64,000 bases of DNA from Polycladomyces abyssicola. GTDB taxonomy: Bacteria > Bacillota > Bacilli > Thermoactinomycetales > JIR-001. The notes beneath the pieces are model-generated. The model searched no databases. It saw only the letters and a program-made list of their open reading frames with translations, and was not told the DNA's origin. The position numbers were made by a program, and so were the translations under genes. Shown piece by piece: positions 1-64,000 of this stretch (the stretch's first letter is position 1; each line of letters starts with the position of its first letter). The stretch is taken from assembly GCF_018326425.1 (NCBI RefSeq), contig NZ_AP024601.1, forward strand, positions 1,414,001 to 1,478,000. Direction: 5' to 3'.

Positions 1-1
1 C

Positions 2-1015
2 CGGCGGATCATCCGCACACTGGAGGCGAAGTATACGTTCGACGACATCATCGGCCGAAGCGAGGCGTTTACCTATGCGGTCGAACAAGCCCGACAAGCG
101 GCGAAAACACGGGCGACGGTTCTGTTGCGGGGGGAATCCGGTACCGGAAAAGAGCTGTTCGCTCATGCGATCCACAATGACAGCGACCGGAAATACCATC
201 AGTTCGTCCGTGTCAACTGTGCGGCCATTTCCGAATCGCTGTTGGAAAGCGAGCTGTTTGGATATGTCGAGGGGGCGTTCACCGGGGCGCGTCGCGGCGG
301 CAAAAAGGGATTGTTTGAGGAGGCGAGTGGGGGCACCATTTTTTTGGATGAAATCGGAGAGTTGGCCCCCAACATTCAAGCCAAACTCTTGCGTGTCCTG
401 CAGGAGAAGGAGGTACTCCGTGTCGGGGGAACCAAACCAATCCCCGTCGATGTGCGGGTAATTGCCGCCACCAATGTCGATTTAGAAAAGGCGATCCGGG
501 AAAAACGCTTCCGGGAAGATTTGTACTACCGGCTCAATGTCTTGCCGATCCACATTCCGCCCTTGCGTCAACGAAAAGAGGATTTACCTGACTTGGCCCT
601 GCATGTGATCAAGCGGTTCAACCTAGAATACGGGCGCAATGTGGAGACGATCGATCCGCGGGCGCTTCAGGCCTTGCAATCCTATTCATGGCCCGGGAAT
701 GTGCGGGAGCTGGAGAACGTGTTGGGTCGGGCGATGATTAACATGGGTTATCACGAACGAACGATGCGGTTAGAGCATTTGCCGCCGTTGGAAGCGAAGT
801 CCCGTGCGGTGTTCCCGGACATGGAGAATGGGACGGAAGGGGAAACGCTCCAGGAAGTGTTGGCCCGCGTCGAAAAGGAGACCATCCTCCGCACCTATCG
901 TCAATGTGGCGGCAACAAGACGGAAACGGCCCGGCGGTTGGGCATCTCCGTGCGCAATCTCTATTACAAGTTGGAGCGTTATCAGTTGGATTCGGATCCG
1001 GAGATGGATATGTAG
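2..1015 (+). CDS. bkdR: Sigma-54-dependent activator of the bkd operon (5'-partial)
   Basis: This is the 3' part of an enhancer-binding protein that drives sigma-54 (SigL) RNA polymerase; the start lies outside the window. The visible 337 residues hold the AAA+ domain with Walker A GESGTGKE near residue 44, the sigma-54 contact motif GAFTGA near 91 and a Walker B motif ending FLDEIGEL. A Fis-type helix-turn-helix sits in the last 40 residues ([20 protein letters not shown]). The sensor or PAS domains expected upstream are not visible. Immediately downstream are paired palindromes and a -24/-12 promoter followed by the keto-acid genes, the classical BkdR arrangement of Bacillus. The family call is very secure; the specific name rests on this context. 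Confidence 0.93.
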
Positions 1016-1017
1016 TT

Positions 1018-1067
1018 CTGCAATTTTTTGCAGGAAAGATCCATCATATGCATGCAAAAAATTGCAG
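1018..1067. promoter_or_regulatory. Paired palindromes, likely BkdR upstream activating sites
   Basis: Two near-identical palindromes lie just after bkdR. One is CTGCAATTTTTTGCAG (1018-1033). The other, 1053-1067, is its reverse complement apart from the first base. Their centres are 34 bp apart, about three helical turns, so a dimer pair could bind the same face. They sit about 100 bp upstream of the -24/-12 promoter, the usual place for an enhancer. They could also form one long hairpin in RNA, so a terminator role for bkdR is a weaker alternative. Confidence 0.7.
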
Positions 1068-1154
1068 AGATATTCTTGGCTCTCTTTTGTCGAGTTTCAC
1101 GGATCGAAGCGGAAAATCAATTTTTTTCCGCAGTTGTCCATCTGATGACATGGA

Positions 1155-1171
1155 TTGGCACGGGATTTGCA
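1155..1171 (+). promoter_or_regulatory. Sigma-54 (-24/-12) promoter of the bkd operon
   Basis: The sequence TTGGCAC-GGGAT-TTGCA matches the sigma-54 consensus TGGCAC-N5-TTGCW. GG of the -24 element is at 1157-1158 and GC of the -12 element at 1169-1170, exactly 12 bases apart. It lies about 90 bp before ptb and about 95-130 bp after the proposed BkdR sites. This implies that the whole operon needs BkdR for transcription. Confidence 0.92.
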
Positions 1172-1260
1172 CTTAACTGCATGAGGGCCGACCATTTCGA
1201 GAACAATATGGAGCAAAGATCCAGCAAAAAAAGACAAGGTCGGAAAAAAGAGGTGGAATC

Positions 1261-2184
1261 ATGGAAGCTATTCGTACTTTTTCTGAAATCTTGGCGAAAG
1301 CTGAAGCACTGGAACCTGTTACTGTCGCGGTAGCCGCAGCGGATGACCGGGAGGTGCTGGAAGCAGTCGCCGACGCGAAAAAACGGCAAATCGCCGATTT
1401 CCGCCTGTTCGGTGATCGGAACAAAATCCGGGCGATTGCGGATGAAATTGGTTTGTCGCTGAACCCGGACATGGTGACCGATCAACCGAACCCTGCTCTC
1501 GCGAGTCGGGAAGCGGTTCAGGCTGTTCGCGAAGGACAAGCGGATGTAGTGATGAAGGGGATGGTCCAAACCGCAGACTTCCTGCGGGCAGTACTCAACA
1601 AAGAGGCGGGCTTGCGTGGTTCCGGCGTGCTGAGCCACGTGGCGACGTTTGAGGTACCGGGGTACGACCGGTTGATTCACGTAACCGACCCGGCGCTCAA
1701 TATCGCTCCGTCACTTCAGGAGAAAGTGCAAATCGTGCAAAACGTCGTCCGGTTGTGTCATTCGCTGGACCTTGCCGAACCCAAAGTGGCCGTACTCGGA
1801 GCGGTGGAAGTAGTCAATCCCAACATGCAACCTACACTGGATGCGGCGGCACTCGCACAAATGAACCGTCGTGGACAAATCAAGGGGGCTGTCGTCGACG
1901 GTCCGTTTGCGCTGGACAATGCCGTATCGGTGGAAGCAGCCGAGCACAAAGGAATTAAAAGCCCGGTGGCGGGTCGTGCCGATGTGCTTTTGGTCCCCGA
2001 TATTGAAGCGGGTAACATGCTCTATAAATCCATGGTCTACTTTGCCCGCAGCAAAATCGGTGGTCTGGTGTTGGGAGCCAAGGTACCCGTTGTCCTCACT
2101 TCGCGAGCGGATACGCACGAAGCCAAACTGAACTCGATCGCGATGGCGGTGTTACAGGCGGATTTCAATAAACGTCAAGCATAA
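1261..2184 (+). CDS. ptb: Phosphate butyryltransferase
   Basis: A 307-residue cytosolic enzyme that exchanges CoA for phosphate on butyryl-CoA or branched-chain acyl-CoA, making the acyl phosphate used by Buk. The length and overall sequence are those of the PTA/PTB family; conserved stretches include the substrate-site region [17 protein letters not shown] and a C-terminal [20 protein letters not shown] segment. The start ATG follows an AAGAGGTGG ribosome site. It is the first gene after the sigma-54 promoter and ends 14 bp before bcd. Together with buk it converts isobutyryl-, isovaleryl- and 2-methylbutyryl-CoA into free acids with ATP gain, which can feed branched fatty-acid synthesis. 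Confidence 0.95.
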
Positions 2185-2198
2185 GGAGGAGCTCCGTC

Positions 2199-3302
2199 AT
2201 GAAGCTGTTCGATTACCTGCAAAAATATGATTACGAGCAACTGCTGTTTTGCCAGGACCGGGAATCCGGTTTGAAAGCGATCATTGCCATTCACGATACC
2301 ACGCTTGGCCCCGCTTTGGGTGGTACCCGGATGTGGACCTACGATTCCGAAGAAGATGCCATCATTGACGCCCTGCGTTTGGCCCGTGGCATGACCTACA
2401 AAGCAGCGGCGGCCGGATTGAACCTGGGCGGGGGGAAAACAGTCATCATCGGTGACCCGCGTAAGGACAAAAACGAAGCGATGTTCCGAGCGTTCGGTCG
2501 GTTTATCCAGGGCCTGAACGGTCGTTACATCACCGCCGAAGACGTGGGCACCACCGTGGAAGATATGGACATCATCCATCAGGAAACCCGCTACGTGACG
2601 GGGGTGTCCCCGGCATTCGGTTCCAGCGGCAACCCCTCTCCTGTGACGGCTTACGGTGTCTATGTTGGAATGAAAGCGGCGGCCAAAAAAGCTTTCGGCA
2701 ATGATTCGCTGTCCGGAAAAACGGTGGCGGTGCAGGGGGTCGGCAGCGTCGCATACGAGCTCTGCAAATACTTGCATAAAGAAGGAGCCAAGTTGATCGT
2801 CACCGACATCAACCAGGAAAATTTGGATCGCGCCGTTCGTGATTTCGGGGCAGAAGCGGTGTCTCCGGACAAAATCTACGATGTCGAGTGCGACATTTTC
2901 TCTCCGTGTGCGTTGGGGGCGATCATCAACGACGAAACGATTGACCGCTTGAAATGCCAAGTGGTCGCCGGGTCCGCCAATAACCAGCTGAAAGAGGAAC
3001 GCCACGGTGACATTCTCCAAGAAAAAGGCATCGTGTATGCACCCGATTACGTGATCAACGCCGGCGGTCTGATCAACGTGGCTGACGAATTGTTGGGTTA
3101 CAACCGCGATCGGGCGATGAAAAAAGTGGAAGGCATCTACGACAACATCATGAAGGTATTTGAAATCGCCGAGCGGGACAACATCCCGACCTACAAGGCA
3201 GCTGACCGGATGGCGGAGGAACGTATCGCCACCTTGCGCCAATCCCGCAGCATGTTCTTGCAAAATGAACGCCACACCTTGAATATGACGCATCACAATT
3301 AA
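2199..3302 (+). CDS. bcd: Leucine dehydrogenase
   Basis: An NAD-dependent deaminase of leucine, valine and isoleucine, 367 residues, typical for the Glu/Leu/Phe/Val dehydrogenase family. Visible landmarks are the glycine-rich active-site segment [15 protein letters not shown] with the substrate lysine, a second catalytic region AEDVGTT, and the Rossmann loop [17 protein letters not shown] around residue 180. The ribosome site AAGGAGG is well spaced before the ATG. It supplies the keto acids that the downstream bkd complex oxidises. An intercistronic hairpin separates it from buk. Confidence 0.96.
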
Positions 3303-3306
3303 AGGG

Positions 3307-3354
3307 TGTCTGGTGATCCATTGTCAAACAGTGGACTCTCTCGACTGCCAGACA
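3307..3354 (+). promoter_or_regulatory. Intercistronic stem-loop between bcd and buk
   Basis: A TGTCTGG / CCAGACA stem (3307-3313 with 3348-3354) encloses a second stem, TCCATTG / CAGTGGA. No T-run follows, so it is not a standard terminator. It is more likely an mRNA processing or stabilising element that sets different amounts of Bcd and Buk. Confidence 0.45.
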
Positions 3355-3383
3355 TCGCTATCGAGTTGTAGGAAACGGAGTGT

Positions 3384-4493
3384 ATGGACGTGCAGGAACC
3401 GATTCGGGTATTGGCCATCAATCCGGGTTCGACCTCGACCAAAATCGGCGTGTTTGACGGCGAGAAGCAGATTTTGGAAGAAACGTTGCGGCACGACCCG
3501 GAAGAGCTGAGCAAGTTTGATCATCTGTTTGATCAATACGAGTTTCGCAAACAGCTGATTTTGGACACACTGGACCGAGAAGGCATCAACCTGACACGTC
3601 TGCGCGCCGTGGTGGGACGGGGTGGTTTGCTCCGTCCCATCCCCGGCGGCACGTATCGGGTGAACGAAGCGATGATGAATGATTTGCGCTCCGGGGAGTA
3701 CGGGGTGCACGCCTCCAACTTGGGTGCTATACTCGCTTATGAAATCGCTTCCAAACTGAATATTCCTGCGTTTATCGTCGATCCCGTTGTGGTGGACGAG
3801 CTGGAGCCGATCGCTCGGATCTCCGGGATGCCGGTGATTGAAAGGCGCAGTATCTTTCACGCGTTGAACCAAAAGGCGGTCGCACGGCGTGTAGCGGCTA
3901 AATTGGGTAAAACCTACCAGGAGTGTCGGTTCGTCATCGCGCATATGGGGGGCGGAATCACTGTCGGCGCCCATCAAAAGGGTCGCGTGATCGATGTGAA
4001 TAATGGATTGCACGGCGAAGGTCCCTTTTCTCCCGAACGCGCGGGTACATTGCCGGTAGGAGATCTGGTTGCATTGTGTTTTTCGGGAAAATATTTCGCC
4101 GGTGAAATCATGAAGATGATCGTCGGAAAAGGTGGACTGATGGGATATCTCGGTACCACCGATGCCCGTGAAGTGGAAGAGCGGATCGAGAAGGGTGACA
4201 AGCAGGCGGCATTGATCTATTCGGCCATGGCGTATCAGGTGGCCAAGGAGATCGGCGCTTACGCCACTGTTTTGGAGGGCAAACTGGACGCGATCATCTT
4301 GACCGGCGGATTGGCATACGGGAAGATGTTTACAGATCAAATCGTCGAACGCATCGGTTGGATTGCACCAGTGCACATCGTTCCGGGTGAAAACGAATTG
4401 CAGGCGTTGGCAGAAGGTGCGCTCCGCGTGGTGCGCGGCGAGGAGGAAGCTCTCACATATCCGCCTGAACCGGTTAGAAAGGATGTGGAATGA
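3384..4493 (+). CDS. buk: Butyrate kinase
   Basis: Acetate/butyrate-kinase family (ASKHA fold), 369 residues, which transfers phosphate from butyryl or branched acyl phosphate to ADP. The N-terminal phosphate loop [14 protein letters not shown] and the family motif [23 protein letters not shown] are clear, as is the C-terminal [12 protein letters not shown]-site segment. The stop codon lies 4 bp before the lpdV start, consistent with co-translation. It completes the Ptb-Buk substrate-level phosphorylation step. Confidence 0.96.
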
Positions 4494-4497
4494 ATCG

Positions 4498-5925
4498 ATG
4501 GCGGAAAACTACGATTTGGTTGTTCTCGGAGCGGGGCCCGGAGGTTATGTGGCCGCGATCCGGGCTGCACAGTTGGGAATGAAAGTGGCCGTCGTGGAGA
4601 AGGAAAAGGTGGGCGGTGTCTGTCTGCACAAGGGGTGCATCCCCAGCAAATCACTGCTTCGCAGCGCGGAACTGTACCATGATATGAAAAACAGTGAAAG
4701 CTACGGCATTTCCGTCGGTGATGTGAAGCTGGATATGAATCTGGTACAGGCCCGCAAGCAGAAAGTAGTGGATCAACTGCACAAAGGCGTACAGCATCTG
4801 CTGAAGAAAAACGGTGTCACCGTTTACGAAGGAACGGGTCGTATCCTGGGGCCGTCCATTTTCTCCCCCATGCCGGGAACCATCGCTGTGGAGCGCAATG
4901 ACGGCGGGGAAGCGGAGATGCTGGTACCGCAATTCGTACTGATTGCAACCGGTTCTCGTCCGCGCAGTTTACCCGGTCTGGAGATGGACGGCGTTTATGT
5001 GATGAACTCCGATCACGCCCTGCAAATGGACCAACTGCCGAAGTCCATTGTCATCATCGGAGGTGGTGTGATCGGCATCGAGTGGGCGTCGATGCTGAAT
5101 GATTTCGGTGTGGACGTGACAGTCGTGGAGTTTGCCGACCGCATCCTGCCGTTTGAAGATGCCGACGTCAGCAAGGAAATGACGCGCATCCTGAAAAAGC
5201 GGAAAGTGAAAATCCACACCGGCGCCAAAGTGATACCGGAAAGCGTAAAGGCTGAAAGCGGTTCGGTGACATTGAAGGCGGAAAAGGGCGGGGAAACGAT
5301 CGAACTGTCCGCCGAGAAGGTGCTCATCTCCGTCGGAAGACAAGCCAATGTGGAAGGCATCGGTCTGGAAAACACGTCGATTAAAGTGGAAAGAGGCATC
5401 ATCCAGGTTAACCAATACATGCAAACGGCAGAATCCCACATCTATGCCATCGGCGATGTGGTTGGCGGTTATCAGTTGGCGCACGTGGCATCGCATGAGG
5501 GGATCATTGCCGTCGAACACATGGCGGGCAAGCACCCGCATCCGCTCGATCCGAACATGGTGCCCCGATGCACCTACGGCCGGCCGGAAATCGGCAGTAT
5601 CGGCCTGACGGAGGACCAGGCCAAAGAACAGGGTTACGATGTCAAAGTGGCCAAATTCCCGTTCCGGGCCGTGGGCAAAGCCCTTGTGTTCGGGGAAACG
5701 GACGGTTTTATCAAATTGATCGCCGACAAGAAAACGGATGACATTCTGGGTGTGCACATTATCGGACCGCACGCCACGGACATGATTTCCGAAGCGGGAT
5801 TGGCCAAGGTGCTGGATGCCACGCCGTGGGAGTTAAGCCATACGATCCATCCGCACCCGACATTGTCGGAAGTGTTTGGAGAAGTGGCGATGGCGATCGA
5901 TGGAGCGGCCATCCACGCTGGGTGA
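4498..5925 (+). CDS. lpdV: Dihydrolipoyl dehydrogenase (E3) of the branched-chain keto acid complex
   Basis: A 475-residue FAD disulfide oxidoreductase that reoxidises the E2 lipoyl group with NAD. The N-terminal FAD motif VLGAGPGGYVAAIRAAQLG, the redox-active pair in GGVCLHKGCIPSK, the NAD motif IIGGGVIGIEWASML and the C-terminal HTIHPHPTLSE with the catalytic His-Glu pair are all present. An ATG at 4483 is also in frame but overlaps buk and is too close to the ribosome site, so 4498 is preferred. Its place between buk and bkdAA dedicates this E3 to the Bkd complex; another Lpd elsewhere would be usual. Confidence 0.95.
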   Translation: MAENYDLVVLGAGPGGYVAAIRAAQLGMKVAVVEKEKVGGVCLHKGCIPSKSLLRSAELYHDMKNSESYGISVGDVKLDMNLVQARKQKVVDQLHKGVQHLLKKNGVTVYEGTGRILGPSIFSPMPGTIAVERNDGGEAEMLVPQFVLIATGSRPRSLPGLEMDGVYVMNSDHALQMDQLPKSIVIIGGGVIGIEWASMLNDFGVDVTVVEFADRILPFEDADVSKEMTRILKKRKVKIHTGAKVIPESVKAESGSVTLKAEKGGETIELSAEKVLISVGRQANVEGIGLENTSIKVERGIIQVNQYMQTAESHIYAIGDVVGGYQLAHVASHEGIIAVEHMAGKHPHPLDPNMVPRCTYGRPEIGSIGLTEDQAKEQGYDVKVAKFPFRAVGKALVFGETDGFIKLIADKKTDDILGVHIIGPHATDMISEAGLAKVLDATPWELSHTIHPHPTLSEVFGEVAMAIDGAAIHAG

Positions 5926-5970
5926 TGTTTGATCGACTACAATTTCCGTTTGCAGATGGGAGGCCCAACG

Positions 5971-6963
5971 ATGGCGAAATCGCGTCATGCTGAACTGGGT
6001 TTGAGCGATGAGCAGGTATTGGAAATGTATCGCTACATGGTGCTCGCCCGCAAAATCGACGAGCGCATGTGGCTGTTGAACCGCGCGGGAAAAATCCCGT
6101 TCGTCATTTCCTGTCAGGGGCAAGAAGGTATTCAAATTGGAACCGCTTTCGCACTGGATAAGGAAAAAGATTTTCTCTGCCCATATTACCGTGATCTGGG
6201 GATGGTGCTGGTCTTCGGACAAACGGCAAGGGACCAGATGTTGTCCGCGTTTGCCAAGGCGGAAGACCCCAACTCCGGCGGTCGGCAGATGCCGGGCCAC
6301 TTCGGCGGCAAGAAATACCGAATTCTCTCCGGTTCCAGCCCGGTGACCACACAGATGCTGCACGCGGTAGGCGTGGCATATGCCGCGAAACTGAAAGGAG
6401 AAGACCTGGTGGCCGTTACCTCCTGCGGCGAAGGTTCCAGCAACCAGGGTGATTTCCATGAGGCGTGCAACTTCGCCGGCGTACACAAGCTACCGGTGAT
6501 TTTCCTGGTGGAGAACAACAAGTACGCTATTTCCGTGCCGCTCGACAAGCAGGTCGCCGGCGGCAGTGTGGCCGCGCGTGCACAAGGATACGGTTTCCCG
6601 GGTGTGAAAGTGAACGGAAACGACCCGCTGGAAGTGTACAAAGTGATGAAAGAAGCAGTGGAGCGTGCCCGTCGCGGCGAAGGTCCGACTTTGGTTGAAG
6701 CCGAGTCGTACCGGTTGGTTCCCCACTCCAGTGACGACGACGACCGGACCTATCGAAGCCGTGAAGAAGTGGAAGAAGCGCGGAAGAAGGATTCCATTGT
6801 GCAATTCCGTCAATACCTGTTGGATGTGGGTGTATTGACCGAGGATAAGGAAAAAGAATTGCTCGCCGCGATCCAAAAAGAAGTGGATGAAGCGACGGAG
6901 TACAGCGAGCAGGCGCCGTACCCGCAACCCGAAGATACCTACAAACACGTTTATGCGGAATAG
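5971..6963 (+). CDS. bkdAA: 2-oxoisovalerate dehydrogenase E1 alpha subunit
   Basis: The thiamine-diphosphate subunit of branched-chain keto acid dehydrogenase, 330 residues. The TPP-binding motif runs from TSCGEGSSNQGDFHEA to LVENNKYAIS, and the regulatory-loop region VPHSSDDDDRTYR is typical. The ATG at 5971 follows GGGAGG with 7-bp spacing; an in-frame TTG at 5929 lacks a good site. It ends 12 bp before bkdAB, with which it forms the alpha2-beta2 E1 enzyme. Confidence 0.95.
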   Translation: MAKSRHAELGLSDEQVLEMYRYMVLARKIDERMWLLNRAGKIPFVISCQGQEGIQIGTAFALDKEKDFLCPYYRDLGMVLVFGQTARDQMLSAFAKAEDPNSGGRQMPGHFGGKKYRILSGSSPVTTQMLHAVGVAYAAKLKGEDLVAVTSCGEGSSNQGDFHEACNFAGVHKLPVIFLVENNKYAISVPLDKQVAGGSVAARAQGYGFPGVKVNGNDPLEVYKVMKEAVERARRGEGPTLVEAESYRLVPHSSDDDDRTYRSREEVEEARKKDSIVQFRQYLLDVGVLTEDKEKELLAAIQKEVDEATEYSEQAPYPQPEDTYKHVYAE

Positions 6964-6975
6964 GAGGAGAACAAC

Positions 6976-7959
6976 ATGCCGGTGATTTCGTATATCGATG
7001 CGGTAACCATGGCGTTGCGCGAGGAGATGCGCCGCGACGATCGCGTGTTTGTGCTGGGTGAAGATGTCGGCGTCCGGGGCGGCGTGTTCCGCGCTACGGT
7101 AGGATTGTACGAGGAATTCGGGGCAGACCGCGTGTTGGATACCCCGTTGACAGAGTCGGCCATCGTCGGTGTGGCGATCGGAGCGGCCGCTTACGGGATG
7201 CGTCCGGTGGCGGAGATTCAGTTTGCCGACTTCATCATGCCCGCCATTAACCAAATCGTGAGTGAGGCAGCTAAACTGCGCTACCGCTCCAACGGTGACT
7301 GGAACTGCCCGCTTGTGATCCGCGCTCCGTACGGCGGCGGTGTGCACGGTGCGTTGTATCACTCGCAGAGCGTGGAAAAAATGTTTAACGGCATTCCGGG
7401 GCTCAAAATCGTGACACCGTCCACTCCGTACGACGTCAAGGGGTTGTTAAAAGCAGCCATTCGTGACGAAGACCCGGTGCTCTTCTTTGAACACAAACGG
7501 TGTTATCGCTTGATCAAAGGGGAAGTGCCGGAGGACGATTACACCTTGCCGATCGGAAAAGCGGAAGTCAAACGGGAAGGTACCGACGTGACCGTGATCT
7601 CTTACGGTTTGACCCTGCATTTCGCCCTGCAAGCGGCCGAACAGTTGGAAAAAGAGGGCATCAGCGTGCACGTGTTGGATTTGCGTACGCTGCTGCCGCT
7701 GGACAAAGAAGCGATCTTGGAAGCGGCGGCTAAAACGGGTAAAGTGCTGATCATCCACGAAGACAACAAAACCGGCGGCGTCGGCGGCGAAGTTTCGGCC
7801 ATCATCGCCGAAGAGGCGCTGTTTGAGTTGGATGCGCCGATCCGCCGTCTGTGCGGACCGGATGTGCCGGCTATGCCGTACAGCCCGCCGATGGAGAAGG
7901 AATTCATGCTGAACGTCGATAAAGTGGCCAAAGCGATCCGCGAGTTGGCCGAGTTCTAG
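6976..7959 (+). CDS. bkdAB: 2-oxoisovalerate dehydrogenase E1 beta subunit
   Basis: A transketolase-like beta subunit, 327 residues. Family landmarks are GEDVGVRGGVFRAT near the N-terminus, DTPLTESAIVGVAIGAA, the QFADFIMPAINQIV segment and the C-terminal PAMPYSPPMEKEF. A strong AGGAGG site precedes the ATG. It pairs with BkdAA to decarboxylate 2-keto-isovalerate, -isocaproate and -methylvalerate and to acylate the lipoyl arm of BkdB. Confidence 0.95.
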   Translation: MPVISYIDAVTMALREEMRRDDRVFVLGEDVGVRGGVFRATVGLYEEFGADRVLDTPLTESAIVGVAIGAAAYGMRPVAEIQFADFIMPAINQIVSEAAKLRYRSNGDWNCPLVIRAPYGGGVHGALYHSQSVEKMFNGIPGLKIVTPSTPYDVKGLLKAAIRDEDPVLFFEHKRCYRLIKGEVPEDDYTLPIGKAEVKREGTDVTVISYGLTLHFALQAAEQLEKEGISVHVLDLRTLLPLDKEAILEAAAKTGKVLIIHEDNKTGGVGGEVSAIIAEEALFELDAPIRRLCGPDVPAMPYSPPMEKEFMLNVDKVAKAIRELAEF

Positions 7960-7983
7960 GATGTACCAGATAGGAGGTTGACT

Positions 7984-9300
7984 ATGGCGACCGATGTGAC
8001 GATGCCCCAGCTCGGTGAGAGCGTAACCGAGGGAACCATCACCAAATGGCTGAAGAAACCGGGTGATCCCGTTGCCAAGTATGAACCCATCTGTGAGGTG
8101 GCCACCGATAAGGTGAATGCGGAAGTGCCCGCCACCATTTCCGGCACGATGAAAGAGATCATCGCCGAGGAAGGGCAAACGGTAGAAGTGGGGCAATTGA
8201 TCTGCCGGATTGAAGAAGAAGGTGCCGCGGCAACGGAGGCCCCTGCTGAAGAGAAAAAAGAAGAACCGAAGGCGGAAGAAGCCAAAACGGAAGCACCCGC
8301 CAAGAAGGATCAAGGTGAAACCTCGATGAAGCGGCGGTATTCGCCCGCTGTCTTGCGCCTGGCGCAGGAGCACAACATCGACCTGGAAAAAATCGAAGGA
8401 ACGGGAGCGGGTGGTCGCATCACCCGCAAAGATGTCCTGCGCGTGATCGAATCCGGGCAGGTTGATGCGGTAAAAGCAGAGAAGGCCAAACAAGAAGCGG
8501 CACCGCAACAGGCACCGGCCGCGGAAGCCGCCCGCACTGCCACCGCACCGGTATCCGCCCCTGCTGTATCTGACGGAAAACCGACGGCTGGCATCACGCT
8601 GGAAGAAGGTGACCAAGAAGTGCCGGTCACGTCCGTACGCAAAACGATCGCCCAGCGGATGGTGCAAAGCAAGCACGAAGCGCCGCATGCATGGACCATG
8701 ATGGAAGCCGACGTCACCGGGTTGGTCCAATTGCGCAACAAACTGAAAGACGAATTCAAAAAACGCGAGGGTGTCAGCTTGACGTTCCTGCCGTTCTTCA
8801 TCAAGGCGGTCGTCGATTCGCTGAAGGAATTCCCGTATTTGAACGCTGTCTGGGGCGGCGACAAAATCATCCTGAAAAAACGGATCAATATCTCCATTGC
8901 TGTGGCCACCGACGATGCGTTGTACGTGCCGGTGATCAAAGATGCGGATGAGAAGAGCATCCTGGGCCTGGCCAAGGAAATACACCGATTGGTGGAAAAA
9001 ACGCGTTCGGGCAAGCTGTCTCTGGAGGATCTGCAAGGTGGTACCTTCACGGTGAACAACACCGGTTCCTTCGGTTCGATCGCTTCGATGCCGATCATCA
9101 ACCATCCGCAGGCGGCGATCATCTCCATGGAAGCGATCGTCAAAAAACCGGTCATCTTCAATGACATGATCGCGGTTCGTGACCGGGTCAACTTGTGCTT
9201 GTCACTGGATCACCGCATTCTGGACGGCTTGATGGCTGGACGCTTCCTGCAAGCGGTCAAAAAGCGTCTGGAAGCTTACGGTCCCGACACGCAAATCTGA
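7984..9300 (+). CDS. bkdB: Branched-chain keto acid dehydrogenase E2 (lipoamide acyltransferase)
   Basis: A three-domain, 438-residue E2. An N-terminal lipoyl domain carries the lipoyl lysine in EVATDKVNAEV (Lys43). An Ala/Glu/Lys-rich linker follows, then a peripheral subunit-binding domain (RYSPAVLRLAQEHNIDL), a second Ala/Pro linker, and the catalytic domain ending with the HRILDGLMAG active-site motif. The ATG at 7984 is chosen over the TTG 6 bp upstream because AGGAGG is ideally spaced for it. It forms the core of the complex; the next gene, lipB, makes the lipoyl group it needs. Confidence 0.95.
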   Translation: MATDVTMPQLGESVTEGTITKWLKKPGDPVAKYEPICEVATDKVNAEVPATISGTMKEIIAEEGQTVEVGQLICRIEEEGAAATEAPAEEKKEEPKAEEAKTEAPAKKDQGETSMKRRYSPAVLRLAQEHNIDLEKIEGTGAGGRITRKDVLRVIESGQVDAVKAEKAKQEAAPQQAPAAEAARTATAPVSAPAVSDGKPTAGITLEEGDQEVPVTSVRKTIAQRMVQSKHEAPHAWTMMEADVTGLVQLRNKLKDEFKKREGVSLTFLPFFIKAVVDSLKEFPYLNAVWGGDKIILKKRINISIAVATDDALYVPVIKDADEKSILGLAKEIHRLVEKTRSGKLSLEDLQGGTFTVNNTGSFGSIASMPIINHPQAAIISMEAIVKKPVIFNDMIAVRDRVNLCLSLDHRILDGLMAGRFLQAVKKRLEAYGPDTQI

Positions 9301-9313
9301 TCTGTGGTACAAT

Positions 9314-9337
9314 GAAGGCGCCCCTTGGGGTGCCTTC
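9314..9337 (+). terminator. Stem-loop after bkdB
   Basis: An 11-bp stem with one G-T pair (GAAGGCGCCCC / GGGGTGCCTTC) sits between bkdB and lipB. The T-rich tail is short and broken, so termination is probably partial and some read-through into lipB is likely. Confidence 0.5.
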
Positions 9338-9370
9338 ATGTTTGTCTGTAGATGGCGGGAGGGATCACCG

Positions 9371-10057
9371 TTGTTTGAAGTGAAGCGATTGGGTCTCGTG
9401 CCATATCACGAGGCGTGGGATATGCAGAAACAGATCGTAAAATCGATCGATGAAGGGAACGCGTCCAATCAATTGTTGCTGTTGGAGCATCCGCATACGG
9501 TGACGATGGGGCGCGGAAGCCATATGGAAAACCTGCTGCTAACCAAAGAGCAGTATGCCGAACGCGGTGTGGAACTGGTGGAGATCGACCGCGGTGGCGA
9601 CGTCACCTATCACGGTCCGGAACAATTGGTGGGATATCCGCTGTTTTATCTCGGTGAGCGGGGCAATGATGCCCATGCGTATTTGCGCGACGTGGAGGAA
9701 GCATTGATTGTTGCCCTTCGCAACTGGGGCATTGAAGGCGACCGCAAACCGCCGTACACCGGTGTTTGGGTGGGAGATGAAAAAATCGCCGCGATCGGGG
9801 TGAAGTTCAACCGGGGACGCCAACGGAAAGGTTACATCACCAGTCACGGATTTGCGCTTAACGTCAATACCGATCTGCGGTATTTCAATCTGATCGTCCC
9901 GTGCGGTATTCAACAATACGGCGTTACGTCGATGGAAAAAATCCTCGGTAAACGCATCGATATGGCAGAAGTGATGAATCAGGTGGTGCGTGGTTTCAGC
10001 CAAGTATTCGGCTGGCCGGCCGTCGAAGAAGGAGAACGTCGGAACGAAGCCGGGTGA
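9371..10057 (+). CDS. lipB: Lipoyl(octanoyl) transferase
   Basis: A 228-residue LipB that moves octanoate from acyl carrier protein to lipoyl domains. Motifs: RGGDVTYHGPEQLVGYP (usually GPGQ, so Glu replaces Gly), VWVGDEKIAAIGVK with the catalytic Lys, SHGFALNVN, and VPCGI with the acyl-thioester Cys. The TTG at 9371 is chosen because GGGAGGG lies 8 bp upstream; an ATG at 9338 would read through the bkdB hairpin. B. subtilis uses LipM/LipL instead of LipB, so this host follows the simpler route for at least this complex. Confidence 0.9.
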   Translation: MFEVKRLGLVPYHEAWDMQKQIVKSIDEGNASNQLLLLEHPHTVTMGRGSHMENLLLTKEQYAERGVELVEIDRGGDVTYHGPEQLVGYPLFYLGERGNDAHAYLRDVEEALIVALRNWGIEGDRKPPYTGVWVGDEKIAAIGVKFNRGRQRKGYITSHGFALNVNTDLRYFNLIVPCGIQQYGVTSMEKILGKRIDMAEVMNQVVRGFSQVFGWPAVEEGERRNEAG

Positions 10058-10068
10058 AGACAGATTTT

Positions 10069-10093
10069 GAGGGGAGGTTTCCCCTCTTTTTTT
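10069..10093 (+). terminator. Rho-independent terminator after lipB
   Basis: GAGGGG and CCCCTC form the stem, with a 6-base loop, followed by seven T. It closes the bkd-lipB transcription unit. Confidence 0.9.
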
Positions 10094-10194
10094 ATGCCAT
10101 TGGCTGGTCAGGCGGGATATAAACCTTTCAGGTTATCCAGAAGGGAACCCGGAGTTTGCACGCCAATCATTAAGAGAAAGGGAGGGGATGTGGA

Positions 10195-10797
10195 TTGAAC
10201 AGGCAAGTGACAGAAGCTTTCGATGCATTGGCCGATCGTTACGAAAAAGAGACCGACGGGATTCGACCGTATAACGCCTTTTACGAGCGGCCAGCGATGA
10301 TGAGGATGATACCGGACGTTCTGTCCGGGTTGCATGTGTTGGATGCCGGTTGTGCTGCGGGGTGGTACAGTGAGCAGTTGCTTCGAAAGGGAGCCTGCGT
10401 GACGGCCGTCGATGCGAGCCTCCGTATGGTGGAGGCGGCAAAAAGGCGAGTGGGCGCCCGAGCGGACGTGCGATTACACAATCTGGAAGATTCACTTCCA
10501 TTTGAAACGGAACAATTCGATTGGATTGTTTGTTCGCTGACGTTGCACTATTTGCCTGATTGGACGTCTTTATTGGCCGAATTTGCCAGGGTGTTGAAGC
10601 CGAACGGACGACTGCTGTTTTCTACTCATCACCCTTTCATGGATTATGTGCAATTCGACCAAACGGATTATTTTGCCGTTACTTTGTTGCGGGATCAGTG
10701 GACCGCAGGAGATCGAAAGGTGGAAGTGCATTTTTATCGGCGACCGAGCAGAAAAAAGCAGACTCCAGAAAGAACCGAAAGGAAGAGGGGAAAGTGA
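10195..10797 (+). CDS. Class I SAM-dependent methyltransferase, C-terminus apparently truncated
   Basis: A Methyltransf_11-type protein of 200 residues with SAM motif I VLDAGCAAGWYSEQL, motif II TAVDASLRMVEAAKRR and the post-motif region FDWIVCSLTLHYL. The substrate is unknown. Relatives usually run 35-45 residues beyond the VHFYRRP segment; here it is followed by a short Lys/Arg-rich tail and a stop, which suggests a frameshift or deletion near 10735. The start is a TTG at 10195 after GGGAGGGG. The stop overlaps a GNAT-like start by GTGA, so a former operon was probably damaged here. Confidence 0.75.
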   Translation: MNRQVTEAFDALADRYEKETDGIRPYNAFYERPAMMRMIPDVLSGLHVLDAGCAAGWYSEQLLRKGACVTAVDASLRMVEAAKRRVGARADVRLHNLEDSLPFETEQFDWIVCSLTLHYLPDWTSLLAEFARVLKPNGRLLFSTHHPFMDYVQFDQTDYFAVTLLRDQWTAGDRKVEVHFYRRPSRKKQTPERTERKRGK

Positions 10798-10895
10798 ACC
10801 TGCACATTCGACCCGCGCTTCTCCGGGATGCAGGGGCTATCGCACTGACGAAAGAAAGCGTACAAAAAACGGCTTCCCACCAGAAGCCGAAATAG
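10794..10895 (+). pseudogene. N-terminal remnant of a GNAT acetyltransferase
   Basis: A 33-residue reading frame starts with a GTG that overlaps the methyltransferase stop. It begins VNLHIRPALLRDAGAIALT, which is what GNAT acetyltransferases look like at beta-1/alpha-1, and then runs into a terminator belonging to the opposite strand. The rest of the GNAT domain is missing. It could also be a chance open stretch. Confidence 0.4.
10864..10889 (-). terminator. Terminator for the minus-strand microprotein gene
   Basis: On the minus strand CGGCTTC / GAAGCCG form a 7-bp stem with a 6-base loop, followed by six T. A second, longer inverted repeat (CCGTTCCCCG, near 10917-10965) lies between it and the 56-residue gene. 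Confidence 0.85.
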
Positions 10896-10975
10896 TTGAC
10901 ACTTACTCTCTGGAGAGCCGTTCCCCGCCTCTTCTTTTCGCTGGAGTGTTCGGCCGGGGAACGGTTTGCATATCC

Positions 10976-11146
10976 TCACTGCAATCCCACAAACGTATCA
11001 TAAAGGGCGAGCAGGGTGACCCCAATCAGTCCCGCTGTGAAAATACCGCCGATAATGAAACCGCTTTTGTTTTGAGTGCGCTTGTTGTACAGGACTCCGC
11101 GCACGGCCAGGATGCACATCAAGACCAAAATGACGACCATGTACAT
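10976..11146 (-). CDS. Small two-helix membrane protein
   Basis: A 56-residue frame starting ATG at 11146. It encodes a hydrophobic N-terminal helix (VVILVLMCILAV), a short basic loop (YNKRTQNKSG) and a second helix (GIFTAGLIGVTLLALY). No known family is recognised. A proper terminator directly downstream on the same strand and the hydrophobic-basic-hydrophobic pattern support a real gene. It faces away from mutB and lies next to another microprotein on the same strand. Confidence 0.6.
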   Translation of the reverse strand: MYMVVILVLMCILAVRGVLYNKRTQNKSGFIIGGIFTAGLIGVTLLALYDTFVGLQ

Positions 11147-11256
11147 ACCGATTACACCCGCTTTCCTACGATGATCTCCGACCTCGTTTTTCGTTACCCA
11201 CTCTCAGTATAATCAATTCCCGCCGAAATACACAGACCCTTGAACGTGATGTTTTG

Positions 11257-11349
11257 TCAAATCGCGGATAACACGCTCAGCAATATCGTACTGACCACCA
11301 TCGTAACTATGATGAGGTAAGCGACGAATTTGATCCAAAACGGTCGCAC
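11257..11349 (-). CDS. Prli42-like stressosome-associated microprotein
   Basis: A 30-residue frame: a short basic N-terminus with FWIKF, then one membrane helix (YLIIVTMVVSTILLSVL). The GTG start at 11349 is 9 bp after GAGGTG; the ATG three codons earlier overlaps the ribosome site. Length, a basic start and the pattern YLxxxTMVxSTxL fit my knowledge of Prli42, the membrane anchor of the stressosome in Listeria and relatives. The gene is too short for a firm homology statement from sequence reading alone. Confidence 0.55.
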   Translation of the reverse strand: MRPFWIKFVAYLIIVTMVVSTILLSVLSAI

Positions 11350-11435
11350 GATTACCATCACCTCAAGTGTACATTGTAGCCCACTTTTCAGCTGTTGTCC
11401 ATCGAACTGAACTCACCCATATGAAAGATTTTTTG

Positions 11436-11464
11436 GTATATTAAAAGGTGATAGCGCATTCATT
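11436..11464 (+). promoter_or_regulatory. Candidate sigma-E (mother-cell) promoter of the mutB operon
   Basis: GTATATT and CATTCATT are separated by exactly 14 bp. The sigma-E consensus is KMATATT-N14-CATACAHT, so the match is 6/7 and 7/8. It lies about 55 bp upstream of the mutB GTG. Confidence 0.65.
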
Positions 11465-11517
11465 CCTTTCGGATTTGACAGAGATCACCCAATGAAAGAA
11501 AGATTGGAGGAAAAGCG

Positions 11518-13170
11518 GTGACCAAGCGGACATTTGATGACGCTTACCAGGAGTGGAAAGAGAAAACCGAATCTTCTTTGACAAAATTTCCGGAACGAAA
11601 GCAATCTTTCGTCACCCCTTCCGGAATTGAAGTGGATCGATTATATGTCGGTAACGCCGAAAACCCGTCAGATTGGGAACGGATCGGGTTTCCCGGCGAA
11701 TATCCGTATACCCGCGGTATCCGGCCGACCATGTATCGCGGTCGCCTCTGGACGATGCGCCAGTATGCGGGATTCGGTTCGGCGGAGGAGACCAACCGGC
11801 GTTTCCGTTATCTGTTGGAACAAGGTCAAACGGGATTGAGCGTCGCATTCGATCTGCCCACACAGATCGGGTACGACTCCGATGACCCCATGGCAAAAGG
11901 GGAAGTGGGCAAAGTCGGGGTGGCGATCGATTCGTTGGAAGATATGGAACGCTTGTTGGAAGGGATTCCCCTGGATCAGGTCAGCACCTCCATGACGATC
12001 AATGCACCGGCCAGCGTGTTGTTGGCGATGTACATCGCCGTCGGTGAGAAACAGGGTGTTCCTTCCCACCAGTTGCGAGGCACGATTCAAAACGACATCC
12101 TGAAGGAATACATTGCCCGTGGAACGTACATTTTTCCACCCCAACCGTCGATGCGGCTGATCACGGACGTCTTTGCCTATTGTGCGGAGCACGTGCCCAA
12201 ATGGAACACCATCAGTATCAGCGGATACCATATTCGGGAGGCAGGATCGACGGCCGTACAGGAGGTCGCATTTACGCTGGCCAACGGCATCGCCTATGTG
12301 GAAGCGGCGGTAAAAGCGGGGTTGGACGTGGATCAGTTCGCGCCGCGACTGTCGTTTTTCTTCAACGCGCACAATCACTTTTTCGAGGAAATTGCCAAGT
12401 TCCGCGCCGCGCGCCGTTTGTGGGCACGCATCATGCGCGAGCGATTCGGTGCCCGCGATCCTCGGTCGTGGCAACTGCGTTTTCACACGCAGACCGGCGG
12501 TTCCACATTGACCGCGCAACAACCGGACAACAACATCGTCCGTGTCACGTTGCAAGCGCTGGCGGCGGTGTTGGGCGGTACGCAAAGCCTGCACACCAAT
12601 GCGCGCGACGAAGCCTTGGCACTCCCGACAGAAGAATCGGCCCGGATCGCCCTCCGCACCCAGCAGATCATCGCCTATGAGAGCGGGGTGGCCGATACGG
12701 TCGATCCGTTGGGCGGTTCGTATTTTGTCGAGGCGCTGACAGACCGGATCGAAGAAGAAGCGGTTCGCTACATTCAAAAAATTGATGATTTGGGTGGCGC
12801 GGTGTCTGCAGTGGAGCAAGGGTACATGCAACGGGAAATCCACCGCGTCGCATTGGAGACGCAGCGCAGAATTGAGTCCGGGGAAGAAGTGGTGGTTGGT
12901 ATGAACCGTTTCCGATTGGAAGACGAACCCCAGCCGCCTTTGCATCGCGTCGATCCCGCTTTGGAGCGGAAACAGGTGGAACGGGTGCAGTCATTGCGTG
13001 CAAGACGGGACGGGCAACGCGTGCAAGAGACATTGGCCGCGTTGAAACGGGCGGCGGAAGGAACGGACAACCTGATGCCCCACATTCTCGCTTGTGTGAA
13101 GGCGTACGCTACGGTAGGGGAGATTTGCCATGCGTTGCGCGACGTGTTTGGCGAGTATCAACCGGTGTAA
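11518..13170 (+). CDS. mutB: Methylmalonyl-CoA mutase, catalytic (TIM-barrel) subunit
   Basis: The 550-residue substrate-binding subunit of a split adenosylcobalamin mutase. The fused B12 domain of ordinary MutB is absent and is encoded by the next gene. Substrate residues are informative: Tyr83 in TMRQYAGF and Arg201 in [14 protein letters not shown] are those of methylmalonyl-CoA mutase. Isobutyryl-CoA mutases have Phe and Gln there. The GTG start follows GGAGG with 8-bp spacing. With mce and mmdA it forms a propionyl-CoA to succinyl-CoA module, logically downstream of valine and isoleucine oxidation. Confidence 0.93.
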
Positions 13171-13203
13171 CACGAATGAAAAGACTGAAGGCGGTGAATC
13201 AGT

Positions 13204-13614
13204 ATGAATCGACCTATTCGCGTGTTGGTGGCCAAACCGGGATTGGACGGACATGACCGTGGCGCGTTAATCATTGCGCAGGCGCTTCGCGATGAAGGGA
13301 TGGAGGTCATCTATACGGGCTTGCGCCAGTCGCCCGCACAAATCGTGGCAACGGCGATCCAGGAAGACGTGGACGTCATCGGACTTTCCTGTTTGTCCGG
13401 AGCGCATAACGAGTTGTTTCCGGAAGTAACGAGACTGTTGAAGGAACAAGGGGCTGACGACATCATCGTGATCGGTGGCGGGGTCATTCCGCAGGAGGAT
13501 ATTCCGTTTCTGAAACAGCACGGGATCGCGGAGGTATTCACGTCCGGCACCACCACTAAGGAGACGGCAGCATTTATCCGTCAAGCGGTGAAAGCGAGGG
13601 AAGCACAAACATGA
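13204..13614 (+). CDS. mcmA2: Methylmalonyl-CoA mutase, cobalamin-binding subunit
   Basis: A 136-residue stand-alone B12 domain. The cobalamin signature DGHDRG (D-x-H-x-x-G, residues near 16-21) supplies the lower axial histidine; SCLSGAH and IGGGVIPQEDIP are further family motifs. It completes the mutase encoded just upstream. Its stop overlaps the mce start (ATGA), so the two are probably translationally coupled. Such split mutases are best known in archaea and some thermophilic bacteria. Confidence 0.92.
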   Translation: MNRPIRVLVAKPGLDGHDRGALIIAQALRDEGMEVIYTGLRQSPAQIVATAIQEDVDVIGLSCLSGAHNELFPEVTRLLKEQGADDIIVIGGGVIPQEDIPFLKQHGIAEVFTSGTTTKETAAFIRQAVKAREAQT

Positions 13615-14042
13615 ATCGCTGGCAGGCACCCCGCCAGATCAGTCACATCGGCATCGCTGTGCGTAGTTTGGATGAGGCGATTCCATTGTATCGCGATATA
13701 TTGGGCTTGGCATGGGAAGGAACGGAGACGGTAGAGAGTGAGCAAGTACGCGTCGCCTTTTTCCGGATCGGTGAAACCCGGATCGAGCTGTTGGAGCCCC
13801 TGTCACCGGAAAGCGCCATCGCCAAATACCTGGAAAAGCGAGGAGAGGGTATTCATCATATCGCATTGGAGGTGGATGATATCGAAAGGCGCCTGTCCGA
13901 GTTGGAGGATCAGGGCGTCCGGCTCATTCACGAACAGCCCAAGCAAGGGGCGCACAATGCGAAAGTAGCTTTCCTCCATCCCAAGTCGACGGGCGGTGTC
14001 CTGTTCGAGTTATGTGAACATGAGACGGATTCACCGAAATAA
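13611..14042 (+). CDS. mce: Methylmalonyl-CoA epimerase
   Basis: A 143-residue vicinal-oxygen-chelate enzyme that interconverts (S)- and (R)-methylmalonyl-CoA. Metal-binding histidines are visible in ISHIGIAVRSLDEA and GIHHIALEVDD, with the late glutamate in GVLFELCEH. The ATG overlaps the preceding stop. It supplies the R-isomer required by the mutase. Confidence 0.93.
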   Translation: MNRWQAPRQISHIGIAVRSLDEAIPLYRDILGLAWEGTETVESEQVRVAFFRIGETRIELLEPLSPESAIAKYLEKRGEGIHHIALEVDDIERRLSELEDQGVRLIHEQPKQGAHNAKVAFLHPKSTGGVLFELCEHETDSPK

Positions 14043-14080
14043 GGGATTTGGAACCAAGTGAAGGGTGGACATTTTCCGGT

Positions 14081-14118
14081 AGCGGCCTTTGAGCTTGGCG
14101 AACGAGGAGCGAGCGGGA
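14081..14118 (+). repeat. Dispersed 38-bp motif, copy A
   Basis: This 38-bp stretch in the mce-mmdA gap matches 48904-48941 (ahead of spoIIM) at 28 of 38 positions, with solid blocks CCTTTGAGC and AGGAGCGAG. Both copies are preceded by TTCCG-containing sequence. The function is not known; it could be a leader RNA element or a small repeat family. Confidence 0.5.
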
Positions 14119-14215
14119 AACTGACCTACCCAGTATATACAGGATGATGGGTTGGACAGGAGATGTGTTGGTCCATAAAACGGGATCAGCATCTCCAATG
14201 GAAGGGGGAGAAACC

Positions 14216-15757
14216 GTGCACGAAAAAATTGAGGAATTGGCTGAAAAAAGACGTCGAGTGGAGATGGGTGGGGGCGAAGAAAAAATCCGCTCCCAGCACG
14301 AAAAGGGGAAGCTGACCGCCCGGGAGCGGATCGATCTGCTGTTGGATGAAGGTACGTTCGTGGAGCTCAATCCGTTTGTGGAGCACCGGGCGACTCATTT
14401 CGGGATGGACAAGGTGTCCGCTCCGGGGGAAGGGGTGGTCACAGGGTACGGAAAAATCAACGGTCGGCCCGTATATGTGTTTGCTCAGGACTTCACGGTC
14501 TTCGGCGGTGCCCTGGGTGAGATGCATGCGATGAAAATCGCGCGTATAATGGACTTGGCGGCCAAAAACGGAGCGCCGATCATCGGATTGAATGATTCTG
14601 GCGGCGCCCGGATTCAAGAAGGGGTCGTCTCACTGGACGGTTACGGACATATTTTTTACCGCAATTCGATTTACTCCGGCGTGATTCCGCAGATCTCGGT
14701 CATCATGGGTCCGTGTGCCGGCGGTGCGGTCTATTCGCCTGCCATTACGGATTTCGTGGTGATGGTGGAAAAAACGAGCCAAATGTTTATCACCGGGCCC
14801 AAAGTGATCGAAACAGTGACAGGCGAGACCATCACTTCGGAGGATCTCGGCGGGGCACGGGTCCACGCATCCGTGAGCGGAAATGCGCATTTCACGGCGC
14901 CGACGGAGGCGGAAGCCCTCGATCAAGTGCGCCGACTGCTCAGTTATCTGCCGCAAAACAACATGGAGGATCCGCCGCGCGTCTACGCACCGGACGACGA
15001 CGGATGGGTAGAGGAATTGGCTGAGGTCGTCCCGGTGGAAGGAACCAAAGTATATGACGTACTGGAAGTGATTCGGCGCGTGGTGGACGAGGGATCGTTT
15101 CTGGAAGTGCAGGAGCGGTTCGCCCGCAACATCGTCGTTGGTTTCGGACGGATCGCTGGGCAGACGGTCGGCATTGTCGCCAATCAGCCCAAGGTGATGG
15201 CGGGTGGGTTGGACATCGATTCTTCCGACAAGCTGAGCCGATTTGTCCGTTTCTGTGATTGTTTCAACATCCCGCTGATCACGTTTGTCGACGTGACCGG
15301 GTTTTTCCCCGGCGTCAACCAGGAACACCGTGGTATCATCCGGCATGGTGCCAAAATCCTGTATGCCTACTCGGAGGCGACTGTTCCCAAAATTACCGTC
15401 ATCACGCGCAAGGCGTACGGCGGCGCATACGTAGCACTCAACAGTAAAGCGATCGGTGCCGATCTTGTCTACGCTTGGCCCAGCGCTGAAGTGGCGGTGA
15501 TGGGACCGGAAGGGGCGGCCAACATCATCTTCAGCAAGGAAATCCGGGAAAGCGATAATCCCGAGGCGACGCGGGCTGCGCGTATCGCTGAATACCGGGA
15601 GAAATTTGCCAACCCGTATGTGGCCGCTTCGATGGGCATGGTGGACGATGTGATCGATCCCCGCGAGACGAGAAAAAAGCTGCGGGAAGCCCTGGAGATG
15701 CTGCGAAACAAACGGGAAAGCCGCCCGCCCAAAAAACACGGCAATATTCCGTTGTAA
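14216..15757 (+). CDS. mmdA: Acyl-CoA (propionyl-CoA) carboxylase, carboxyltransferase subunit
   Basis: A crotonase-fold carboxyltransferase of 513 residues. Oxyanion motifs are [12 protein letters not shown] and [19 protein letters not shown]. It can be the beta subunit of propionyl-CoA carboxylase or the alpha subunit of methylmalonyl-CoA decarboxylase. In a mutase-epimerase operon propionyl-CoA carboxylation is more likely, but the biotin carboxylase/carrier subunit is not in this window. The GTG at 14216 follows GGGGGAG; longer in-frame starts upstream lack good sites. Confidence 0.88.
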
Positions 15758-15773
15758 GGCGGGGAAGGAAACA

Positions 15774-16133
15774 ATGGCTATCGATAAAACGATCCCGTTG
15801 GTTGTACATGTATTCAATCGTGCAAAGGTGGGCAAACCTGTACCAGCGGGGGAAGGATGCAACCCAATCGTCCGGTTGGAACCGGAAGAGTCGCCGAGTC
15901 GGGTAAAGTTGCTGGGGGCATTTGAAACCCGCTTCCTGTTCAATCCGAACGATGTGAGCGAATGGCGGTTGGCGGGCAGAGAGCGGCAGATGACGGTGCC
16001 GGGTTCCTCCTCTTGGACGGACCGATCGGTCATGCATCGCGCCGAGCGGTTTCGCGACCGGAGAACGGTAGACGGGAGGAAAGACGGTTGGTCAATCGCG
16101 AGCGATTGTTGGAAACGTTTTTCGAACTGGTGA
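15774..16133 (+). CDS. Hypothetical protein in the mut operon
   Basis: A 119-residue frame starting 16 bp after mmdA with a well-spaced GGGGAAGGA site. The first 60 residues look protein-like (VVHVFNRAKVGKPVP, VRLEPEESPSRVKLLGAFETRF); the rest is rich in Arg, Ser and Trp. It overlaps the start of the peptidase gene by 46 bp in another frame, so the true end may be earlier or the frame may be non-coding in its 3' half. No family is recognised. Confidence 0.45.
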   Translation: MAIDKTIPLVVHVFNRAKVGKPVPAGEGCNPIVRLEPEESPSRVKLLGAFETRFLFNPNDVSEWRLAGRERQMTVPGSSSWTDRSVMHRAERFRDRRTVDGRKDGWSIASDCWKRFSNW

Positions 16134-17212
16134 AAACAGACAGCGAAACAAAAGAGGAACGACAAATCTGCGATCTGTTGAAACGAAAGTGGACAGAGCT
16201 CGGCTTTCACGTCGTGGAAGACGATGCGGCAGAGAAAACCGGCCACGGTGCCGGCAATTTGGTGGCAACACTGGAGGGAACGGTGAAAGATGCCCCCATC
16301 GTCTATTTCACATGTCACATGGATACGGTGAAACCGGGCAAAGGTGTCAAACCTTCCATTCAGGACGGTTATGTCGTCTCCGACGGTACCACTATCCTGG
16401 GCAGTGATGACAAAGCGGGAATCGCCGCACTGTTTGAAGGCATCCGCCTGGTTCGGGAACGGGGCATCGACCACGGCACGATTCAATTGGTGATCACCGT
16501 CGGGGAAGAGTCTGGCTTGGTCGGAGCCAAAGCGTTGGACCGTTCGCTGTTGAAGGCGGATTTCGGATTTGCATTGGACTCCAACGGACCGGTGGGCGAA
16601 ATCATCACATCCGCCCCGTCGCAGTATCACATCAAAGCGACCATTTACGGAAGGGCGGCTCATGCCGGCGTCAACCCGGAAGATGGGATCAGCGCCATTC
16701 AAGTGGCTAGCCGCGCCATTTCCAAAATGCCGTTGGGTCGGATCGATGAGGAGACGACGGCCAATATCGGCATGTTCCGAGGCGGAACGGCTACCAACGT
16801 GGTCGCGGAACATGCGGAGATCGTGGCAGAAGCACGCAGTCGCGATGAAGCCAAACTGGAAGCGCAAGTGAAAAAAATGGTCCAAGCCTTTGAAGAGGCA
16901 GCTCGGGAAGCGGGCGCCCGAGTCGAAGTGGAAACGGAGAAAATGTATCCCGCATACAAGTTTGAGGAATCTCATCCGGTGGTGCAAACGGCGATCGCCG
17001 CGGTCAAAAAGGTGGGGCGCGATCCGAAGATTCTCGCCAGTGGCGGCGGCAGCGACGCCAACGTCATTTCCGGTTACGGTGTCCCGACCGTCAATTTGGG
17101 CATTGGTTATGAAAACATTCACACCACCAGCGAACGGATGCCGATTGCCGAGCTGGAAAAAGCGGCTGAACTGGTTGTGGCGATCATCCAGACGGTCGCG
17201 GAGAAACATTGA
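16088..17212 (+). CDS. PepT-like M20 metallopeptidase (YqjE family)
   Basis: A 374-residue M20/M28-type zinc peptidase. Metal ligands are visible as HMDTV, SDDKAG and GEESG (the catalytic Glu pair); the dimerisation domain contains GRAAHAGVNPEDG. Length and position after the carboxyltransferase match B. subtilis YqjD-YqjE. The TTG at 16088 follows GGGAGG with 8-bp spacing; in-frame starts further upstream lie inside the preceding gene. The substrate is probably a small peptide, but YqjE has no firmly assigned role known to me. Confidence 0.88.
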   Translation: MVNRERLLETFFELVKTDSETKEERQICDLLKRKWTELGFHVVEDDAAEKTGHGAGNLVATLEGTVKDAPIVYFTCHMDTVKPGKGVKPSIQDGYVVSDGTTILGSDDKAGIAALFEGIRLVRERGIDHGTIQLVITVGEESGLVGAKALDRSLLKADFGFALDSNGPVGEIITSAPSQYHIKATIYGRAAHAGVNPEDGISAIQVASRAISKMPLGRIDEETTANIGMFRGGTATNVVAEHAEIVAEARSRDEAKLEAQVKKMVQAFEEAAREAGARVEVETEKMYPAYKFEESHPVVQTAIAAVKKVGRDPKILASGGGSDANVISGYGVPTVNLGIGYENIHTTSERMPIAELEKAAELVVAIIQTVAEKH

Positions 17213-17222
17213 TGAAACGCTC

Positions 17223-17250
17223 AAGGTCCTCCCTCGGGAGGACCTTCTGT
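17223..17250. terminator. Terminator between the peptidase and the convergent MFS gene
   Basis: A perfect 10-bp stem, AAGGTCCTCC / GGAGGACCTT, with loop CTCG. The T-run is weak on both strands; the position between convergent genes suggests two-way use. Confidence 0.7.
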
Positions 17251-17283
17251 TATTGCGCGAGAAACCTTCCTGTTTGCTGAATT

Positions 17284-18540
17284 TTACGATCTGTGAATTG
17301 CTTTCACTGATGGCGTTACGGCCGGTTGCACCGATGATGGTAAGAGCAGCCGAGACGACGTGTAGGCGCCCCACGCCGCCAACAACAACAGCCCTGCGAG
17401 CACCAAATAACCTATTCCTGCGCCGGTGTAGTCGATGACCAGCGTACACAGTCCGATCAGGGCGAGCCGTTTCATCATGCCCACTGATTGGAAAAAACTG
17501 AGCACTCGTCCCATTAGGTGTTTGGGGACCATCACCATATACAGGTTTTGCCGGACGAGGCGGACGGAGGCATTGCACCAGCCGAACAGTGTGGTTAATG
17601 CAACGTACACCCAGCCATAGGGGAATGCGACAACAATGATCATGGCTGCGGCAAATACAAGCATATTGCCGACGAGTGAACGAATCTCACCAAGCCGCTT
17701 TGTCATTCCGCTTATGAGAAACCCGGCCGCTACTGCTCCAATGGCGTAGGTCATCTCGTGCAACGAGTAGATGATGGCGTCGGCATGAAGCGCTTGTGCT
17801 ACAAACACGGGAGAGAGCAGGTTGCCCACCATCACGGCGATAAAGGGCATGAACACGGAGACGCCGAACAGCAGAAACCCGCGTTTTTTCTTTATGTACC
17901 GCCAGCTTTCTGCGAATTGCACCAGCCAGTCCACACCGGGGTTTTCACGTACATGCTTTTCCAACGTAAACACGTACTCCATCCGGCTGATGAGTAACAA
18001 AGCCAATAGATAGGTGAGGGCGTCAAACAGCAGCACAACTGGGAGGCCGTACCATCCGAGAACCAGGCCTGCCGCCCCGCCCGACATGACGCTGGCCGTC
18101 TGGCTTTCGATCTCCAAGAGACTGTTGATCGACCGGTAGTGGCGCTCCTCAAACTTCTCCTGCACCAAAGCGGACTGTGTCGGATAATGAACCTGAAAAA
18201 TGAGGGTGGTCACAATAAACAGTGCGATCAACATCCATTCCCCGTAAGGAGCGTAGAATCCCCACAGGGCAAGGGCGAGCAGAATCACAAACCCGACGGC
18301 GCTTTCCACAAGTAAGATCGTTTTGCGGGGGAAACGGTCGATCAGCGTGCCGAAGTAAGGTCCGAGCAAAAACATCAGGGCGGCTGAGACGAACATTGTG
18401 GTTCCCAACTGTTTTGCCGAACCAGTCTCCGTTACCAAATACCAGGAGATCCCGATCATGGTCATGCCCTGGCCAAAACCGGAGAACAGATTGGCCCAAA
18501 ACAGCTTCTGAAAGTTCCGGTCGAAAAGCACCTCTTTCAT
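17284..18540 (-). CDS. MFS transporter
   Basis: A 418-residue major facilitator with many hydrophobic helices, consistent with 12 TM segments. The N-terminus FQKLFWANLFSGFGQGMTMIGISWYLV and the loop-2/3 signature GPYFGTLIDRFPRKT are those of the bacterial drug/macrolide-efflux (MefA-like) branch. Substrate unknown; no regulator gene is adjacent. The ATG is followed by KEVLFDRNFQ. It is convergent with the peptidase gene and precedes the mobile cassette. Confidence 0.88.
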   Translation of the reverse strand: MKEVLFDRNFQKLFWANLFSGFGQGMTMIGISWYLVTETGSAKQLGTTMFVSAALMFLLGPYFGTLIDRFPRKTILLVESAVGFVILLALALWGFYAPYGEWMLIALFIVTTLIFQVHYPTQSALVQEKFEERHYRSINSLLEIESQTASVMSGGAAGLVLGWYGLPVVLLFDALTYLLALLLISRMEYVFTLEKHVRENPGVDWLVQFAESWRYIKKKRGFLLFGVSVFMPFIAVMVGNLLSPVFVAQALHADAIIYSLHEMTYAIGAVAAGFLISGMTKRLGEIRSLVGNMLVFAAAMIIVVAFPYGWVYVALTTLFGWCNASVRLVRQNLYMVMVPKHLMGRVLSFFQSVGMMKRLALIGLCTLVIDYTGAGIGYLVLAGLLLLAAWGAYTSSRLLLPSSVQPAVTPSVKAIHRS

Positions 18541-18644
18541 GCGTATCCCCCATTCTCAATTGGGTTTCGAGTATATCGTAACTCCATTTTTATAATTTGT
18601 AAACATAAAAGTTGATTAAGTAACCAAAAAAGTTCCCCCTAAGG

Positions 18645-18655
18645 GGGAAGGAACA
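18645..18655. repeat. 11-bp target duplication, left copy
   Basis: GGGAAGGAACA lies immediately outside the left terminal repeat of the cassette and recurs exactly at 21243-21253. The 11-bp length fits IS231-type transposition (10-12 bp). Confidence 0.85.
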
Positions 18656-20292
18656 CATACCCATCAAGGTTAAGCTGATACAAAAAAGATGAATGGATAT
18701 TACTTTTATAAAAGTTTAATTTATACAGTAGTTGAATGTGCCGAACAAACCGGAGGGATTGTTTTTTTAATCAAGCAGCTTTGACGGTCTTTTTAGTATA
18801 ATCGTATACGACACCCAGAATATCAAAAACTGTTTTTTTCTCATAGCGGTGAGATTTTCGCCCATTCTTTTCTATTAAATAGAAGAGGCGAATCAGAATC
18901 TTTGATAACTCTTGGGTGTTTTCTTGTATCGACTGATGAATCAATAAAAAATAGCTTTGAATCATATAGAAGGCCTTGTATTCACTCAACTCTTTACGCT
19001 TCTTGCGAAGCAAGAGTTCTCTCATGCGAAACATGGTAGAAGAGCATAAGAAGATAGCGATCAGCTGACCATAGAGATAGCATCCCATTCGTTCATTTTT
19101 AATGTCTTTACAGTGATCGATCTTGAAAATCGATTTCCAAGTTTTAAACAGAATCTCGACCTGCCATCTCAGCGAGTATAGGTCATGAACTTGTTCCTTC
19201 GGAACAAGTTCCCAAGGGATGTTGGTGATATATGTATTGATTTCAGTCAAACGTTTGCTACGCTCTGAGTATGTCATTCCTTTTTTCTTCTCTTTATAGG
19301 CTTGGTCCTTTCTTCTTTTCTTGACTTGTTCTTCCGTTAGTCGATAGAGGATGACTCTAGCAGGTAGTTTCTTGTCCCTGCCGATATAAGCATTTGGAAT
19401 CTCCAGTGTTTCACCTGGTTGCATGTCATTCATGATCTCTTCTAAATCTAGTAGGATATATTCCGTTTGTTTCTTGATCGATCCATCTTTAAAATACTCG
19501 GGAGCTGGATTCTTTTTGTATATCTTGTTATTGAGCTTTAGACGGGACACATAGAAAACACCCCTTTGATCCATCTGATCCAGATCCACGAGTGAGAAGT
19601 ATCCTAAGTCACGGATACATAGGTCACCAGGTCTAAGAGTATCTAGGCAAGTTGTACCAAATGTTTTATCATTATTTTTTCCAGGTTCCACTTGAAGATT
19701 CAGAAACTGACCACTGTGTAACTCATATTCCAATTGAATTTTGACACCTGCTGTATGACCACAACCTCCTGCTCCTGGATAATCTTCCTTAAACGAATCT
19801 GGTATTTGAAAGGTCGTCGAATCAAGAATGCGGATACGCTGAAACAGTGATAAAAGCTTGCTTGAAATGGGGGTTATTGATCCTATTTCTGATTTCAACA
19901 AAAGAGTAAACAGGCTTTGAAGAAATTTCACTGCATGACTTTTGAAACGTTGATTGAGCCCTTCAGGGCTCATCAGTACTCCATTCGAAGCTTCTAGTTG
20001 ACTACATAGTTTGTTTAGGGAAGTGCTAGCAATATTTCGACTCACCCAAACACACAAAGTCACTAAGTCTATTGCACGGTATTTACTCTTCCTTTGAACG
20101 AATCCCTTTTCTTTTGCCAACTGCTCAAGAGCAGCTGATGATAAATGTTTTTGTAATTCTTCCGCAAATAGGTTTAGTTCATGTTGAATCGGAAGATTCA
20201 TTGCGAAACGCCATCCTTTCCTATATTCCTATAGAAAGAATAGCGTTTTTCTGATGTTAAGACTATTCTATTTTCTTGGCTTGATGGCGATG
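18656..20292 (-). mobile_element. IS4-family (IS231-like) insertion sequence
   Basis: A 1637-bp IS, the normal IS231 size, read from the right end at 20292. Its left end CATACCCATCAAG and right end CATCGCCATCAAG are inverted repeats with scattered mismatches. No direct repeat flanks this IS alone, which supports its being half of the larger cassette. Confidence 0.8.
18771..20201 (-). CDS. IS4-family (IS231-like) transposase
   Basis: Full-length DDE transposase of 476 residues. Catalytic residues: Asp127 in RILDSTTFQ, Asp198 in CIRDLGYFS and Glu349 within the IS4 signature Y-2-R-3-E-6-K (Tyr342, Arg345, Glu349, Lys356; [15 protein letters not shown]). A long Lys-rich insertion separates the second and third acidic residues, as in IS231. 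The frame is intact, so the element may still be active. Base composition is lower in GC than the neighbouring core genes. Confidence 0.95.
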
Positions 20293-20409
20293 GGGTATGG
20301 CAACCAAAAGCGAAATATAGGGCCAGATGCAAGGCAGCCCCTCAGCGTCTTCACTTTTCCTCTACTGGGATTATTGTCCCAGGATTCTGTTTATCGCCGT
20401 GAATTTATT

Positions 20410-20907
20410 TCAGGATTGTCCGTATGACCGCTTAGCCGGCCAAGATCCTTGAAGTTTGCAGATTTGTATGATTTGTCCGGTGTGATACGCATCGTGAAGA
20501 ATGAGACTGTATAACCACATGCCGACAGGGTGTTTCGAAACTTCGCGCTCCAAGTCGTAACTGCTGTACCCAGCAATGATGTTGCGAATCGATTGATGTA
20601 CGTCGTCCAGTTTCTTAACAGATTCTTCCCAAGCGGACGGTTCCACGGAAGTGACGGCAAATGTGTCGTCGTTTGTCAAGCCTTGAGGATACTCGGTTTC
20701 TTCACCCGTTAGAAACTTCAGGAACCATTCCTTGTAAAACGTCAAATGGCGAACGTTCTCCCAGATCGTATGGATCGGCGCGCCTTCAGGCTTCCAATTC
20801 GCTTGCTCCGCCGTAACGCCTTTGAGCGTATCGGCCAACGGCGGATACCAGTCTTCTTTGTCGTAACCAATTTCCCATCCGTGCAGTAAAAATGCTTTCT
20901 TGTCCAT
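20410..20907 (-). CDS. DinB-family protein (cassette passenger)
   Basis: A 165-residue four-helix DinB/YfiT-like protein. The metal-binding histidine triad is visible as HLTFYKEW near residue 54 and HDAYHTGQI near residue 138. Members are metal-dependent hydrolases or thiol transferases (bacillithiol or mycothiol S-transferases), mostly with unknown substrates. The start follows AGGAGG. It is the only complete gene between the IS and the right mini-element, so it moved with the cassette; a detoxification role is plausible but not shown. Confidence 0.88.
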   Translation of the reverse strand: MDKKAFLLHGWEIGYDKEDWYPPLADTLKGVTAEQANWKPEGAPIHTIWENVRHLTFYKEWFLKFLTGEETEYPQGLTNDDTFAVTSVEPSAWEESVKKLDDVHQSIRNIIAGYSSYDLEREVSKHPVGMWLYSLILHDAYHTGQIIQICKLQGSWPAKRSYGQS

Positions 20908-21123
20908 ACGATTCCTCCTGAAATAAAAATATGTAACGACTAAAAATTAAATTGATAGTTACAACATAGTATCACATGCGGCCAGAAGGAGTACCCACCG
21001 ATAAATGTACTCAGATATAGAAAAGTTTATGTCCTAAAATTACATGTATCTCCCCCGAACCCCTATAGAGGCTCAGAATAATTATTTTTGTTTTTTATCT
21101 AACTCCCGTGGTGGGGTAGTACC

Positions 21124-21242
21124 CATGCCCATCAAGCTAAGCAAAATGGATACCCCCAAAACGAGAAAATGAGCTTCTTTGTTACAAGAAAGCCCAAAAT
21201 TTCGTTCTGGGGGTACTATAAAACTTTAACTTGATAGGCATG
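21124..21242. mobile_element. 119-bp IS231-type mini-element (MITE) forming the right cassette end
   Basis: The left end CATGCCCATCAAGCTAAGC and the right end (reverse complement) CATGCCTATCAAGTTAAAG match, and the inverted similarity continues inward to TACCCCCA-AACGA, about 45 bp each side. There is no coding capacity. The left flank GGGTAGTACCC fits the IS231 target pattern GGG-N5-CCC, suggesting a separate insertion before the composite moved. Confidence 0.75.
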
Positions 21243-21253
21243 GGGAAGGAACA
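21243..21253. repeat. 11-bp target duplication, right copy
   Basis: Exact copy of the left flank GGGAAGGAACA, starting at the first base outside the right terminal repeat. Confidence 0.85.
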
Positions 21254-21326
21254 GCTTTCCCTGGCAAATAGAAACCGGCTCCTGATCATGGTTTGTCAGC
21301 AATTAGGCGGGTAATTCCCACTGGTC

Positions 21327-22037
21327 TTACACCCCGACGAAACCGCCGAACAGTTGAATCATCCAAACCGTGATCTTAGACATCAGGTTGAAGTACAACA
21401 ATACTCCCAATATGACCATCACACCTCCGCCTACTTTCATGATGCGTGCGGAGTGGCGCAGGATCCAACGTGTTCGGCCTAAGAAAAAAGCCATGACAAA
21501 AAACGGGATGGCAAAACCGAGCGTGTATGCAGTAATGTAACTCAGTCCCGCACTGGGGTTGGAGGCGGACAGCATCAACACGGAAGCGAAAATTGGCCCG
21601 ACGCACGGTGTCCAGCCGGCGGCGAAACCGATGCCAATCAACGTGGAACCGAGGTAGCCCATCCTGCGGCTCGAGATTTCCAGTCGTTTTTCCCGCATGA
21701 GAAAAGCGGGTTGAAACACTCCCATCAGGAACAAGCCCATCACCGCAATCAATACAGCACCCAGCATGCGGATGGTTTCTTTGTAATCCTCAAAAAACTG
21801 TCCAAGCCGAGTGGCTGAAAAACCAAGGGCGTAAAAAATGATGGAAAAGCCCAAGATGAAAAATAATGTGTGTGAGGCCACTGCCCGCCGAACATTGGCC
21901 GTCCGATTTTCTCTGAGTTCACTTACCGAGATTCCCGTGATGTAAGACAGATACGACGGATACAGCGGGAGACAGCATGGTGAGATGAACGACAGCGCTC
22001 CCGCGCCAAAAGCCAGCCACCAAGACAAATCCGACAT
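21327..22037 (-). CDS. ccdA: Cytochrome c biogenesis / thiol-disulfide membrane protein CcdA
   Basis: A 236-residue membrane protein with about six TM helices. The redox motif is in LSFISPCCLPLYPSYLSYITG and the second half carries GFAAGWTPCVGPIFASVL, so both electron-transfer cysteines are present. It moves reducing power from cytosolic thioredoxin to extracytoplasmic ResA-like proteins. It follows the thioredoxin-like gene by 4 bp with a GGAGGG site, forming a two-gene operon. Confidence 0.92.
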   Translation of the reverse strand: MSDLSWWLAFGAGALSFISPCCLPLYPSYLSYITGISVSELRENRTANVRRAVASHTLFFILGFSIIFYALGFSATRLGQFFEDYKETIRMLGAVLIAVMGLFLMGVFQPAFLMREKRLEISSRRMGYLGSTLIGIGFAAGWTPCVGPIFASVLMLSASNPSAGLSYITAYTLGFAIPFFVMAFFLGRTRWILRHSARIMKVGGGVMVILGVLLYFNLMSKITVWMIQLFGGFVGV

Positions 22038-22041
22038 TTTC

Positions 22042-22659
22042 TCATCCCTCCGGTCGGGTTAAAGAGTCCAGTACACGCTTCACTTCCTGCGAAGTGACGG
22101 GCCCTGTTTTCTTCCATACGATCACGCCTTTGGCGTCCACGATATAGGTTGTTGGGAGCCCCAAGGCAACATATTTTTCCGTCACTTCTCCCGTCTTGTC
22201 TTTCAGCACGGGAAAGGTCAACCCATATTGTTTGAGAAAGCCAGAAACATCGGCTTCACTGCCCTCCTGATACGTGGAATTCACGATAAAAAAGTCCACC
22301 CGATTCTTGTATTGCTGGTATATGGATTGCAACGTAGGCATTTCCTCTCGGCACGGTGGGCACCACGTCGCCCAAAAATTGATCAGGGCGGGTTTGCCGT
22401 TCCGCTTGGACAGGTCCATCTTATGTCCGTCCAAAGTTGGCAAAGCAAAGACGGGAGCGCGATCGCCTTTTTGCAAACCTGGCTCCTCCTGGGCGGGCGT
22501 TTGATTTATCTTTGGCTTCTGTACTTGCGTCGAGGACGATGCTTGCGCCGACTGATCGGAACGATCCTTTTTCCCGCCGTGCCAGAAGGCCCCGATCAGC
22601 GCGGCGACGATCACAAGCCCGATCACTCCGTTTTTCCAAGCGTTCGTTTGCCGAGACAT
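22042..22659 (-). CDS. Membrane-anchored thiol-disulfide oxidoreductase (ResA/TlpA-like)
   Basis: A 205-residue protein: N-terminal anchor (GVIGLVIVAALIGAFWH), a Gln/Ser-rich linker, then an AhpC/TSA-thioredoxin domain with active site FWATWCPPCREEMPT and the cis-Pro loop GLPTTYIVD. It reduces disulfides in apocytochrome c or another exported substrate, with electrons from CcdA. The ATG at 22659 is 7 bp after AGGAGG; an ATG 21 bp upstream overlaps that site. Whether it is ResA (cytochromes) or StoA (spore cortex) cannot be told from sequence alone. Confidence 0.88.
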   Translation of the reverse strand: MSRQTNAWKNGVIGLVIVAALIGAFWHGGKKDRSDQSAQASSSTQVQKPKINQTPAQEEPGLQKGDRAPVFALPTLDGHKMDLSKRNGKPALINFWATWCPPCREEMPTLQSIYQQYKNRVDFFIVNSTYQEGSEADVSGFLKQYGLTFPVLKDKTGEVTEKYVALGLPTTYIVDAKGVIVWKKTGPVTSQEVKRVLDSLTRPEG

Positions 22660-22771
22660 CTTTGCGCCTCCTCTATACATCTAGCCTTTGTTACGTGACA
22701 GCAGTAAATCGTAGATGCTCACGGGATATCCTCACAAATGGATGCCATGAGAAAAAAGGGGATGGCTCCCC

Positions 22772-23174
22772 TTAAAAATCGATCATTTTATCCTTGGCGG
22801 TCATCTTACCAGCCATAGTCCGTTCAGCGATAAAAGTCCGCTCCATCTCCGCAAACAGCCCCAGTATGGTGACCATTGCTTTGGTCATAATGTCGTTACT
22901 CAGTCGAGTATCGATCCCATGACAAAGACTGACTAGATGAATTTCCCAATCTTGAAATAACTCATATGTGCATACCACGTCCGTAATGGATCGAGACAAC
23001 GACGGTATCCCCCGGCTGTATCAGATCCATCAGCCGGCGAAACTCGGAGCGGTCCGTAATGTTCTTGCCGGATGCTTTCTCTCGGAATAGTTCATCTACC
23101 CCGAACCTTTCTAACTCCTTTATCTGAATTTCCAAGTCCTGATGCACCGCGGACACCCGTGTGTATCCATACAC
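22772..23174 (-). pseudogene. Serine recombinase (resolvase/invertase) remnant
   Basis: The N-terminal catalytic domain is recognisable: VYGYTRVSAVHQDLEIQIKEL (with the serine nucleophile) and DRSEFRRLMDLIQPGDTVVV. Near 22990 a short deletion removes the expected SLDR segment and shifts the frame; the second frame continues RSITDVVCTYELFQ and GLFAEMERTFIAERT. The C-terminal DNA-binding domain is missing. The gene is inactive. Confidence 0.85.
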
Positions 23175-23534
23175 TTTTTCTGATGTTTTTACCGAAATGT
23201 CCCGACCCGTTCTCTTGTCGGTGTAATGTGTTCTTTGATCGCGATGTGGATGATCTTTTTGATTGAGGGTTTGGGTGCCATTTTGACCAAGGTGATGGAG
23301 ACTCCCCGATTCCTTCGGGTACAATCTCTTTTTCCACCAGGAATGAAAGGGCGAACCCGTTCCAGCCCTGGGCCAAAGTGCCGACAAGTAGGATAGGAGA
23401 TGGTGAGAATGAGATCGGATACAGGGACACACGATCCGTTTGAAAAGAGACCTGTAAAACTGTTTTCACTTCATCCGTATCCTTTTGGCGATTTGAATCG
23501 TTTATATGGTGTCAAAGGAAAGGAGGGCGATCAA

Positions 23535-24263
23535 GTGTTTAACACTAATGACTCAATGCGGTCGTCTGAAGGATCTGAATCGGATGTCCATGAACGCCTC
23601 TCGACCCTTCGTGACCACTTGCTCCGTTACTGTGAGTTCCTAAGCGGATCCCGTCACGAGGCAGAAGATGTGGTTCAGACGACTCTAATCAAAGCACTTC
23701 CGGTCCTAAAAGGGGCAGAAAAGCATCCAAATGTTTCTGCATTGCTACGGCGTATCGCAAAAAACACGTGGCTGGATCACGTTCGTAAACAGAGAAAGTT
23801 TCGGCCATACAATCCTATGGAACTGTACGCAGTCTGCGGTTCCATGCCACCAGAGGATCGATTGGAAGTGGAAGCGGCATTACAAGTGATTCAACAACTT
23901 ACTGCGCAGCAGCGAGCTGTCTTTCTTTTATGTGAGGTTTTCGAGTACACGGATAGAGAAGCCGGAGAACTCCTCGGAATGAACCGAGGTGCCGTGAAAG
24001 CGACTCTACATCGTGCGAAAGTACGATTAATTTCTATGAAAGAGCTCCTGCCTGAAAGAGACGACGGCGTGCAGAATGAGATTCTACAAGCGTACGTTGC
24101 AGCATTTTATGCAGCCGACATAACGACACTAATGCATCTATGCCAGGGTGGGATACTCGATCCGGTGCATGCAACCAGCAAAGTCCTGACATTCGCTCAA
24201 AGACAAACGAATGCGAGAAGGACAAACGGCGGAACTCAGATGTCCATTTTGGCAGCAGCGTAA
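23535..24263 (+). CDS. ECF-type RNA polymerase sigma factor
   Basis: A 242-residue sigma-70 family protein. Region 2 is [30 protein letters not shown], and region 4 is [41 protein letters not shown]. After region 4 about 60 residues begin like a SnoaL-type extension ([16 protein letters not shown]) but stop early, so the extension looks shortened. No anti-sigma gene is adjacent. The GTG at 23535 follows AGGAGGG with 7-bp spacing. The next genes are clpP and a dehydrogenase in the same direction, 28 bp apart or less, so they are probably one operon. Confidence 0.85.
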
Positions 24264-24291
24264 CGTCTGGCATCAAAAGGGGGGCTTGTTT

Positions 24292-24867
24292 ATGGGACTC
24301 ATTCCGTACGTGATCGAGCAAACCAGCCGAGGTGAGCGAAGTTACGATATCTACTCACGACTTCTGAAAGACCGGATTGTCATCGTGGGCTCAGCCATTG
24401 ATGATGACCTGGCAAACTCGGTCGTGGCACAACTGCTATTCCTTGCCGCAGATGATCCAGAAAAGGACATTCAAATGTATATCAATAGCCCTGGTGGGTT
24501 GGTCACAGCCGGCTTCGCCATCTACGACACGATGCAGCACATCAAACCCGACGTATCCACCATCTGTGTCGGGATGGCGGCGAGCTTTGGTGCCGTTTTA
24601 CTGACAGCGGGCGCCAAGAGCAAGCGGTTTGCACTTTCAAACAGTGAGGTCATGATTCACCAGCCACTCGGCGGGGCGAGAGGTCAGGCTTCTGACATTA
24701 AGATTCATGCCGACTGGATGCTCAAAACTCGGGAGAAAATCAATCGGACCCTGGCGAAGCATACTGGGCAAACAGTGGAACGGATTGCGACGGATACGGA
24801 TAGGGATCGGTTCATGAGTGCAGAGGATGCGAAGACCTACGGCCTGATCGACGATGTGATTGTTTGA
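24292..24867 (+). CDS. clpP: ClpP-type ATP-dependent protease proteolytic subunit (paralogue)
   Basis: A 191-residue ClpP with the triad Ser98 (GMAASFGA), His123 ([11 protein letters not shown]) and Asp172 (DTDRDRF). The N-terminal [22 protein letters not shown] and the length are normal for housekeeping ClpP. Its position in an accessory operon with an ECF sigma factor suggests a second, conditionally expressed copy; the main clpP would be elsewhere. No Clp ATPase is present here, so it would depend on host ClpX/ClpC. Confidence 0.93.
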
Positions 24868-24894
24868 TAGACAAATAGAAATGGAGATGCGGAT

Positions 24895-25893
24895 ATGCGA
24901 ATTCTGATTTTGGGCGGCACGGAGTTCTTAGGACGTCACTTGGTTGAAGCGGCACTTGCGAAGGGGCACGAAGTGACGCTGTTTAACCGAGGAAAATCCA
25001 ATCCACATTTGTTTCCGGACGTGGAGAAGCTGCGGGGCGACCGGGACGGAAACTTGGATGCGCTTCGTGGACGGTACTGGGATGCAGTGATTGACCCGAG
25101 CGGCTATGTGCCACGGATCGTTCGGCAATCGGTCCAGTTGTTAGAAGACGCCGTGGGCCACTATACCTTTGTTTCGAGTATCTCCGTCTATGCTGACTTC
25201 ACCCAGGTCGGTATGGATGAGAACGCATCGGTTGGGAAGTTAGACGACGAAACGAACGAGGACGTAAACCGGTTCTACGGTCCGCTCAAGGCGCTCTGCG
25301 AACGTGAAGTTCAATCCGTATTCGGCGAGCGAGCACTTGTGATCAGGCCGGGGCTGATTGTTGGACCATACGACCCTACAGATCGTTTTACGTATTGGGT
25401 TCGACGGTTTTCACAAGGTGTAGAGGTTTTGGTGCCGGGGCGTCGGGATCGACCAATTCAATTCATCGATGTTAGGGACTTAGCCAAGTGGATGATCACG
25501 ATGGTAGAGCGACGGTCAAACGGTATTTTCAATGCAACCGGGCCAAAGGAAAAGTTCACGATGGAAGAGTTTGTTCGTGAATTGGAGAATAGTATCCCAT
25601 TGTCCGGGAGAGCAACATGGGTCAGTGAAGACTTCCTCTGGGACAAGGGTGTAAAGGAGTGGACTGAGTTGCCGCTCTGGATTTCAGATAAGAAGAATTA
25701 TCCGGGATTTCTGACGATAAACGTGAATCGGGCGAATGCTCATGGACTGACTTTCCGACCTCTCCTACAAACGATTATGGAAACCCTTCGATGGGACCAG
25801 ACACGTCCACAGGAGACGGCACTCAAGGCAGGAATGAGTCGTGAACGGGAGTCCGAGTTGTTACGGGAATGGAAGGAGTGGGATGCGAGGTGA
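24895..25893 (+). CDS. NAD-dependent epimerase/dehydratase (extended SDR)
   Basis: A 332-residue Rossmann enzyme. The cofactor motif GGTEFLGRHL is at the N-terminus, and the active-site strand is TFVSSISVYADF, where the usual YxxxK tyrosine region appears as NRFYGPLKALCE. It resembles the isoflavone-reductase-like or atypical SDR group; the substrate is unknown. It is third in the sigma-clpP operon. Its last 38 bp belong to a 121-bp inverted repeat whose other copy is at 29862-29982. Confidence 0.83.
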   Translation: MRILILGGTEFLGRHLVEAALAKGHEVTLFNRGKSNPHLFPDVEKLRGDRDGNLDALRGRYWDAVIDPSGYVPRIVRQSVQLLEDAVGHYTFVSSISVYADFTQVGMDENASVGKLDDETNEDVNRFYGPLKALCEREVQSVFGERALVIRPGLIVGPYDPTDRFTYWVRRFSQGVEVLVPGRRDRPIQFIDVRDLAKWMITMVERRSNGIFNATGPKEKFTMEEFVRELENSIPLSGRATWVSEDFLWDKGVKEWTELPLWISDKKNYPGFLTINVNRANAHGLTFRPLLQTIMETLRWDQTRPQETALKAGMSRERESELLREWKEWDAR

Positions 25894-25976
25894 AGAACGA
25901 AACCAGCTGAAAGTGGTGGCCATCTATGACATCCACGGCAATCTGCCGCCACTATGTGGCTTGGGACCGGATCCTG
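25856..25976 (+). repeat. 121-bp inverted repeat, left copy
   Basis: Exact inverted copy of 29862-29982. It contains the end of the dehydrogenase gene and the start of a phosphoesterase-like frame. The segment between the copies, 25977-29861, carries an MBL hydrolase, an alpha/beta hydrolase, a small membrane protein and a GNAT gene and could invert by recombination. Confidence 0.95.
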
Positions 25977-25981
25977 GATAA
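25883..25981 (+). pseudogene. Metallophosphoesterase N-terminal remnant
   Basis: An ATG overlapping the dehydrogenase 3' end opens a frame that reads LKVVAIYDIHGNLPPL, the first metal motif (D-x-H-G-N) of calcineurin-like phosphoesterases, and ends after 32 residues. The rest of the gene is missing. The original operon probably had a full phosphoesterase as its fourth gene. Confidence 0.65.
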
Positions 25982-26048
25982 GTCGTGGCTTCGTTGACTG
26001 GTCAGCCGGATTAGAAAGGGTTAGGAGGCAATCGACGGACACCAAAAA

Positions 26049-26081
26049 CCTGGCCCTGCGTTAAGGGCTCAGGGTTTTTTT
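26049..26081 (+). terminator. Terminator after the sigma-clpP operon
   Basis: CCTG-GCCCT pairs with AGGGC-TCAGG (one bulge) and seven T follow. Confidence 0.85.
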
Positions 26082-26160
26082 AAGAAAAGTCGCATATCGT
26101 TGGCCCAGAAAGGATGAATAAGGACATGCCTACCGTGGCAGTGACGAAGGAGAGAAAAAG

Positions 26161-26898
26161 ATGAAAATCAAGCTGATTCGTCATGCGACATTTCAGATCC
26201 GATATGCGGGGGTTGAGCTTCTCGTAGACCCCATGTTGAGCAAGGCAGGATCGCTCCCCCCTACAACTAATACCCCCAACCAACGATCCAATCCATTAGT
26301 GTCACTTCTACATCCCGATGTGATTTTGCTAACTCATTTGCACCGGGATCACTTTGATGATGAAGCAGTTAATCGTTTGCCTAAGCATATACCCATACTT
26401 TGCCAACCGCCTGATCAAGAAAGTCTACATAAGAAAGGATTTATGGATGTGCGGCCAATCAACAAACAAGTTTCTTATAAGGGAATTCGGTTTAGTCGCA
26501 CAGGTGGTCAGCATGCGACGGGAGAGATCGGGCAAAAGATGGGACCTGTTTCTGGATTTGTATTACAAGCACAGGGGGAGCCAAGCCTGTATCTGACGGG
26601 GGATACGATCTGGTGTCCCGAGGTTGAGACAGCGCTTATGACTTATCGGCCAGAGGTGGTCGTCGTCTTTGCAGGAGCGGCCCAATTTCTAACAGGAGAC
26701 CCGATTACGATGGCAAAAGAGGATGTTCGCAAGTTGCGTCAGGCCGTCCCAAACAGTGAGATCACTGTGGCTCATATGGAGGTGTGGAACCACTGTTTGT
26801 TAACAAGAGAGGAATTGAAACGTGATTTGGCTGATCAAGGGTTGATAGAAGGAGTATGGGTTCCTGAAGATGGGGAAGAAAGGGAGTTCTTCAGATAG
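26161..26898 (+). CDS. MBL-fold metal-dependent hydrolase
   Basis: A 245-residue metallo-beta-lactamase fold protein of the UlaG-like group. The zinc signature THLHRDHFDD (residues 58-67) is intact; later metal ligands are likely in GGQHATGE, LTGDTIW and AHMEVWNH. The substrate is unknown. It stands alone behind a terminator, within the segment flanked by inverted repeats. Confidence 0.85.
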   Translation: MKIKLIRHATFQIRYAGVELLVDPMLSKAGSLPPTTNTPNQRSNPLVSLLHPDVILLTHLHRDHFDDEAVNRLPKHIPILCQPPDQESLHKKGFMDVRPINKQVSYKGIRFSRTGGQHATGEIGQKMGPVSGFVLQAQGEPSLYLTGDTIWCPEVETALMTYRPEVVVVFAGAAQFLTGDPITMAKEDVRKLRQAVPNSEITVAHMEVWNHCLLTREELKRDLADQGLIEGVWVPEDGEEREFFR

Positions 26899-26967
26899 AG
26901 ATTCATGTAAAAATCTGGAGCTTTGTTCGAGGTGGTGGATAGGGAGGGCTTATTTCGGAGCTGGTCC

Positions 26968-27012
26968 TTCAGTGGAGTAGAACGGGTGGCCACGGCGGTG
27001 CCGCGATCGGCC
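26968..27012 (+). repeat. GC-rich hairpin repeat, copy A
   Basis: A 45-bp block matches 45166-45210 at 39 of 45 positions. Its centre, CGGC-GGT-GCCG flanked by GGCC on both sides, can fold into a short hairpin in both copies. The 366-bp gap 26899-27264 contains no convincing gene besides this repeat. Confidence 0.6.
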
Positions 27013-27264
27013 GACTTGGCGAGGCTGGGGAGAGGAAGATAAAAAACGGGGTGCTGAATAGGAACAAGTTCTAAGGCGGACATATCCTTCCCGAAAACCA
27101 GGCCTTGTTGTCCGTTGAAAATGTGATAGTGACGATATAAGGTGATAGTTGGGGCTGAATGAGGCTTCAACTTTGAAAAGCGAAACAAAAAGCCGGTTCA
27201 CTACTCTCTTTTAGAGTCCTTCCTTAACGACATAAATAAATGAGATTGAGGGGTAACATAGACG

Positions 27265-28239
27265 ATGCTGAAGAGAAGAACGCCCGCAAAAAAATCTGCT
27301 GAAGGAATTTATGTCCTAGACAAGATAAAAATCGGTAAAGTGGATCAATGGGTGATGATCCGTGGAGCAAACAAAACTCATCCGGTTTTGTTCTTCCTGC
27401 ACGGTGGTCCCGGTGCGGCTCAGATCGGTTTTGCTCGCCCTTTCCAGGAGGCGTTGGAAGAAAACTTTGTCGTGGTTAACTGGGATCAACGGGGGGCGGG
27501 CTTGTCCTATTCAAAACAGGTAGCGCGCGAGACAATGAATATCAAGCAATTCCTTTCTGATACATTAGAAGTGGTTGAATGGGTGTGCCAGTCGCTGAAG
27601 AAGAAAAAAGTGTATTTAGTGGGTCATTCATGGGGGACCTTGCTGGGAATGCTGGCAATTCAGAAACGGCCTGATTTATTCTATGCATACTATGGAGTGA
27701 GCCAAGTAGTGAGTTACTTGGAAAGCGATCGGCTGTCATACAAATATTTGTTAAAGCGGGCAAAAGAGACGAACCATGCAAAAGCGCTCAAACAACTTCA
27801 AGCCATTGGAGCTCCCCCTTGGAATAATCTTAGATATGATCGGGTTCATCAAAAATGGATAAACGAATTTGGAGTGGGATTATCTCGCAAACCGGCGATG
27901 GTCGGAAACATTTTCATGAAGATACTGCTTGCTCCTGAGTACCGTCTCTTTGACGTTGTCAGGCACCTTTACGGACAATACTTCAGTTTGAAACTGATGC
28001 AAGAAGAAATGCGCAATCTCCATTTAGAAAAAGAAGTTCAAAAAGTTCAAGTTCCCGTCATCTTCTGCGAGGGACGTCACGATTATATTGCTCCTTTTGA
28101 ATTGGCAGAAGCCTATTATCAAAAGCTGGAGGCACCAGAGAAGAAATGGATTTGGTTTGAGCACTCCGCTCACTCGCCCCACTTCGAGGAAGCACAAAAA
28201 TTTAATCAAGTGATCTTGGAAAAGGCCAGATACCACTAA
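27265..28239 (+). CDS. Alpha/beta hydrolase (proline iminopeptidase-like)
   Basis: A 324-residue hydrolase. The oxyanion loop FLHGGPGAAQ, the NWDQRGAGLS segment, the nucleophile elbow GHSWG (Ser122), an acid in EGRHDYIAP and the final His in FEHSAHSPHFE give a complete triad. HGGPG and WDQRG are hallmarks of the proline iminopeptidase/epoxide hydrolase-like S33 branch; the physiological substrate is unknown. It begins at an ATG about 15 bp after GAGGGG. Confidence 0.88.
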   Translation: MLKRRTPAKKSAEGIYVLDKIKIGKVDQWVMIRGANKTHPVLFFLHGGPGAAQIGFARPFQEALEENFVVVNWDQRGAGLSYSKQVARETMNIKQFLSDTLEVVEWVCQSLKKKKVYLVGHSWGTLLGMLAIQKRPDLFYAYYGVSQVVSYLESDRLSYKYLLKRAKETNHAKALKQLQAIGAPPWNNLRYDRVHQKWINEFGVGLSRKPAMVGNIFMKILLAPEYRLFDVVRHLYGQYFSLKLMQEEMRNLHLEKEVQKVQVPVIFCEGRHDYIAPFELAEAYYQKLEAPEKKWIWFEHSAHSPHFEEAQKFNQVILEKARYH

Positions 28240-28703
28240 CACTCTAATATTAGTAATGTATTAAGCCTTTTGACAGCTATTCTTTCATTTTTTTACAATC
28301 CAAAAGCTTTTGGGGGTCCTGAGCGTGATGTCCTGGGAGCCTATAGGGCCAATTTTTTTAGTCCGGTGACCCCTATTAGATTGTTGCTGATGGGGCTGGA
28401 GTGGTGGGTTGGGCCGCCCAGTGCCCTCACAAAGGGGTATCCCAATAGGGGTACACTTATAAGGGTACTGCCAGCAATTTGACAAAATCCTACGCTAAGC
28501 AACTGGCAAGAGGCGATTGACACCGATCTCCTAGGCAGATCGGCGGCGAGGCAACGAACCGTCGAGAGCCTGATCTACCCGACATCCAAATTTTGGTTTC
28601 GTTACTACTCATAGGCCTACGTACAGCTATATTGGATAGAGATATTATGGTAACATTCGAATAATTAGATGTAATCCTATTTCCAAAAGAAAGGGAGAGT
28701 TTC
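28240..28703. other. Gene-poor interval
   Basis: No convincing complete gene is seen. A long-range inverted repeat, CCCCTATT near 28370 with AATAGGGG near 28443, could fold the interval. A short frame around 28518-28611 ending in WFRYYS looks like the tail of a lost gene, but I cannot name it. Confidence 0.4.
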
Positions 28704-28973
28704 ATGAAACAAGTAGTGAAACGCTTCTTCGAAGGTGGTATTAGTGTCGTTCTTCTATTTATTGCAATAGGTACCCTATATACGATGGTAGGTAGCTTAT
28801 ATGGTTGGCCTTCAGTCACGTGGAATGGGATGGAGTTAAATGTGTATGCTCCAACAAATATGGAGGCTGAGTTCCATTGGAATATCCTGTTGCTTGCCTT
28901 TTTAATAGGCGGGACGCTGGCAGTGGTACTCCATCGCAGATCAGCGGGAAGCAGTGAAGAAAGTCAATTATGA
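28704..28973 (+). CDS. Small membrane protein
   Basis: An 89-residue protein with two hydrophobic helices (VVLLFIAIGTLYTMV and HWNILLLAFLIGGTLAVVLH) joined by a short extracytoplasmic-looking loop. A GGGAGAG site precedes the ATG. No family is recognised. It lies within the segment bounded by the 121-bp inverted repeats. Confidence 0.65.
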   Translation: MKQVVKRFFEGGISVVLLFIAIGTLYTMVGSLYGWPSVTWNGMELNVYAPTNMEAEFHWNILLLAFLIGGTLAVVLHRRSAGSSEESQL

Positions 28974-29111
28974 GGGACGAAGTCGGTACCGATGACAAAC
29001 CCGATTTATAGGCCGGCACGGTTGGAAGTTCGCTCCCTTTGTGTCACGAGTAGAGGAGCAAGTCGGAAACCGTGTCCAGCGGCATTACGAGATTTTTGTC
29101 AACAGCCTCGA

Positions 29112-29134
29112 CGCCGGGGCTCCCGGCGTTTTTT
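29112..29134 (+). terminator. Terminator ahead of the GNAT gene
   Basis: CGCCGGG / CCCGGCG stem with a 3-base loop and six T, ending 30 bp before the GNAT start. It is preceded by the dispersed motif TTTGTCAACAGCCTCG, which recurs at 43543-43558. Confidence 0.85.
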
Positions 29135-29163
29135 ACAAAAAAAGGGGAAATTCGGAGGACACC

Positions 29164-29700
29164 ATGATCGATCAGTTTGAAACCGAACGTATCTTGGCCA
29201 GACCCATTCGCGAGAATGAACTGCCCGCCTTCCTCGACGTGATCCGCAGCAACCGCTTTTTCCTGCAAGTGACGGAAGGTTGCCCCGACTACCCCCTGTC
29301 CAAGCTGGAGAAAGACTGGAAAGAAGCGAACGAGAACCCAGATGAATGTATGCTAGGCCTGTTTGAAAAGAAGACGGAAACGGCCGCCGGCATTCTGACC
29401 TACCTGAAGCGTAACCCCAGGGACGGCTTCCCCTGGATCGGTTTCCTCATCTTCCGGCGGGATCTACACGGCCAAGGCCTGGGCCGTGAAGTCACCGAAC
29501 ACTTCCTGGATCTCGCTCGCCGCCGGTTTGGATGGACCTCCGTCCGCCTCGGCGTCCTGCTCGGCAACCACCCCGCCCAAGCCGCCTGGACCCGCCTCGG
29601 CTTCCGCAAGGTGGAGATGAAGGAACTCTTCAACCTGCCGGAAGATCATGCGGGAGAACGGGTCGTCTGGGTGATGGAGCGGGAGCTGATTTCGGGGTGA
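29164..29700 (+). CDS. GNAT N-acetyltransferase
   Basis: A 178-residue protein of the GNAT fold. The acetyl-CoA loop is RRDLHGQGLGREVTEHFLDLA and the late segment GNHPAQAAWTRLGFRKVEMKE is typical of RimI/RimJ-like members. The ATG at 29164 follows GGAGGAC. The substrate is unknown. GC content is higher than in neighbouring accessory genes. Confidence 0.87.
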   Translation: MIDQFETERILARPIRENELPAFLDVIRSNRFFLQVTEGCPDYPLSKLEKDWKEANENPDECMLGLFEKKTETAAGILTYLKRNPRDGFPWIGFLIFRRDLHGQGLGREVTEHFLDLARRRFGWTSVRLGVLLGNHPAQAAWTRLGFRKVEMKELFNLPEDHAGERVVWVMERELISG

Positions 29701-29757
29701 ATCCGGTTTTGATGGAGCCGCGTCGTTTTTGAGACTTTACGGTAAAGTGGAGGGAAT

Positions 29758-29955
29758 TCATACGTAAAGTATTGGAGGAAGCCCTGAATTACATAAGAGC
29801 AGGGGACACCCCTTGTATTGCCTAATTCTCCCAGGATTGACGGGCGAATTGTCGGCAGGGTCAGGATCCGGTCCCAAGCCACATAGTGGCGGCAGATTGC
29901 CGTGGATGTCATAGATGGCCACCACTTTCAGCTGGTTTCGTTCTTCACCTCGCAT
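29758..29955 (-). pseudogene. Metallophosphoesterase N-terminal remnant (inverted copy)
   Basis: The inverted repeat brings a second copy of the frame reading LKVVAIYDIHGN on the minus strand. Beyond the repeat the frame continues for about 30 unrelated residues and stops, so no functional enzyme is encoded. Confidence 0.6.
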
Positions 29956-29982
29956 CCCACTCCTTCCATTCCCGTAACAACT
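29862..29982 (-). repeat. 121-bp inverted repeat, right copy
   Basis: Exact reverse complement of 25856-25976. Here the dehydrogenase-derived 38 bp are cut off from their gene, so this is the duplicated copy and the left one the original. Confidence 0.95.
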
Positions 29983-30102
29983 TGGTGCTGGGATCTCCTG
30001 GCCCCTCTTGAAAAGGACAATAAGCACCTCAGAGGCGAAATTTGAAGGGAATCTGAGGTGTTTGTAGGACAATATCTGGTAGATACCTTTATGGAGGAGA
30101 GC

Positions 30103-30411
30103 ATGAAGATTATCAAACGTTATGGGGCATTTTTGATCTTGAATGCTGTTTTTCTCTTTATTTCGGGCATTCTTATTAATGCATTTGATTATTTTTATTT
30201 CATGCAGCATTTTGAACAGGGGACCGATTATTCACAATATCATGTATATTATCTCATCTTCATAGCCGCTCTAGTGATCTTCTTGATCAATGCTGTGTTT
30301 AAATTCCTGCTCAGATCCGAAATCAGAAACTGGATCCTTATCGTGATCAGCATTCTCATTCCCATGATCTCGTATGGTTCATTGGTTTGGACGGCGAACC
30401 TTATGTTTTAG
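30103..30411 (+). CDS. Small three-helix membrane protein
   Basis: A 102-residue protein with hydrophobic segments FLILNAVFLFISGILI, YYLIFIAALVIFLINAVFKFLL and WILIVISILIPMISYGSLVW. The ATG at 30103 is preceded by GGAGGAGAGC. Family unknown. It is AT-rich compared with the core genes. Confidence 0.7.
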   Translation: MKIIKRYGAFLILNAVFLFISGILINAFDYFYFMQHFEQGTDYSQYHVYYLIFIAALVIFLINAVFKFLLRSEIRNWILIVISILIPMISYGSLVWTANLMF

Positions 30412-30506
30412 CTAATCCTTGGGTAATGGTCATAAACATCAAATCTACGGACAACTGAGATTATGAGCCATTTCGTATTAAGTATTTGCTTAGTTCTGTT
30501 TGTTCG

Positions 30507-30622
30507 GCAGTGATCACCCCCAGAATTTCGAAACGCCCAAAGAGCTCTTGGAAACGGTGAGGATCAACGGTAAGACGATTCGAGATATCTTGCCAAAAGT
30601 AGAAGTCGATATGGTGTATTAA
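30507..30622 (+). pseudogene. C-terminal gene fragment
   Basis: An open stretch reads FETPKELLETVRINGKTIRD and ends with a stop after DMVY. It has the look of a genuine protein C-terminus but no start or ribosome site. Not identified. Confidence 0.3.
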
Positions 30623-30702
30623 AGGAGCATGTCATCTGGGCGTTCGTATCCCCGTACGTAACTTCCAATAGTAAATTGATTGGACATAACATTGTGGATT
30701 TT

Positions 30703-30728
30703 GCCCAGCCTTTATTGCTGGGCTTTTT
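30703..30728 (+). terminator. Terminator
   Basis: GCCCAGC / GCTGGGC stem, 7-base loop and five T on the plus strand, facing the P450 remnant. It would end transcription from the small membrane protein gene or its relics. Confidence 0.8.
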
Positions 30729-30743
30729 GGTCTAATTCGAGTC

Positions 30744-31973
30744 TCAAAAACGATCGTTTTTTGAGACTTCCCAACAGAGCCCCTTGTTGAAAGGAGCCAG
30801 TACCCTCAGTAAACCACCGGAAACATCTTCAGTCCTCGCATCCAAAAAGCTGGATCGCCACTCAAGCTGTTTTCGTGGCACGCCAAGCGCAAGACCGGGA
30901 ATGCGCTTTATAAGGGTGGAAATGGCGATTTTTGCTTCCAATCGGGCAAGCGGAGCCCCAAGGCAATAGTGGATGCCATAACCGAACCCGATATGGGGAT
31001 TATGCTTGCGGGTGATGTCCAAACGGTTCGGATCGGCAAATTGTCTCGGATCCCGGTTAGCCGAAGCGAGTGCCACAAGCACCATATCGCCCCTTTTGAT
31101 TGTCTGGCCATGCATGGTGACCTCTTTACCCGCAAAACGGTTGGTGGCAAATTCGACCGGACTGTAATAACGCAAAAATTCCTCCACCGCCGATGGCATC
31201 CATTCAGGGTGATTTTTGAGAAGCTCCAATTGCTCAGGATTTTCGAACAAGGCCAACACGCCGTTTCCGATCAGGTTCACCGTTGTTTCATGGCCGGCGA
31301 CGATCAGCAGGAAAATCATGGCATACAACTCTTTTTCCGTCAACTTCTCCCCTTCGGCTTCCGCATGCACAAGGCCCGAAATCAAATCTTCCGCCGGGTA
31401 TCGCCGGCGATTTTCGATCAAATCACTTAAGTACGCTACAAACTCTTTGATCTGTGGAACCGCTTGCCGCATCTTTTCCGGATGGTTGGAAGCATCCACG
31501 ATAGCATTGGACCAATCACGGAACTTCATGCGGTCATCAAGTGGAATTCCCAACATGTCACTGATGACGATAATCGGAAGCGGAAGGCATAATTATGGAT
31601 CAAATCCATACGCCCCGCCTCTAGCACCCGATCCAAAAGTTCATCCGCAATGGCTTGGATCCGGTCAGCCGCGCAATCGCGTATGATCTGGCGGGTCCAT
31701 CGCCAACATATGGTGAAGCAACAATTCTATCTCCGGGGCAGCAATCAACTGCGAAAATCGCTCTTCCCCCAGCACGGTGCGACCTCGATTCAGAAAACGA
31801 GGATCCTTCAACACATTCACTGCATCTTCGTAACGAGTGATAATCCAGCCATCCAGCCCGTTTGGCATCCTTATCCGGTAAACCGGAGCGTTTTCGCGTA
31901 ATTCCTCATACAACGAGTAGGCAAAATCTTTGTAATCCGGCGCAAACAAATCAAAGTTGAATTGTTTGTCCAT
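30744..31973 (-). pseudogene. Cytochrome P450 with at least two frame disruptions
   Basis: Start at 31973 after GGAGG; the N-terminal part reads DKQFNFDLFAPDYKDFAYSL and MDPPDHTRLRG. A stop and deletion then remove the segment normally containing AFTPR. Coding resumes in another frame (ADRIQAIADELLDRVLEAG) and shifts again near 31590 into IIVISDMLGIPLDDRM. The remainder is intact: I-helix AGHETT, EFLRY (ExxR) and the heme loop FGYGIHYCLGAPLARLE. It resembles the CYP107/CYP109 type. Not functional unless the disruptions are sequence errors. The 3' end forms part of a repeat also found at 41278-41323. Confidence 0.88.
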
Positions 31974-32249
31974 GAATGGTCCTCCATTTCTTAGTCTCCC
32001 CTCATTTATACCCGTTTCCCAATTCATTAATCAATGAATTTTTTGTTAATTAAGAACGAAAACTCACGGGCTTTAGTCTCAATAGTGCCCGGCTTTTATG
32101 CTGGGTTCTTTTCTGTCCTCTATCGCCAAAATAGCCTATCTCATCACCGTGGGAGGCCTACCCCACGGGATATAAATATATTTTCTAACACAAACAAAAT
32201 ATTTCGAGATTAATAGAATATATCACCAAAGATTGGAAGTAAGGATTCT

Positions 32250-32502
32250 ATGACAAATCCTACAAGAATTACCTCTCAGGAAGAGGAAGTATCTGTGGAA
32301 CAGGCAATAACGTCATGGAGAAACTCGAACAGTACGTTGTGAAAGGACATCACTTCGTACTCGTCACTTCACTATTAGACCAGGCGAAGTTTTAGTTGTT
32401 ATTTGTGCTAGAACAAGACGAATATTCGTTTTCTTCTGTAGAGGATTTAGAATCAGAAGAGTTGTACCTGAAAACACGGTTGTTACCGTGAGATGTTTAT
32501 AA
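32250..32502 (+). pseudogene. Decayed copy of the Arg-rich four-Cys protein gene
   Basis: This is a degenerate duplicate of the minus-strand gene at 41605-41883. It starts ATG at 32250 and keeps EEEVSV-QAI, but about 16 nt are lost after codon 20, shifting the frame to an early stop. The second half still matches at DNA level, with a further 12-nt deletion. Similarity also extends outside the frame, from about 32147 to 32540. Confidence 0.8.
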
Positions 32503-32970
32503 AACTATCCCCAAGTGAATCCTAGCGTTTTCTGTCAACGAGCTGAATCTCAGCACGAAAATACGCATTGATGACGTCAGAGGCCAAAATTTTGGGGCTG
32601 TGAAGGTGTTGAAAGCCGGGGAAAACCCCGGCTCAGAAAATGAAGGCGGGCACAATGCGTTTTCACGGATTCGGCGTCGGTGCACTACTAGGGAAGGTGA
32701 GGGTCGACATTGGACTTTGAAGAGTTTCCATTGGAAGATGTCTTGCATTTTCAGTATATAAAAGGATTGTAAAAGAATTTGTGATAAATTGCACAAAATA
32801 AGTGACGATATTATGACAGTGATTTTCTTATATCGCGCTGTTATCCAAATCTTATTTTCTACAACCTATAAATAATATGTGATGTATTTCGCAAAGTAAA
32901 CATCATCCACACACAAAAAAAGAGAGGGTTTCCCCTCTTCCCCAACACATAATGCCAGGTCTTTTTTTAT

Positions 32971-33146
32971 CTATCTGCTGCCGTCACCCCACCTGTCCCG
33001 GTTCAACCGATAAAGCTCGATCTCCATTCCAAACTCCTCCGAACAACGCTCCAGTATGGTCCGGATCTCCTCCCAGTCTCCACCGGCGAGACCCGCACCG
33101 ATCCTGTACGGCAACCCCACCCGAACCCAGGCCGGATCTTCATTTA
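32971..33146 (-). pseudogene. Macro-domain protein C-terminal fragment, copy A
   Basis: The minus strand reads EDPAWVRVGLPYRIGAGLAG, then GDWEEIRTMLERCSEE and EIELYRLNRDRWG before a stop. IGxGLAGGDW is the C-terminal signature of macro-domain (ADP-ribose-binding) proteins. Only the last third is present. A 172-bp direct repeat of it lies at 37295-37466. Confidence 0.65.
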
Positions 33147-33253
33147 ACTCCCTTTTACCACATGCATATACCTGTTCATTCGGGAGGAAATGAAAAAATT
33201 TCGTAGAATATAAGACTTTGTTTTGTTCACATCAAAACGTGGAGGATGAGAGG

Positions 33254-34225
33254 ATGAAGCGTCGAATTTGGTGGGGGACATGGGTCATGCTGTTGACCTT
33301 GTTGACGGGTATGTCCTTTGCGTCACCCGCATCGGCCGAGGGCCTTCAGGAGAAGATCGTGTATTCCAAAGCAGTGGGGGATATGGGTGGCAGAGAGGTG
33401 TTTATTGCCAATCCTGATGGAACCGGTGAACAACAGTTGACCCAAACCCCTAGTTTGGATGAGACCCACAATCAGGCAGATGAGCCCGTGTTGTCTCCCG
33501 ATGGGAAGAAAATCGCCTATGTTTCCGATTGGAACGGGGGAAGTTACGAAATCTGGGTCATGAATGTCGACGGCAGCGACAAAGTACAAATTACACACAA
33601 CGGAATGAGAAATGTGGAGCCAGTTTGGTCACCTGATGGAAGCAAAATCCTGTTTTCCAGCGCATGCATGGGTACCGACTTCGAACATTGTTCCGGAGGG
33701 GATACGTCCAGCGACTTATGGGTATACGACATCAATACCAACACGTTTACCAATCTCACAAACACGCCCGATGTATATGAGGAATCGGCAGACTGGTCAC
33801 CTGACGGTACAAAAATCGTCTATTCAGCGTATTGGAAACCGGGTCAGTTCGCCAGCAACCAATGGGATCTGTTCATTGCCAATGCCGACGGAACCAATCC
33901 TCAACCTTTGATGATCGATAACAAACATGAGTATCATCCCAAGTGGACAGCAAATGATACGATTTTCTTTATCCGTGACGATACGGTCACTTCTCCCAAT
34001 TATCAGTTTGGGATCTATCAATTTAATTTGACTACAAAAACTTTATCTCCTTTGTACAGCCGAAATGGTTGGATTACACGGATGGCGGTCAATCCCAACG
34101 GAAATCAAATCGCCTTTACGAGTCCCAGTGACGGAACTTACACGATGGACTTGGCCAATCCTTCACCGGTACAAGTTCTCCCCGCCGGTTCCGCCATCGG
34201 TGATTGGGGATATGCGAAGCAATGA
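33254..34225 (+). CDS. Secreted TolB-like beta-propeller protein
   Basis: A 323-residue protein with a signal peptide (basic start, WVMLLTLLTGMSF core, cleavage near ASPASAEG). It has PD40/WD40-like blades, each with the repeat signature SPDGKKIAYVSD, SPDGSKILFSS, SPDGTKIVYSA and the D-P-D-G-T turns (NPDGTGEQQLT, NADGTNPQPL). This is the TolB-type propeller used for protein or glycan binding outside the cell; no enzyme domain is attached. The ATG follows GGAGG. It stands alone between remnants. Confidence 0.85.
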   Translation: MKRRIWWGTWVMLLTLLTGMSFASPASAEGLQEKIVYSKAVGDMGGREVFIANPDGTGEQQLTQTPSLDETHNQADEPVLSPDGKKIAYVSDWNGGSYEIWVMNVDGSDKVQITHNGMRNVEPVWSPDGSKILFSSACMGTDFEHCSGGDTSSDLWVYDINTNTFTNLTNTPDVYEESADWSPDGTKIVYSAYWKPGQFASNQWDLFIANADGTNPQPLMIDNKHEYHPKWTANDTIFFIRDDTVTSPNYQFGIYQFNLTTKTLSPLYSRNGWITRMAVNPNGNQIAFTSPSDGTYTMDLANPSPVQVLPAGSAIGDWGYAKQ

Positions 34226-34285
34226 AAAAAGTAGTAATACTGTTGACCTACTACCTTTGTCGGACTACTTGGGAGTTGATTGAAC

Positions 34286-34312
34286 CAAAAAGCCACCCTA
34301 AAAGAGGGTGGC
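34286..34312 (-). terminator. Terminator downstream of fdhA
   Basis: GCCACCCT / AGGGTGGC stem with loop AAAAG; on the minus strand it is followed by five T. It may also act for the plus-strand propeller gene. Confidence 0.8.
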
Positions 34313-34451
34313 TGTAAAAAAGAGCATGCTAGCCACTGCGCTACTGCACCTACCGCCCACCACCTTGCGCTAACAGATCAGCGGTGTTTTTTCGACCATT
34401 ACATACCCAAACCTTTACTCAAATTGAAAACAGTCTCCATTCCAAAGAAGA

Positions 34452-35669
34452 TTACTGTTTAATCATTCCATGCGGATCAATGACAAATTTTTTGGAAACG
34501 CCCTTATCAAAATCCCGGTAAGCTGTCGGAGCTTGATCAAGCGAAATGACAGTTGCATTGACAGCTTTGGCAATTTTCGCTCTTCCGCTTAAAATAGCCA
34601 TCATCAAATCCCTGTGGTATCTCATCACCGGTGTTTGGCCAGTGACAATGGTATGGGCTTTGGCCCAACCGAGACCGAAGCGGATTTTCAGCGTGCCAAT
34701 TTTGGCATCTTCATCCACAGCACCAGGATCCCCTGTTACATACAAACCGGGGATGCCGAGACGACCACCGGCACGGGTAATATCCATTATTGAATTCAAT
34801 ACGGTGGCTGGCGCTTCCGTATGATTCGGCCCATGCCCGTGTGCTTCGAAACCTACGCAGTCAATAGCAGCATCCACTTCCGGAACGCCAAGTACCTGTT
34901 CAATTTGCTCTGCAATATTATCGTGTTTACTTACGTCAATCGTCTCACATCCAAAGCTGCGTGCTTGGGCCAGCCTTTGTTCATTAAGGTCGCCTACGAT
35001 GACTACCGCAGCTCCTAGAAGTTGAGCAGAATGTGCTGCAGCAAGTCCTACCGGTCCGGCTCCAGCCACGTAAACCGTTGAGCCCGGCTTGACACCTGCA
35101 CTTAATGCGCCGTGATAACCGGTCGGGAAAATATCAGAAAGCATTGTGAGGTCTCGAATTTTTTCCATTGCCTGATCTTTGTCCGGAAACTTAAGCAGTT
35201 GAAAATCTGCATAAGGAACCATTACGTATTCCGCTTGTCCACCGACCCACCCACCCATATCAACATATCCATATGCCGATCCCGGTCGGTCGGGATTAAC
35301 ATTCGAGCACACGTGTGTGTTCTGTTCTTTACAATTACGGCAACGACCGCAAGCGATGTTGAACGGAACCGACACAAGGTCGCCTTTTTTGACAAACTCA
35401 ACATCCCGTCCTACTTCAATGACTTCACCCGTAATTTCATGTCCAAGAACAAGCCCGGAAGGAGCTGTTGTGCGTCCTCTGACCATATGCTGGTCACTGC
35501 CACAAATATTAGTTGAAACAACCTTTAAAATCACTCCATGTTCACATTTTCGTCCTACATTCAAAGGATTTACTCCTGGACCATCCCTCAACACAAGTTC
35601 AGGATAGTCAATTGTCTGAACTTCAACCTTTCCCGGTCCTGTATAAACCACTGCTCGATTTCCCGCCAT
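34452..35669 (-). CDS. fdhA: Glutathione-independent formaldehyde dehydrogenase
   Basis: A zinc- and NAD-dependent medium-chain dehydrogenase of 405 residues. It matches the Pseudomonas putida type enzyme in long stretches that I recognise: STNICGSDQHMVRGRTTA, VLGHEITGEVIEVGRD, PFNIACGRCRNCK (structural zinc cysteines), YVAGAGPVGLAAAHSA (NAD), PATVLNSIMDITRAGG and GLGWAKAHTIVTGQTPV. It oxidises formaldehyde to formate without glutathione; some members act as dismutases. A ribosome site AAGGGGAATGG precedes the ATG. No C1 pathway genes are adjacent. Confidence 0.93.
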   Translation of the reverse strand: MAGNRAVVYTGPGKVEVQTIDYPELVLRDGPGVNPLNVGRKCEHGVILKVVSTNICGSDQHMVRGRTTAPSGLVLGHEITGEVIEVGRDVEFVKKGDLVSVPFNIACGRCRNCKEQNTHVCSNVNPDRPGSAYGYVDMGGWVGGQAEYVMVPYADFQLLKFPDKDQAMEKIRDLTMLSDIFPTGYHGALSAGVKPGSTVYVAGAGPVGLAAAHSAQLLGAAVVIVGDLNEQRLAQARSFGCETIDVSKHDNIAEQIEQVLGVPEVDAAIDCVGFEAHGHGPNHTEAPATVLNSIMDITRAGGRLGIPGLYVTGDPGAVDEDAKIGTLKIRFGLGWAKAHTIVTGQTPVMRYHRDLMMAILSGRAKIAKAVNATVISLDQAPTAYRDFDKGVSKKFVIDPHGMIKQ

Positions 35670-36042
35670 TTTTCCATTCCCCTTTACATTTAAAATTAAT
35701 ACTTATAAGCGATTGTTCCGCCATAAAAGGTACCGATGGTAATTTAAAAAAATCCTACGCTAAACAAGGGAGATTGATTCCTCCGTTCTATTTAAGTGAC
35801 CTAAAACTCCTCTAATGTACGGTAGATCGTAGACTCGAACTCGATGAAGCCTAAGTACAAGCTGCATCTTATAATGGGGATAATTATCGGTAGAAGCCAC
35901 GCCGGTTTGGTGGCTGGCCTCGGCCAGCAATTGTACCGAACACAAAATCGCTCCGTTGATTTTGCTGTTACCTTAGTGGACATGATATTTTGAGGATATC
36001 CGAAACCTTAGCGGACATTGAGAGGTGATTTTGTGGGGAGCT

Positions 36043-36072
36043 AATGTCCGCTAATGGTATTTAGCGGACATT
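36043..36072. repeat. TGTCCGCTAA palindrome, left copy
   Basis: AATGTCCGCTAA and TTAGCGGACATT form a perfect 12-bp inverted repeat with a 6-base centre. The same palindrome occurs at 37262-37290, on the other side of the methyltransferase gene. Confidence 0.8.
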
Positions 36073-36143
36073 AAGTAATACTAAGTATCAACCATAAGTT
36101 TCTCGTTATTTACACTTGGTCACAGCAAACATGAAAGTAATAC

Positions 36144-36172
36144 TTGACAAATATATAAAATTATGATATAAT
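36144..36172 (+). promoter_or_regulatory. Consensus sigma-A promoter
   Basis: TTGACA, 17-bp spacer, TATAAT: a perfect match to both boxes, 127 bp ahead of the methyltransferase. It is in strongly AT-rich DNA. Confidence 0.85.
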
Positions 36173-36298
36173 AAAAATTTTATTGACATAAAATTAAAAA
36201 ATGTGATACATATTATATGTAATTACATCTGATGATTTAATCAGATAAAGATGATGCTTTTTTCCAGATCACGACCTTTCTAAAAAGGAGGATTTTCG

Positions 36299-37213
36299 AT
36301 GGAAGAAAACCAAGTTAGCCTTACCGCACTGATATCTGCCTACGCTCGTGCGTATCATGCTATGTACGATTCCCCAAAGATCTTTAATGACTTTCTCGCC
36401 TATCATTTGTTTACGGATGAGGAGTTCACAAATATGGGACGGAATCTGGCGGGGGCTCTCAAGTTTTTTGACCCTGAACGTGCTGCATCGTGCCCTGACC
36501 AGGAGACCGCCTTGGCGTGGGTAATGCGAACCCAGAGCACACCCATAACCCTCAGTCGAGCGAGATACACGGAAGATAGCCTTGAGACAGCCGTCAAACA
36601 GGGGGTGCAGCAATATGTGATCCTCGGGGCAGGAATGGATACCTTTGCGTTTCGGCGACCGGAGATGTTAAGGCAGCTTCAGGTGTTCGAGGTTGACCAC
36701 CCCGCCACACAAGCCTTAAAACGTCATCGCCTCTCTAGGTTGGGCTGGGAATATCCAGCGCAACTGCACTTCGTTCCGGTGGATTTCACGAAGGAGAGTC
36801 TGGTAACGGCACTCAAGCGTTCATCGTATGATCAGCATACATTAAGCTTCTTTAGCTGGTTAGGCGTCACCTATTACTTGACCCGCGACGTGGTGTTCGA
36901 CACGTTGCGTTCTCTTACCGATATCGCACCTGTGGGTAGCACGATCATTTTCGATTACCTGGATACTGACGCTTTCGTCCCCGAGAGAGCGGCTAAACGT
37001 GTGCAACGGATGCAGGAGATTGTACGACGGGCAGGCGAACCGATGAAAACAGGCTTTGATCCGTCCACGCTTGCCGCAGACCTCGCAAGTATTGGTTTAC
37101 ATCTTCATGAGAATTTAGGTCCATCCGACATCGAAGCACGCTACTTTCAGGGACGCACGGATGGTTATCATGCGTTCGAACATGTACACTTTGCGTGGGC
37201 AGTGATCGCATAA
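36299..37213 (+). CDS. SAM-dependent methyltransferase, LCMT/PPM1-like (TIGR00027 type)
   Basis: A 304-residue protein related to leucine carboxyl methyltransferases. The SAM motif is YVILGAGMDTFAFRRPE, with the acidic residue in FEVDHPATQALKR and the family motif SWLGVTYYLTRDVV. Similar proteins methylate polyketide or small-molecule carboxylates; the substrate here is unknown. A strong AAGGAGG precedes the ATG. Flanking copies of the TGTCCGCTAA palindrome and the AT-rich leader suggest acquisition by transfer. Confidence 0.88.
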   Translation: MEENQVSLTALISAYARAYHAMYDSPKIFNDFLAYHLFTDEEFTNMGRNLAGALKFFDPERAASCPDQETALAWVMRTQSTPITLSRARYTEDSLETAVKQGVQQYVILGAGMDTFAFRRPEMLRQLQVFEVDHPATQALKRHRLSRLGWEYPAQLHFVPVDFTKESLVTALKRSSYDQHTLSFFSWLGVTYYLTRDVVFDTLRSLTDIAPVGSTIIFDYLDTDAFVPERAAKRVQRMQEIVRRAGEPMKTGFDPSTLAADLASIGLHLHENLGPSDIEARYFQGRTDGYHAFEHVHFAWAVIA

Positions 37214-37261
37214 CTAATGATCGACTGTCACAGAAGGGAATAACGAGCAAAGTCCTCTTTT

Positions 37262-37290
37262 AATGTCCGCTAATGATATTTAGCGGACAT
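37262..37290. repeat. TGTCCGCTAA palindrome, right copy
   Basis: The same palindrome as 36043-36072, with centre TGATAT instead of TGGTAT and loss of the last base pair. Confidence 0.8.
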
Positions 37291-37294
37291 CCGA

Positions 37295-37466
37295 ATCTGC
37301 TGCCGTCACCCCACCTGTCCCAGTTCAACCGATAAAGCTCGATCTCCATTCCAAACTCCTCCGAACAACGCTCCAGCATGGTCCGGATCTCCTCCCAGTC
37401 ACCACCGGCGAGACCCGCGCCGATCCTGTACGGCAACCCCACCCGGACCCAGGCCGGATCTTCATT
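37295..37466 (-). pseudogene. Macro-domain protein C-terminal fragment, copy B
   Basis: Near-identical 172-bp direct copy of the fragment at 32973-33144, again encoding YRIGAGLAGGDWEEIRTML on the minus strand. A second shared piece (starting GATTCGGCGTCGGTGCAC) lies at 37475-37516 here and at 32668-32710 there, so the order of the two pieces differs between copies. Confidence 0.65.
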
Positions 37467-37536
37467 AGCCTGAAGATTCGGCGTCGGTGCACTACTGAAA
37501 TGGTGAGGGTCGACATCCCTCGACATCAGACGAATC

Positions 37537-38016
37537 TTGGAACCAACGCCTCATAAGACCAGTCAAAGTGTGGAACAACAGTTGTCCCGGTACCTCATCG
37601 AAACGGAAGCCATCCTTACCCAGCCGTTTGATCAACCCTTTGTCGACAACCTCAAACGATACAGTCAGGGATTTTGGAAAGGATTGTTCACCTGGTACGA
37701 TCACTCCCTAATTCCGCGAACCAACAATGATTTAGAGTTGTTTATCAAAGGAATTAAACGAAAGCATTGCAGGATCACCGGCTTGCGGCAATGGAATCGA
37801 TATATCCAGCGATACGGAGAACTGATTGTCTTTGTGGAAAATGCCATCCAAGCTCCCAACTTGATGGCCCGTTTACAGGCTGTCAACTATCGAGACTACC
37901 ATAAAGAATGGGAATGCTGGCACAACCGAATACAAGAGCATCGGAAACACTTGCGTTTTAAAAAGAATCCACAGCAATACCTTCAGCAACTTGAGGATAG
38001 ATGGCTGTCGGATTGA
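37537..38016 (+). pseudogene. Transposase C-terminal fragment
   Basis: About 159 residues of a DDE-type transposase C-terminus. SLIPRTNNDLELFIKGIKRK followed by HCRITGLRQW is the conserved region with the third acidic residue. The catalytic first two thirds and both IS ends are absent. No ribosome site is seen, so this is a relic. Confidence 0.7.
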
Positions 38017-38081
38017 TTGTGATAGTTATTCCGTCCAAGCTTTTTTTAGAGGAGGTTTGAATGCAGACTTCTTCCGTGACA

Positions 38082-38110
38082 TGGATATTTTCGGTTGGAT
38101 CTGGTATACT
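38082..38110 (+). promoter_or_regulatory. Promoter and repeat-rich leader of the toxin-antitoxin genes
   Basis: An extended -10 element TGG-TATACT (TATACT at 38105-38110) has a weak -35 TGGATA 17 bp upstream. Repeated GTAAA units follow directly (38113-38140) and could be the operator for the AbrB-like antitoxin. Confidence 0.5.
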
Positions 38111-38156
38111 AGTTGTAAAAGTAAAGAAGGTAAAGACGGTTAAGGAGGGTAGATAA

Positions 38157-38438
38157 ATGGGTATCAGTATGGAAATGTCCAGGATGAGCGCCAAGGGACA
38201 AGTGACCATACCCAAAAGTATTCGGGAGCGATTGAACCTAAAGGAAGGGGATAAAGTCGCTTTTGTAGAGGATGAGGACGGGAAAATCACCATTACTAAA
38301 GCCAGCACCCTGGCGTTCAACAGTATAGCCAATGAGATTGCGCGCATGGCGGAAGAAGAGGGGATCACTGAGCAGCAGCTTTTAGACGCCTTGGAGCGTG
38401 TGAGAGAGGAGCGGTATCGTGAGCGATACGGGAAATAA
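38157..38438 (+). CDS. AbrB/MazE-type antitoxin
   Basis: A 93-residue protein with a swapped-hairpin AbrB DNA-binding domain: RMSAKGQVTIPKSIRERLNL then GDKVAFVEDEDGKITITKAS. The C-terminal helix region (ARMAEEEGITEQQLLDALERV) should wrap around the toxin. The ATG is 6 bp after AAGGAGGG. It overlaps the toxin gene by 20 bp and probably represses its own promoter. Confidence 0.85.
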   Translation: MGISMEMSRMSAKGQVTIPKSIRERLNLKEGDKVAFVEDEDGKITITKASTLAFNSIANEIARMAEEEGITEQQLLDALERVREERYRERYGK

Positions 38439-38865
38439 TCATTTCCGTGTGTTTCTCGATACCAATGTTTTGATCTCAGCAGTTGTTTGGCCGAATTCCG
38501 AAGCACGAAAATGCCTAAACTGTCTAATGGATTGTCACCACATTCTTTTATCAGAGGACGCCATACACGAGGTATTTAACGTTCTTAAAAGAGAATTCCC
38601 CCGGGCTTTACCTGCCTGGGACCGTCTTTTTACCAGGATGGATTTTGAATTAATCTACACTCCGCAAGAAATTGACTTTCCTGTACCACATATTCGGGAT
38701 GAAAAGGACAAGCCTATTTTAGCCTCCGCAATTCTCGCCCAGCCGGATATTTTGATCTCAGGGGACAAGGATGTTCATACGGACGAAATCAAAGAGTATT
38801 TAGCGGTGTACACTCCAGGGGATTTTGTCCGGGACTTTTGCAGAAACATCATCCGAACACGATAA
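38419..38865 (+). CDS. PIN-domain toxin (VapC-like)
   Basis: A 148-residue PIN-domain ribonuclease. Acidic metal ligands are visible in VFLDTNVLISAVVW (Asp14), an EVF motif at mid-domain, DEKDKPILASAILAQPD and ISGDKDV. The GTG start lies within the end of the antitoxin gene, after GGAG. It belongs to the subgroup annotated as putative toxin-antitoxin component, PIN family. Its RNA target is unknown. Confidence 0.83.
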   Translation: MSDTGNNHFRVFLDTNVLISAVVWPNSEARKCLNCLMDCHHILLSEDAIHEVFNVLKREFPRALPAWDRLFTRMDFELIYTPQEIDFPVPHIRDEKDKPILASAILAQPDILISGDKDVHTDEIKEYLAVYTPGDFVRDFCRNIIRTR

Positions 38866-38970
38866 AGAAAAAGGCGCGGGAACACTGCGCCAAAGCGGCA
38901 GCCTATCAGACTGAAACTGTACGGCTTAAACAAGGAGTTGAGAGTAATCCCTCAATACCCTCAACATGGA

Positions 38971-39276
38971 TTAAGGTCCATAAAGCCAAGTAATAAGATA
39001 AAACATCGGTATAAAACTTATAGTTAAAAAAGCATTTACTATTGTCCATAATAAGGAAAAGCGATTATTTCTTATTACACCAATGACCCCGAAAATAACT
39101 CCGACCGGATTCACAAAGATTGTTAAGGCCCATAGAGGAATACCTTGATCAAAACCATAATCTAATTTCGCTATGACATTGGGTAACACCCAAGCTAAAA
39201 TACCAAAGAACACGATCATGAACGATAAAATACTCCAAATTCCCCATTTTAATTGATTTATTTTTTCCTGTTTCAT
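38971..39276 (-). CDS. Small three-helix membrane protein
   Basis: A 101-residue protein with helices WGIWSILSFMIVFFGILAWVL, PLWALTIFVNPVGVIFGVIGVI and LLWTIVNAFLTISFIPMFYLI. The N-terminus is basic. Similar small integral proteins of unknown function are common in Bacillus accessory DNA. AT-rich; a GGAAAATG site precedes the ATG. Confidence 0.7.
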   Translation of the reverse strand: MKQEKINQLKWGIWSILSFMIVFFGILAWVLPNVIAKLDYGFDQGIPLWALTIFVNPVGVIFGVIGVIRNNRFSLLWTIVNAFLTISFIPMFYLITWLYGP

Positions 39277-39696
39277 ACTTCATTTTCCTTTCGTTAAATT
39301 TGACCACTCCCCCATCCTCAAGGACAGGGGATTCCCGAATAATCCCTTACTCAACTGCTTCTTTTCATTAATTAGGAAAATTAGTCTTAATTGAAAACTG
39401 CGAAATCTTACAGACCAAGCTCAACCCCCAGCCGAATGTTTGGCTGGGAAAACAAAGGCTTAGAAGAGTCGAACTTGCAAAAGGGTCAACCTCGTCCGAT
39501 GCTCGCTCTCACCCCCATAGCTAAAGCAGATATGCCCCTTAACCTGACACTGACTATAAATCACCTTTCTTCGCTGAGCGGGAGAAGCCCGGGCCGTCAA
39601 CAAGAGGACGGGGGCTATTCGTGCCAGGGACTTGGCGTGTAACATGGTGCCAACAAACCAAGAATGGATGCAAGCGATAAACTTTTGGGGAATTTT
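39277..39696. other. Interval with a possible transposon-end hairpin
   Basis: Near 39308-39331 an imperfect hairpin, CCCCCATCCT-CAAG-GACAGGGG, resembles the subterminal hairpins of IS200/IS605 elements. Frames of about 60-80 residues in the rest have no recognisable domain or ribosome site. I see no supported gene. Confidence 0.35.
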
Positions 39697-39951
39697 TTAC
39701 TTAGGACCAAAGAGGAGAGCAACTACGACTCCGAAAAGAAAACTACATCCTACAATGCAAATAGCTTGGATGAGAGAAACTTCTCTTTCTTTTGCTATGA
39801 CATATGCGAAAAATGTAGCGATGAACAGGGATAGTAGACTAAATAATACGTTATCATGAGTCCAAGACCAAGGAAGAAGCCAATATCCAAATGTCAAGAT
39901 TATACAAAAGAAACTCCACCTTAGTGGAGAAGCCAGCTTGATTTTTCTCAT
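39697..39951 (-). CDS. Small membrane protein
   Basis: An 84-residue protein. Hydrophobic segments WSFFCIILTFGYWLL, NVLFSLLSLFIATFFAYVI and QAICIVGCSFLFGVVVALLF give three helices. AGGGGGAAATAG precedes the ATG. Family unknown. Confidence 0.7.
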   Translation of the reverse strand: MRKIKLASPLRWSFFCIILTFGYWLLPWSWTHDNVLFSLLSLFIATFFAYVIAKEREVSLIQAICIVGCSFLFGVVVALLFGPK

Positions 39952-40221
39952 CTATTTCCCCCTTTCATAGAAAAACCAGAAGACCATCCCTCATTATAGT
40001 CTTTTCTCTCATAAAGGGGTTTTTCCTGTTTGAAAAAAATGCGAACTTAGCTCTTGCATTGCATGTTCAGAAACCTGCTAGGTCCTACCATTTCACATCT
40101 AGGTGATGGGTTAAGGTGAATATCTCTTGTAATTAGGGTGTAATATAGATCCAAAAAATTGTTTCCCACAACTGAGGTGTTCTTTTTTCTCTGCTGACCT
40201 GCTACCTTTGTCAGCAGTTTC

Positions 40222-40244
40222 ACGCCACAAAAGTGGCGTTTTTT
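40222..40244 (+). terminator. Orphan terminator
   Basis: ACGCCAC-AAAA-GTGGCGT with five T. No gene is seen just upstream. A preceding segment CTGCTGACCTGCTACCTTTG is nearly repeated at 34240-34259, so both may be remains of one element. Confidence 0.75.
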
Positions 40245-40311
40245 ATTTTCACTATGGAAGAAACGTAACTATGTTTGGTTGAATATTATAGGCTCAACTC
40301 TGGGTAAGCAA

Positions 40312-40462
40312 TTAACTTGAGGATACGCGGACGGTACCCGTCGCGTTTTTACCGCTCACCTTCTCCTGGTAGATTACCTCGTAACCATACCGCTTCAATT
40401 CCGCGATCTGCGGCGTTATGTCTTGGTGGTTGGTCGATACGGGCATAGCCGTAAACCGTCAT
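40312..40462 (-). pseudogene. Second serine recombinase remnant
   Basis: It starts ATG at 40462 after AGGAGG and reads MTVYGYARI. After a one-base frameshift it continues QDITPQIAELKRYGYEVIYQ and ends at a stop. This is the first 50 residues of a resolvase like the one at 22772-23174, but from a different parent sequence. Confidence 0.8.
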
Positions 40463-40546
40463 TTGTATCCTCCTGTTGTAATATATTTTTGGGACATGTT
40501 ATTGGGGCGCTTGCTAATCTGATATTACCGTTCTGCGCTTAGCGTA

Positions 40547-40585
40547 TCAATAGACCATGCCCATATGGGACATAGATCTTTGTAT
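40547..40585 (+). repeat. 39-bp direct repeat, left copy
   Basis: A 39-bp sequence recurring at 42071-42109 with one mismatch. It contains the palindrome CCCATATGGG. The two copies enclose 1.5 kb with three small genes. Confidence 0.9.
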
Positions 40586-40734
40586 TAACCACCGGAGTTA
40601 AAACGTTGGAAAACATTGTTCGTTGATCTGAGGTTTATCGTAGGGTAAGTTCCCGGCGCCTTTTCTAAGTTCATCGGCATGAATGATAAAGGTTATCAAC
40701 AGAGTAAAAGTACACTTTATTTAAAATACTATTG

Positions 40735-40763
40735 TTGTAAACTATTTTCTATCCAACTATGAT
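40735..40763 (+). promoter_or_regulatory. Sigma-A-like promoter
   Basis: TTGTAA, 17-bp spacer, TATGAT, located 40 bp upstream of the small membrane protein gene at 40804. Confidence 0.55.
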
Positions 40764-40803
40764 AGTAGTGAAAGTGAGCTTTATAATGTGGAGGAATATC
40801 TTA

Positions 40804-41067
40804 ATGAAAACTCTCGCTCTACTATTTTTGCTAGCTTCTCTTATCTTTACAGACGCGAAACGCTTGTGGTTCGGTTCAGTTGGTTGGGGTTTACTTGCAA
40901 TCTTTTATTGGTTGGATTATTACAATAAAGCAGAAAAAGTGAAGAAATGGAAACTTTTCCAATCAATTCTTTCAAAAATAGAAAAAGAGAAGAAATGGAA
41001 ACTTTTCCAAGCGATTCTTTCGGTTGCACTCTCCATTTTATGTCTTTGGTTATTAAGTGTATCTTAA
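40804..41067 (+). CDS. Small membrane protein with internal duplication
   Basis: An 87-residue protein. The N-terminal helix ALLFLLASLIFTDAK is followed by a second (LWFGSVGWGLLAIFYWLDYY). Then come two copies of the unit KKWKLFQ(S/A)ILS separated by KIEKE, and a final helix VALSILCLWLLSV. The duplicated unit is near-identical at DNA level, so the expansion is recent. GGAGG lies 8 bp before the ATG. No family recognised. Confidence 0.6.
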   Translation: MKTLALLFLLASLIFTDAKRLWFGSVGWGLLAIFYWLDYYNKAEKVKKWKLFQSILSKIEKEKKWKLFQAILSVALSILCLWLLSVS

Positions 41068-41277
41068 ACCTTTAAAAAATAACCCAACTCAGCGACTATG
41101 TCGCTGGTTTTTCATACCGATTCCAAAGAGAGGTTTCCAAGAACTTCCCTCCGCCAGCAAACCCGTCTAGGGCTTGCAACCTAGCGGATGTCTCATAACT
41201 CGTTGAAACAGTCGCTATTGAGACTTTGATTTTGATACTGAGTTTTGAGACCGAAAGAAAGCCTGTTTGACGGTAAC

Positions 41278-41323
41278 ACAAGGGGCTCCGTTGAGAAGTC
41301 TCAAAAACGATCCTTTTTGAGAC
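41278..41323 (-). repeat. Copy of the P450 3' end
   Basis: A 46-bp match, inverted relative to 30741-30787, including the terminator-like palindrome GTCTCAAAAACGATC. Here it is separated from any P450 gene. The rest of 41068-41425 shows no supported gene. Confidence 0.75.
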
Positions 41324-41425
41324 AAGAGAAACCTCTTCTTTACAGAGTTGTTCTGCTAAAAAAACCTTATTTGTATACGGGAAACGGTAATATATCGGGA
41401 TGTGAGTATTTGGTTGGGGGATCTA

Positions 41426-41524
41426 ATGGTTTGCAAAGAATGTGCCCGTGAGTTTGTTCCTACTCGAAGAGACGCAAAATATTGTTCGAACGCTTACCGC
41501 CAGCGGGCATATCGAAAACGTTAA
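41426..41524 (+). CDS. Cys-rich microprotein, variant lacking the fourth cysteine
   Basis: A 32-residue protein after a GGGGG site. Pattern: C-x2-C-(x13)-C near the start and middle, within REFVPTRRDAKYCSNAYRQR. The paralogue at 44916 has CSDIC where this one has CSNAY, so the fourth expected zinc ligand is replaced by Tyr (TAC for TGC). It resembles small zinc-knuckle domains found at the ends of larger actinobacterial and phage-type proteins. The role is unknown. Confidence 0.6.
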   Translation: MVCKECAREFVPTRRDAKYCSNAYRQRAYRKR

Positions 41525-41526
41525 AA

Positions 41527-41556
41527 GTAAAAAGACCAATCGCGGTTACGATTGGT
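41527..41556 (-). terminator. Terminator of the Arg-rich gene
   Basis: On the minus strand, ACCAATCG and CGATTGGT form an 8-bp stem followed by CTTTTTACTTTT. It lies 50 bp downstream of the Arg-rich protein stop codon. Confidence 0.75.
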
Positions 41557-41604
41557 TAGCCGGATCAGAAAGCCTAGGATTCGCTTGGGGATTCAGTGTT
41601 GATT

Positions 41605-41883
41605 TTATAAACATCTAACGGTAACAACCGTGTTTTCAGGTACAACTCCTACAATTGTTCTTCTGATTCTAAATCCTCTACAGAAGAAAACGAATACTCG
41701 TCTTGTTCTAGCACAAATAACAACTAAAACTTCGCCTGGTCTAATAGTAAATCGACGAGTACGAAGTGATCTCCTTCCACAACGTACTGTTCGGGTTTCT
41801 CCACGACGAAGAGAGATGATTCTTATTGCCTGTTTCACAGATACTTCCTCTTCCCGAGAGTTGATTCTTGTAAGATCTCTCAT
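41605..41883 (-). CDS. Arg-rich, four-Cys small protein of unknown family
   Basis: A 92-residue protein with 22 arginines, one lysine and four cysteines. After an acidic N-terminus (SREEEVSV) alternating basic and hydrophobic residues dominate (RTVRCGRRSLRTRRFTIRPG, VLVVICARTRRVFVFFCRG), suggesting beta strands with one positive face. GGAAGGAAG precedes the ATG and a terminator follows. A decayed duplicate with matching flanks lies at 32250-32502. I do not recognise the family; nucleic-acid binding or spore-coat assembly are only guesses from composition. Confidence 0.65.
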   Translation of the reverse strand: MRDLTRINSREEEVSVKQAIRIISLRRGETRTVRCGRRSLRTRRFTIRPGEVLVVICARTRRVFVFFCRGFRIRRTIVGVVPENTVVTVRCL

Positions 41884-42070
41884 AGAATTCTTCCTTCCAA
41901 TCTTTGATAATATATTCTATTAATCCCGAAATATTTTGTTTGTTTTAGAAACTATATTTATGAAAATATACTTCTCCCCAAAGATTGAATGTGCGGTCCG
42001 GTACGAAAGGGAAAATCGAAACATCCCTTTGTGAGGGTGTCCCGTGGGTGCCTCCCACGGCTGAAGTGTG

Positions 42071-42109
42071 TCAATAGACCAAGCCCATATGGGACATAGA
42101 TCTTTGTAT
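42071..42109 (+). repeat. 39-bp direct repeat, right copy
   Basis: Matches 40547-40585 at 38 of 39 positions. It follows a CCGTGGG / CCCACGG hairpin (42045-42061) that also bounds the other copy of the Arg-rich gene, near 32147-32168. Confidence 0.9.
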
Positions 42110-42230
42110 ACGCTCGTAACCCCTTGTTCGGGGCCGCTTTTTTTGTGTGTCGCCGTGGGGATCGGGATGCTCAAAGGTAGGGCGTCAATTTAGTCATTTT
42201 AGGCCAATGTTTTCGTCAAAAAAGAAAAAG

Positions 42231-42247
42231 GCTTCCAATTAGGAAGT
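42231..42247 (+). repeat. 17-bp direct repeat with hairpin, left of lipase
   Basis: GCTTCCAATTAGGAAGT, containing the CTTCC/GGAAG hairpin, recurs at 43558-43574. On the minus strand this copy is followed by a T-rich tail and could terminate transcription. The remainder of 41884-42478 is the flank duplicated with the 32-kb locus plus the 39-bp repeat; no gene is seen. Confidence 0.7.
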
Positions 42248-42478
42248 GGGACTGCTGACAAACTCTCCGAGACGTTGGATGACAGCCAAACGTTTGGCTT
42301 CTTTTCTGCTCGTGGTAATCGTCTTCTCTCCTATAACTGACATTTTTTCAGATGCGATATGGGATGACAATATCACAGACGTACAACACTCGTTTCCCGC
42401 GGTCTTTCATTCCGGAGACCGAATTTGTTATTATAATTATAGTATTCAAAAAAATATGATGATTGGGGTGTGACAAAA

Positions 42479-43327
42479 ATGGCCAAAAAGTACCGACGGA
42501 TTTCTTTGATGATCTTGGTAAGCCTGTTGGTCAGCTTGATGACCGTCTTTCCCGCCTCTTCGACCCATGCCGCCGACGATTTTAAAACGTTTCTGGAAAA
42601 GCAAGGAACGCCACCACCGGGAGCCAATGATCCGGAATGCCGTCCGGACGCATCACACCCGGAGCCGATCGTGCTTGTCCCGGGAACTTTTGAGACGATG
42701 TGGCAAAACTGGGCAGACCTGTCCCCTTACTTGGCGAAAAAAGGTTACTGCGTTTACAGCCTGAATTATGGCTTCAGTAGCGCCGGCCCTTCCACAGGAC
42801 CGATCGAACAATCGGCTGACGAATTAAAAACCTTCGTGGATCGAGTTCTCGCCCATACAGGAGCCAAAAAAGTTTCGATCATCGGCCACAGCCAAGGAGG
42901 TATGATGCCCCGCTACTATATTAAATTTCTCGGCGGAGCGGAAAAAGTGGATGACTTGATAGGGCTGGCTCCGTCCAATCACGGGACTTTGTTGACGGCG
43001 TGGGGCGTTCCTCTCGATCTCTGTGTTGCCTGCCAACAACAAGGATCAGGATCCGATTTTTTGAACAAGTTGAACAATGGCGATGAAACCCCGGATCCGG
43101 TTTCCTATACCGTCATCGCAACGAAAGCCGATGAAATCGTCATCCCATACACCTCCGCTTTTCTGGATGGTCCTTCCACACAGGTAACCAACATCACCCT
43201 GCAGGACTACTATCCTCTGGACTGGGTGGGACACGTGGGGATTTCGTATGATCCCAATGTATTCCGCTTTGTTTTGGATGCGCTCGAACATGCCGGGCCA
43301 GCTAATCCCGACCGCGCCATGAAATGA
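42479..43327 (+). CDS. Secreted lipase/esterase
   Basis: A 282-residue exported alpha/beta hydrolase. Signal peptide: KKYRR, then LMILVSLLVSLMTVF, cleavage near STHAADD. The oxyanion region IVLVPGTFETMWQNW, the nucleophile GHSQGG (Ser138), an acid probably in KADEIV and the late His in WVGHVGISYD form the triad. It resembles actinobacterial-type lipases (lipase class 2). Four cysteines could form two disulfides. ATG 42479 is preferred over a GTG 9 bp upstream because of GGGG spacing. Direct 17-bp repeats flank the locus. Confidence 0.88.
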   Translation: MAKKYRRISLMILVSLLVSLMTVFPASSTHAADDFKTFLEKQGTPPPGANDPECRPDASHPEPIVLVPGTFETMWQNWADLSPYLAKKGYCVYSLNYGFSSAGPSTGPIEQSADELKTFVDRVLAHTGAKKVSIIGHSQGGMMPRYYIKFLGGAEKVDDLIGLAPSNHGTLLTAWGVPLDLCVACQQQGSGSDFLNKLNNGDETPDPVSYTVIATKADEIVIPYTSAFLDGPSTQVTNITLQDYYPLDWVGHVGISYDPNVFRFVLDALEHAGPANPDRAMK

Positions 43328-43396
43328 TCAACATTTCGTTTCCGAATCCCCGCCCGATCTATAAGAACGCCTGACTGAACCGATGGCCATGGAACA

Positions 43397-43448
43397 GCCC
43401 CCTTCAAGCAGATGGACGCTTTTGATTGCTTGTCTGCTTGAAGGGGGC
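43397..43448 (+). other. Large perfect hairpin after the lipase gene
   Basis: A perfect 16-bp stem (43397-43412 with 43433-43448; GCCCCCTTCAAGCAGA and its complement) encloses a 20-base loop. No T-run follows, so it is not a plain terminator. Confidence 0.75.
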
Positions 43449-43467
43449 ATGCTATGTGCCGAAAAGC

Positions 43468-43519
43468 CGATTTTCCGCCGAGCGACTCACCTCTGTGCCT
43501 AAGCAGAGGCGGAAAATCG
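43468..43519 (+). other. Second large hairpin with competing inner stem
   Basis: CGATTTTCCGCC (43468-43479) pairs with GGCGGAAAATCG (43508-43519), and an inner CCTCTG/CAGAGG stem (43490-43495 with 43504-43509) competes for two of the same bases. With the hairpin 20 bp upstream it forms a compact structured block. Confidence 0.7.
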
Positions 43520-43557
43520 CGTCCCGACCCCTTGATGTAGGGTTTGTCAACAGCCTC

Positions 43558-43574
43558 GCTTCCAATTAGGAAGT
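43558..43574 (+). repeat. 17-bp direct repeat with hairpin, right of lipase
   Basis: Identical to 42231-42247, directly preceded by the dispersed motif TTTGTCAACAGCCTCG. Confidence 0.7.
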
Positions 43575-43727
43575 CTTATTAGGATTAACATTTTTCTTTG
43601 CGGTGTCGTTGGCCTTGACACTTAATTTGTCCTCATGGTACCACTGCAACAACAATTGATATGCCCGTTTCCTAGCTGCATTGAGGTTCTCGGGATTCTT
43701 GATGTGGATTTTCCATTTCCCGATCAT
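43566..43727 (-). CDS. Small basic hypothetical protein
   Basis: A 53-residue protein: MIGKWKIHIKNPENL, then ARKRAYQLLLQWYHEDKL and a polar Asn/Lys-rich tail. The ATG at 43727 follows AGGGGG. The stop falls inside the 17-bp repeat, so the end may have been changed by the insertion. No known family; the composition suggests a small soluble helical protein. Confidence 0.5.
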   Translation of the reverse strand: MIGKWKIHIKNPENLNAARKRAYQLLLQWYHEDKLSVKANDTAKKNVNPNKTS

Positions 43728-43994
43728 TAGCAACCCCCTGTACAATATAGGTTTTTTCACCAATTTTTTGTTTAATCAATATATCAACAATTGTTCCCAA
43801 ATGTGAAGTCAGACTTCAAATTTGATGCTCGGATTATATTTTAGCTCTGCCCTGGCGGTCACGAAGCGAACCCTTGACGAGTGTCCCAAAAGACGCTTTT
43901 GCCCTGACCCGGCCCAGTTGGGGTGAGTTATCCGCACCTGTATGAATAGGATATTGCATCAGTGACTCTACGGATAGACGGGCATACAATATCA

Positions 43995-44453
43995 ATGCAA
44001 GTCGAACCAGAACCAAAAGGAGTGAAGGCTTTGTATTATCAATGGTGGCATATGGATCCTAACATGGTGAATTTGCAGATGATGTACTATTATCGTTGGA
44101 AACCCTACAAAATAAGACATCGTCACAGCTCATACCTAGGTACCACCTCTATATCCAACAATAAAAACGAATTGAAACCTAATTTTGAATCTATCGTAAG
44201 TAACGCTTTTGAAATGAATAACATTCAGGACTCTGACCTAAAGAAAGCACTAACTAAAGCATTAGAACAAGCGATAGATTATGACCAGATTTATAAATTC
44301 GTACGAGAAAAAATGAAATCAGACAAGCATGATGATGATGCCCATTATTCAGAACAGGCACGACAGATGGATCGCAATATCCGTATCTTGCCCCGCCCAT
44401 CCCCTTCAGCCCCGGAGGGCTCTTGGTTAGAACCACCCAAGCACGAAGGTTAA
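43995..44453 (+). CDS. Hypothetical protein
   Basis: A 152-residue frame. The N-terminal part is aromatic and basic (YYQWWHMDPNMVNLQMMYYY, KPYKIRHRHSSY). The middle is helical (NIQDSDLKKALTKALEQAID) and the end is polar with proline. The start is unsure: an ATG at 43995 has no good site, while a TTG at 44032 follows AAGGAG with 9-bp spacing. A strong terminator follows. No family is recognised. Confidence 0.5.
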   Translation: MQVEPEPKGVKALYYQWWHMDPNMVNLQMMYYYRWKPYKIRHRHSSYLGTTSISNNKNELKPNFESIVSNAFEMNNIQDSDLKKALTKALEQAIDYDQIYKFVREKMKSDKHDDDAHYSEQARQMDRNIRILPRPSPSAPEGSWLEPPKHEG

Positions 44454-44490
44454 GAGAGTACCTACCCTGCGACGAATTGTGTTACATTAG

Positions 44491-44538
44491 AAAAAACCCC
44501 GAAACCCCTTAGTACGACTGGGGTTATCGGGTTTTTTC
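44491..44538 (+). terminator. Terminator of the hypothetical gene
   Basis: A bipartite stem, AACCCCGA-AACCCC with GGGGTT-ATCGGGTT, followed by TTTTTT; the leading A-run makes it usable in both directions. Confidence 0.85.
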
Positions 44539-44557
44539 GAGGAGCTGTTTTCGTTTT

Positions 44558-44782
44558 TCATTCCAACCCGACACCGCGGCGGCCGTGCCTCTTCGATCCA
44601 TTCGCTTGTTCGCCCTTTTGAACCGAAGACCAAATCCGGCTTTTAACACCCTCACCCGGCAGGGGAAGGGTTTTGAACCACTCCAAATATTTACGAAGTG
44701 AAATAGGACTTTGCCTGATCATTTTCGCTTCCTGACGGATTTCTTCGGTCCGAATCCTGCAATGCTCCATATCGTTCATCAT
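44558..44782 (-). CDS. Small basic hypothetical protein
   Basis: A 74-residue frame starting at two consecutive ATG codons, 9 bp after GGAGG. The N-terminal half looks helical (MEHCRIRTEEIRQEAKMIRQ), and the C-terminus is rich in Gly, Arg and Lys. No domain is recognised. It is convergent with the plus-strand hypothetical gene across the shared terminator. Confidence 0.5.
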   Translation of the reverse strand: MMNDMEHCRIRTEEIRQEAKMIRQSPISLRKYLEWFKTLPLPGEGVKSRIWSSVQKGEQANGSKRHGRRGVGLE

Positions 44783-44915
44783 GGGTCTGTACCTCCATTT
44801 AATTTATTCATTAATCTAAATACCCATTAAGAAACTTAATAAACAATTTTATTTATTATGTATTGGCCGACAGACTGCATCTTCCTTTACGGAGTATTAA
44901 GCTGGAGGGTCAGGA

Positions 44916-45029
44916 ATGCGATGTAAGGAATGTGGTCGCGAGTTTTTCCCTATTAGAAGGGACGCGAAATTCTGCTCCGACATCTGTCGCCTACGGGCAT
45001 ATCGGAGACAAAAAAAGAAGCAAGACTAG
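44916..45029 (+). CDS. Cys-rich microprotein with four potential zinc ligands
   Basis: A 37-residue protein following GGAGGG and itself followed by a clear terminator. Pattern C-x2-C-x13-C-x3-C: CKECGREFFPIRRDAKFCSD, then ICRLRAYRRQ. Sixteen of the first 30 positions are identical to the 41426 microprotein, so the two are paralogues. Likely a stand-alone zinc knuckle with a basic tail that could contact nucleic acid. Confidence 0.65.
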   Translation: MRCKECGREFFPIRRDAKFCSDICRLRAYRRQKKKQD

Positions 45030-45032
45030 AGG

Positions 45033-45060
45033 AAAACGGGGCATCGGTGCCCCGTTTTCT
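45033..45060 (+). terminator. Terminator after the Cys-rich microprotein
   Basis: AAAACGGGGCA / TGCCCCGTTTT, an 11-bp stem with a 4-base loop, with T at the end of the stem. Confidence 0.85.
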
Positions 45061-45165
45061 GCGCCGCCGACCACAGTAGATCCAGAAAAGCGACGGCAAC
45101 ACAAGGGACTCGAAGGGAAGTAACTGAGAAGGAGGAGCCCGGTGGCCCGGCCCCAGGCTCCGGGG

Positions 45166-45210
45166 TTCAGAGGAGCCGAACGGGTGGCCGCGGCGGTGCC
45201 GCGGGCGGCC
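45166..45210 (+). repeat. GC-rich hairpin repeat, copy B
   Basis: 39 of 45 positions match 26968-27012. The surrounding interval 45061-45601 holds a 34-codon frame (GTG 45302 to 45406, DPYKKWLKIANGDDRKIIRF) with no clear ribosome site. A 27-codon frame across the repeat follows GGAGGAG. Neither is called as a gene. Confidence 0.6.
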
Positions 45211-45601
45211 ATCTCGGCGGGGTAAGGGTAGGAAATAAAGCGGTGATTGTGACTTATACGACCACTTACGGACCGGAACAATTCTACGGCTTGTAACAAA
45301 GGTGGATCCGTACAAAAAGTGGTTGAAGATCGCCAACGGGGATGACCGAAAAATTATTCGCTTCAAGGATTTGCTGAGGCTGGAAGAGGCACAGGAAGAT
45401 GTGTAACATATATGTCCACTATCTAATATTAGCGTTATAGTTGCATGAGGCTACACCCTCACAAAAGCCCAGTTTCTTGCCTTATGAAAAAACTCAACTT
45501 GGGTTCAACCCATTCTTTGATCCGGTTGGTTATATAGAGGTTTTTACAGTTTACACATGATGATTTTACAGCTAGTATCATGGGTAAGGAGTTGAATTCT
45601 C

Positions 45602-46366
45602 ATGGGTGCGTGGGGAGTAGGCATTTTTTCAGATGATGTAGCGGAAACAGTCCGTTTTCACTATAAAGACCTAATTGGTGATGGTTTTACTGGTAAACAA
45701 GCCACTCAGATCCTAATTGAAGAGTTTGGAAAAGAAATGGATACAGAAGATACGCTTGTATTTTGGTTGTCATTAGCAGCTATTCAATGGAAATTAGGCA
45801 GACTTCAAGATGAGGTAAAAACGAAAGCAATTGAGATTATTGTTAGCGGAGTTGAATTAGAACGTTGGAAAGATGACCCTAAACTAAAAAAGAAACGTCA
45901 AGAAGTATTGAATAAGCTGAAGGAACAACTCAATTCTCCTCAACCTTCACCAAAGAAAGTACCAAAACGTTTTGTTGAGAAAACCAACTTAAAGATTGGT
46001 GACGCTATAAGTTATCGCTTACTCTCAGGTAAATATATCATTTTAAAAGTAGTTGAAATTGCAGAAGAGTGGACTGGTGATACTCACCCCATTTTTGTGA
46101 TATGTGACTGGGTTGGTGAAACCATACCAACAAAAAATGAAATTGATGATCTGCCTTTATTGGAATGGACATGGGTAAACGGTAAAAAAGAACTAAAGGA
46201 ACTCTCGATACTCCGAGCAGGAAAAAAAGATAATCCAGAAAAAAGAATTCAACTTATTGCTGAAGGAGTTAGGATTGACAAACACCAAACTGAAAAAGCC
46301 AGTAAAACACTTATTTATTGGAAAGAATTTGATAAAATACTTAAACAATATTATAACATATCGTAA
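45602..46366 (+). CDS. DUF4259-like protein
   Basis: A 254-residue protein. The N-terminus MGAWGVGIFSDDVAETVRFH matches the DUF4259 pattern (MGAWGxGxFxDD), followed by a helical region and a Lys-rich linker near 110-125. A second half with beta character follows (DAISYRLLSGKYIILKVVEI). The AT-rich composition differs from the core. DUF4259-type proteins often occur as lone accessory genes and have been linked to immunity-like roles, but no toxin gene is next to it. Confidence 0.7.
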   Translation: MGAWGVGIFSDDVAETVRFHYKDLIGDGFTGKQATQILIEEFGKEMDTEDTLVFWLSLAAIQWKLGRLQDEVKTKAIEIIVSGVELERWKDDPKLKKKRQEVLNKLKEQLNSPQPSPKKVPKRFVEKTNLKIGDAISYRLLSGKYIILKVVEIAEEWTGDTHPIFVICDWVGETIPTKNEIDDLPLLEWTWVNGKKELKELSILRAGKKDNPEKRIQLIAEGVRIDKHQTEKASKTLIYWKEFDKILKQYYNIS

Positions 46367-46418
46367 ATATTATAAAAATTATTCATTTTTGCCACCTTGT
46401 GTCGGAGGGATCGCTGAT

Positions 46419-46979
46419 ATGAAACTTCCTGTCAAGGGCGTGTCGGAATTGGTATTGGAAGTGGCGGATATGGATCGTGCCGTACACTTCTGGTCGGAAG
46501 TGCTCGGGTTTCCCGTCGTGGATCAATGGAAGTGGGAGCCCGGTGTGAGCGGTTTCCAAGAGGAGCAATTCGTGAGCCGCAGACATCCGTATGTCTGGGC
46601 AACTTGGCTTTATGTAGGAGGAAACACACGGTTGGGGTTGTGGCTTCCCCGGAAATGGACACCGCAGGAGCGCAAGATTCAACATCAACCCGTTACCTCC
46701 TGGCCGTCTCCTGAGCTGTATGATGAAGGTGGCAAACATGTGCATTTTGCCCTGTACATTGAGGAAAAAGATTTCGACCGTACCTTTGAACAGTTGCAAT
46801 CACTCGGTATTCCCGTCACCATCCGGCAATTTGAACCGGAATATCGTGCGCTCTATTTCAAAGATCCGGAAGGAAACGTAGTAGAAATGTACACCCGATC
46901 CATGGAGCAATCCTATGCTCCTCTGGACCGTGCTCTGGAGGGGTGCCTCCCCACGGATTACACCACATCAAAGGGCTAA
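46419..46979 (+). CDS. VOC-superfamily (glyoxalase-like) protein
   Basis: A 186-residue protein of the vicinal-oxygen-chelate fold. The first module opens SELVLEVADMDRAVHFWSEV and the second KHVHFALYIEEKDFDRTF, ending KDPEGNVVEMYTR, with the usual His and Glu ligands. The substrate is unknown. The ATG follows GGAGGG. From this gene rightwards the higher-GC core composition returns. Confidence 0.87.
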   Translation: MKLPVKGVSELVLEVADMDRAVHFWSEVLGFPVVDQWKWEPGVSGFQEEQFVSRRHPYVWATWLYVGGNTRLGLWLPRKWTPQERKIQHQPVTSWPSPELYDEGGKHVHFALYIEEKDFDRTFEQLQSLGIPVTIRQFEPEYRALYFKDPEGNVVEMYTRSMEQSYAPLDRALEGCLPTDYTTSKG

Positions 46980-47052
46980 GCTTCGGCTTGGTGTATAATA
47001 GGGTTTGTCTGTTATTGTCGGCGGTTTTCAAAATATAGGTGTGAGGGAGTGA

Positions 47053-47601
47053 ATGGGAATGAGCCGGTTGGAGGAAAAAACGATCAAGAGTCAAACGATT
47101 TATGAAGGCAATATCATTCGGCTGCAGCTGGACCAAGTGACTTTGCCCGACGGCCGAACATCCCAGCGCGAGATCGTCAAACATCCGGGAGCGGTTGCGG
47201 TGGTGGCCATCACGGATGAAAAAAAACTGGTGTTGGTGCGGCAGTTTCGCAAACCACTGGAAAAGACGATCCTGGAGATTCCGGCAGGGAAACTGGAACC
47301 GGGTGAAGATCCCCGCGTATGCGCGTTTCGTGAATTGAAGGAGGAAACGGGGTATCGAGCTGAAGAGATGACCCCGCTCGTATCGTTTTATACCTCGCCC
47401 GGGTTTGCCGACGAAATCATTCATCTCTATGTGGCGAGCGGATTGCACAGGGGAGAGGCGCGGCCGGATCAAGACGAATTCGTGGAACTGGTGGAACTGA
47501 CCTTACCCGAAGCTTGGCAACGGATCGCCGATGGTGAGATTTGCGATGCGAAAACGGTGGCAGCCGTGTATCATTGGCAATTGAAGGAGATGCAGGGATG
47601 A
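47053..47601 (+). CDS. nudF: ADP-ribose pyrophosphatase
   Basis: A 182-residue Nudix hydrolase that cleaves ADP-ribose. The Nudix box GKLEPGEDPRVCAFRELKEETG is complete, and the preceding VRQFRKPLEKTILEIPAG is typical of NudF. An ATG two codons later (47059) has better spacing to GAGGGAG and may be the real start. The stop overlaps the next gene by ATGA. Order nudF then the endonuclease Q-like gene matches B. subtilis yqkG-yqxK. Confidence 0.93.
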   Translation: MGMSRLEEKTIKSQTIYEGNIIRLQLDQVTLPDGRTSQREIVKHPGAVAVVAITDEKKLVLVRQFRKPLEKTILEIPAGKLEPGEDPRVCAFRELKEETGYRAEEMTPLVSFYTSPGFADEIIHLYVASGLHRGEARPDQDEFVELVELTLPEAWQRIADGEICDAKTVAAVYHWQLKEMQG

Positions 47602-48827
47602 ACGAAGCGGGTTACAGTCAGACGGGGGCATCGAGCGGTTCCCCCCGTATGACCTCTTATTTCGCCGATCTGCACATTCACATCGGGCGCACCGAAAGCG
47701 GTCTTCCTGTTAAAATCAGTGCCGCACGCAATCTGACGTTTGAACGGATCGTCAGGGAATCCGCTCAACGAAAAGGACTGGACATGATCGGCATCATCGA
47801 CGCCCATTCTCCCCCGGTGCAGGAAGAAATCGCGGCGCGACTGGAAGCGGGCGTGTACCGTGAGCACCCGGACGGAGGTCTGGTCTACGGCGAGACCATC
47901 GTCATACTGGGTACGGAGATTGAAGTGAAAGAGCCCGGATTCGGCACAGCTCATCTATTGGCATACTTTCCGTCATTTGATGCGATTCGGCGGTTTACGT
48001 ATTGGCTGTCCAAGCGAATGAAAAATGTACAGTTGAGTACCCAGCGTCTTTATGCGCCCGTGAGTGAACTTCAGGAGCAAGTGACACAGCTGGATGGTTT
48101 GATGATACCAGCTCATGTGTTTACCCCGTTTAAAAGTGTATACGGAAGTGCGTCGGACCGGATGCGCGATTGGTTGGACATGGGCCGGATCGCGGCGGTC
48201 GAATTGGGTCTGTCCGCTGACAGTTCACTAGCTGACCGGCTTTCCGAGCTGTCCGCTCTAACGTTCGTCACCAATTCGGATGCGCATTCCATTCCAAAGA
48301 TCGGTCGCGAGTACAATGAGTTGTGCATCGCCGCTCCCAGCTTTTTGGAGTTGAAGCGAGCGTTGCTGAGACAAGACGGACGCCGTATCGTTGCCAACTA
48401 TGGGTTAAACCCCAAATTGGGCAAATACTACCGGACGCGTTGTCTCAAATGTGAAGCGCTGTTGCCGCCCGAGGAAACCCGGCGATGCCTGCGGTGCGGC
48501 TCACTCAAGGTGGTGAAGGGCGTTTCGGATCGCGTAGCGGAAATTGCCGACCAACCCTCGACAGCACCCGCTCATCGCCCGCCGTATGTGTATCAGGTGC
48601 CGTTGGAGTTCATCCCCAAACTGGGTCCCAAAACGCTGAGCAAGCTGCTGGACCGGTTCGGCACGGAAATGCACATCCTCCATCACGCCGACATCGAAGA
48701 GATTGCGTCGATCGCCGGGACGTCCATTGCCGAGCACATTCGTTTGGCGCGGGAACAGCGCTTGCAATTTGACGAGGGCGGTGGCGGTACGTATGGCAAA
48801 GTGAAACAGGTCCAAAACCAAACCTGA
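47598..48827 (+). CDS. Endonuclease Q-like PHP-domain protein (YqxK family)
   Basis: A 409-residue protein. The N-terminal PHP metal-binding domain shows DLHIHIG, IIDAHSPP and NSDAHS. A four-Cys zinc ribbon (CLKCEALLPPEETRRCLRCG, near 300-320) and a helix-hairpin-helix-like region (FIPKLGPKTLSKLLDRFG) follow. Archaeal EndoQ with this architecture nicks DNA 5' to deaminated bases. Translationally coupled to nudF. The exact lesion specificity here is inferred from the family. Confidence 0.85.
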   Translation: MNEAGYSQTGASSGSPRMTSYFADLHIHIGRTESGLPVKISAARNLTFERIVRESAQRKGLDMIGIIDAHSPPVQEEIAARLEAGVYREHPDGGLVYGETIVILGTEIEVKEPGFGTAHLLAYFPSFDAIRRFTYWLSKRMKNVQLSTQRLYAPVSELQEQVTQLDGLMIPAHVFTPFKSVYGSASDRMRDWLDMGRIAAVELGLSADSSLADRLSELSALTFVTNSDAHSIPKIGREYNELCIAAPSFLELKRALLRQDGRRIVANYGLNPKLGKYYRTRCLKCEALLPPEETRRCLRCGSLKVVKGVSDRVAEIADQPSTAPAHRPPYVYQVPLEFIPKLGPKTLSKLLDRFGTEMHILHHADIEEIASIAGTSIAEHIRLAREQRLQFDEGGGGTYGKVKQVQNQT

Positions 48828-48903
48828 TTCAGGTTGTTGACAAAGTCCGTGGGCTCCGATTTCCGTTACCGCTTCGCTAACAGCGGGTGGCCGTTATCCC
48901 GCA

Positions 48904-48941
48904 AGCGACCTTTGAGCGCAGTGATTCAGGAGCGAGTGGAA
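48904..48941 (+). repeat. Dispersed 38-bp motif, copy B
   Basis: Second copy of the motif at 14081-14118, here 75 bp upstream of the proposed spoIIM promoter. Confidence 0.5.
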
Positions 48942-49015
48942 CGGCGAGCTCGGAATCGCGAGTGGTGAAAACACTTTGGTTACTGTTTCTCCCTCTCCTG
49001 TTCTCCCAAACGATG

Positions 49016-49044
49016 GCATTTTTCTTTGTCCACTTTCATAGAAA
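49016..49044 (+). promoter_or_regulatory. Candidate sigma-E promoter of spoIIM
   Basis: GCATTTT, 14-bp spacer, CATAGAAA: 6/7 and 6/8 to the sigma-E consensus with exact spacing. It lies 27 bp before the spoIIM GTG. spoIIM is a known sigma-E gene in B. subtilis. Confidence 0.6.
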
Positions 49045-49070
49045 TAGAGTAGGACAAGGAGGGGAACAGG

Positions 49071-49751
49071 GTGAAACGCAATCGGAAGCGGTTCGGAATC
49101 TGGGTGCAACAGCATGTACAAAGCTTGCTGTCGCTGTACATTTTCGTTACCGTACTATTCGTCATGGGCGTGGTGTTCGGGGCGATTATTGTCAATACAT
49201 TGTCCGATTCACAAAAACAAGATTTACTCCATTATATGGGATATTTTTTTCAAGGGTTGAACAAGAACAGCATCGCTGAACCGCGCATCGCCTTTCAGCA
49301 TGCGATGGGAGATCATCTGAAAACCTTGGGTTTGATGTGGATCTTGGGTTTGTCCATTGTGGGGCTGCCGTTGATTTTGATCTTGGTGTTTTTAAAGGGG
49401 TTGGGCATCGGTTTCACGGTGGGTTTTTTGGTGAACCAACTTTCCTGGAAAGGATTGTGGTTTGCGATGTTGGCGGTTTTGCCCCACAATCTGCTCGTGG
49501 TACCGGTGATGATATTTGTCGCGGTGTCCGGCTTGCAGTTTTCGCTTCTGTTGGTGAAAAACCGGCTGATACAGCGGCGGGGAACGATCTATCCCCAGTT
49601 TTTAACCTATTCAGTCTCCGTTACGGCGATGGCGATCGTGTTGGTGATCGCTTCGTTTTTTGAGGCATACGTGTCGCCGTGGCTGATGCGCTCCGCCGTT
49701 CCTCCCCTGGAACACGCTCAGGCATGGCTGGGGACCTTTATAAACTTGTAA
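49071..49751 (+). CDS. spoIIM: Stage II sporulation protein M
   Basis: A 226-residue membrane protein with about five helices, part of the mother-cell DMP machine (SpoIID-SpoIIM-SpoIIP) for septal thinning and engulfment. The family segments GLMWILGLSIVGLPLILILV, FLKGLGIGFTVGFLV and LPHNLLVVPVMIFVA are clear. The GTG start follows AGGAGGGG. It is located between endonuclease Q-like and fur, as in B. subtilis. Confidence 0.93.
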   Translation: MKRNRKRFGIWVQQHVQSLLSLYIFVTVLFVMGVVFGAIIVNTLSDSQKQDLLHYMGYFFQGLNKNSIAEPRIAFQHAMGDHLKTLGLMWILGLSIVGLPLILILVFLKGLGIGFTVGFLVNQLSWKGLWFAMLAVLPHNLLVVPVMIFVAVSGLQFSLLLVKNRLIQRRGTIYPQFLTYSVSVTAMAIVLVIASFFEAYVSPWLMRSAVPPLEHAQAWLGTFINL

Positions 49752-49760
49752 TGATTATTA
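49746..49760. promoter_or_regulatory. Fur/PerR-type operator ahead of fur
   Basis: TTGTAATGATTATTA matches the 7-1-7 Per box TTATAATNATTATAA at all but two positions. It overlaps the spoIIM stop and lies 24 bp upstream of the fur -35 box, suggesting repression by PerR or self-regulation. Confidence 0.6.
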
Positions 49761-49783
49761 TCTGATATTGGTTTTTGATAGAT

Positions 49784-49813
49784 TTGACTTTCTGCCACGA
49801 CCTCCCATATAAT
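49784..49813 (+). promoter_or_regulatory. Sigma-A promoter of fur
   Basis: TTGACT, 18-bp spacer, TATAAT, 33 bp ahead of the GTG start. Confidence 0.8.
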
Positions 49814-49845
49814 GAGGACAGGAAATGCAGTGGGGGGGTGTTGAT

Positions 49846-50325
49846 GTGGAAGAACGGGTAAATCGCATCAAACAACAGCTATCTGCCCATAACTACAAAT
49901 TAACCCCCCAACGGGAAGCGACCGTCCGCGTACTGTTGGAAAACGAGGAAGACCATTTGAGCGCGGAAGATGTCTACCTGTTGGTGAAAGAGAAGGCACC
50001 GGAAATCGGCTTGGCTACGGTTTATCGGACATTGGAACTGTTGAGTGAATTGCAGATCATCCACAAGCTGAACTTCGGCGATGGTGTCACCCGTTATGAG
50101 TTCCGCGCTGAAGGAGCGGAACACCATCATCACCATCTGATCTGCCTGAACTGCGGTACGGTGGATGAAATTGTGGATGACTGGTTGGGACCGATTGAAG
50201 AACGTGTGGAACGGGAGTTCGATTTTCAGATCATCGACCACCGTTTGACGTTCCACGGTATCTGTCATCGATGCAAAGACAAGGTGAAAGATCCGAAAAA
50301 ACTGGCTGCTTCCAAAGTCACGTGA
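49846..50325 (+). CDS. fur: Ferric uptake regulator
   Basis: A 159-residue metalloregulator. The winged helix includes LTPQREATVRVLLENEEDHLSAEDVYLLV and the recognition helix LATVYRTLELL. The metal region EGAEHHHHHLICLNCGTVDEI, with C-x2-C, is followed by HGICHRCKDK. This is the Fur subgroup rather than PerR or Zur, also by synteny next to spoIIM. GTG 49846 is 7 bp after a run of seven G; an upstream ATG at 49825 lies too far from any ribosome site. It ends in its own terminator. Confidence 0.93.
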   Translation: MEERVNRIKQQLSAHNYKLTPQREATVRVLLENEEDHLSAEDVYLLVKEKAPEIGLATVYRTLELLSELQIIHKLNFGDGVTRYEFRAEGAEHHHHHLICLNCGTVDEIVDDWLGPIEERVEREFDFQIIDHRLTFHGICHRCKDKVKDPKKLAASKVT

Positions 50326-50349
50326 GATCCAGTCGGATCTCACGTTTTT
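50321..50349 (+). terminator. Terminator of fur
   Basis: CGTGAGATCC-AGTC-GGATCTCACG, a perfect 10-bp stem that includes the stop codon, then TTTTT. Confidence 0.93.
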
Positions 50350-50518
50350 GGGTTTCATCTTCTTTTGTCTTGGATGAATAAGAAAACGTTTACAAAAAGC
50401 GGGTAACCGGGTACATCCCGTATGATCACTCCCCCCTGCATTGAGAATCCTTCTTATCGCTGTATGATTGACCCGTGTCTGGTGGTATGATAAACATACC
50501 AAAGGAGGCTGGACTCGC

Positions 50519-51652
50519 ATGATCATCGGGGTACCCAAAGAGATTAAGAACAACGAGAACCGCGTCGCGATCACACCCGCCGGCGTGGATGCACTGGTAC
50601 TCGCCGGACATGAGGTGCTGATCGAAAGAGGTGCCGGCGAAGGAAGTGGCTTTGTCGACGAAGATTATGTGGCGCACGGAGCCAAGATGTTGGACTCCGC
50701 TGAGCAGGTTTGGTCTTCCGCCGACATGATATTGAAGGTAAAGGAGCCGCAACCGTCCGAATATCGCTATTTCCGCGAAGGGCTGATTCTGTTTACCTAT
50801 CTCCATTTGGCGCCCGAACCGGAGCTGACGCAAGCATTGATGGAGAAAAAAGTGACCGCCATCGCTTATGAAACGATTCAGCTCGACAATGGTTCCCTGC
50901 CATTGTTGACACCGATGAGTGAAGTGGCCGGTCGCATGTCAGTACAGATCGGTGCTCAGTTCCTGGAGAAACCCAAAGGCGGCAAAGGCGTTCTGTTGGG
51001 TGGTGTCCCAGGCGTATTACCAGGGGAAGTGGTAATCATCGGTGGTGGTGTCGTGGGTACCAATGCGGCGAAAATGGCATTGGGGCTCGGGGCGAATGTG
51101 ACGTTGCTTGATATCAATCCGGATCGGCTCCGTCAGTTGGACGACATTTTCCACGGCCGTTTGCGCACCTTAATGTCCAACAGCTACAACATCGCCCAAG
51201 CCGTGAAAAAAGCGGATCTGTTGATCGGTGCGGTGCTGATACCGGGTCGGCGTGCTCCCCGGCTGGTCACCGAAGAAATGGTGAAAACGATGACGCCGGG
51301 ATCAGTGATCGTGGACGTCGCCATCGACCAAGGTGGGTCCATCGAAACGATCGACCGGATCACGACGCACAGTGATCCGATTTATGTGAAACATGGTGTG
51401 GTACATTATGCGGTGCCCAATATCCCGGGAGCCGTGCCGAGGACATCGACGATCGCGCTGACCAACGTCACGATTCCGTATGCGGTGCAAATCGCCAACA
51501 AAGGGTTGGAACAAGCGCTTCGTGACAGTCGTCCGTTGGCCAAAGGGGTTAACGTGATTCAAGGTCATGTCACCTACCAAGCGGTGGCCGAAAGCCTCAA
51601 TCTCCCATATACGCCACTGGATGACGTGATGGGACAGGCCTTGGCGGGATAA
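50519..51652 (+). CDS. ald: Alanine dehydrogenase
   Basis: A 377-residue NAD-dependent enzyme for alanine to pyruvate and ammonia. The N-terminal [20 protein letters not shown], the catalytic lysine region [11 protein letters not shown], the active-site His in [11 protein letters not shown] and the NAD loop [21 protein letters not shown] are all present. AAAGGAGG lies 10 bp before the ATG. In B. subtilis ald is elsewhere and xerD occupies the slot between fur and drm; here ald replaces it. Alanine use is important in sporulation and germination. Confidence 0.95.
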
Positions 51653-51713
51653 GGCATAATCGCGGCTGGGGTTCCATACGATGTAGGGAAACTGCTGAAA
51701 GGGACGAGGTTCC

Positions 51714-51953
51714 ATGATCATCTCGCTCAGACGCTGGGTGGAGTGGGGAAAGTTTTTTCTTCTGTTCTTCCTGCTCACGCTGTTGTTTTATCAGGTGATT
51801 GCGTTTTTCGGCCTACTGCTGGAACCCAAGCCGCGTTACCGGGAACCGAGTGGGCGAGCCGTGAAAGTGTTCGCTCAGCAAATGATTCCCCGTCCATCTG
51901 AAGAGATGGGGGTGAAAGAACGCCTCTTTCTGTTTTACTGGTTGGGGGAATGA
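51714..51953 (+). CDS. yqzK: YqzK (DUF4227) family membrane protein
   Basis: A 79-residue protein with one N-terminal helix ([23 protein letters not shown]) and the conserved tail [17 protein letters not shown] plus LFLFYWLGE. Short DUF4227 proteins of this kind sit between fur and drm in Bacillus. Role unknown. Confidence 0.85.
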
Positions 51954-51955
51954 AA

Positions 51956-51990
51956 GCCGCAAGGGTTGGATTGCCCGTGCGGGCTTTTTT
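51956..51990 (+). terminator. Terminator after yqzK
   Basis: GCCGCAAGGG pairs with CCCGTGCGGGC (imperfect) and TTTTTT follows. Confidence 0.85.
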
Positions 51991-52023
51991 GTTGAGAAAT
52001 GTGGATGGGATGGTGAATCGGAG

Positions 52024-53214
52024 ATGAAACGGTTCAAACGTGTAGCGTTGATCGTGTTGGACAGCGTGGGCATCGGTGCCCTGCCGGATGCGGCGGACTA
52101 TGGAGATGAAGGGGTGAATACCCTCGGACATATCGCTGAACATCGCCATGGATTGCATATGCCGAACATGATGGAGCTGGGATTGGGCAACATTGAACCG
52201 GTGCAGGGAATACCGCCTGTAGAAAAACCCCGGGCGCATTACGGCAAGATGATGGAAGTCTCCGCGGGAAAGGATACGACGACCGGGCATTGGGAAATCA
52301 TGGGCATTCATACTACTGTCCCTTTCAAAACCTATCCAAACGGGTTTCCGGAAGAATTAATCACTGCTTTTGAAAAGCGGATCGGCCGCAAGGTACTGGG
52401 CAACAAACCGGCATCCGGCACGGCCATTATCGAAGAGTTGGGCGAGCAACACATGAAAACCGGGGACGTCATCGTGTACACGTCTGCCGACAGCGTATTC
52501 CAAGTGGCGGCTCACGAGGAAGTGATTCCGCTGGAGGAGTTGTATCGCATTTGCGAGATTGCGCGTGAGCTGACATTGGACGAGCGGTTCTCGGTTACCC
52601 GTGTGATCGCGCGGCCGTTTGTGGGTGAGCCGGGTCATTTCACACGTACGGCCAACAGGCGGGACTATTCGATCAAACCGCCGCATCCGACGGTGATGAA
52701 TCATTTGGCCGAAGCGGGATGGGACTCCATCGCGATCGGCAAAATCTCCGACATCTACGACGGGGAAGGCGTGACACGGGCGATCAAAACGAAATCCAAT
52801 ATGGACGGCGTCGACCGGTTGTTGGATGTGTTGAAAGAAGAATTCCGCGGCTTGGCCTTTGTCAACCTGGTCGATTTTGACGCCAAATACGGTCACCGTC
52901 GCGATCCTGAAGGATATGCTCAAGCATTGGAGGAGTTTGACGCACGGGTGCCTGAGATTTTGTCCGCTTGCGGAGATGACGACCTGTTGATCATCACGGC
53001 TGATCACGGGAACGATCCCACACACACCGGCACCGACCATACGCGTGAATATGTACCGTTGTTGGTGTGGAGCCCCTCTCTTGTACAAGAAGGGAAATCG
53101 TTGGGTATTCGCGAAACATTCTCCGATGTAGGAGCGACCATCGCCGACAACTTCGGTGTAAAGATGCCGAAGCACGGCCGCAGTTTTCTGGGTGAGTTGC
53201 GTTTTCAATCGTGA
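52024..53214 (+). CDS. deoB: Phosphopentomutase
   Basis: A 396-residue alkaline-phosphatase-superfamily mutase (called drm in Bacillus) that interconverts ribose (deoxyribose) 1- and 5-phosphate. The metal site [11 protein letters not shown], the phosphorylated Thr in [11 protein letters not shown], and [12 protein letters not shown] / [19 protein letters not shown] for the two manganese ions are intact. It heads the nucleoside salvage group with two phosphorylases and pdp. The gap to the first phosphorylase is 20 bp. Confidence 0.96.
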
Positions 53215-53234
53215 TGGGAGAGGAGAGAAAACAT

Positions 53235-54056
53235 ATGGAAGAGATGCTGAAAAAAATCAAAGAAGCGGCTGAATACATTGAAGAGCGTTTGACGGTCCAA
53301 CCGGAAATCGGGTTAATCCTGGGCTCCGGACTAGGCGTTCTGGCCGATGAGATCGAAGACGCGGTCAAAATTCCGTACGAAACCATCCCGCACTTCCCGG
53401 TGTCAACGGTGGAAGGACATGCGGGACAACTGGTGATCGGAAAGCTGGAAGGCAAATCAGTCATCACGATGCAAGGCCGTTTCCACCTGTATGAAGGATA
53501 TCCCCTGACAGCGGTGACATTCCCGATCCGGGTGATGAAAGCGCTGGGTGTACGCCGCATGATCGTCACCAATGCGGCCGGGGGTGTGAACGAATCGTTT
53601 GAACCGGGCGATCTGATGCTTATCAAGGATCATCTCAACCTGACAGGACGCAACCCACTGATCGGTCCCAACCATCCCGAACTGGGGGTCCGTTTCCCGG
53701 ATATGTCGGAAGCATATGCGGCATCTCTGCGCGAGTTGGCGCAAACGGTCGCAAATGAACAGGGATTGCGCCTGCGCGAGGGAGTGTATGCCGGGTTGCT
53801 CGGACCTTCCTATGAGACGCCGGCCGAAATTCGCATGCTGCGCAAGCTGGGGGCGGACGCAGTCGGCATGTCCACCGTTCCGGAAGTGATTGTGGCCCGG
53901 CACGCGGGTATCGAAGTGTTGGGTATCTCTTGCATTTCCAACATGGCCGCCGGCATTTTGCCTCAACCGCTCAGCCATGAAGAAGTGATGGAAACGGCGG
54001 AACGGGTAAAAGAATCGTTCATCCGTCTGGTCAAAGGTATTTTGAACCGGATGTAA
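53235..54056 (+). CDS. punA: Purine nucleoside phosphorylase, copy 1
   Basis: A 273-residue trimeric-type PNP that splits guanosine and inosine with phosphate. The phosphate loop [19 protein letters not shown], the motif [23 protein letters not shown] and the late SHEEVME segment are typical. The ATG at 53235 is 8 bp after GAGAGGAGAG. The next gene is a close paralogue. Residues 23-70 are almost identical to those of copy 2, while the C-terminal half differs more. Confidence 0.94.
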   Translation: MEEMLKKIKEAAEYIEERLTVQPEIGLILGSGLGVLADEIEDAVKIPYETIPHFPVSTVEGHAGQLVIGKLEGKSVITMQGRFHLYEGYPLTAVTFPIRVMKALGVRRMIVTNAAGGVNESFEPGDLMLIKDHLNLTGRNPLIGPNHPELGVRFPDMSEAYAASLRELAQTVANEQGLRLREGVYAGLLGPSYETPAEIRMLRKLGADAVGMSTVPEVIVARHAGIEVLGISCISNMAAGILPQPLSHEEVMETAERVKESFIRLVKGILNRM

Positions 54057-54076
54057 GGGGCAGAGGGGGAACCGAG

Positions 54077-54904
54077 ATGACGAACCGTTTACAACAAATC
54101 CAAGAAGCCAAAGCATACATCGAACAACAAACGGATATCCGGCCGGAAATCGGGTTGATCCTGGGCTCCGGTCTGGGTGTGCTGGCCGATGAGATCGAAG
54201 ACGCGGTAAAGATTCCGTATGAAATGATCCCGCACTTTCCTGTGTCGACGGTGGAAGGGCATGCAGGACAATTGGTGATCGGAAAGCTGTCCGGCAAAAA
54301 TGTGGTTGCCATGCAAGGCCGGTTTCATTATTACGAGGGCTACAGCCAGCAGGAAGTGGTGTTTCCCGTATACGTGATGAAATTCCTCGGCGTCACCACG
54401 CTGATTGCCACCAATGCCGCGGGCGGGATGAATCCATCTTTTCAACCCGGAGATCTGATGATCATCACCGACCATCTGAACATGACCGGAGACAACCCGC
54501 TGATCGGTCCCAATATACCGGAGCTGGGCCCGCGGTTCCCGGATATGTCGCGTGCATATGATCCCGAATTGGTGCAGCTGGCTGAAAAGGTGGCCAAACG
54601 GCTGGATGTCCGCGTACAGAAAGGTGTGTATGCGGGTGTGAGCGGTCCCACCTATCTGACACCGGCCGAGCTGATCATGCTGCGCAATCTGGGCGGTTCC
54701 GCCGTCGGCATGTCCACGGTGCCGGAAGTGATCGCCGCCAACCATGCCGGTCTTCGCGTGTTGGGCATCTCTTGCATCACCGATATGGCCATCGGTGAAG
54801 AACTGGAACCTTTGACGCATGAACAGGTGGTGGAAGTAGCCAACCGGACGCGGCCCCGGTTTATCCGGTTGGTGAAGGGCATCATTGAAGAGGTGACCGT
54901 TTGA
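54077..54904 (+). CDS. Purine nucleoside phosphorylase, copy 2
   Basis: A 275-residue paralogue of the preceding gene, in the same family. The start region and phosphate loop ([19 protein letters not shown]) match copy 1 almost exactly; the base-binding and late regions differ (THLSG-type change in [30 protein letters not shown] versus NMAAGILPQPLSHEE). A difference in purine preference is possible. The stop overlaps the pdp start. Confidence 0.93.
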
Positions 54905-56229
54905 TGCGCATGGTGGATCTGATTCGCAAAAAGCGGGATGGACAAGCACTGACGACGGAGGAGATCGAGTTCCTCATTCGGGGATACGCCAAAGGAGAGA
55001 TTCCAGACTATCAGGTGTCCGCTTGGGCGATGGCGGTCTACTTCAACGGTATGACTGATCGTGAGACGGCTGATCTGACGATGGCGATGGTCCGCTCCGG
55101 TGAACAAGTGGATCTTGCCTCGATTCGCGGAAAAAAGGTGGACAAGCACAGCACAGGCGGCGTGGGGGACAAAACGACCCTGGTCGTGGGCCCGCTGGTA
55201 GCCGCCGCCGGGGTTCCCGTAGCCAAATTGTCTGGGCGCGGATTGGGGCACACCGGAGGCACGATCGACAAGTTGGAGTCCATCGCCGGTTTCTCCACTT
55301 CGCTGACGCGGGAGGCGTTTGTTCGTCAGGTGAATGAGATTGGTATCGCCGTAACCGGCCAGACGGCCGATCTGACTCCGGCGGACAAACAACTGTACGC
55401 ACTACGCGATGTGACGGCGACGGTGGATTCCATCCCCTTGATCGCCAGCTCCATCATGAGCAAAAAAATTGCGGGCGGCGCGGATGCGATCGTGTTGGAT
55501 GTGAAAACAGGTCACGGCGCATTCATGAAAAAAGAAGAGGATGCCATCCGACTCGCGAAAGCAATGGTGTCCATCGGTACCCAAGTGGGGCGGGAAACTG
55601 TGGCTGTTATCAGCGACATGAACCAGCCGCTCGGGTTTGCCGTCGGCAATGCGTTGGAAGTGAAGGAGGCGATCGACACCCTGCGCGGTGAGGGACCGGC
55701 AGATCTCACCGAGCTGAGTTTAACGCTGGGAGCGCAGATGGTGTTACTCGCCGAGGTGGTGTCCACGTATGCGGAAGCCCGTGCCTTGTTGGCATCCAAG
55801 TTGGCAGACGGCTCTGCATTGGAGAAGTTTCGTGCGTTTATTCGGGCACAACATGGAGATGCCGACGTTGTGGATCACCCGGAACGCCTCCCGCAAGCGA
55901 AACACCGGATTGAGGTATCGGCTCCGACTGACGGTACGGTATCTGCTCTGCAGGCGGAAGAGATCGGCTTGGCGGCGATGAAGCTGGGGGCGGGACGCTC
56001 CACCAAAGAGGATCGGATCGATCACGCGGTGGGCATCGTCCTCCACAAGAAAATCGGGGATGCGCTACAAAAAGGTACTCCGCTGGCTACTCTTCATGCC
56101 AATGATTTATCGCGCATCGAGGATGTGAAGGCGCAGGTATTGGCGGCATACGAGATTTCCGAAGAAACGGTGGTGGCGCCAAAGTTGGTTCGCCACATCG
56201 TGGATCGTAACGGGATCATCAATATATGA
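54904..56229 (+). CDS. pdp: Pyrimidine-nucleoside phosphorylase
   Basis: A 441-residue thymidine/pyrimidine phosphorylase. The phosphate/substrate signature [37 protein letters not shown], the [20 protein letters not shown] segment and the C-terminal domain [21 protein letters not shown] are all normal. ATG 54904 overlaps the previous stop, and GAGGTG is 8 bp upstream. It closes the salvage operon, followed by a strong terminator. Confidence 0.95.
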
Positions 56230-56238
56230 GAATTTGTT

Positions 56239-56265
56239 GGGGAACCGTTGGGTTCCCCGTTTTTT
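56239..56265 (+). terminator. Terminator of the deoB-pdp operon
   Basis: GGGGAACC-GTTG-GGTTCCCC, then G and six T. Confidence 0.93.
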
Positions 56266-56347
56266 ATTTCCGCTAAAACGTGGTCATGAACCCATCTCCT
56301 CCCGGAACATAAACATAATAAAAAAGTTCGGTCGTAAGGAGGGGCAT

Positions 56348-57340
56348 ATGTTACGCGCGGATGTAACGATTGAGCCGTCGGAAGTGCAGGTGTTGGTCGA
56401 GAATCATTATCCCTTTCGTGTTACTCGTTTGGAAAAGGTACGCGCAGCTTATCGGGTGGAAACAGATCAGGGTGTGTATGCGTTAAAAAACGCCCGCAAG
56501 ATGAAAGACCTCGGTTATATAGCTGAAGTAGTGGAGCATGTGAAGAAAAAGGGGTTCACCCGTCTGCCTGCCCCGATTCCGACCAAAGATGGTCAGTGGT
56601 TGGTAACGTATCGAGATCATCTCTATTGCATGGAAGAGTGGTTGCAACATGTAGAAGAGGTGTCGCCCAAGCGACACGATTGGTTGGGATCGGCTGCTGG
56701 TGCGTTGGCGCAATACCATGCCTGTTTCAAGCGTTACCGTCGTTCCCGATGCCCTTCGGGGCGACAGGAACGCAGTTGGTGGCCGAGATTTTTGATGGCA
56801 CAGTGGCATTGGCTCAGAGACATACGAACCGGTTGGGCTTCTCCGGTTAACGGGATGGAGCATCTCTCTTTTTTACAATACCGCCTTCAACTCGCCTGGC
56901 AATCGTGGGAACGGGCGGAGAAGTGGCGACGATCGGGTGATGGGCCGATCGAGGTGTTGTGTCACGGTAGTCTTCATCATGAAAACATCCTCACGGATGG
57001 GAAAAAGCAGGTGTGGTTGATCGACTACGAGCGCATGGCTTGGGATGACCGGGTTCGGGACCTGGCTCAATTGATGCAGTATCATTTTCCTCGCCACGGA
57101 TGGCCCGAGCAGGAGATGTCACGTTTCTTGGAGAGTTACCACAAGGAATATCCGCTTCGAGCTTCCGAATATGTCGCCTTATGCTCCCGAATGGCTGTAC
57201 CGCCCAAACTGTTCCGGCTGGCACGCAATGTATGGTTCTCCTCTGGTCGTTACCCATCGCTCCTACGGCGATGGGACGACACGATCCGGACCGAAAAGCG
57301 AAAAGACCCGTATCTCGCCTATTTATACCACCGTGGTTAA
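56348..57340 (+). CDS. CotS-like spore-coat protein with an altered kinase active site
   Basis: A 330-residue member of the CotS/YutH/YsxE branch of the aminoglycoside phosphotransferase fold. The lysine region VYALKNARKMKD and the late acidic loop VWLIDYERMAWDDRVRDL are present. The catalytic motif, normally HGD-L-H-x-x-N, reads CHGSLHHEN: Ser replaces the catalytic Asp, so it may be a pseudokinase. Start ATG 56348 follows AAGGAGG. Its position just before dacF and the sporulation operon supports a spore role. No B. subtilis gene occupies this slot. Confidence 0.8.
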   Translation: MLRADVTIEPSEVQVLVENHYPFRVTRLEKVRAAYRVETDQGVYALKNARKMKDLGYIAEVVEHVKKKGFTRLPAPIPTKDGQWLVTYRDHLYCMEEWLQHVEEVSPKRHDWLGSAAGALAQYHACFKRYRRSRCPSGRQERSWWPRFLMAQWHWLRDIRTGWASPVNGMEHLSFLQYRLQLAWQSWERAEKWRRSGDGPIEVLCHGSLHHENILTDGKKQVWLIDYERMAWDDRVRDLAQLMQYHFPRHGWPEQEMSRFLESYHKEYPLRASEYVALCSRMAVPPKLFRLARNVWFSSGRYPSLLRRWDDTIRTEKRKDPYLAYLYHRG

Positions 57341-57355
57341 AAGTGGCAGTGTGTT

Positions 57356-57386
57356 GGAATAATCCTCCTATCCGCCGATCACACTA
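57356..57386 (+). promoter_or_regulatory. Candidate sigma-F/sigma-G promoter of dacF
   Basis: GGAATA, 18-bp spacer, CACACTA. This is one mismatch in each box against the forespore consensus TGAATA and CATACTA. Transcripts would begin near 57393, between the two arms of the inverted repeat described at 57364-57406. dacF is a forespore gene in B. subtilis. Confidence 0.6.
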
Positions 57387-57406
57387 AAGCTAGTCAGGAT
57401 AGGAGG
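57364..57406 (+). promoter_or_regulatory. Inverted repeat that can hide the dacF ribosome site
   Basis: CCTCCTATCC (57364-57373) is perfectly complementary to GGATAGGAGG (57397-57406), which contains the dacF Shine-Dalgarno sequence. RNA reading through from the CotS-like gene would contain both arms and be poorly translated. RNA starting at the forespore promoter would lack the left arm and stay open. Confidence 0.7.
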
Positions 57407-57414
57407 GAAGATCC

Positions 57415-58599
57415 ATGCGATCTCGAATCATGTTGTCCGTTTTGATGGTTGCTTTGTTGTTCATGGGAATGATGCCGCGCGCGTTTGCGGAAGAGCGCGA
57501 ATTGGCACCCCAAGCTCGTTCCGCTGTACTGATGGATGCGGATACGGGAACCATCCTGTATGAAAAAAACGGGCGCGAAAAACTGCCACCCGCGTCCATT
57601 ACCAAAATCATGACGATGCTGCTGGTGCTGGAGGCATTGGATCAGGGAAAGATCAAATATGACGATCTCGTCCGTGTCAGCGAACACGCTGCGCAAATGG
57701 GGGGGTCGCAAATTTATTTGGAGCCCGGTGAACGTATGTCGGTGCGCGATTTGTTGAAGGCGGTTGCAGTGGCGTCGGCTAACGATGCTTCTGTCGCCCT
57801 GGCAGAACATGTCAGCGGTACTGATGAAGCATTCGTCAACGAGATGAACCAACGCGCACAAGCCTTGGGTATGAGGGATACACAGTTTCGCAACGTGAAC
57901 GGCCTGCCTGAGGAAGGCCATTTCACCACCGCACATGACATTGCCATCATGTCCAGGGAGTTGCTGAAACATCCGGAGATCACCAATTTCACACGTATTT
58001 ACGAAGATTATCTCCGGCAGGGTACTACTAAGCCGTTCTGGTTGGTCAATACCAATCGATTGGTCAAATTTTATCCCGGTGTGGACGGACTGAAGACCGG
58101 ATATACTTCGGAGGCGAAATTCTGCTTGTCCGCATCTGCCAAAAAAGGCACCTTCCGCGTCATTGCCGTCGTGATGGGGGAACCCAATGCAAAGACGCGC
58201 AATCATGAAGTATCGCGTATGTTGGATTTCGCTTATTCGCAGTACACCAACCGGTTGATCTACCGCAAAGATGACCCCATCGCCGAACGCCGGGTGGAGA
58301 AAGGGGACCCTGGAAGGATCCTCATCAAAGCGCCCTATCCGCTGAGCATTCTGATGAAAAAGGGAGACAAACCGCAACAATACCAACGCCGCATCGTGTG
58401 GAACGATTTGCAGGCACCGGTGGCCAAAGGACAAAAGATCGGCGAGATTCAAATCATCAAGGACGGGAGAATTGTCAGTAGAATGGCATTGAACAGCCCA
58501 CTGGCAATACGGCGCGCCGGTTTGTGGGCGACGTGGAAACGGGTGAGCAAATCGGTTTTGTGGATTCCGGAGAAGGCCAGCTCCTCATCCACTGATTGA
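57415..58599 (+). CDS. dacF: Sporulation D-alanyl-D-alanine carboxypeptidase
   Basis: A 394-residue penicillin-binding protein (class C/PBP5 type) that trims peptidoglycan stem peptides in the forespore. A signal peptide (LMVALLFMGMMPRAFAEE) precedes the catalytic domain with SITK (serine nucleophile), SAN and KTG motifs. A C-terminal beta domain and basic amphipathic anchor follow. Position upstream of spoIIA is as in B. subtilis. The leader has a regulatory inverted repeat. Confidence 0.93.
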   Translation: MRSRIMLSVLMVALLFMGMMPRAFAEERELAPQARSAVLMDADTGTILYEKNGREKLPPASITKIMTMLLVLEALDQGKIKYDDLVRVSEHAAQMGGSQIYLEPGERMSVRDLLKAVAVASANDASVALAEHVSGTDEAFVNEMNQRAQALGMRDTQFRNVNGLPEEGHFTTAHDIAIMSRELLKHPEITNFTRIYEDYLRQGTTKPFWLVNTNRLVKFYPGVDGLKTGYTSEAKFCLSASAKKGTFRVIAVVMGEPNAKTRNHEVSRMLDFAYSQYTNRLIYRKDDPIAERRVEKGDPGRILIKAPYPLSILMKKGDKPQQYQRRIVWNDLQAPVAKGQKIGEIQIIKDGRIVSRMALNSPLAIRRAGLWATWKRVSKSVLWIPEKASSSSTD

Positions 58600-58616
58600 C
58601 AGGGCACACTTTATTC

Positions 58617-58647
58617 AATCGGGTGACAGATGTCCCCGATTTTTTTG
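58617..58647 (+). terminator. Terminator of dacF
   Basis: AATCGGG / CCCGATT stem with a run of seven T. It separates dacF from the spoIIA operon, so the latter needs its own promoter. Confidence 0.85.
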
Positions 58648-58663
58648 TTCTTTTGTCAGCGGG

Positions 58664-58692
58664 AAGGAAAGTATCACAAGGCTGTAGAAATA
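58664..58692 (+). promoter_or_regulatory. Candidate sigma-H promoter of spoIIA
   Basis: AAGGAAAG and, 22 bases from AGGA, GTAGAAATA. The sigma-H consensus is RWAGGAWWT and RNNGAAT with about this spacing; one base of GAAT is off. spoIIA is transcribed by sigma-H with Spo0A in B. subtilis. Confidence 0.5.
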
Positions 58693-58723
58693 GTGGGTGG
58701 AAAAAAGAGGGGAGTGAGGATGA

Positions 58724-59077
58724 TTGAGCTTCGCCGTTGAGGTGGCGCGGCACCGTCACATATTGGTCGTGCGGTTGTCGGGAGAATTAGACCATCACAC
58801 TGCAGAGCAGGTAAGAACCCGGATTGAAGAGGAGCTGTCAACCGGCTTATATACGGACTTGGTATTGAACTTGTCCCAACTGACCTTCATGGACAGTTCC
58901 GGCTTGGGTGTCATACTGGGACGAATCAAACGTATTTCTCAAATCGGAGGGAAGATGGTGTTGTGTGCGGTCCATCCGTCAATCACCCGTTTATTCGAGT
59001 TGTCCGGACTATTTAAAATATTGGAACGATACGACAGTGAGCAGGCGGCGATTACGGCTTGTGAGGTGGCATCATGA
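58724..59077 (+). CDS. spoIIAA: Anti-sigma-F factor antagonist
   Basis: A 117-residue STAS protein. The phosphorylated serine lies in [13 protein letters not shown], and the [10 protein letters not shown]-like strand precedes it. Dephosphorylated SpoIIAA frees sigma-F from SpoIIAB. It begins with TTG after GAGG, an unusual start for this gene but the only one giving the normal N-terminus. The stop overlaps spoIIAB by ATGA. Confidence 0.95.
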
Positions 59078-59529
59078 ACCGCATACATAATAACTTCATG
59101 GAATTGCGGTTTGCCAGCCGGTCGGAAAACGAGTCTTTTGCCCGGGTGGCGGTCGCCTCCTTCATCTCGCAACTGGACCCGACGATGGAGGAGTTGACAG
59201 ATATCAAAACTGTGGTGTCCGAGGCGGTCACCAATGCCATCATCCACGGATATGAGGAACGGGAGGACGGCATCATCACCATCCGGACCGAGATCGAAGG
59301 TTCCAAGGTCAGTATCGTGATCGAAGATCGCGGGGTGGGGATCTCGGACATCCATCAGGCACGCCAACCGCTTTATACATCCAAACCGGAGCTGGAGCGG
59401 TCCGGTATGGGATTTACCATCATGGAAAATTTTATGGACGAAGTGGAAATCCTCTCACGCCCCGGCTACGGCACGACGGTGCGGTTGGTCAAGCAGCTCA
59501 AAACCCATCATCAAACGATGAGTAATTGA
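59074..59529 (+). CDS. spoIIAB: Anti-sigma-F factor / serine kinase
   Basis: A 151-residue GHKL-type kinase that binds sigma-F and phosphorylates SpoIIAA. The N box [17 protein letters not shown], the G1 box [10 protein letters not shown] and the G2 box [16 protein letters not shown] are intact. The overlap with spoIIAA and the 9-bp gap to sigF indicate coupled expression in fixed ratio. Confidence 0.96.
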
Positions 59530-59538
59530 GGGTTGCCC

Positions 59539-60306
59539 ATGGATGCGTACGTACGCAACGCCAAGCACCCCCACCTGTCGGATGAAGAGGTCAAAAAGCT
59601 GATTCAGAAGAGCCAGGACGGAGATGAAGAAGCGCGCAACCGGTTGGTTCGGCACAATATCCGCCTCGTGTGGTCGGTGGTTCAGCGGTTTATGAACAGG
59701 GGATATGAAGCGGAGGACCTGTTTCAAATCGGTTCGATCGGGCTGCTCAAAGCGATTGACAAATTTGACCTGTCGTATGAAGTGAAATTTTCCACGTATG
59801 CGGTACCGATGATCATCGGCGAGATCCAGCGTTTTCTTCGTGACGACGGGATGGTCAAAGTGAGCAGATCCCTCAAGGAGTTGGCCAACCGCATTCGAAA
59901 AGTGAAGGATGATTTGGCAAAAGAACTGGGACGGGCACCAACCGTACAGGAAATCGCTGATGTGTTGCAGGTGACGCCAGAAGAGATCGTGTTCGCGCAG
60001 GAAGCCAATCGGTCTCCCGCTTCCATTCACGAAACGGTGTATGAAAACGATGGAGACCCGATTACGTTGATGGATCAGATTTCCGATGAAGCAGAACATG
60101 GTTGGTTTGACACCATGGCGTTGCGGGAAGCGATCGACCGGTTGAATGAGCGGGAACGACTGATCGTGTACTTGCGTTACTACAAGGACCAGACACAGTC
60201 CGAAGTGGCAGAGCGGTTGGGTATTTCGCAAGTCCAGGTGTCCCGGTTGGAAAAAAAGATCATCCGCAAAATGAGAGAAGAAATGGACACCCCCTTGGAC
60301 GATTGA
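59539..60306 (+). CDS. sigF: Forespore sigma factor SigF
   Basis: A 255-residue sigma factor. Region 2: DLFQIGSIGLLKAIDKFDLS, then EVKFSTYAVPMIIGEIQRFLRD; region 3: VSRSLKELANRIRKVKD; region 4: QTQSEVAERLGISQVQVSRLEKKII. It directs the first forespore programme. ATG 59539 is 7 bp after GAGGG; a TTG two codons upstream is possible. Confidence 0.96.
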   Translation: MDAYVRNAKHPHLSDEEVKKLIQKSQDGDEEARNRLVRHNIRLVWSVVQRFMNRGYEAEDLFQIGSIGLLKAIDKFDLSYEVKFSTYAVPMIIGEIQRFLRDDGMVKVSRSLKELANRIRKVKDDLAKELGRAPTVQEIADVLQVTPEEIVFAQEANRSPASIHETVYENDGDPITLMDQISDEAEHGWFDTMALREAIDRLNERERLIVYLRYYKDQTQSEVAERLGISQVQVSRLEKKIIRKMREEMDTPLDD

Positions 60307-60385
60307 AGAGGTACTTCATGTTGTTGACAAAGTTTCGGGCGCCGCGAGAGGAACAGCGGCGCACCCGCGATGGTTCGACCATTCC

Positions 60386-60407
60386 AAGCACCGGAAGGTG
60401 CTTTTTT
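60386..60407 (+). terminator. Terminator of the spoIIA operon
   Basis: AAGCACC-GGAA-GGTGCTT, then TTTT. It lies just before the spoVA promoter. Confidence 0.88.
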
Positions 60408-60410
60408 CTT

Positions 60411-60441
60411 TGCATGTTCCAGGTGGTTCCGTTCCATACTA
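60411..60441 (+). promoter_or_regulatory. Candidate sigma-G promoter of spoVA
   Basis: The -10 box CATACTA is a perfect sigma-G match; an upstream TGCATG (4/6 to TGAATA) is 18 bp away. It lies 35 bp before the spoVAA start, matching the known sigma-G control of spoVA. Confidence 0.7.
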
Positions 60442-60475
60442 ACTCCAACAGAGGACAGGAAAGGAGTTGTCCCGG

Positions 60476-61084
60476 GTGTCTTCCATGGTCTATATCCGCC
60501 TCCGCAAAAAAGTGACCGCGCATGCGGGAAAGATCCTGCGGCTGCGTGATGTGGCACAAGTCATCGCGGATGAACCGTATGCCACAGTCAGGGAGATCCC
60601 GGTATATGAACCAGACTTCAAAGAAGGAAATCTGGCCGTGCTGGACCTGATCGACGTGGTTCGTCGAATCCGATCGGCGTTCCCAGGTCTTGACGTGCGC
60701 AGCATCGGTCCGGCGCAAGTCATCATCGAATTGCAAGCGGAACGTATCAGACCGCGACTGTGGTGGGTAGCGGGGGTTTGGTTGCTGTTGTTTGTGGGTT
60801 CGGCTTTGGCCATCATGAATTTTCATACTGATGTCAGCATGCGGGAAGTTCACGAACGCATCTACTACCTGATGACGGGACAACATGTACACGAACCGCT
60901 GGTGTTGCAAATTCCGTATTCATTGGGCATCGGTATCGGTATGATCGTCTTTTTCAACCATCTTTTCAAACGACGGTTAAATGACGAACCCAGTCCGTTG
61001 GAGTTGGAAATGTATTTGTACCAGGAACACCTGGATCAATATGTCATCGAACATGAAAAACAAAAAGAGCGTACCCAATCATGA
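60476..61084 (+). CDS. spoVAA: Stage V sporulation protein AA
   Basis: A 202-residue inner-membrane protein of the dipicolinic-acid channel complex. The soluble N-terminal domain (VYIRLRKKVTAHAGKILRLRD) is followed by two helices (LWWVAGVWLLLFVGSALAIM, IGIGMIVFFNHLF). GTG 60476 is 9 bp after AAGGAG; a TTG at 60467 abuts that site and an ATG at 60485 is also possible. The stop overlaps spoVAB. Confidence 0.92.
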   Translation: MSSMVYIRLRKKVTAHAGKILRLRDVAQVIADEPYATVREIPVYEPDFKEGNLAVLDLIDVVRRIRSAFPGLDVRSIGPAQVIIELQAERIRPRLWWVAGVWLLLFVGSALAIMNFHTDVSMREVHERIYYLMTGQHVHEPLVLQIPYSLGIGIGMIVFFNHLFKRRLNDEPSPLELEMYLYQEHLDQYVIEHEKQKERTQS

Positions 61085-61503
61085 GCGTATGGCAATGCGC
61101 ATTGCTGGCAGGGATTGGGTTTGCCGGCGGGGTCGCAGTCGGAAGCGGGTTTGTCGCTTTTATTACGGTGTTGGATATCGTACCGCGTCTGGCTCAGTTG
61201 TCCAAGACCCCCTATCGGATTCACGCTTACGAATATGCAATTGTCGCAGGTGCCGTAACGGCAACATGGATGGATTTAAGAGGCTGGTCATTTGACGGTC
61301 CCATCTGGTTGACGGCGGTGGTCGGATTGTTGGCGGGTTGCTTTATCGGTTTGTTGGCCGCGGCGTTGACTGAGGTGATCAACGTGTTGCCCATTTTGGC
61401 CAAGCGGTTGGCGTTGCAGGACGCCTTGCTCTACCTGTTGATGGCCATGGCGATGGGAAAAGTGGCGGGATCGCTCTTTCAATGGCTGATGTTTCATCTG
61501 TGA
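61081..61503 (+). CDS. spoVAB: Stage V sporulation protein AB
   Basis: A 140-residue membrane protein with about four helices. Family landmarks are [25 protein letters not shown] and [16 protein letters not shown]. Its start overlaps the spoVAA stop. Works with SpoVAA in the spore germination channel. Confidence 0.93.
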
Positions 61504-61519
61504 AGTGGAGGGAAGCAGT

Positions 61520-61873
61520 GTGGGTACGATTTGGACCGCTTTTTTGATCGGTGGTTTGATCTGTGTGATCGGACAATTGTTGATGGATTTGACGCCGCTC
61601 ACACCGGCTCACGTGTTGAGTATTTTGGTTGTCAGTGGAGCGATTCTCGATGGGCTCGGATTGTACGAACCCCTCATCAAATTTGCCGGAGCGGGTGCGA
61701 CAGTCCCCATCACCAGTTTCGGCAACGCATTGGTTCACGGTGCATTGCAGGAGGCGAAGAAAAGCGGACCGATCGGGGTGTTGTCGGGCATTTTCCAAAT
61801 CACCAGTGCAGGGATATCCGCGGCGATCATTTTCGGATTCTTGACGGCGGTGATATTTAAGCCGAAAGGATGA
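61520..61873 (+). CDS. spoVAEB: Stage V sporulation protein AE, membrane part (SpoVAEb)
   Basis: A 117-residue membrane protein. [26 protein letters not shown] and [18 protein letters not shown] are signature stretches of SpoVAEb/SpoVAC-type proteins; length and place before SpoVAEa favour SpoVAEb. GTG 61520 is 7 bp after GGAGGG. In B. subtilis spoVAC and spoVAD lie between spoVAB and this gene; here they are absent. Confidence 0.9.
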
Positions 61874-61879
61874 GCCAAC

Positions 61880-62446
61880 ATGCCCAAGCGAAAGGTGATA
61901 CTGATCACGGATGGTGACCGTGTGGCGCAAGCGACCGTCGAGGAAGTGGCCCGTCAGGTGGGAGGACGTTGCATCTCTTCCTCGGCGGGAAATCCGACCC
62001 CACTGAGCGGGGAGGAAATCGTGGAGATGATCCGTTCGGCCAAGCACGATCCGGTATTGGTCATGTTTGATGATTGCGGGTGGAATCAAAAAGGGCGGGG
62101 AGAACGTGCCCTGGAATATGTGGCCAACCACCCCGACATCGAGGTGCTGGGTGTGATCGCCGTGGCATCCGACAGTCGGAGAGTATCCGGCACACCGGTG
62201 GATGTGGCGTTGGACCAAGACGGCAATATCGTTCATCACCGGGTGGATAAGGATGGACATGAGTTGCACCTGGAGCCGCTTCGTATCTATGGAGATACAG
62301 TTGATGTGTTGAACCAGATCGAAGCGCCGATCGTTATCGGAATTGGCGACATCGGCAAGATGGAAAATCACGATCGTGCTGATTGGGGTGCTCCGGTGAC
62401 CACCAAAGCGGTGGAGCTGATTTTGCAACATGCGAACGGGGATTGA
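61880..62446 (+). CDS. spoVAEA: Stage V sporulation protein AE, soluble part (SpoVAEa)
   Basis: A 188-residue soluble protein: KVILITDGDRVAQATVEEVA, DPVLVMFDDCGWNQKGRGE and VIGIGDIGKMENHDRADWGAP are family-specific. It follows SpoVAEb by 6 bp. Its exact role in spore germination is not established. No spoVAF follows; a terminator and lysA come next. Confidence 0.92.
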   Translation: MPKRKVILITDGDRVAQATVEEVARQVGGRCISSSAGNPTPLSGEEIVEMIRSAKHDPVLVMFDDCGWNQKGRGERALEYVANHPDIEVLGVIAVASDSRRVSGTPVDVALDQDGNIVHHRVDKDGHELHLEPLRIYGDTVDVLNQIEAPIVIGIGDIGKMENHDRADWGAPVTTKAVELILQHANGD

Positions 62447-62509
62447 GTGCAGAGGGGGCGATTTTGTGACAATGGGTGGTCATTTCCGGAATCGACCTTT
62501 CACATCATT

Positions 62510-62538
62510 GGCGATCGCTGACCGATTCGCCTTTTTTG
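62510..62538 (+). terminator. Terminator of the spoVA operon
   Basis: GGCGA-TCG pairs with CGA-TTCGCC (one bulge), then six T. Confidence 0.8.
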
Positions 62539-62567
62539 TTTGCATCCAAAAGGCAGGGGATTTTTTG

Positions 62568-62595
62568 TTGATCCCCAATCCATCTGAGATATAAT
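62568..62595 (+). promoter_or_regulatory. Sigma-A promoter of lysA
   Basis: TTGATC, 16-bp spacer, TATAAT. The 66-bp leader to the GTG is too short for a lysine riboswitch. Confidence 0.7.
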
Positions 62596-62661
62596 GAATA
62601 TCAATAATACGACACTGTGTGAAAGCACGGACTGTCTATTGGTTTACGGGAGGAGACAACG

Positions 62662-64000
62662 GTGCATTTACATGGAACCAGTCGCATCAATGAATACGGT
62701 CACCTCGAAATCGGGGGATGCGATACAGTGGAGTTGGCGCGCCGTTTCGGCACGCCGCTGTATGTGATGGACGAAGATTTGATCCGGAAACGGATGAGGG
62801 AATTCCGGTCCGCGATGGCCGAGACGGGATTGCCGCATCAGGTGGCTTATGCCAGTAAAGCGTTTTGCACCTTGGCCATGTGCCGTCTTGTCGCCGAAGA
62901 GGGACTTCACCTGGATGTTGTCTCAGACGGGGAGTTGCATACGGCGCTCCAGGCCGGATTTCCGCCCGAACACATTCATTTTCACGGTAATAACAAAACA
63001 CCGTTTGAATTGGAGATGGCATTGGAAGCCGGAATCGGACTGTTTATCGTGGACAATTTTGTTGAGTTGTCCATGTTGAACGATCTGGCGGGCAAAAAAG
63101 GGATAAACGCCCGCGTATTGCTCCGGGTGACACCTGGAATCGAAGCTTACACACACGAATACATCCAAACCGGTCAAGAAGATTCCAAGTTTGGCTTCGA
63201 TCTGGCCAGCGGACAAGCGATCGAGGCCGCCAAATTGGCTCGGGATGCGGCGCATCTGTCTTTGGAAGGATTTCACTGCCATATCGGCTCACAAATTTTC
63301 GAAACGGAAGGATTCCGTCTGGTGGTGGATAAGATGGCCGCCTTCATCCGTGAATGCAGGGAAACGCTCGCGGTGGAGACCCGAATTTTGAATCTGGGTG
63401 GCGGGTTTGGCATCCGTTATCAGAAAGAGGATCGCCCGCTGCCGATCCGCCAATATGTTCAAGCCATCGCCGATGCAGTGAAAACTGCGTTTGCAGGTGA
63501 GCCGGTGATCCCCGAAGTATGGCTGGAACCGGGCCGCAGCATCGTCGGTGAGGCGGGAACAACGCTCTATACGGTAGGCACGATGAAAGAGGTACCCGGT
63601 GTGCGCAAATATGTGGCCGTGGACGGGGGGATGACGGACAACCTGCGTCCGGCGTTGTACCAAGCCAAATATGAGGCTTTGCTTGCAAACCGTGCTGCGG
63701 AAGAACCGACGGAGGTTGTTTCGATCGCCGGCAAATGTTGCGAGAGTGGGGATATGTTGATTTGGGATCTGCCTCTGCCGTCGCCGCGAACGGGAGATAT
63801 CTTGGCGGTCAGCTGTACGGGAGCATACAACTACAGCATGGCCAACAATTACAACCGCATCCGTCGACCTGCGGTGGTTTTCGTCCGTGACGGTCAAGCG
63901 AAAGTCGTCGTCCGCCGGGAGACGTTGGACGATCTGATCCATAACGACTGTCTCTCTCCCGAACCGGTTCAGGTCAAACGGGAAGAGGAAGAGCCGGTGG
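62662..64000 (+). CDS. lysA: Diaminopimelate decarboxylase (3'-partial)
   Basis: A PLP fold-III enzyme that converts meso-diaminopimelate into lysine; 446 codons are visible and no stop is reached, so only a short tail is missing. The PLP lysine is in QVAYASKAFCTLAM, with HCHIGSQ, LNLGGGFGIRYQ, EPGRSIVGEAG and the partner-site GKCCESGD. GTG 62662 is about 8 bp after GGGAGGAG. Synteny after spoVA is as in B. subtilis. Confidence 0.95.
   Translation, partial: MHLHGTSRINEYGHLEIGGCDTVELARRFGTPLYVMDEDLIRKRMREFRSAMAETGLPHQVAYASKAFCTLAMCRLVAEEGLHLDVVSDGELHTALQAGFPPEHIHFHGNNKTPFELEMALEAGIGLFIVDNFVELSMLNDLAGKKGINARVLLRVTPGIEAYTHEYIQTGQEDSKFGFDLASGQAIEAAKLARDAAHLSLEGFHCHIGSQIFETEGFRLVVDKMAAFIRECRETLAVETRILNLGGGFGIRYQKEDRPLPIRQYVQAIADAVKTAFAGEPVIPEVWLEPGRSIVGEAGTTLYTVGTMKEVPGVRKYVAVDGGMTDNLRPALYQAKYEALLANRAAEEPTEVVSIAGKCCESGDMLIWDLPLPSPRTGDILAVSCTGAYNYSMANNYNRIRRPAVVFVRDGQAKVVVRRETLDDLIHNDCLSPEPVQVKREEEEPV

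Follow-up and report, generated by a model that had tools for sequence, protein, structure and literature searches.

A DinB-family gene of Polycladomyces abyssicola lies between a complete insertion sequence (IS) and a 119-bp mini-element that shares its type of ends, raising the question of whether these three parts came together at this locus or arrived there as one mobile unit. The locus is part of a stretch of 64,000 nucleotides of contig NZ_AP024601.1, here called the window, in which an IS231-type IS, a DinB_2 gene and the mini-element make up a unit of 2,587 bp (18656-21242; Table 1).

Table 1. Features of the unit and its flanks in the window, followed by four further units of the same layout
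Feature	Location	Strand	Remarks
Left target duplication GGGAAGGAACA, 11 bp	18645..18655	+	Also single and element-free in congener G001 at L012:8028-8038
IS231-type IS, 1,637 bp	18656..20292	-	Transposase-3' end outermost; basis: ends and inner flank, repeat-flanked plain ISs in relatives
Transposase, 476 aa, intact ORF	18771..20201	-	Pfam DDE_Tnp_1 1.8e-40; NCBIfam NF033592 (transpos_IS4_1) 332.6 bits, cut-off 115
Junction DNA	20293..20409	.	First ~40 bp match a Tn3-family transposon terminal inverted repeat (comparison with L066)
Cargo gene, 165 aa, DinB_2 superfamily	20410..20907	-	Pfam DinB_2 4.3e-13
Segment preceding mini-element	21028..21123	.	No match to Shimazuella IS-DinB copies
119-bp mini-element	21124..21242	.	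Two IS231-type ends, long internal inverted repeat
Right copy of GGGAAGGAACA	21243..21253	+	Directly outside right outer end
24-bp native-locus remnant	21254..21277	+	23/24 with G001, around L012:8773-8796
Further unit, 3,857 bp	L063, G027		119-bp mini-element; HipA-like kinase; decayed transposase
Further unit, 4,424 bp	L072/L050, S. kribbensis		132-bp mini-element; UbiE-type methyltransferase; repeat 10/11
Further unit, 4,573 bp	L185, G190		118-bp mini-element; TetR regulator and 618-aa reductase/hydrolase-type protein
Further unit, 5,964 bp	L212, Peribacillus sp. R9-11 plasmid pB, NZ_CP133765.1		131-bp mini-element; two beta-lactamase-fold proteins; perfect repeat

IS231 elements are described as having ends of the form CAT-------AA--TAA, target repeats of 10-12 bp and lengths of 1,450-5,400 bp (excerpt of PMC2266710). 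The target duplication is 11 bp in the window and 10-11 bp in relatives. The transposase, a single ORF, contains D127, D198, E349 and a YREK signature at 342, which are IS4-family motifs in the pattern D(60-110)D(100-150)E plus Y(2)R(3)E(6)K. We assigned the IS to the IS231 subgroup by its motifs, single ORF and repeat length, comparing named IS231 elements by their published description; the plasmid relatives among the matches listed are annotated as IS4 family or carry no annotation. The left outer end, at 18656, is CATACCCATCAAGGTTAAG, and the right outer end, finishing at 21242, is the reverse complement of CATGCCTATCAAGTTAAAG. GGGTATGGCAA adjoins the inner end of the IS (20292) on the outside of the IS, and GGGGTAGTACC precedes the inner end of the mini-element (21124). 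The outer right end and the inner end of the mini-element agree with the end consensus. Of the other two, the outer left end contains an additional G, and the IS inner end departs from the consensus by a C in place of T at position 15.

The mini-element has a strong predicted fold (z -4.7, with none of 200 shuffles as good). Judged by eye, one type of end in its family resembles the transposase-5' end of ISs of this group and the other the 3' end, which suggests that the mini-element originated as an internally deleted IS. The IS and the mini-element have one match each in the window's genome, where no other copy of the unit was found; a further 18-mer resembling an end, with a single mismatch, is located at G000:C1:2561602 of this genome.

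The earlier note had read the outer ends (18656 and 21242) as bounded by a perfect 11-bp direct repeat that the inner ends lack, and both the positions and the repeat bear this out. The two outer flanks match at 11 of 11 positions (GGGAAGGAACA); the flanks of the IS alone match at 6/11, those of the mini-element alone at 6/11, and the two inner flanks at 4/11. A third GGGAAGGAACA lies on the other strand of the window, at 12057. When we drew 200,000 random pairs from the 1,120 GGG-starting 11-mers of the window, a full 11/11 match occurred at a rate of only 4.5e-5, and the repeat is thus not due to target preference.

We compared the locus with the two other genomes of the genus sample (three genomes in all, with one strain for the window's species). 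One congener, G001, carries the whole unit at another place (L011:1689-4277), as had been suggested might be found, with 99.4% identity by BLAST against 92.3% for the backbone over 13.7 kb; the mini-element is identical at 119/119 bp and the cargo segment at 826/831 bp. The G in the left outer end of the window copy is extra relative to the G001 copy. The latter has no left repeat, as a flanking gene runs directly into ACCCATC, and the first 3 bp of the element (CAT) seem to have been lost by deletion together with the left flank.

At the site where the unit lies in the window, G001 has a single GGGAAGGAACA and no element, the sequence reading ...GGGGGAAGGAACA and then continuing into a GNAT gene (Pfam). 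The second congener, G002, also lacks the element and has the MFS gene followed by matching acetyltransferase sequence (by eye). On the other side, the right GGGAAGGAACA of the window is directly adjoined by sequence that in G001 is found 734 bp farther along, past the GNAT gene, and none of 100 shuffles reached the 23/24 agreement of this 24-bp stretch. The intervening GNAT stretch of G001 has no match anywhere in the window's genome, and the sequence missing from the window on the GNAT side begins exactly at the right repeat. From 21254 to 46980 the window holds 25.7 kb that is missing here from G001 and G002, and the genomes rejoin at ~46981. The site was therefore remodelled on its right side, either before or after the insertion. 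A full empty site would lack the element and show one GGGAAGGAACA joined directly to GCTTTCCC or to the GNAT side; of this site, which the earlier note had proposed to look for in related genomes, the left half is kept in G001 (single GGGAAGGAACA, no element) but the right half is not preserved.

The three genus genomes contain neither the IS alone nor the mini-element alone with the same flanks, and the partial IS or mini-element matches in G001 (C31, C5) and G002 (C11) have no GGGAAGGAACA nearby. In G001 and G002 the MFS gene has no DinB neighbour. Because the repeat is found at the outer ends only, because G001 has a copy elsewhere and because the site is without the element in a congener (element and DinB being absent there from both), we conclude that IS, DinB gene and mini-element moved as a unit, as had been claimed.

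Arrival of the unit by homologous recombination or within a 28-kb strain-specific region, the outer repeat being a product of chance or target bias, is improbable. A 28-kb stretch missing here from G001 and G002 does have the unit at its left border, but GGG-starting 11-mers match fully at only the rate given above, the left repeat is part of the native MFS flank in G001, and native sequence (24 bp) stands directly after the right repeat.

Three observations concern the region to the right of the unit. A paralogous pair of the ccdA and redoxin genes (window 21329-22652), 76-77% identical to them, is present in the window's genome and in the two congeners. At 22772-23432 a serine resolvase domain is seemingly split across two overlapping frames, with a Pfam match in each. 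Two neighbouring minus-strand ORFs at 30744-32027 resemble pieces of one broken cytochrome P450 gene; only the downstream ORF matches the P450 model, from profile position 201 on, and the upstream one was judged by eye.

Among 398 Bacilli genomes we found six close copies of this DinB gene (88-100% aa identity; next best, 51%), five of which adjoin IS231-type DNA, namely those of the window, G001, G032, G033 and G034; the sixth, in G022, has no adjoining IS231 match. G032, G033 and G034 belong to one genus, G033 being inferred to be Shimazuella kribbensis and G034 Shimazuella soli. All three have the IS-DinB junction in common, well preserved in G033 and decayed in G032 and G034, and on the far side of DinB they have an inverted fragment of a second IS and no mini-element (by BLAST in G033 and G032, by eye in G034). 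Since these copies have the junction without the mini-element, DinB would have adjoined this IS before the mini-element arrived. The earlier note's proposal of cargo capture by an IS and a miniature inverted-repeat element (MITE) therefore stands in that a unit including DinB moved, but IS and mini-element did not acquire DinB in one step. The cargo is a gene of stress type. NCBIfam gave it no name at E 0.01, and a sequence search of solved structures returned none at E 0.01. Its dN/dS is 0.11-0.48 between diverged copies, from which the gene seems to have been retained; the value of 0.79 for the nearest pair, G000-G001, comes from very few changes and is uninformative.

Still less probable than recombination is that the IS and the mini-element inserted separately, the outer repeat reflecting re-use of one target site, and that DinB entered between them later. 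Neighbouring elements with a single 11-bp spacer between them do occur (L143, 4951/4963; L144; L209, 6542/6554), so insertion next to a resident element is a known event for these ISs and their relatives. Against this account, neither inner flank of the window's unit is related to GGGAAGGAACA, the IS-DinB junction is common to S. kribbensis and so was not formed at the window's locus, and G001 has the whole unit elsewhere with an identical mini-element. Double landing in a single target, of the kind found next to L143 and L144, was likewise considered as a source of the repeat and rejected for the window, whose inner flanks do not match.

The layout is not confined to this genus. Four further units from outside it (Table 1) consist of an IS, unrelated cargo and a mini-element of 118-132 bp, with outer repeats matching at 11, 10, 11 and 11 of 11 positions, and the claim that such a layout is a path of cargo capture gains from this recurrence. 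Across the five units, flanks paired for the IS alone or the mini-element alone match at 3 to 7 of 11 positions, and outer flanks at 10 or 11. The transposase 5' side is turned towards the cargo in 5/5 units, in the window towards DinB, and no cargo similarity was detected in any of the 10 pairs of units.

We surveyed IS231-type end pairs for repeats of 10-12 bp with at most one mismatch and found them in 10 of 53 distinct pairs, nine of them perfect; each of four offset controls gave 0/53. Together with four elements from 20 later loci (where the two-mismatch pairs L187 and L188 were left out of the count) and five from plasmids, there are 19 repeat-flanked elements, comprising 1 solo mini-element, 8 plain ISs, 1 transposase-less cassette (L143) and 9 transposase-bearing elements with cargo; the loci were picked for holding relatives, and these counts are not frequencies. 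Five of the nine cargo elements include a mini-element. The remaining four (L145, L153, L146 and L214) lack a mini-element, as judged by the absence of any facing pair of ends spaced 90-160 bp, so the mini-element route is not the sole route to cargo. Both kinds of terminal element are also found on their own: plain ISs of the group have their own 10-11-bp repeats in relatives, and at L087 a stand-alone 135-bp relative of the mini-element has its own perfect 11-bp repeat, as would be left by a family that moves alone.

On plasmids, one place each was examined in 8 of 26 matching records (41 places in all). L208, L210 and L213 each hold a plain IS flanked by a perfect repeat. L209 and L215 have a mini-element (109 bp and 107 bp), cargo and an IS with repeats of only 9/11 and 8/11, and the layout can accordingly arise or persist without visible movement of a unit. 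At L211 ends 3.7 kb apart surround cargo, with flanks matching at 6/11. L214:2739-6546 has cargo, a perfect outer repeat and no mini-element, and the inner flank of its IS reads as that repeat in reverse complement, which looks like the trace of an inversion of part of the unit.

The survey also turned up elements of other composition. L145:2747-9129 is a repeat-flanked element of the IS231 type, 6.4 kb long, whose transposase is decayed; its cargo consists of a LysR regulator, an MFS transporter and part of a Tn3 transposase. The repeat-flanked element L143:2493-4951, with IS231-type ends and no transposase match, has a DUF2239 protein and an alpha/beta hydrolase as cargo, and 11 bp past it a further IS231-type end begins. 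A plasmid record named Klebsiella grimontii (CP079755.1) has five matches to the Bacilli-type transposase, the best at 68%, and may be mislabelled or contaminated.

That the unit is an ordinary passenger-carrying modular IS231, its inner ends being accidental resemblances and not relics of two elements, agrees with the existence of cargo elements without a mini-element (L145, L153, L146, L214) and with published passenger DNA of the IS231 subgroup lying upstream of the transposase gene, inside the TIR on that side, which is the DinB side here (excerpt of PMC2266710), but is the least credible account of all, as 21124-21242 has two full ends and 78% identity to a stand-alone mini-element (L202), another stand-alone mini-element (L087) has its own repeat, and the mini-element recurs in five of the nine repeat-flanked, transposase-bearing cargo elements.

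The two-element structure was assembled more than once. For the L072 mini-element, identity is 91% to a solo copy of the same genome (L074), 89% to one in a same-genus genome and 58% to the mini-element of the window, so that at least two separate assemblies are needed, and probably more. The closest relative of the L212 mini-element is a solo copy in another genome (76%), and that of the window's mini-element is the solo copy L202 in G190 (78%); the shuffled baseline is 29%. The mini-elements of the window, L063 and L185 are 62-68% alike, and these three units may have a common origin with swapped cargo. A single ancestral composite with swapped cargo for all five units is not favoured, since the L072 mini-element is nearer to L074 in its own genome.

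How the IS came to lie beside DinB is suggested by the junction DNA. The ~40 bp next to the IS inner end (within window 20293-20340) correspond to the terminal repeat found in a Tn3-family element of S. soli (L066:6943-16489), which has a Tn3 transposase and a resolvase between inverted ends. Among the 19 repeat-flanked elements, 5 rejoined targets fit a Tn3-terminus signature, compared with 23 of 1,109 GGGG positions (binomial 3.5e-5), in an exploratory comparison whose signature was picked after the sites had been viewed. The window's own target does not fit the signature. IS231-type insertions in Tn3-like termini are found at, for example, L212, L181, L208, L213 and L214.

We hold it very probable that the unit is a composite transposon with unequal terminal elements, a full IS231-type IS and its 119-bp internally deleted relative, that was excised and inserted whole by the IS transposase. 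That a composite bounded by a full element and a miniature one moved as a unit is well supported, and the claim that the last transposition used one end of each element agrees with the repeat at the outer ends only and with the G001 copy elsewhere. The IS transposase would most likely have bound the IS at its tnp-distal end (18656) and the mini-element at its outer end (21242), bypassing both inner ends; the whole segment would then have been excised and inserted downstream of the MFS gene with duplication of 11 bp, presumably by cut-and-paste through the element's own transposase. As to the earlier steps, the mini-element may have arisen by internal deletion of an IS, the IS-DinB link may have formed when an IS inserted at a Tn3-type end beside DinB, and the mini-element may have come later as the second end.

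The five repeat-flanked examples support the view that this layout is a recurrent route of gene uptake for IS231-type elements. With unrelated cargo in each, they are a likely intermediate between plain ISs and the passenger-carrying IS231 and MIC elements, and we propose such units as precursors of both. A broader model, to which we give somewhat less than even weight, is that IS231-group elements of Bacilli habitually acquire genes by means of two parts, an IS whose transposase 5' side points to the cargo and, on the far side, a mini-element of 118-132 bp. Such kits would have been assembled several times independently; if the inner ends and later the transposase were lost, the known passenger IS231s and MICs would result, and common landing on Tn3 termini may unite the parts. 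A gene-carrying transposon can have a non-coding relic of 119 bp for its other half, and searches for composite transposons that require two full ISs will therefore overlook such units.

Tn5 and Tn10 use their outer ends, as the window unit most likely does. These IS4-family composites likewise carry cargo between two related elements (excerpt of PMC2266710) but, unlike them, the window unit has as one terminal element 119 bp of non-coding DNA and not a second IS. The window's IS and mini-element share their end type; own repeats, the mark of the separate movement that the elements of a composite transposon should be capable of, were seen in relatives, for plain ISs of the group and for one solo mini-element. 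The mini-element is a candidate IS231-related MITE by its shortness, inverted ends and strong fold; an own repeat is present in a relative (L087) and not in the window copy. With the IS231 subgroup of the IS4 family the unit has in common the transposase motifs, the single ORF, an end type that agrees with the consensus at two of its four ends, the 10-12-bp repeat, the size range and cargo upstream of the transposase gene (excerpt of PMC2266710). It differs from passenger-carrying IS231s in that both inner ends survive and the passenger is visibly bounded by an IS and a mini-element, and its Bacilli genus is not among the hosts named in that excerpt.

MIC231, a relative of IS231 mobilised in trans by the IS231 transposase, likewise has IS231-type ends around foreign cargo, but MICs have no transposase gene and move in trans, whereas the window unit has an intact transposase ORF of 476 aa (excerpt of PMC1196294); L143, in a relative, is MIC-like. 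TIME-COMP, a composite of two Tn3-derived MITEs, also has miniature elements as the termini of a unit that encloses cargo and duplicates its target, but its MITEs are both of the Tn3 family and its core has no transposition gene, in contrast to the IS231-type mini-element and full IS found here (excerpt of PMC4133298). The MITEAba12 paper describes composite structures bounded by two ISs or by two MITEs (excerpt of PMC6382973). In transposable modules (TMos) a single IS moves adjacent DNA (excerpt of PMC3281130), which the window unit resembles except that its far end is a recognisable, two-ended mini-element. Titles and abstract openings of the open-access literature, among the matches listed, contained no report of a composite of one IS and one MITE, nor did the available parts of PMC2266710, PMC1196294, PMC4133298, PMC6382973, PMC6542083, PMC10969869 and PMC3281130.
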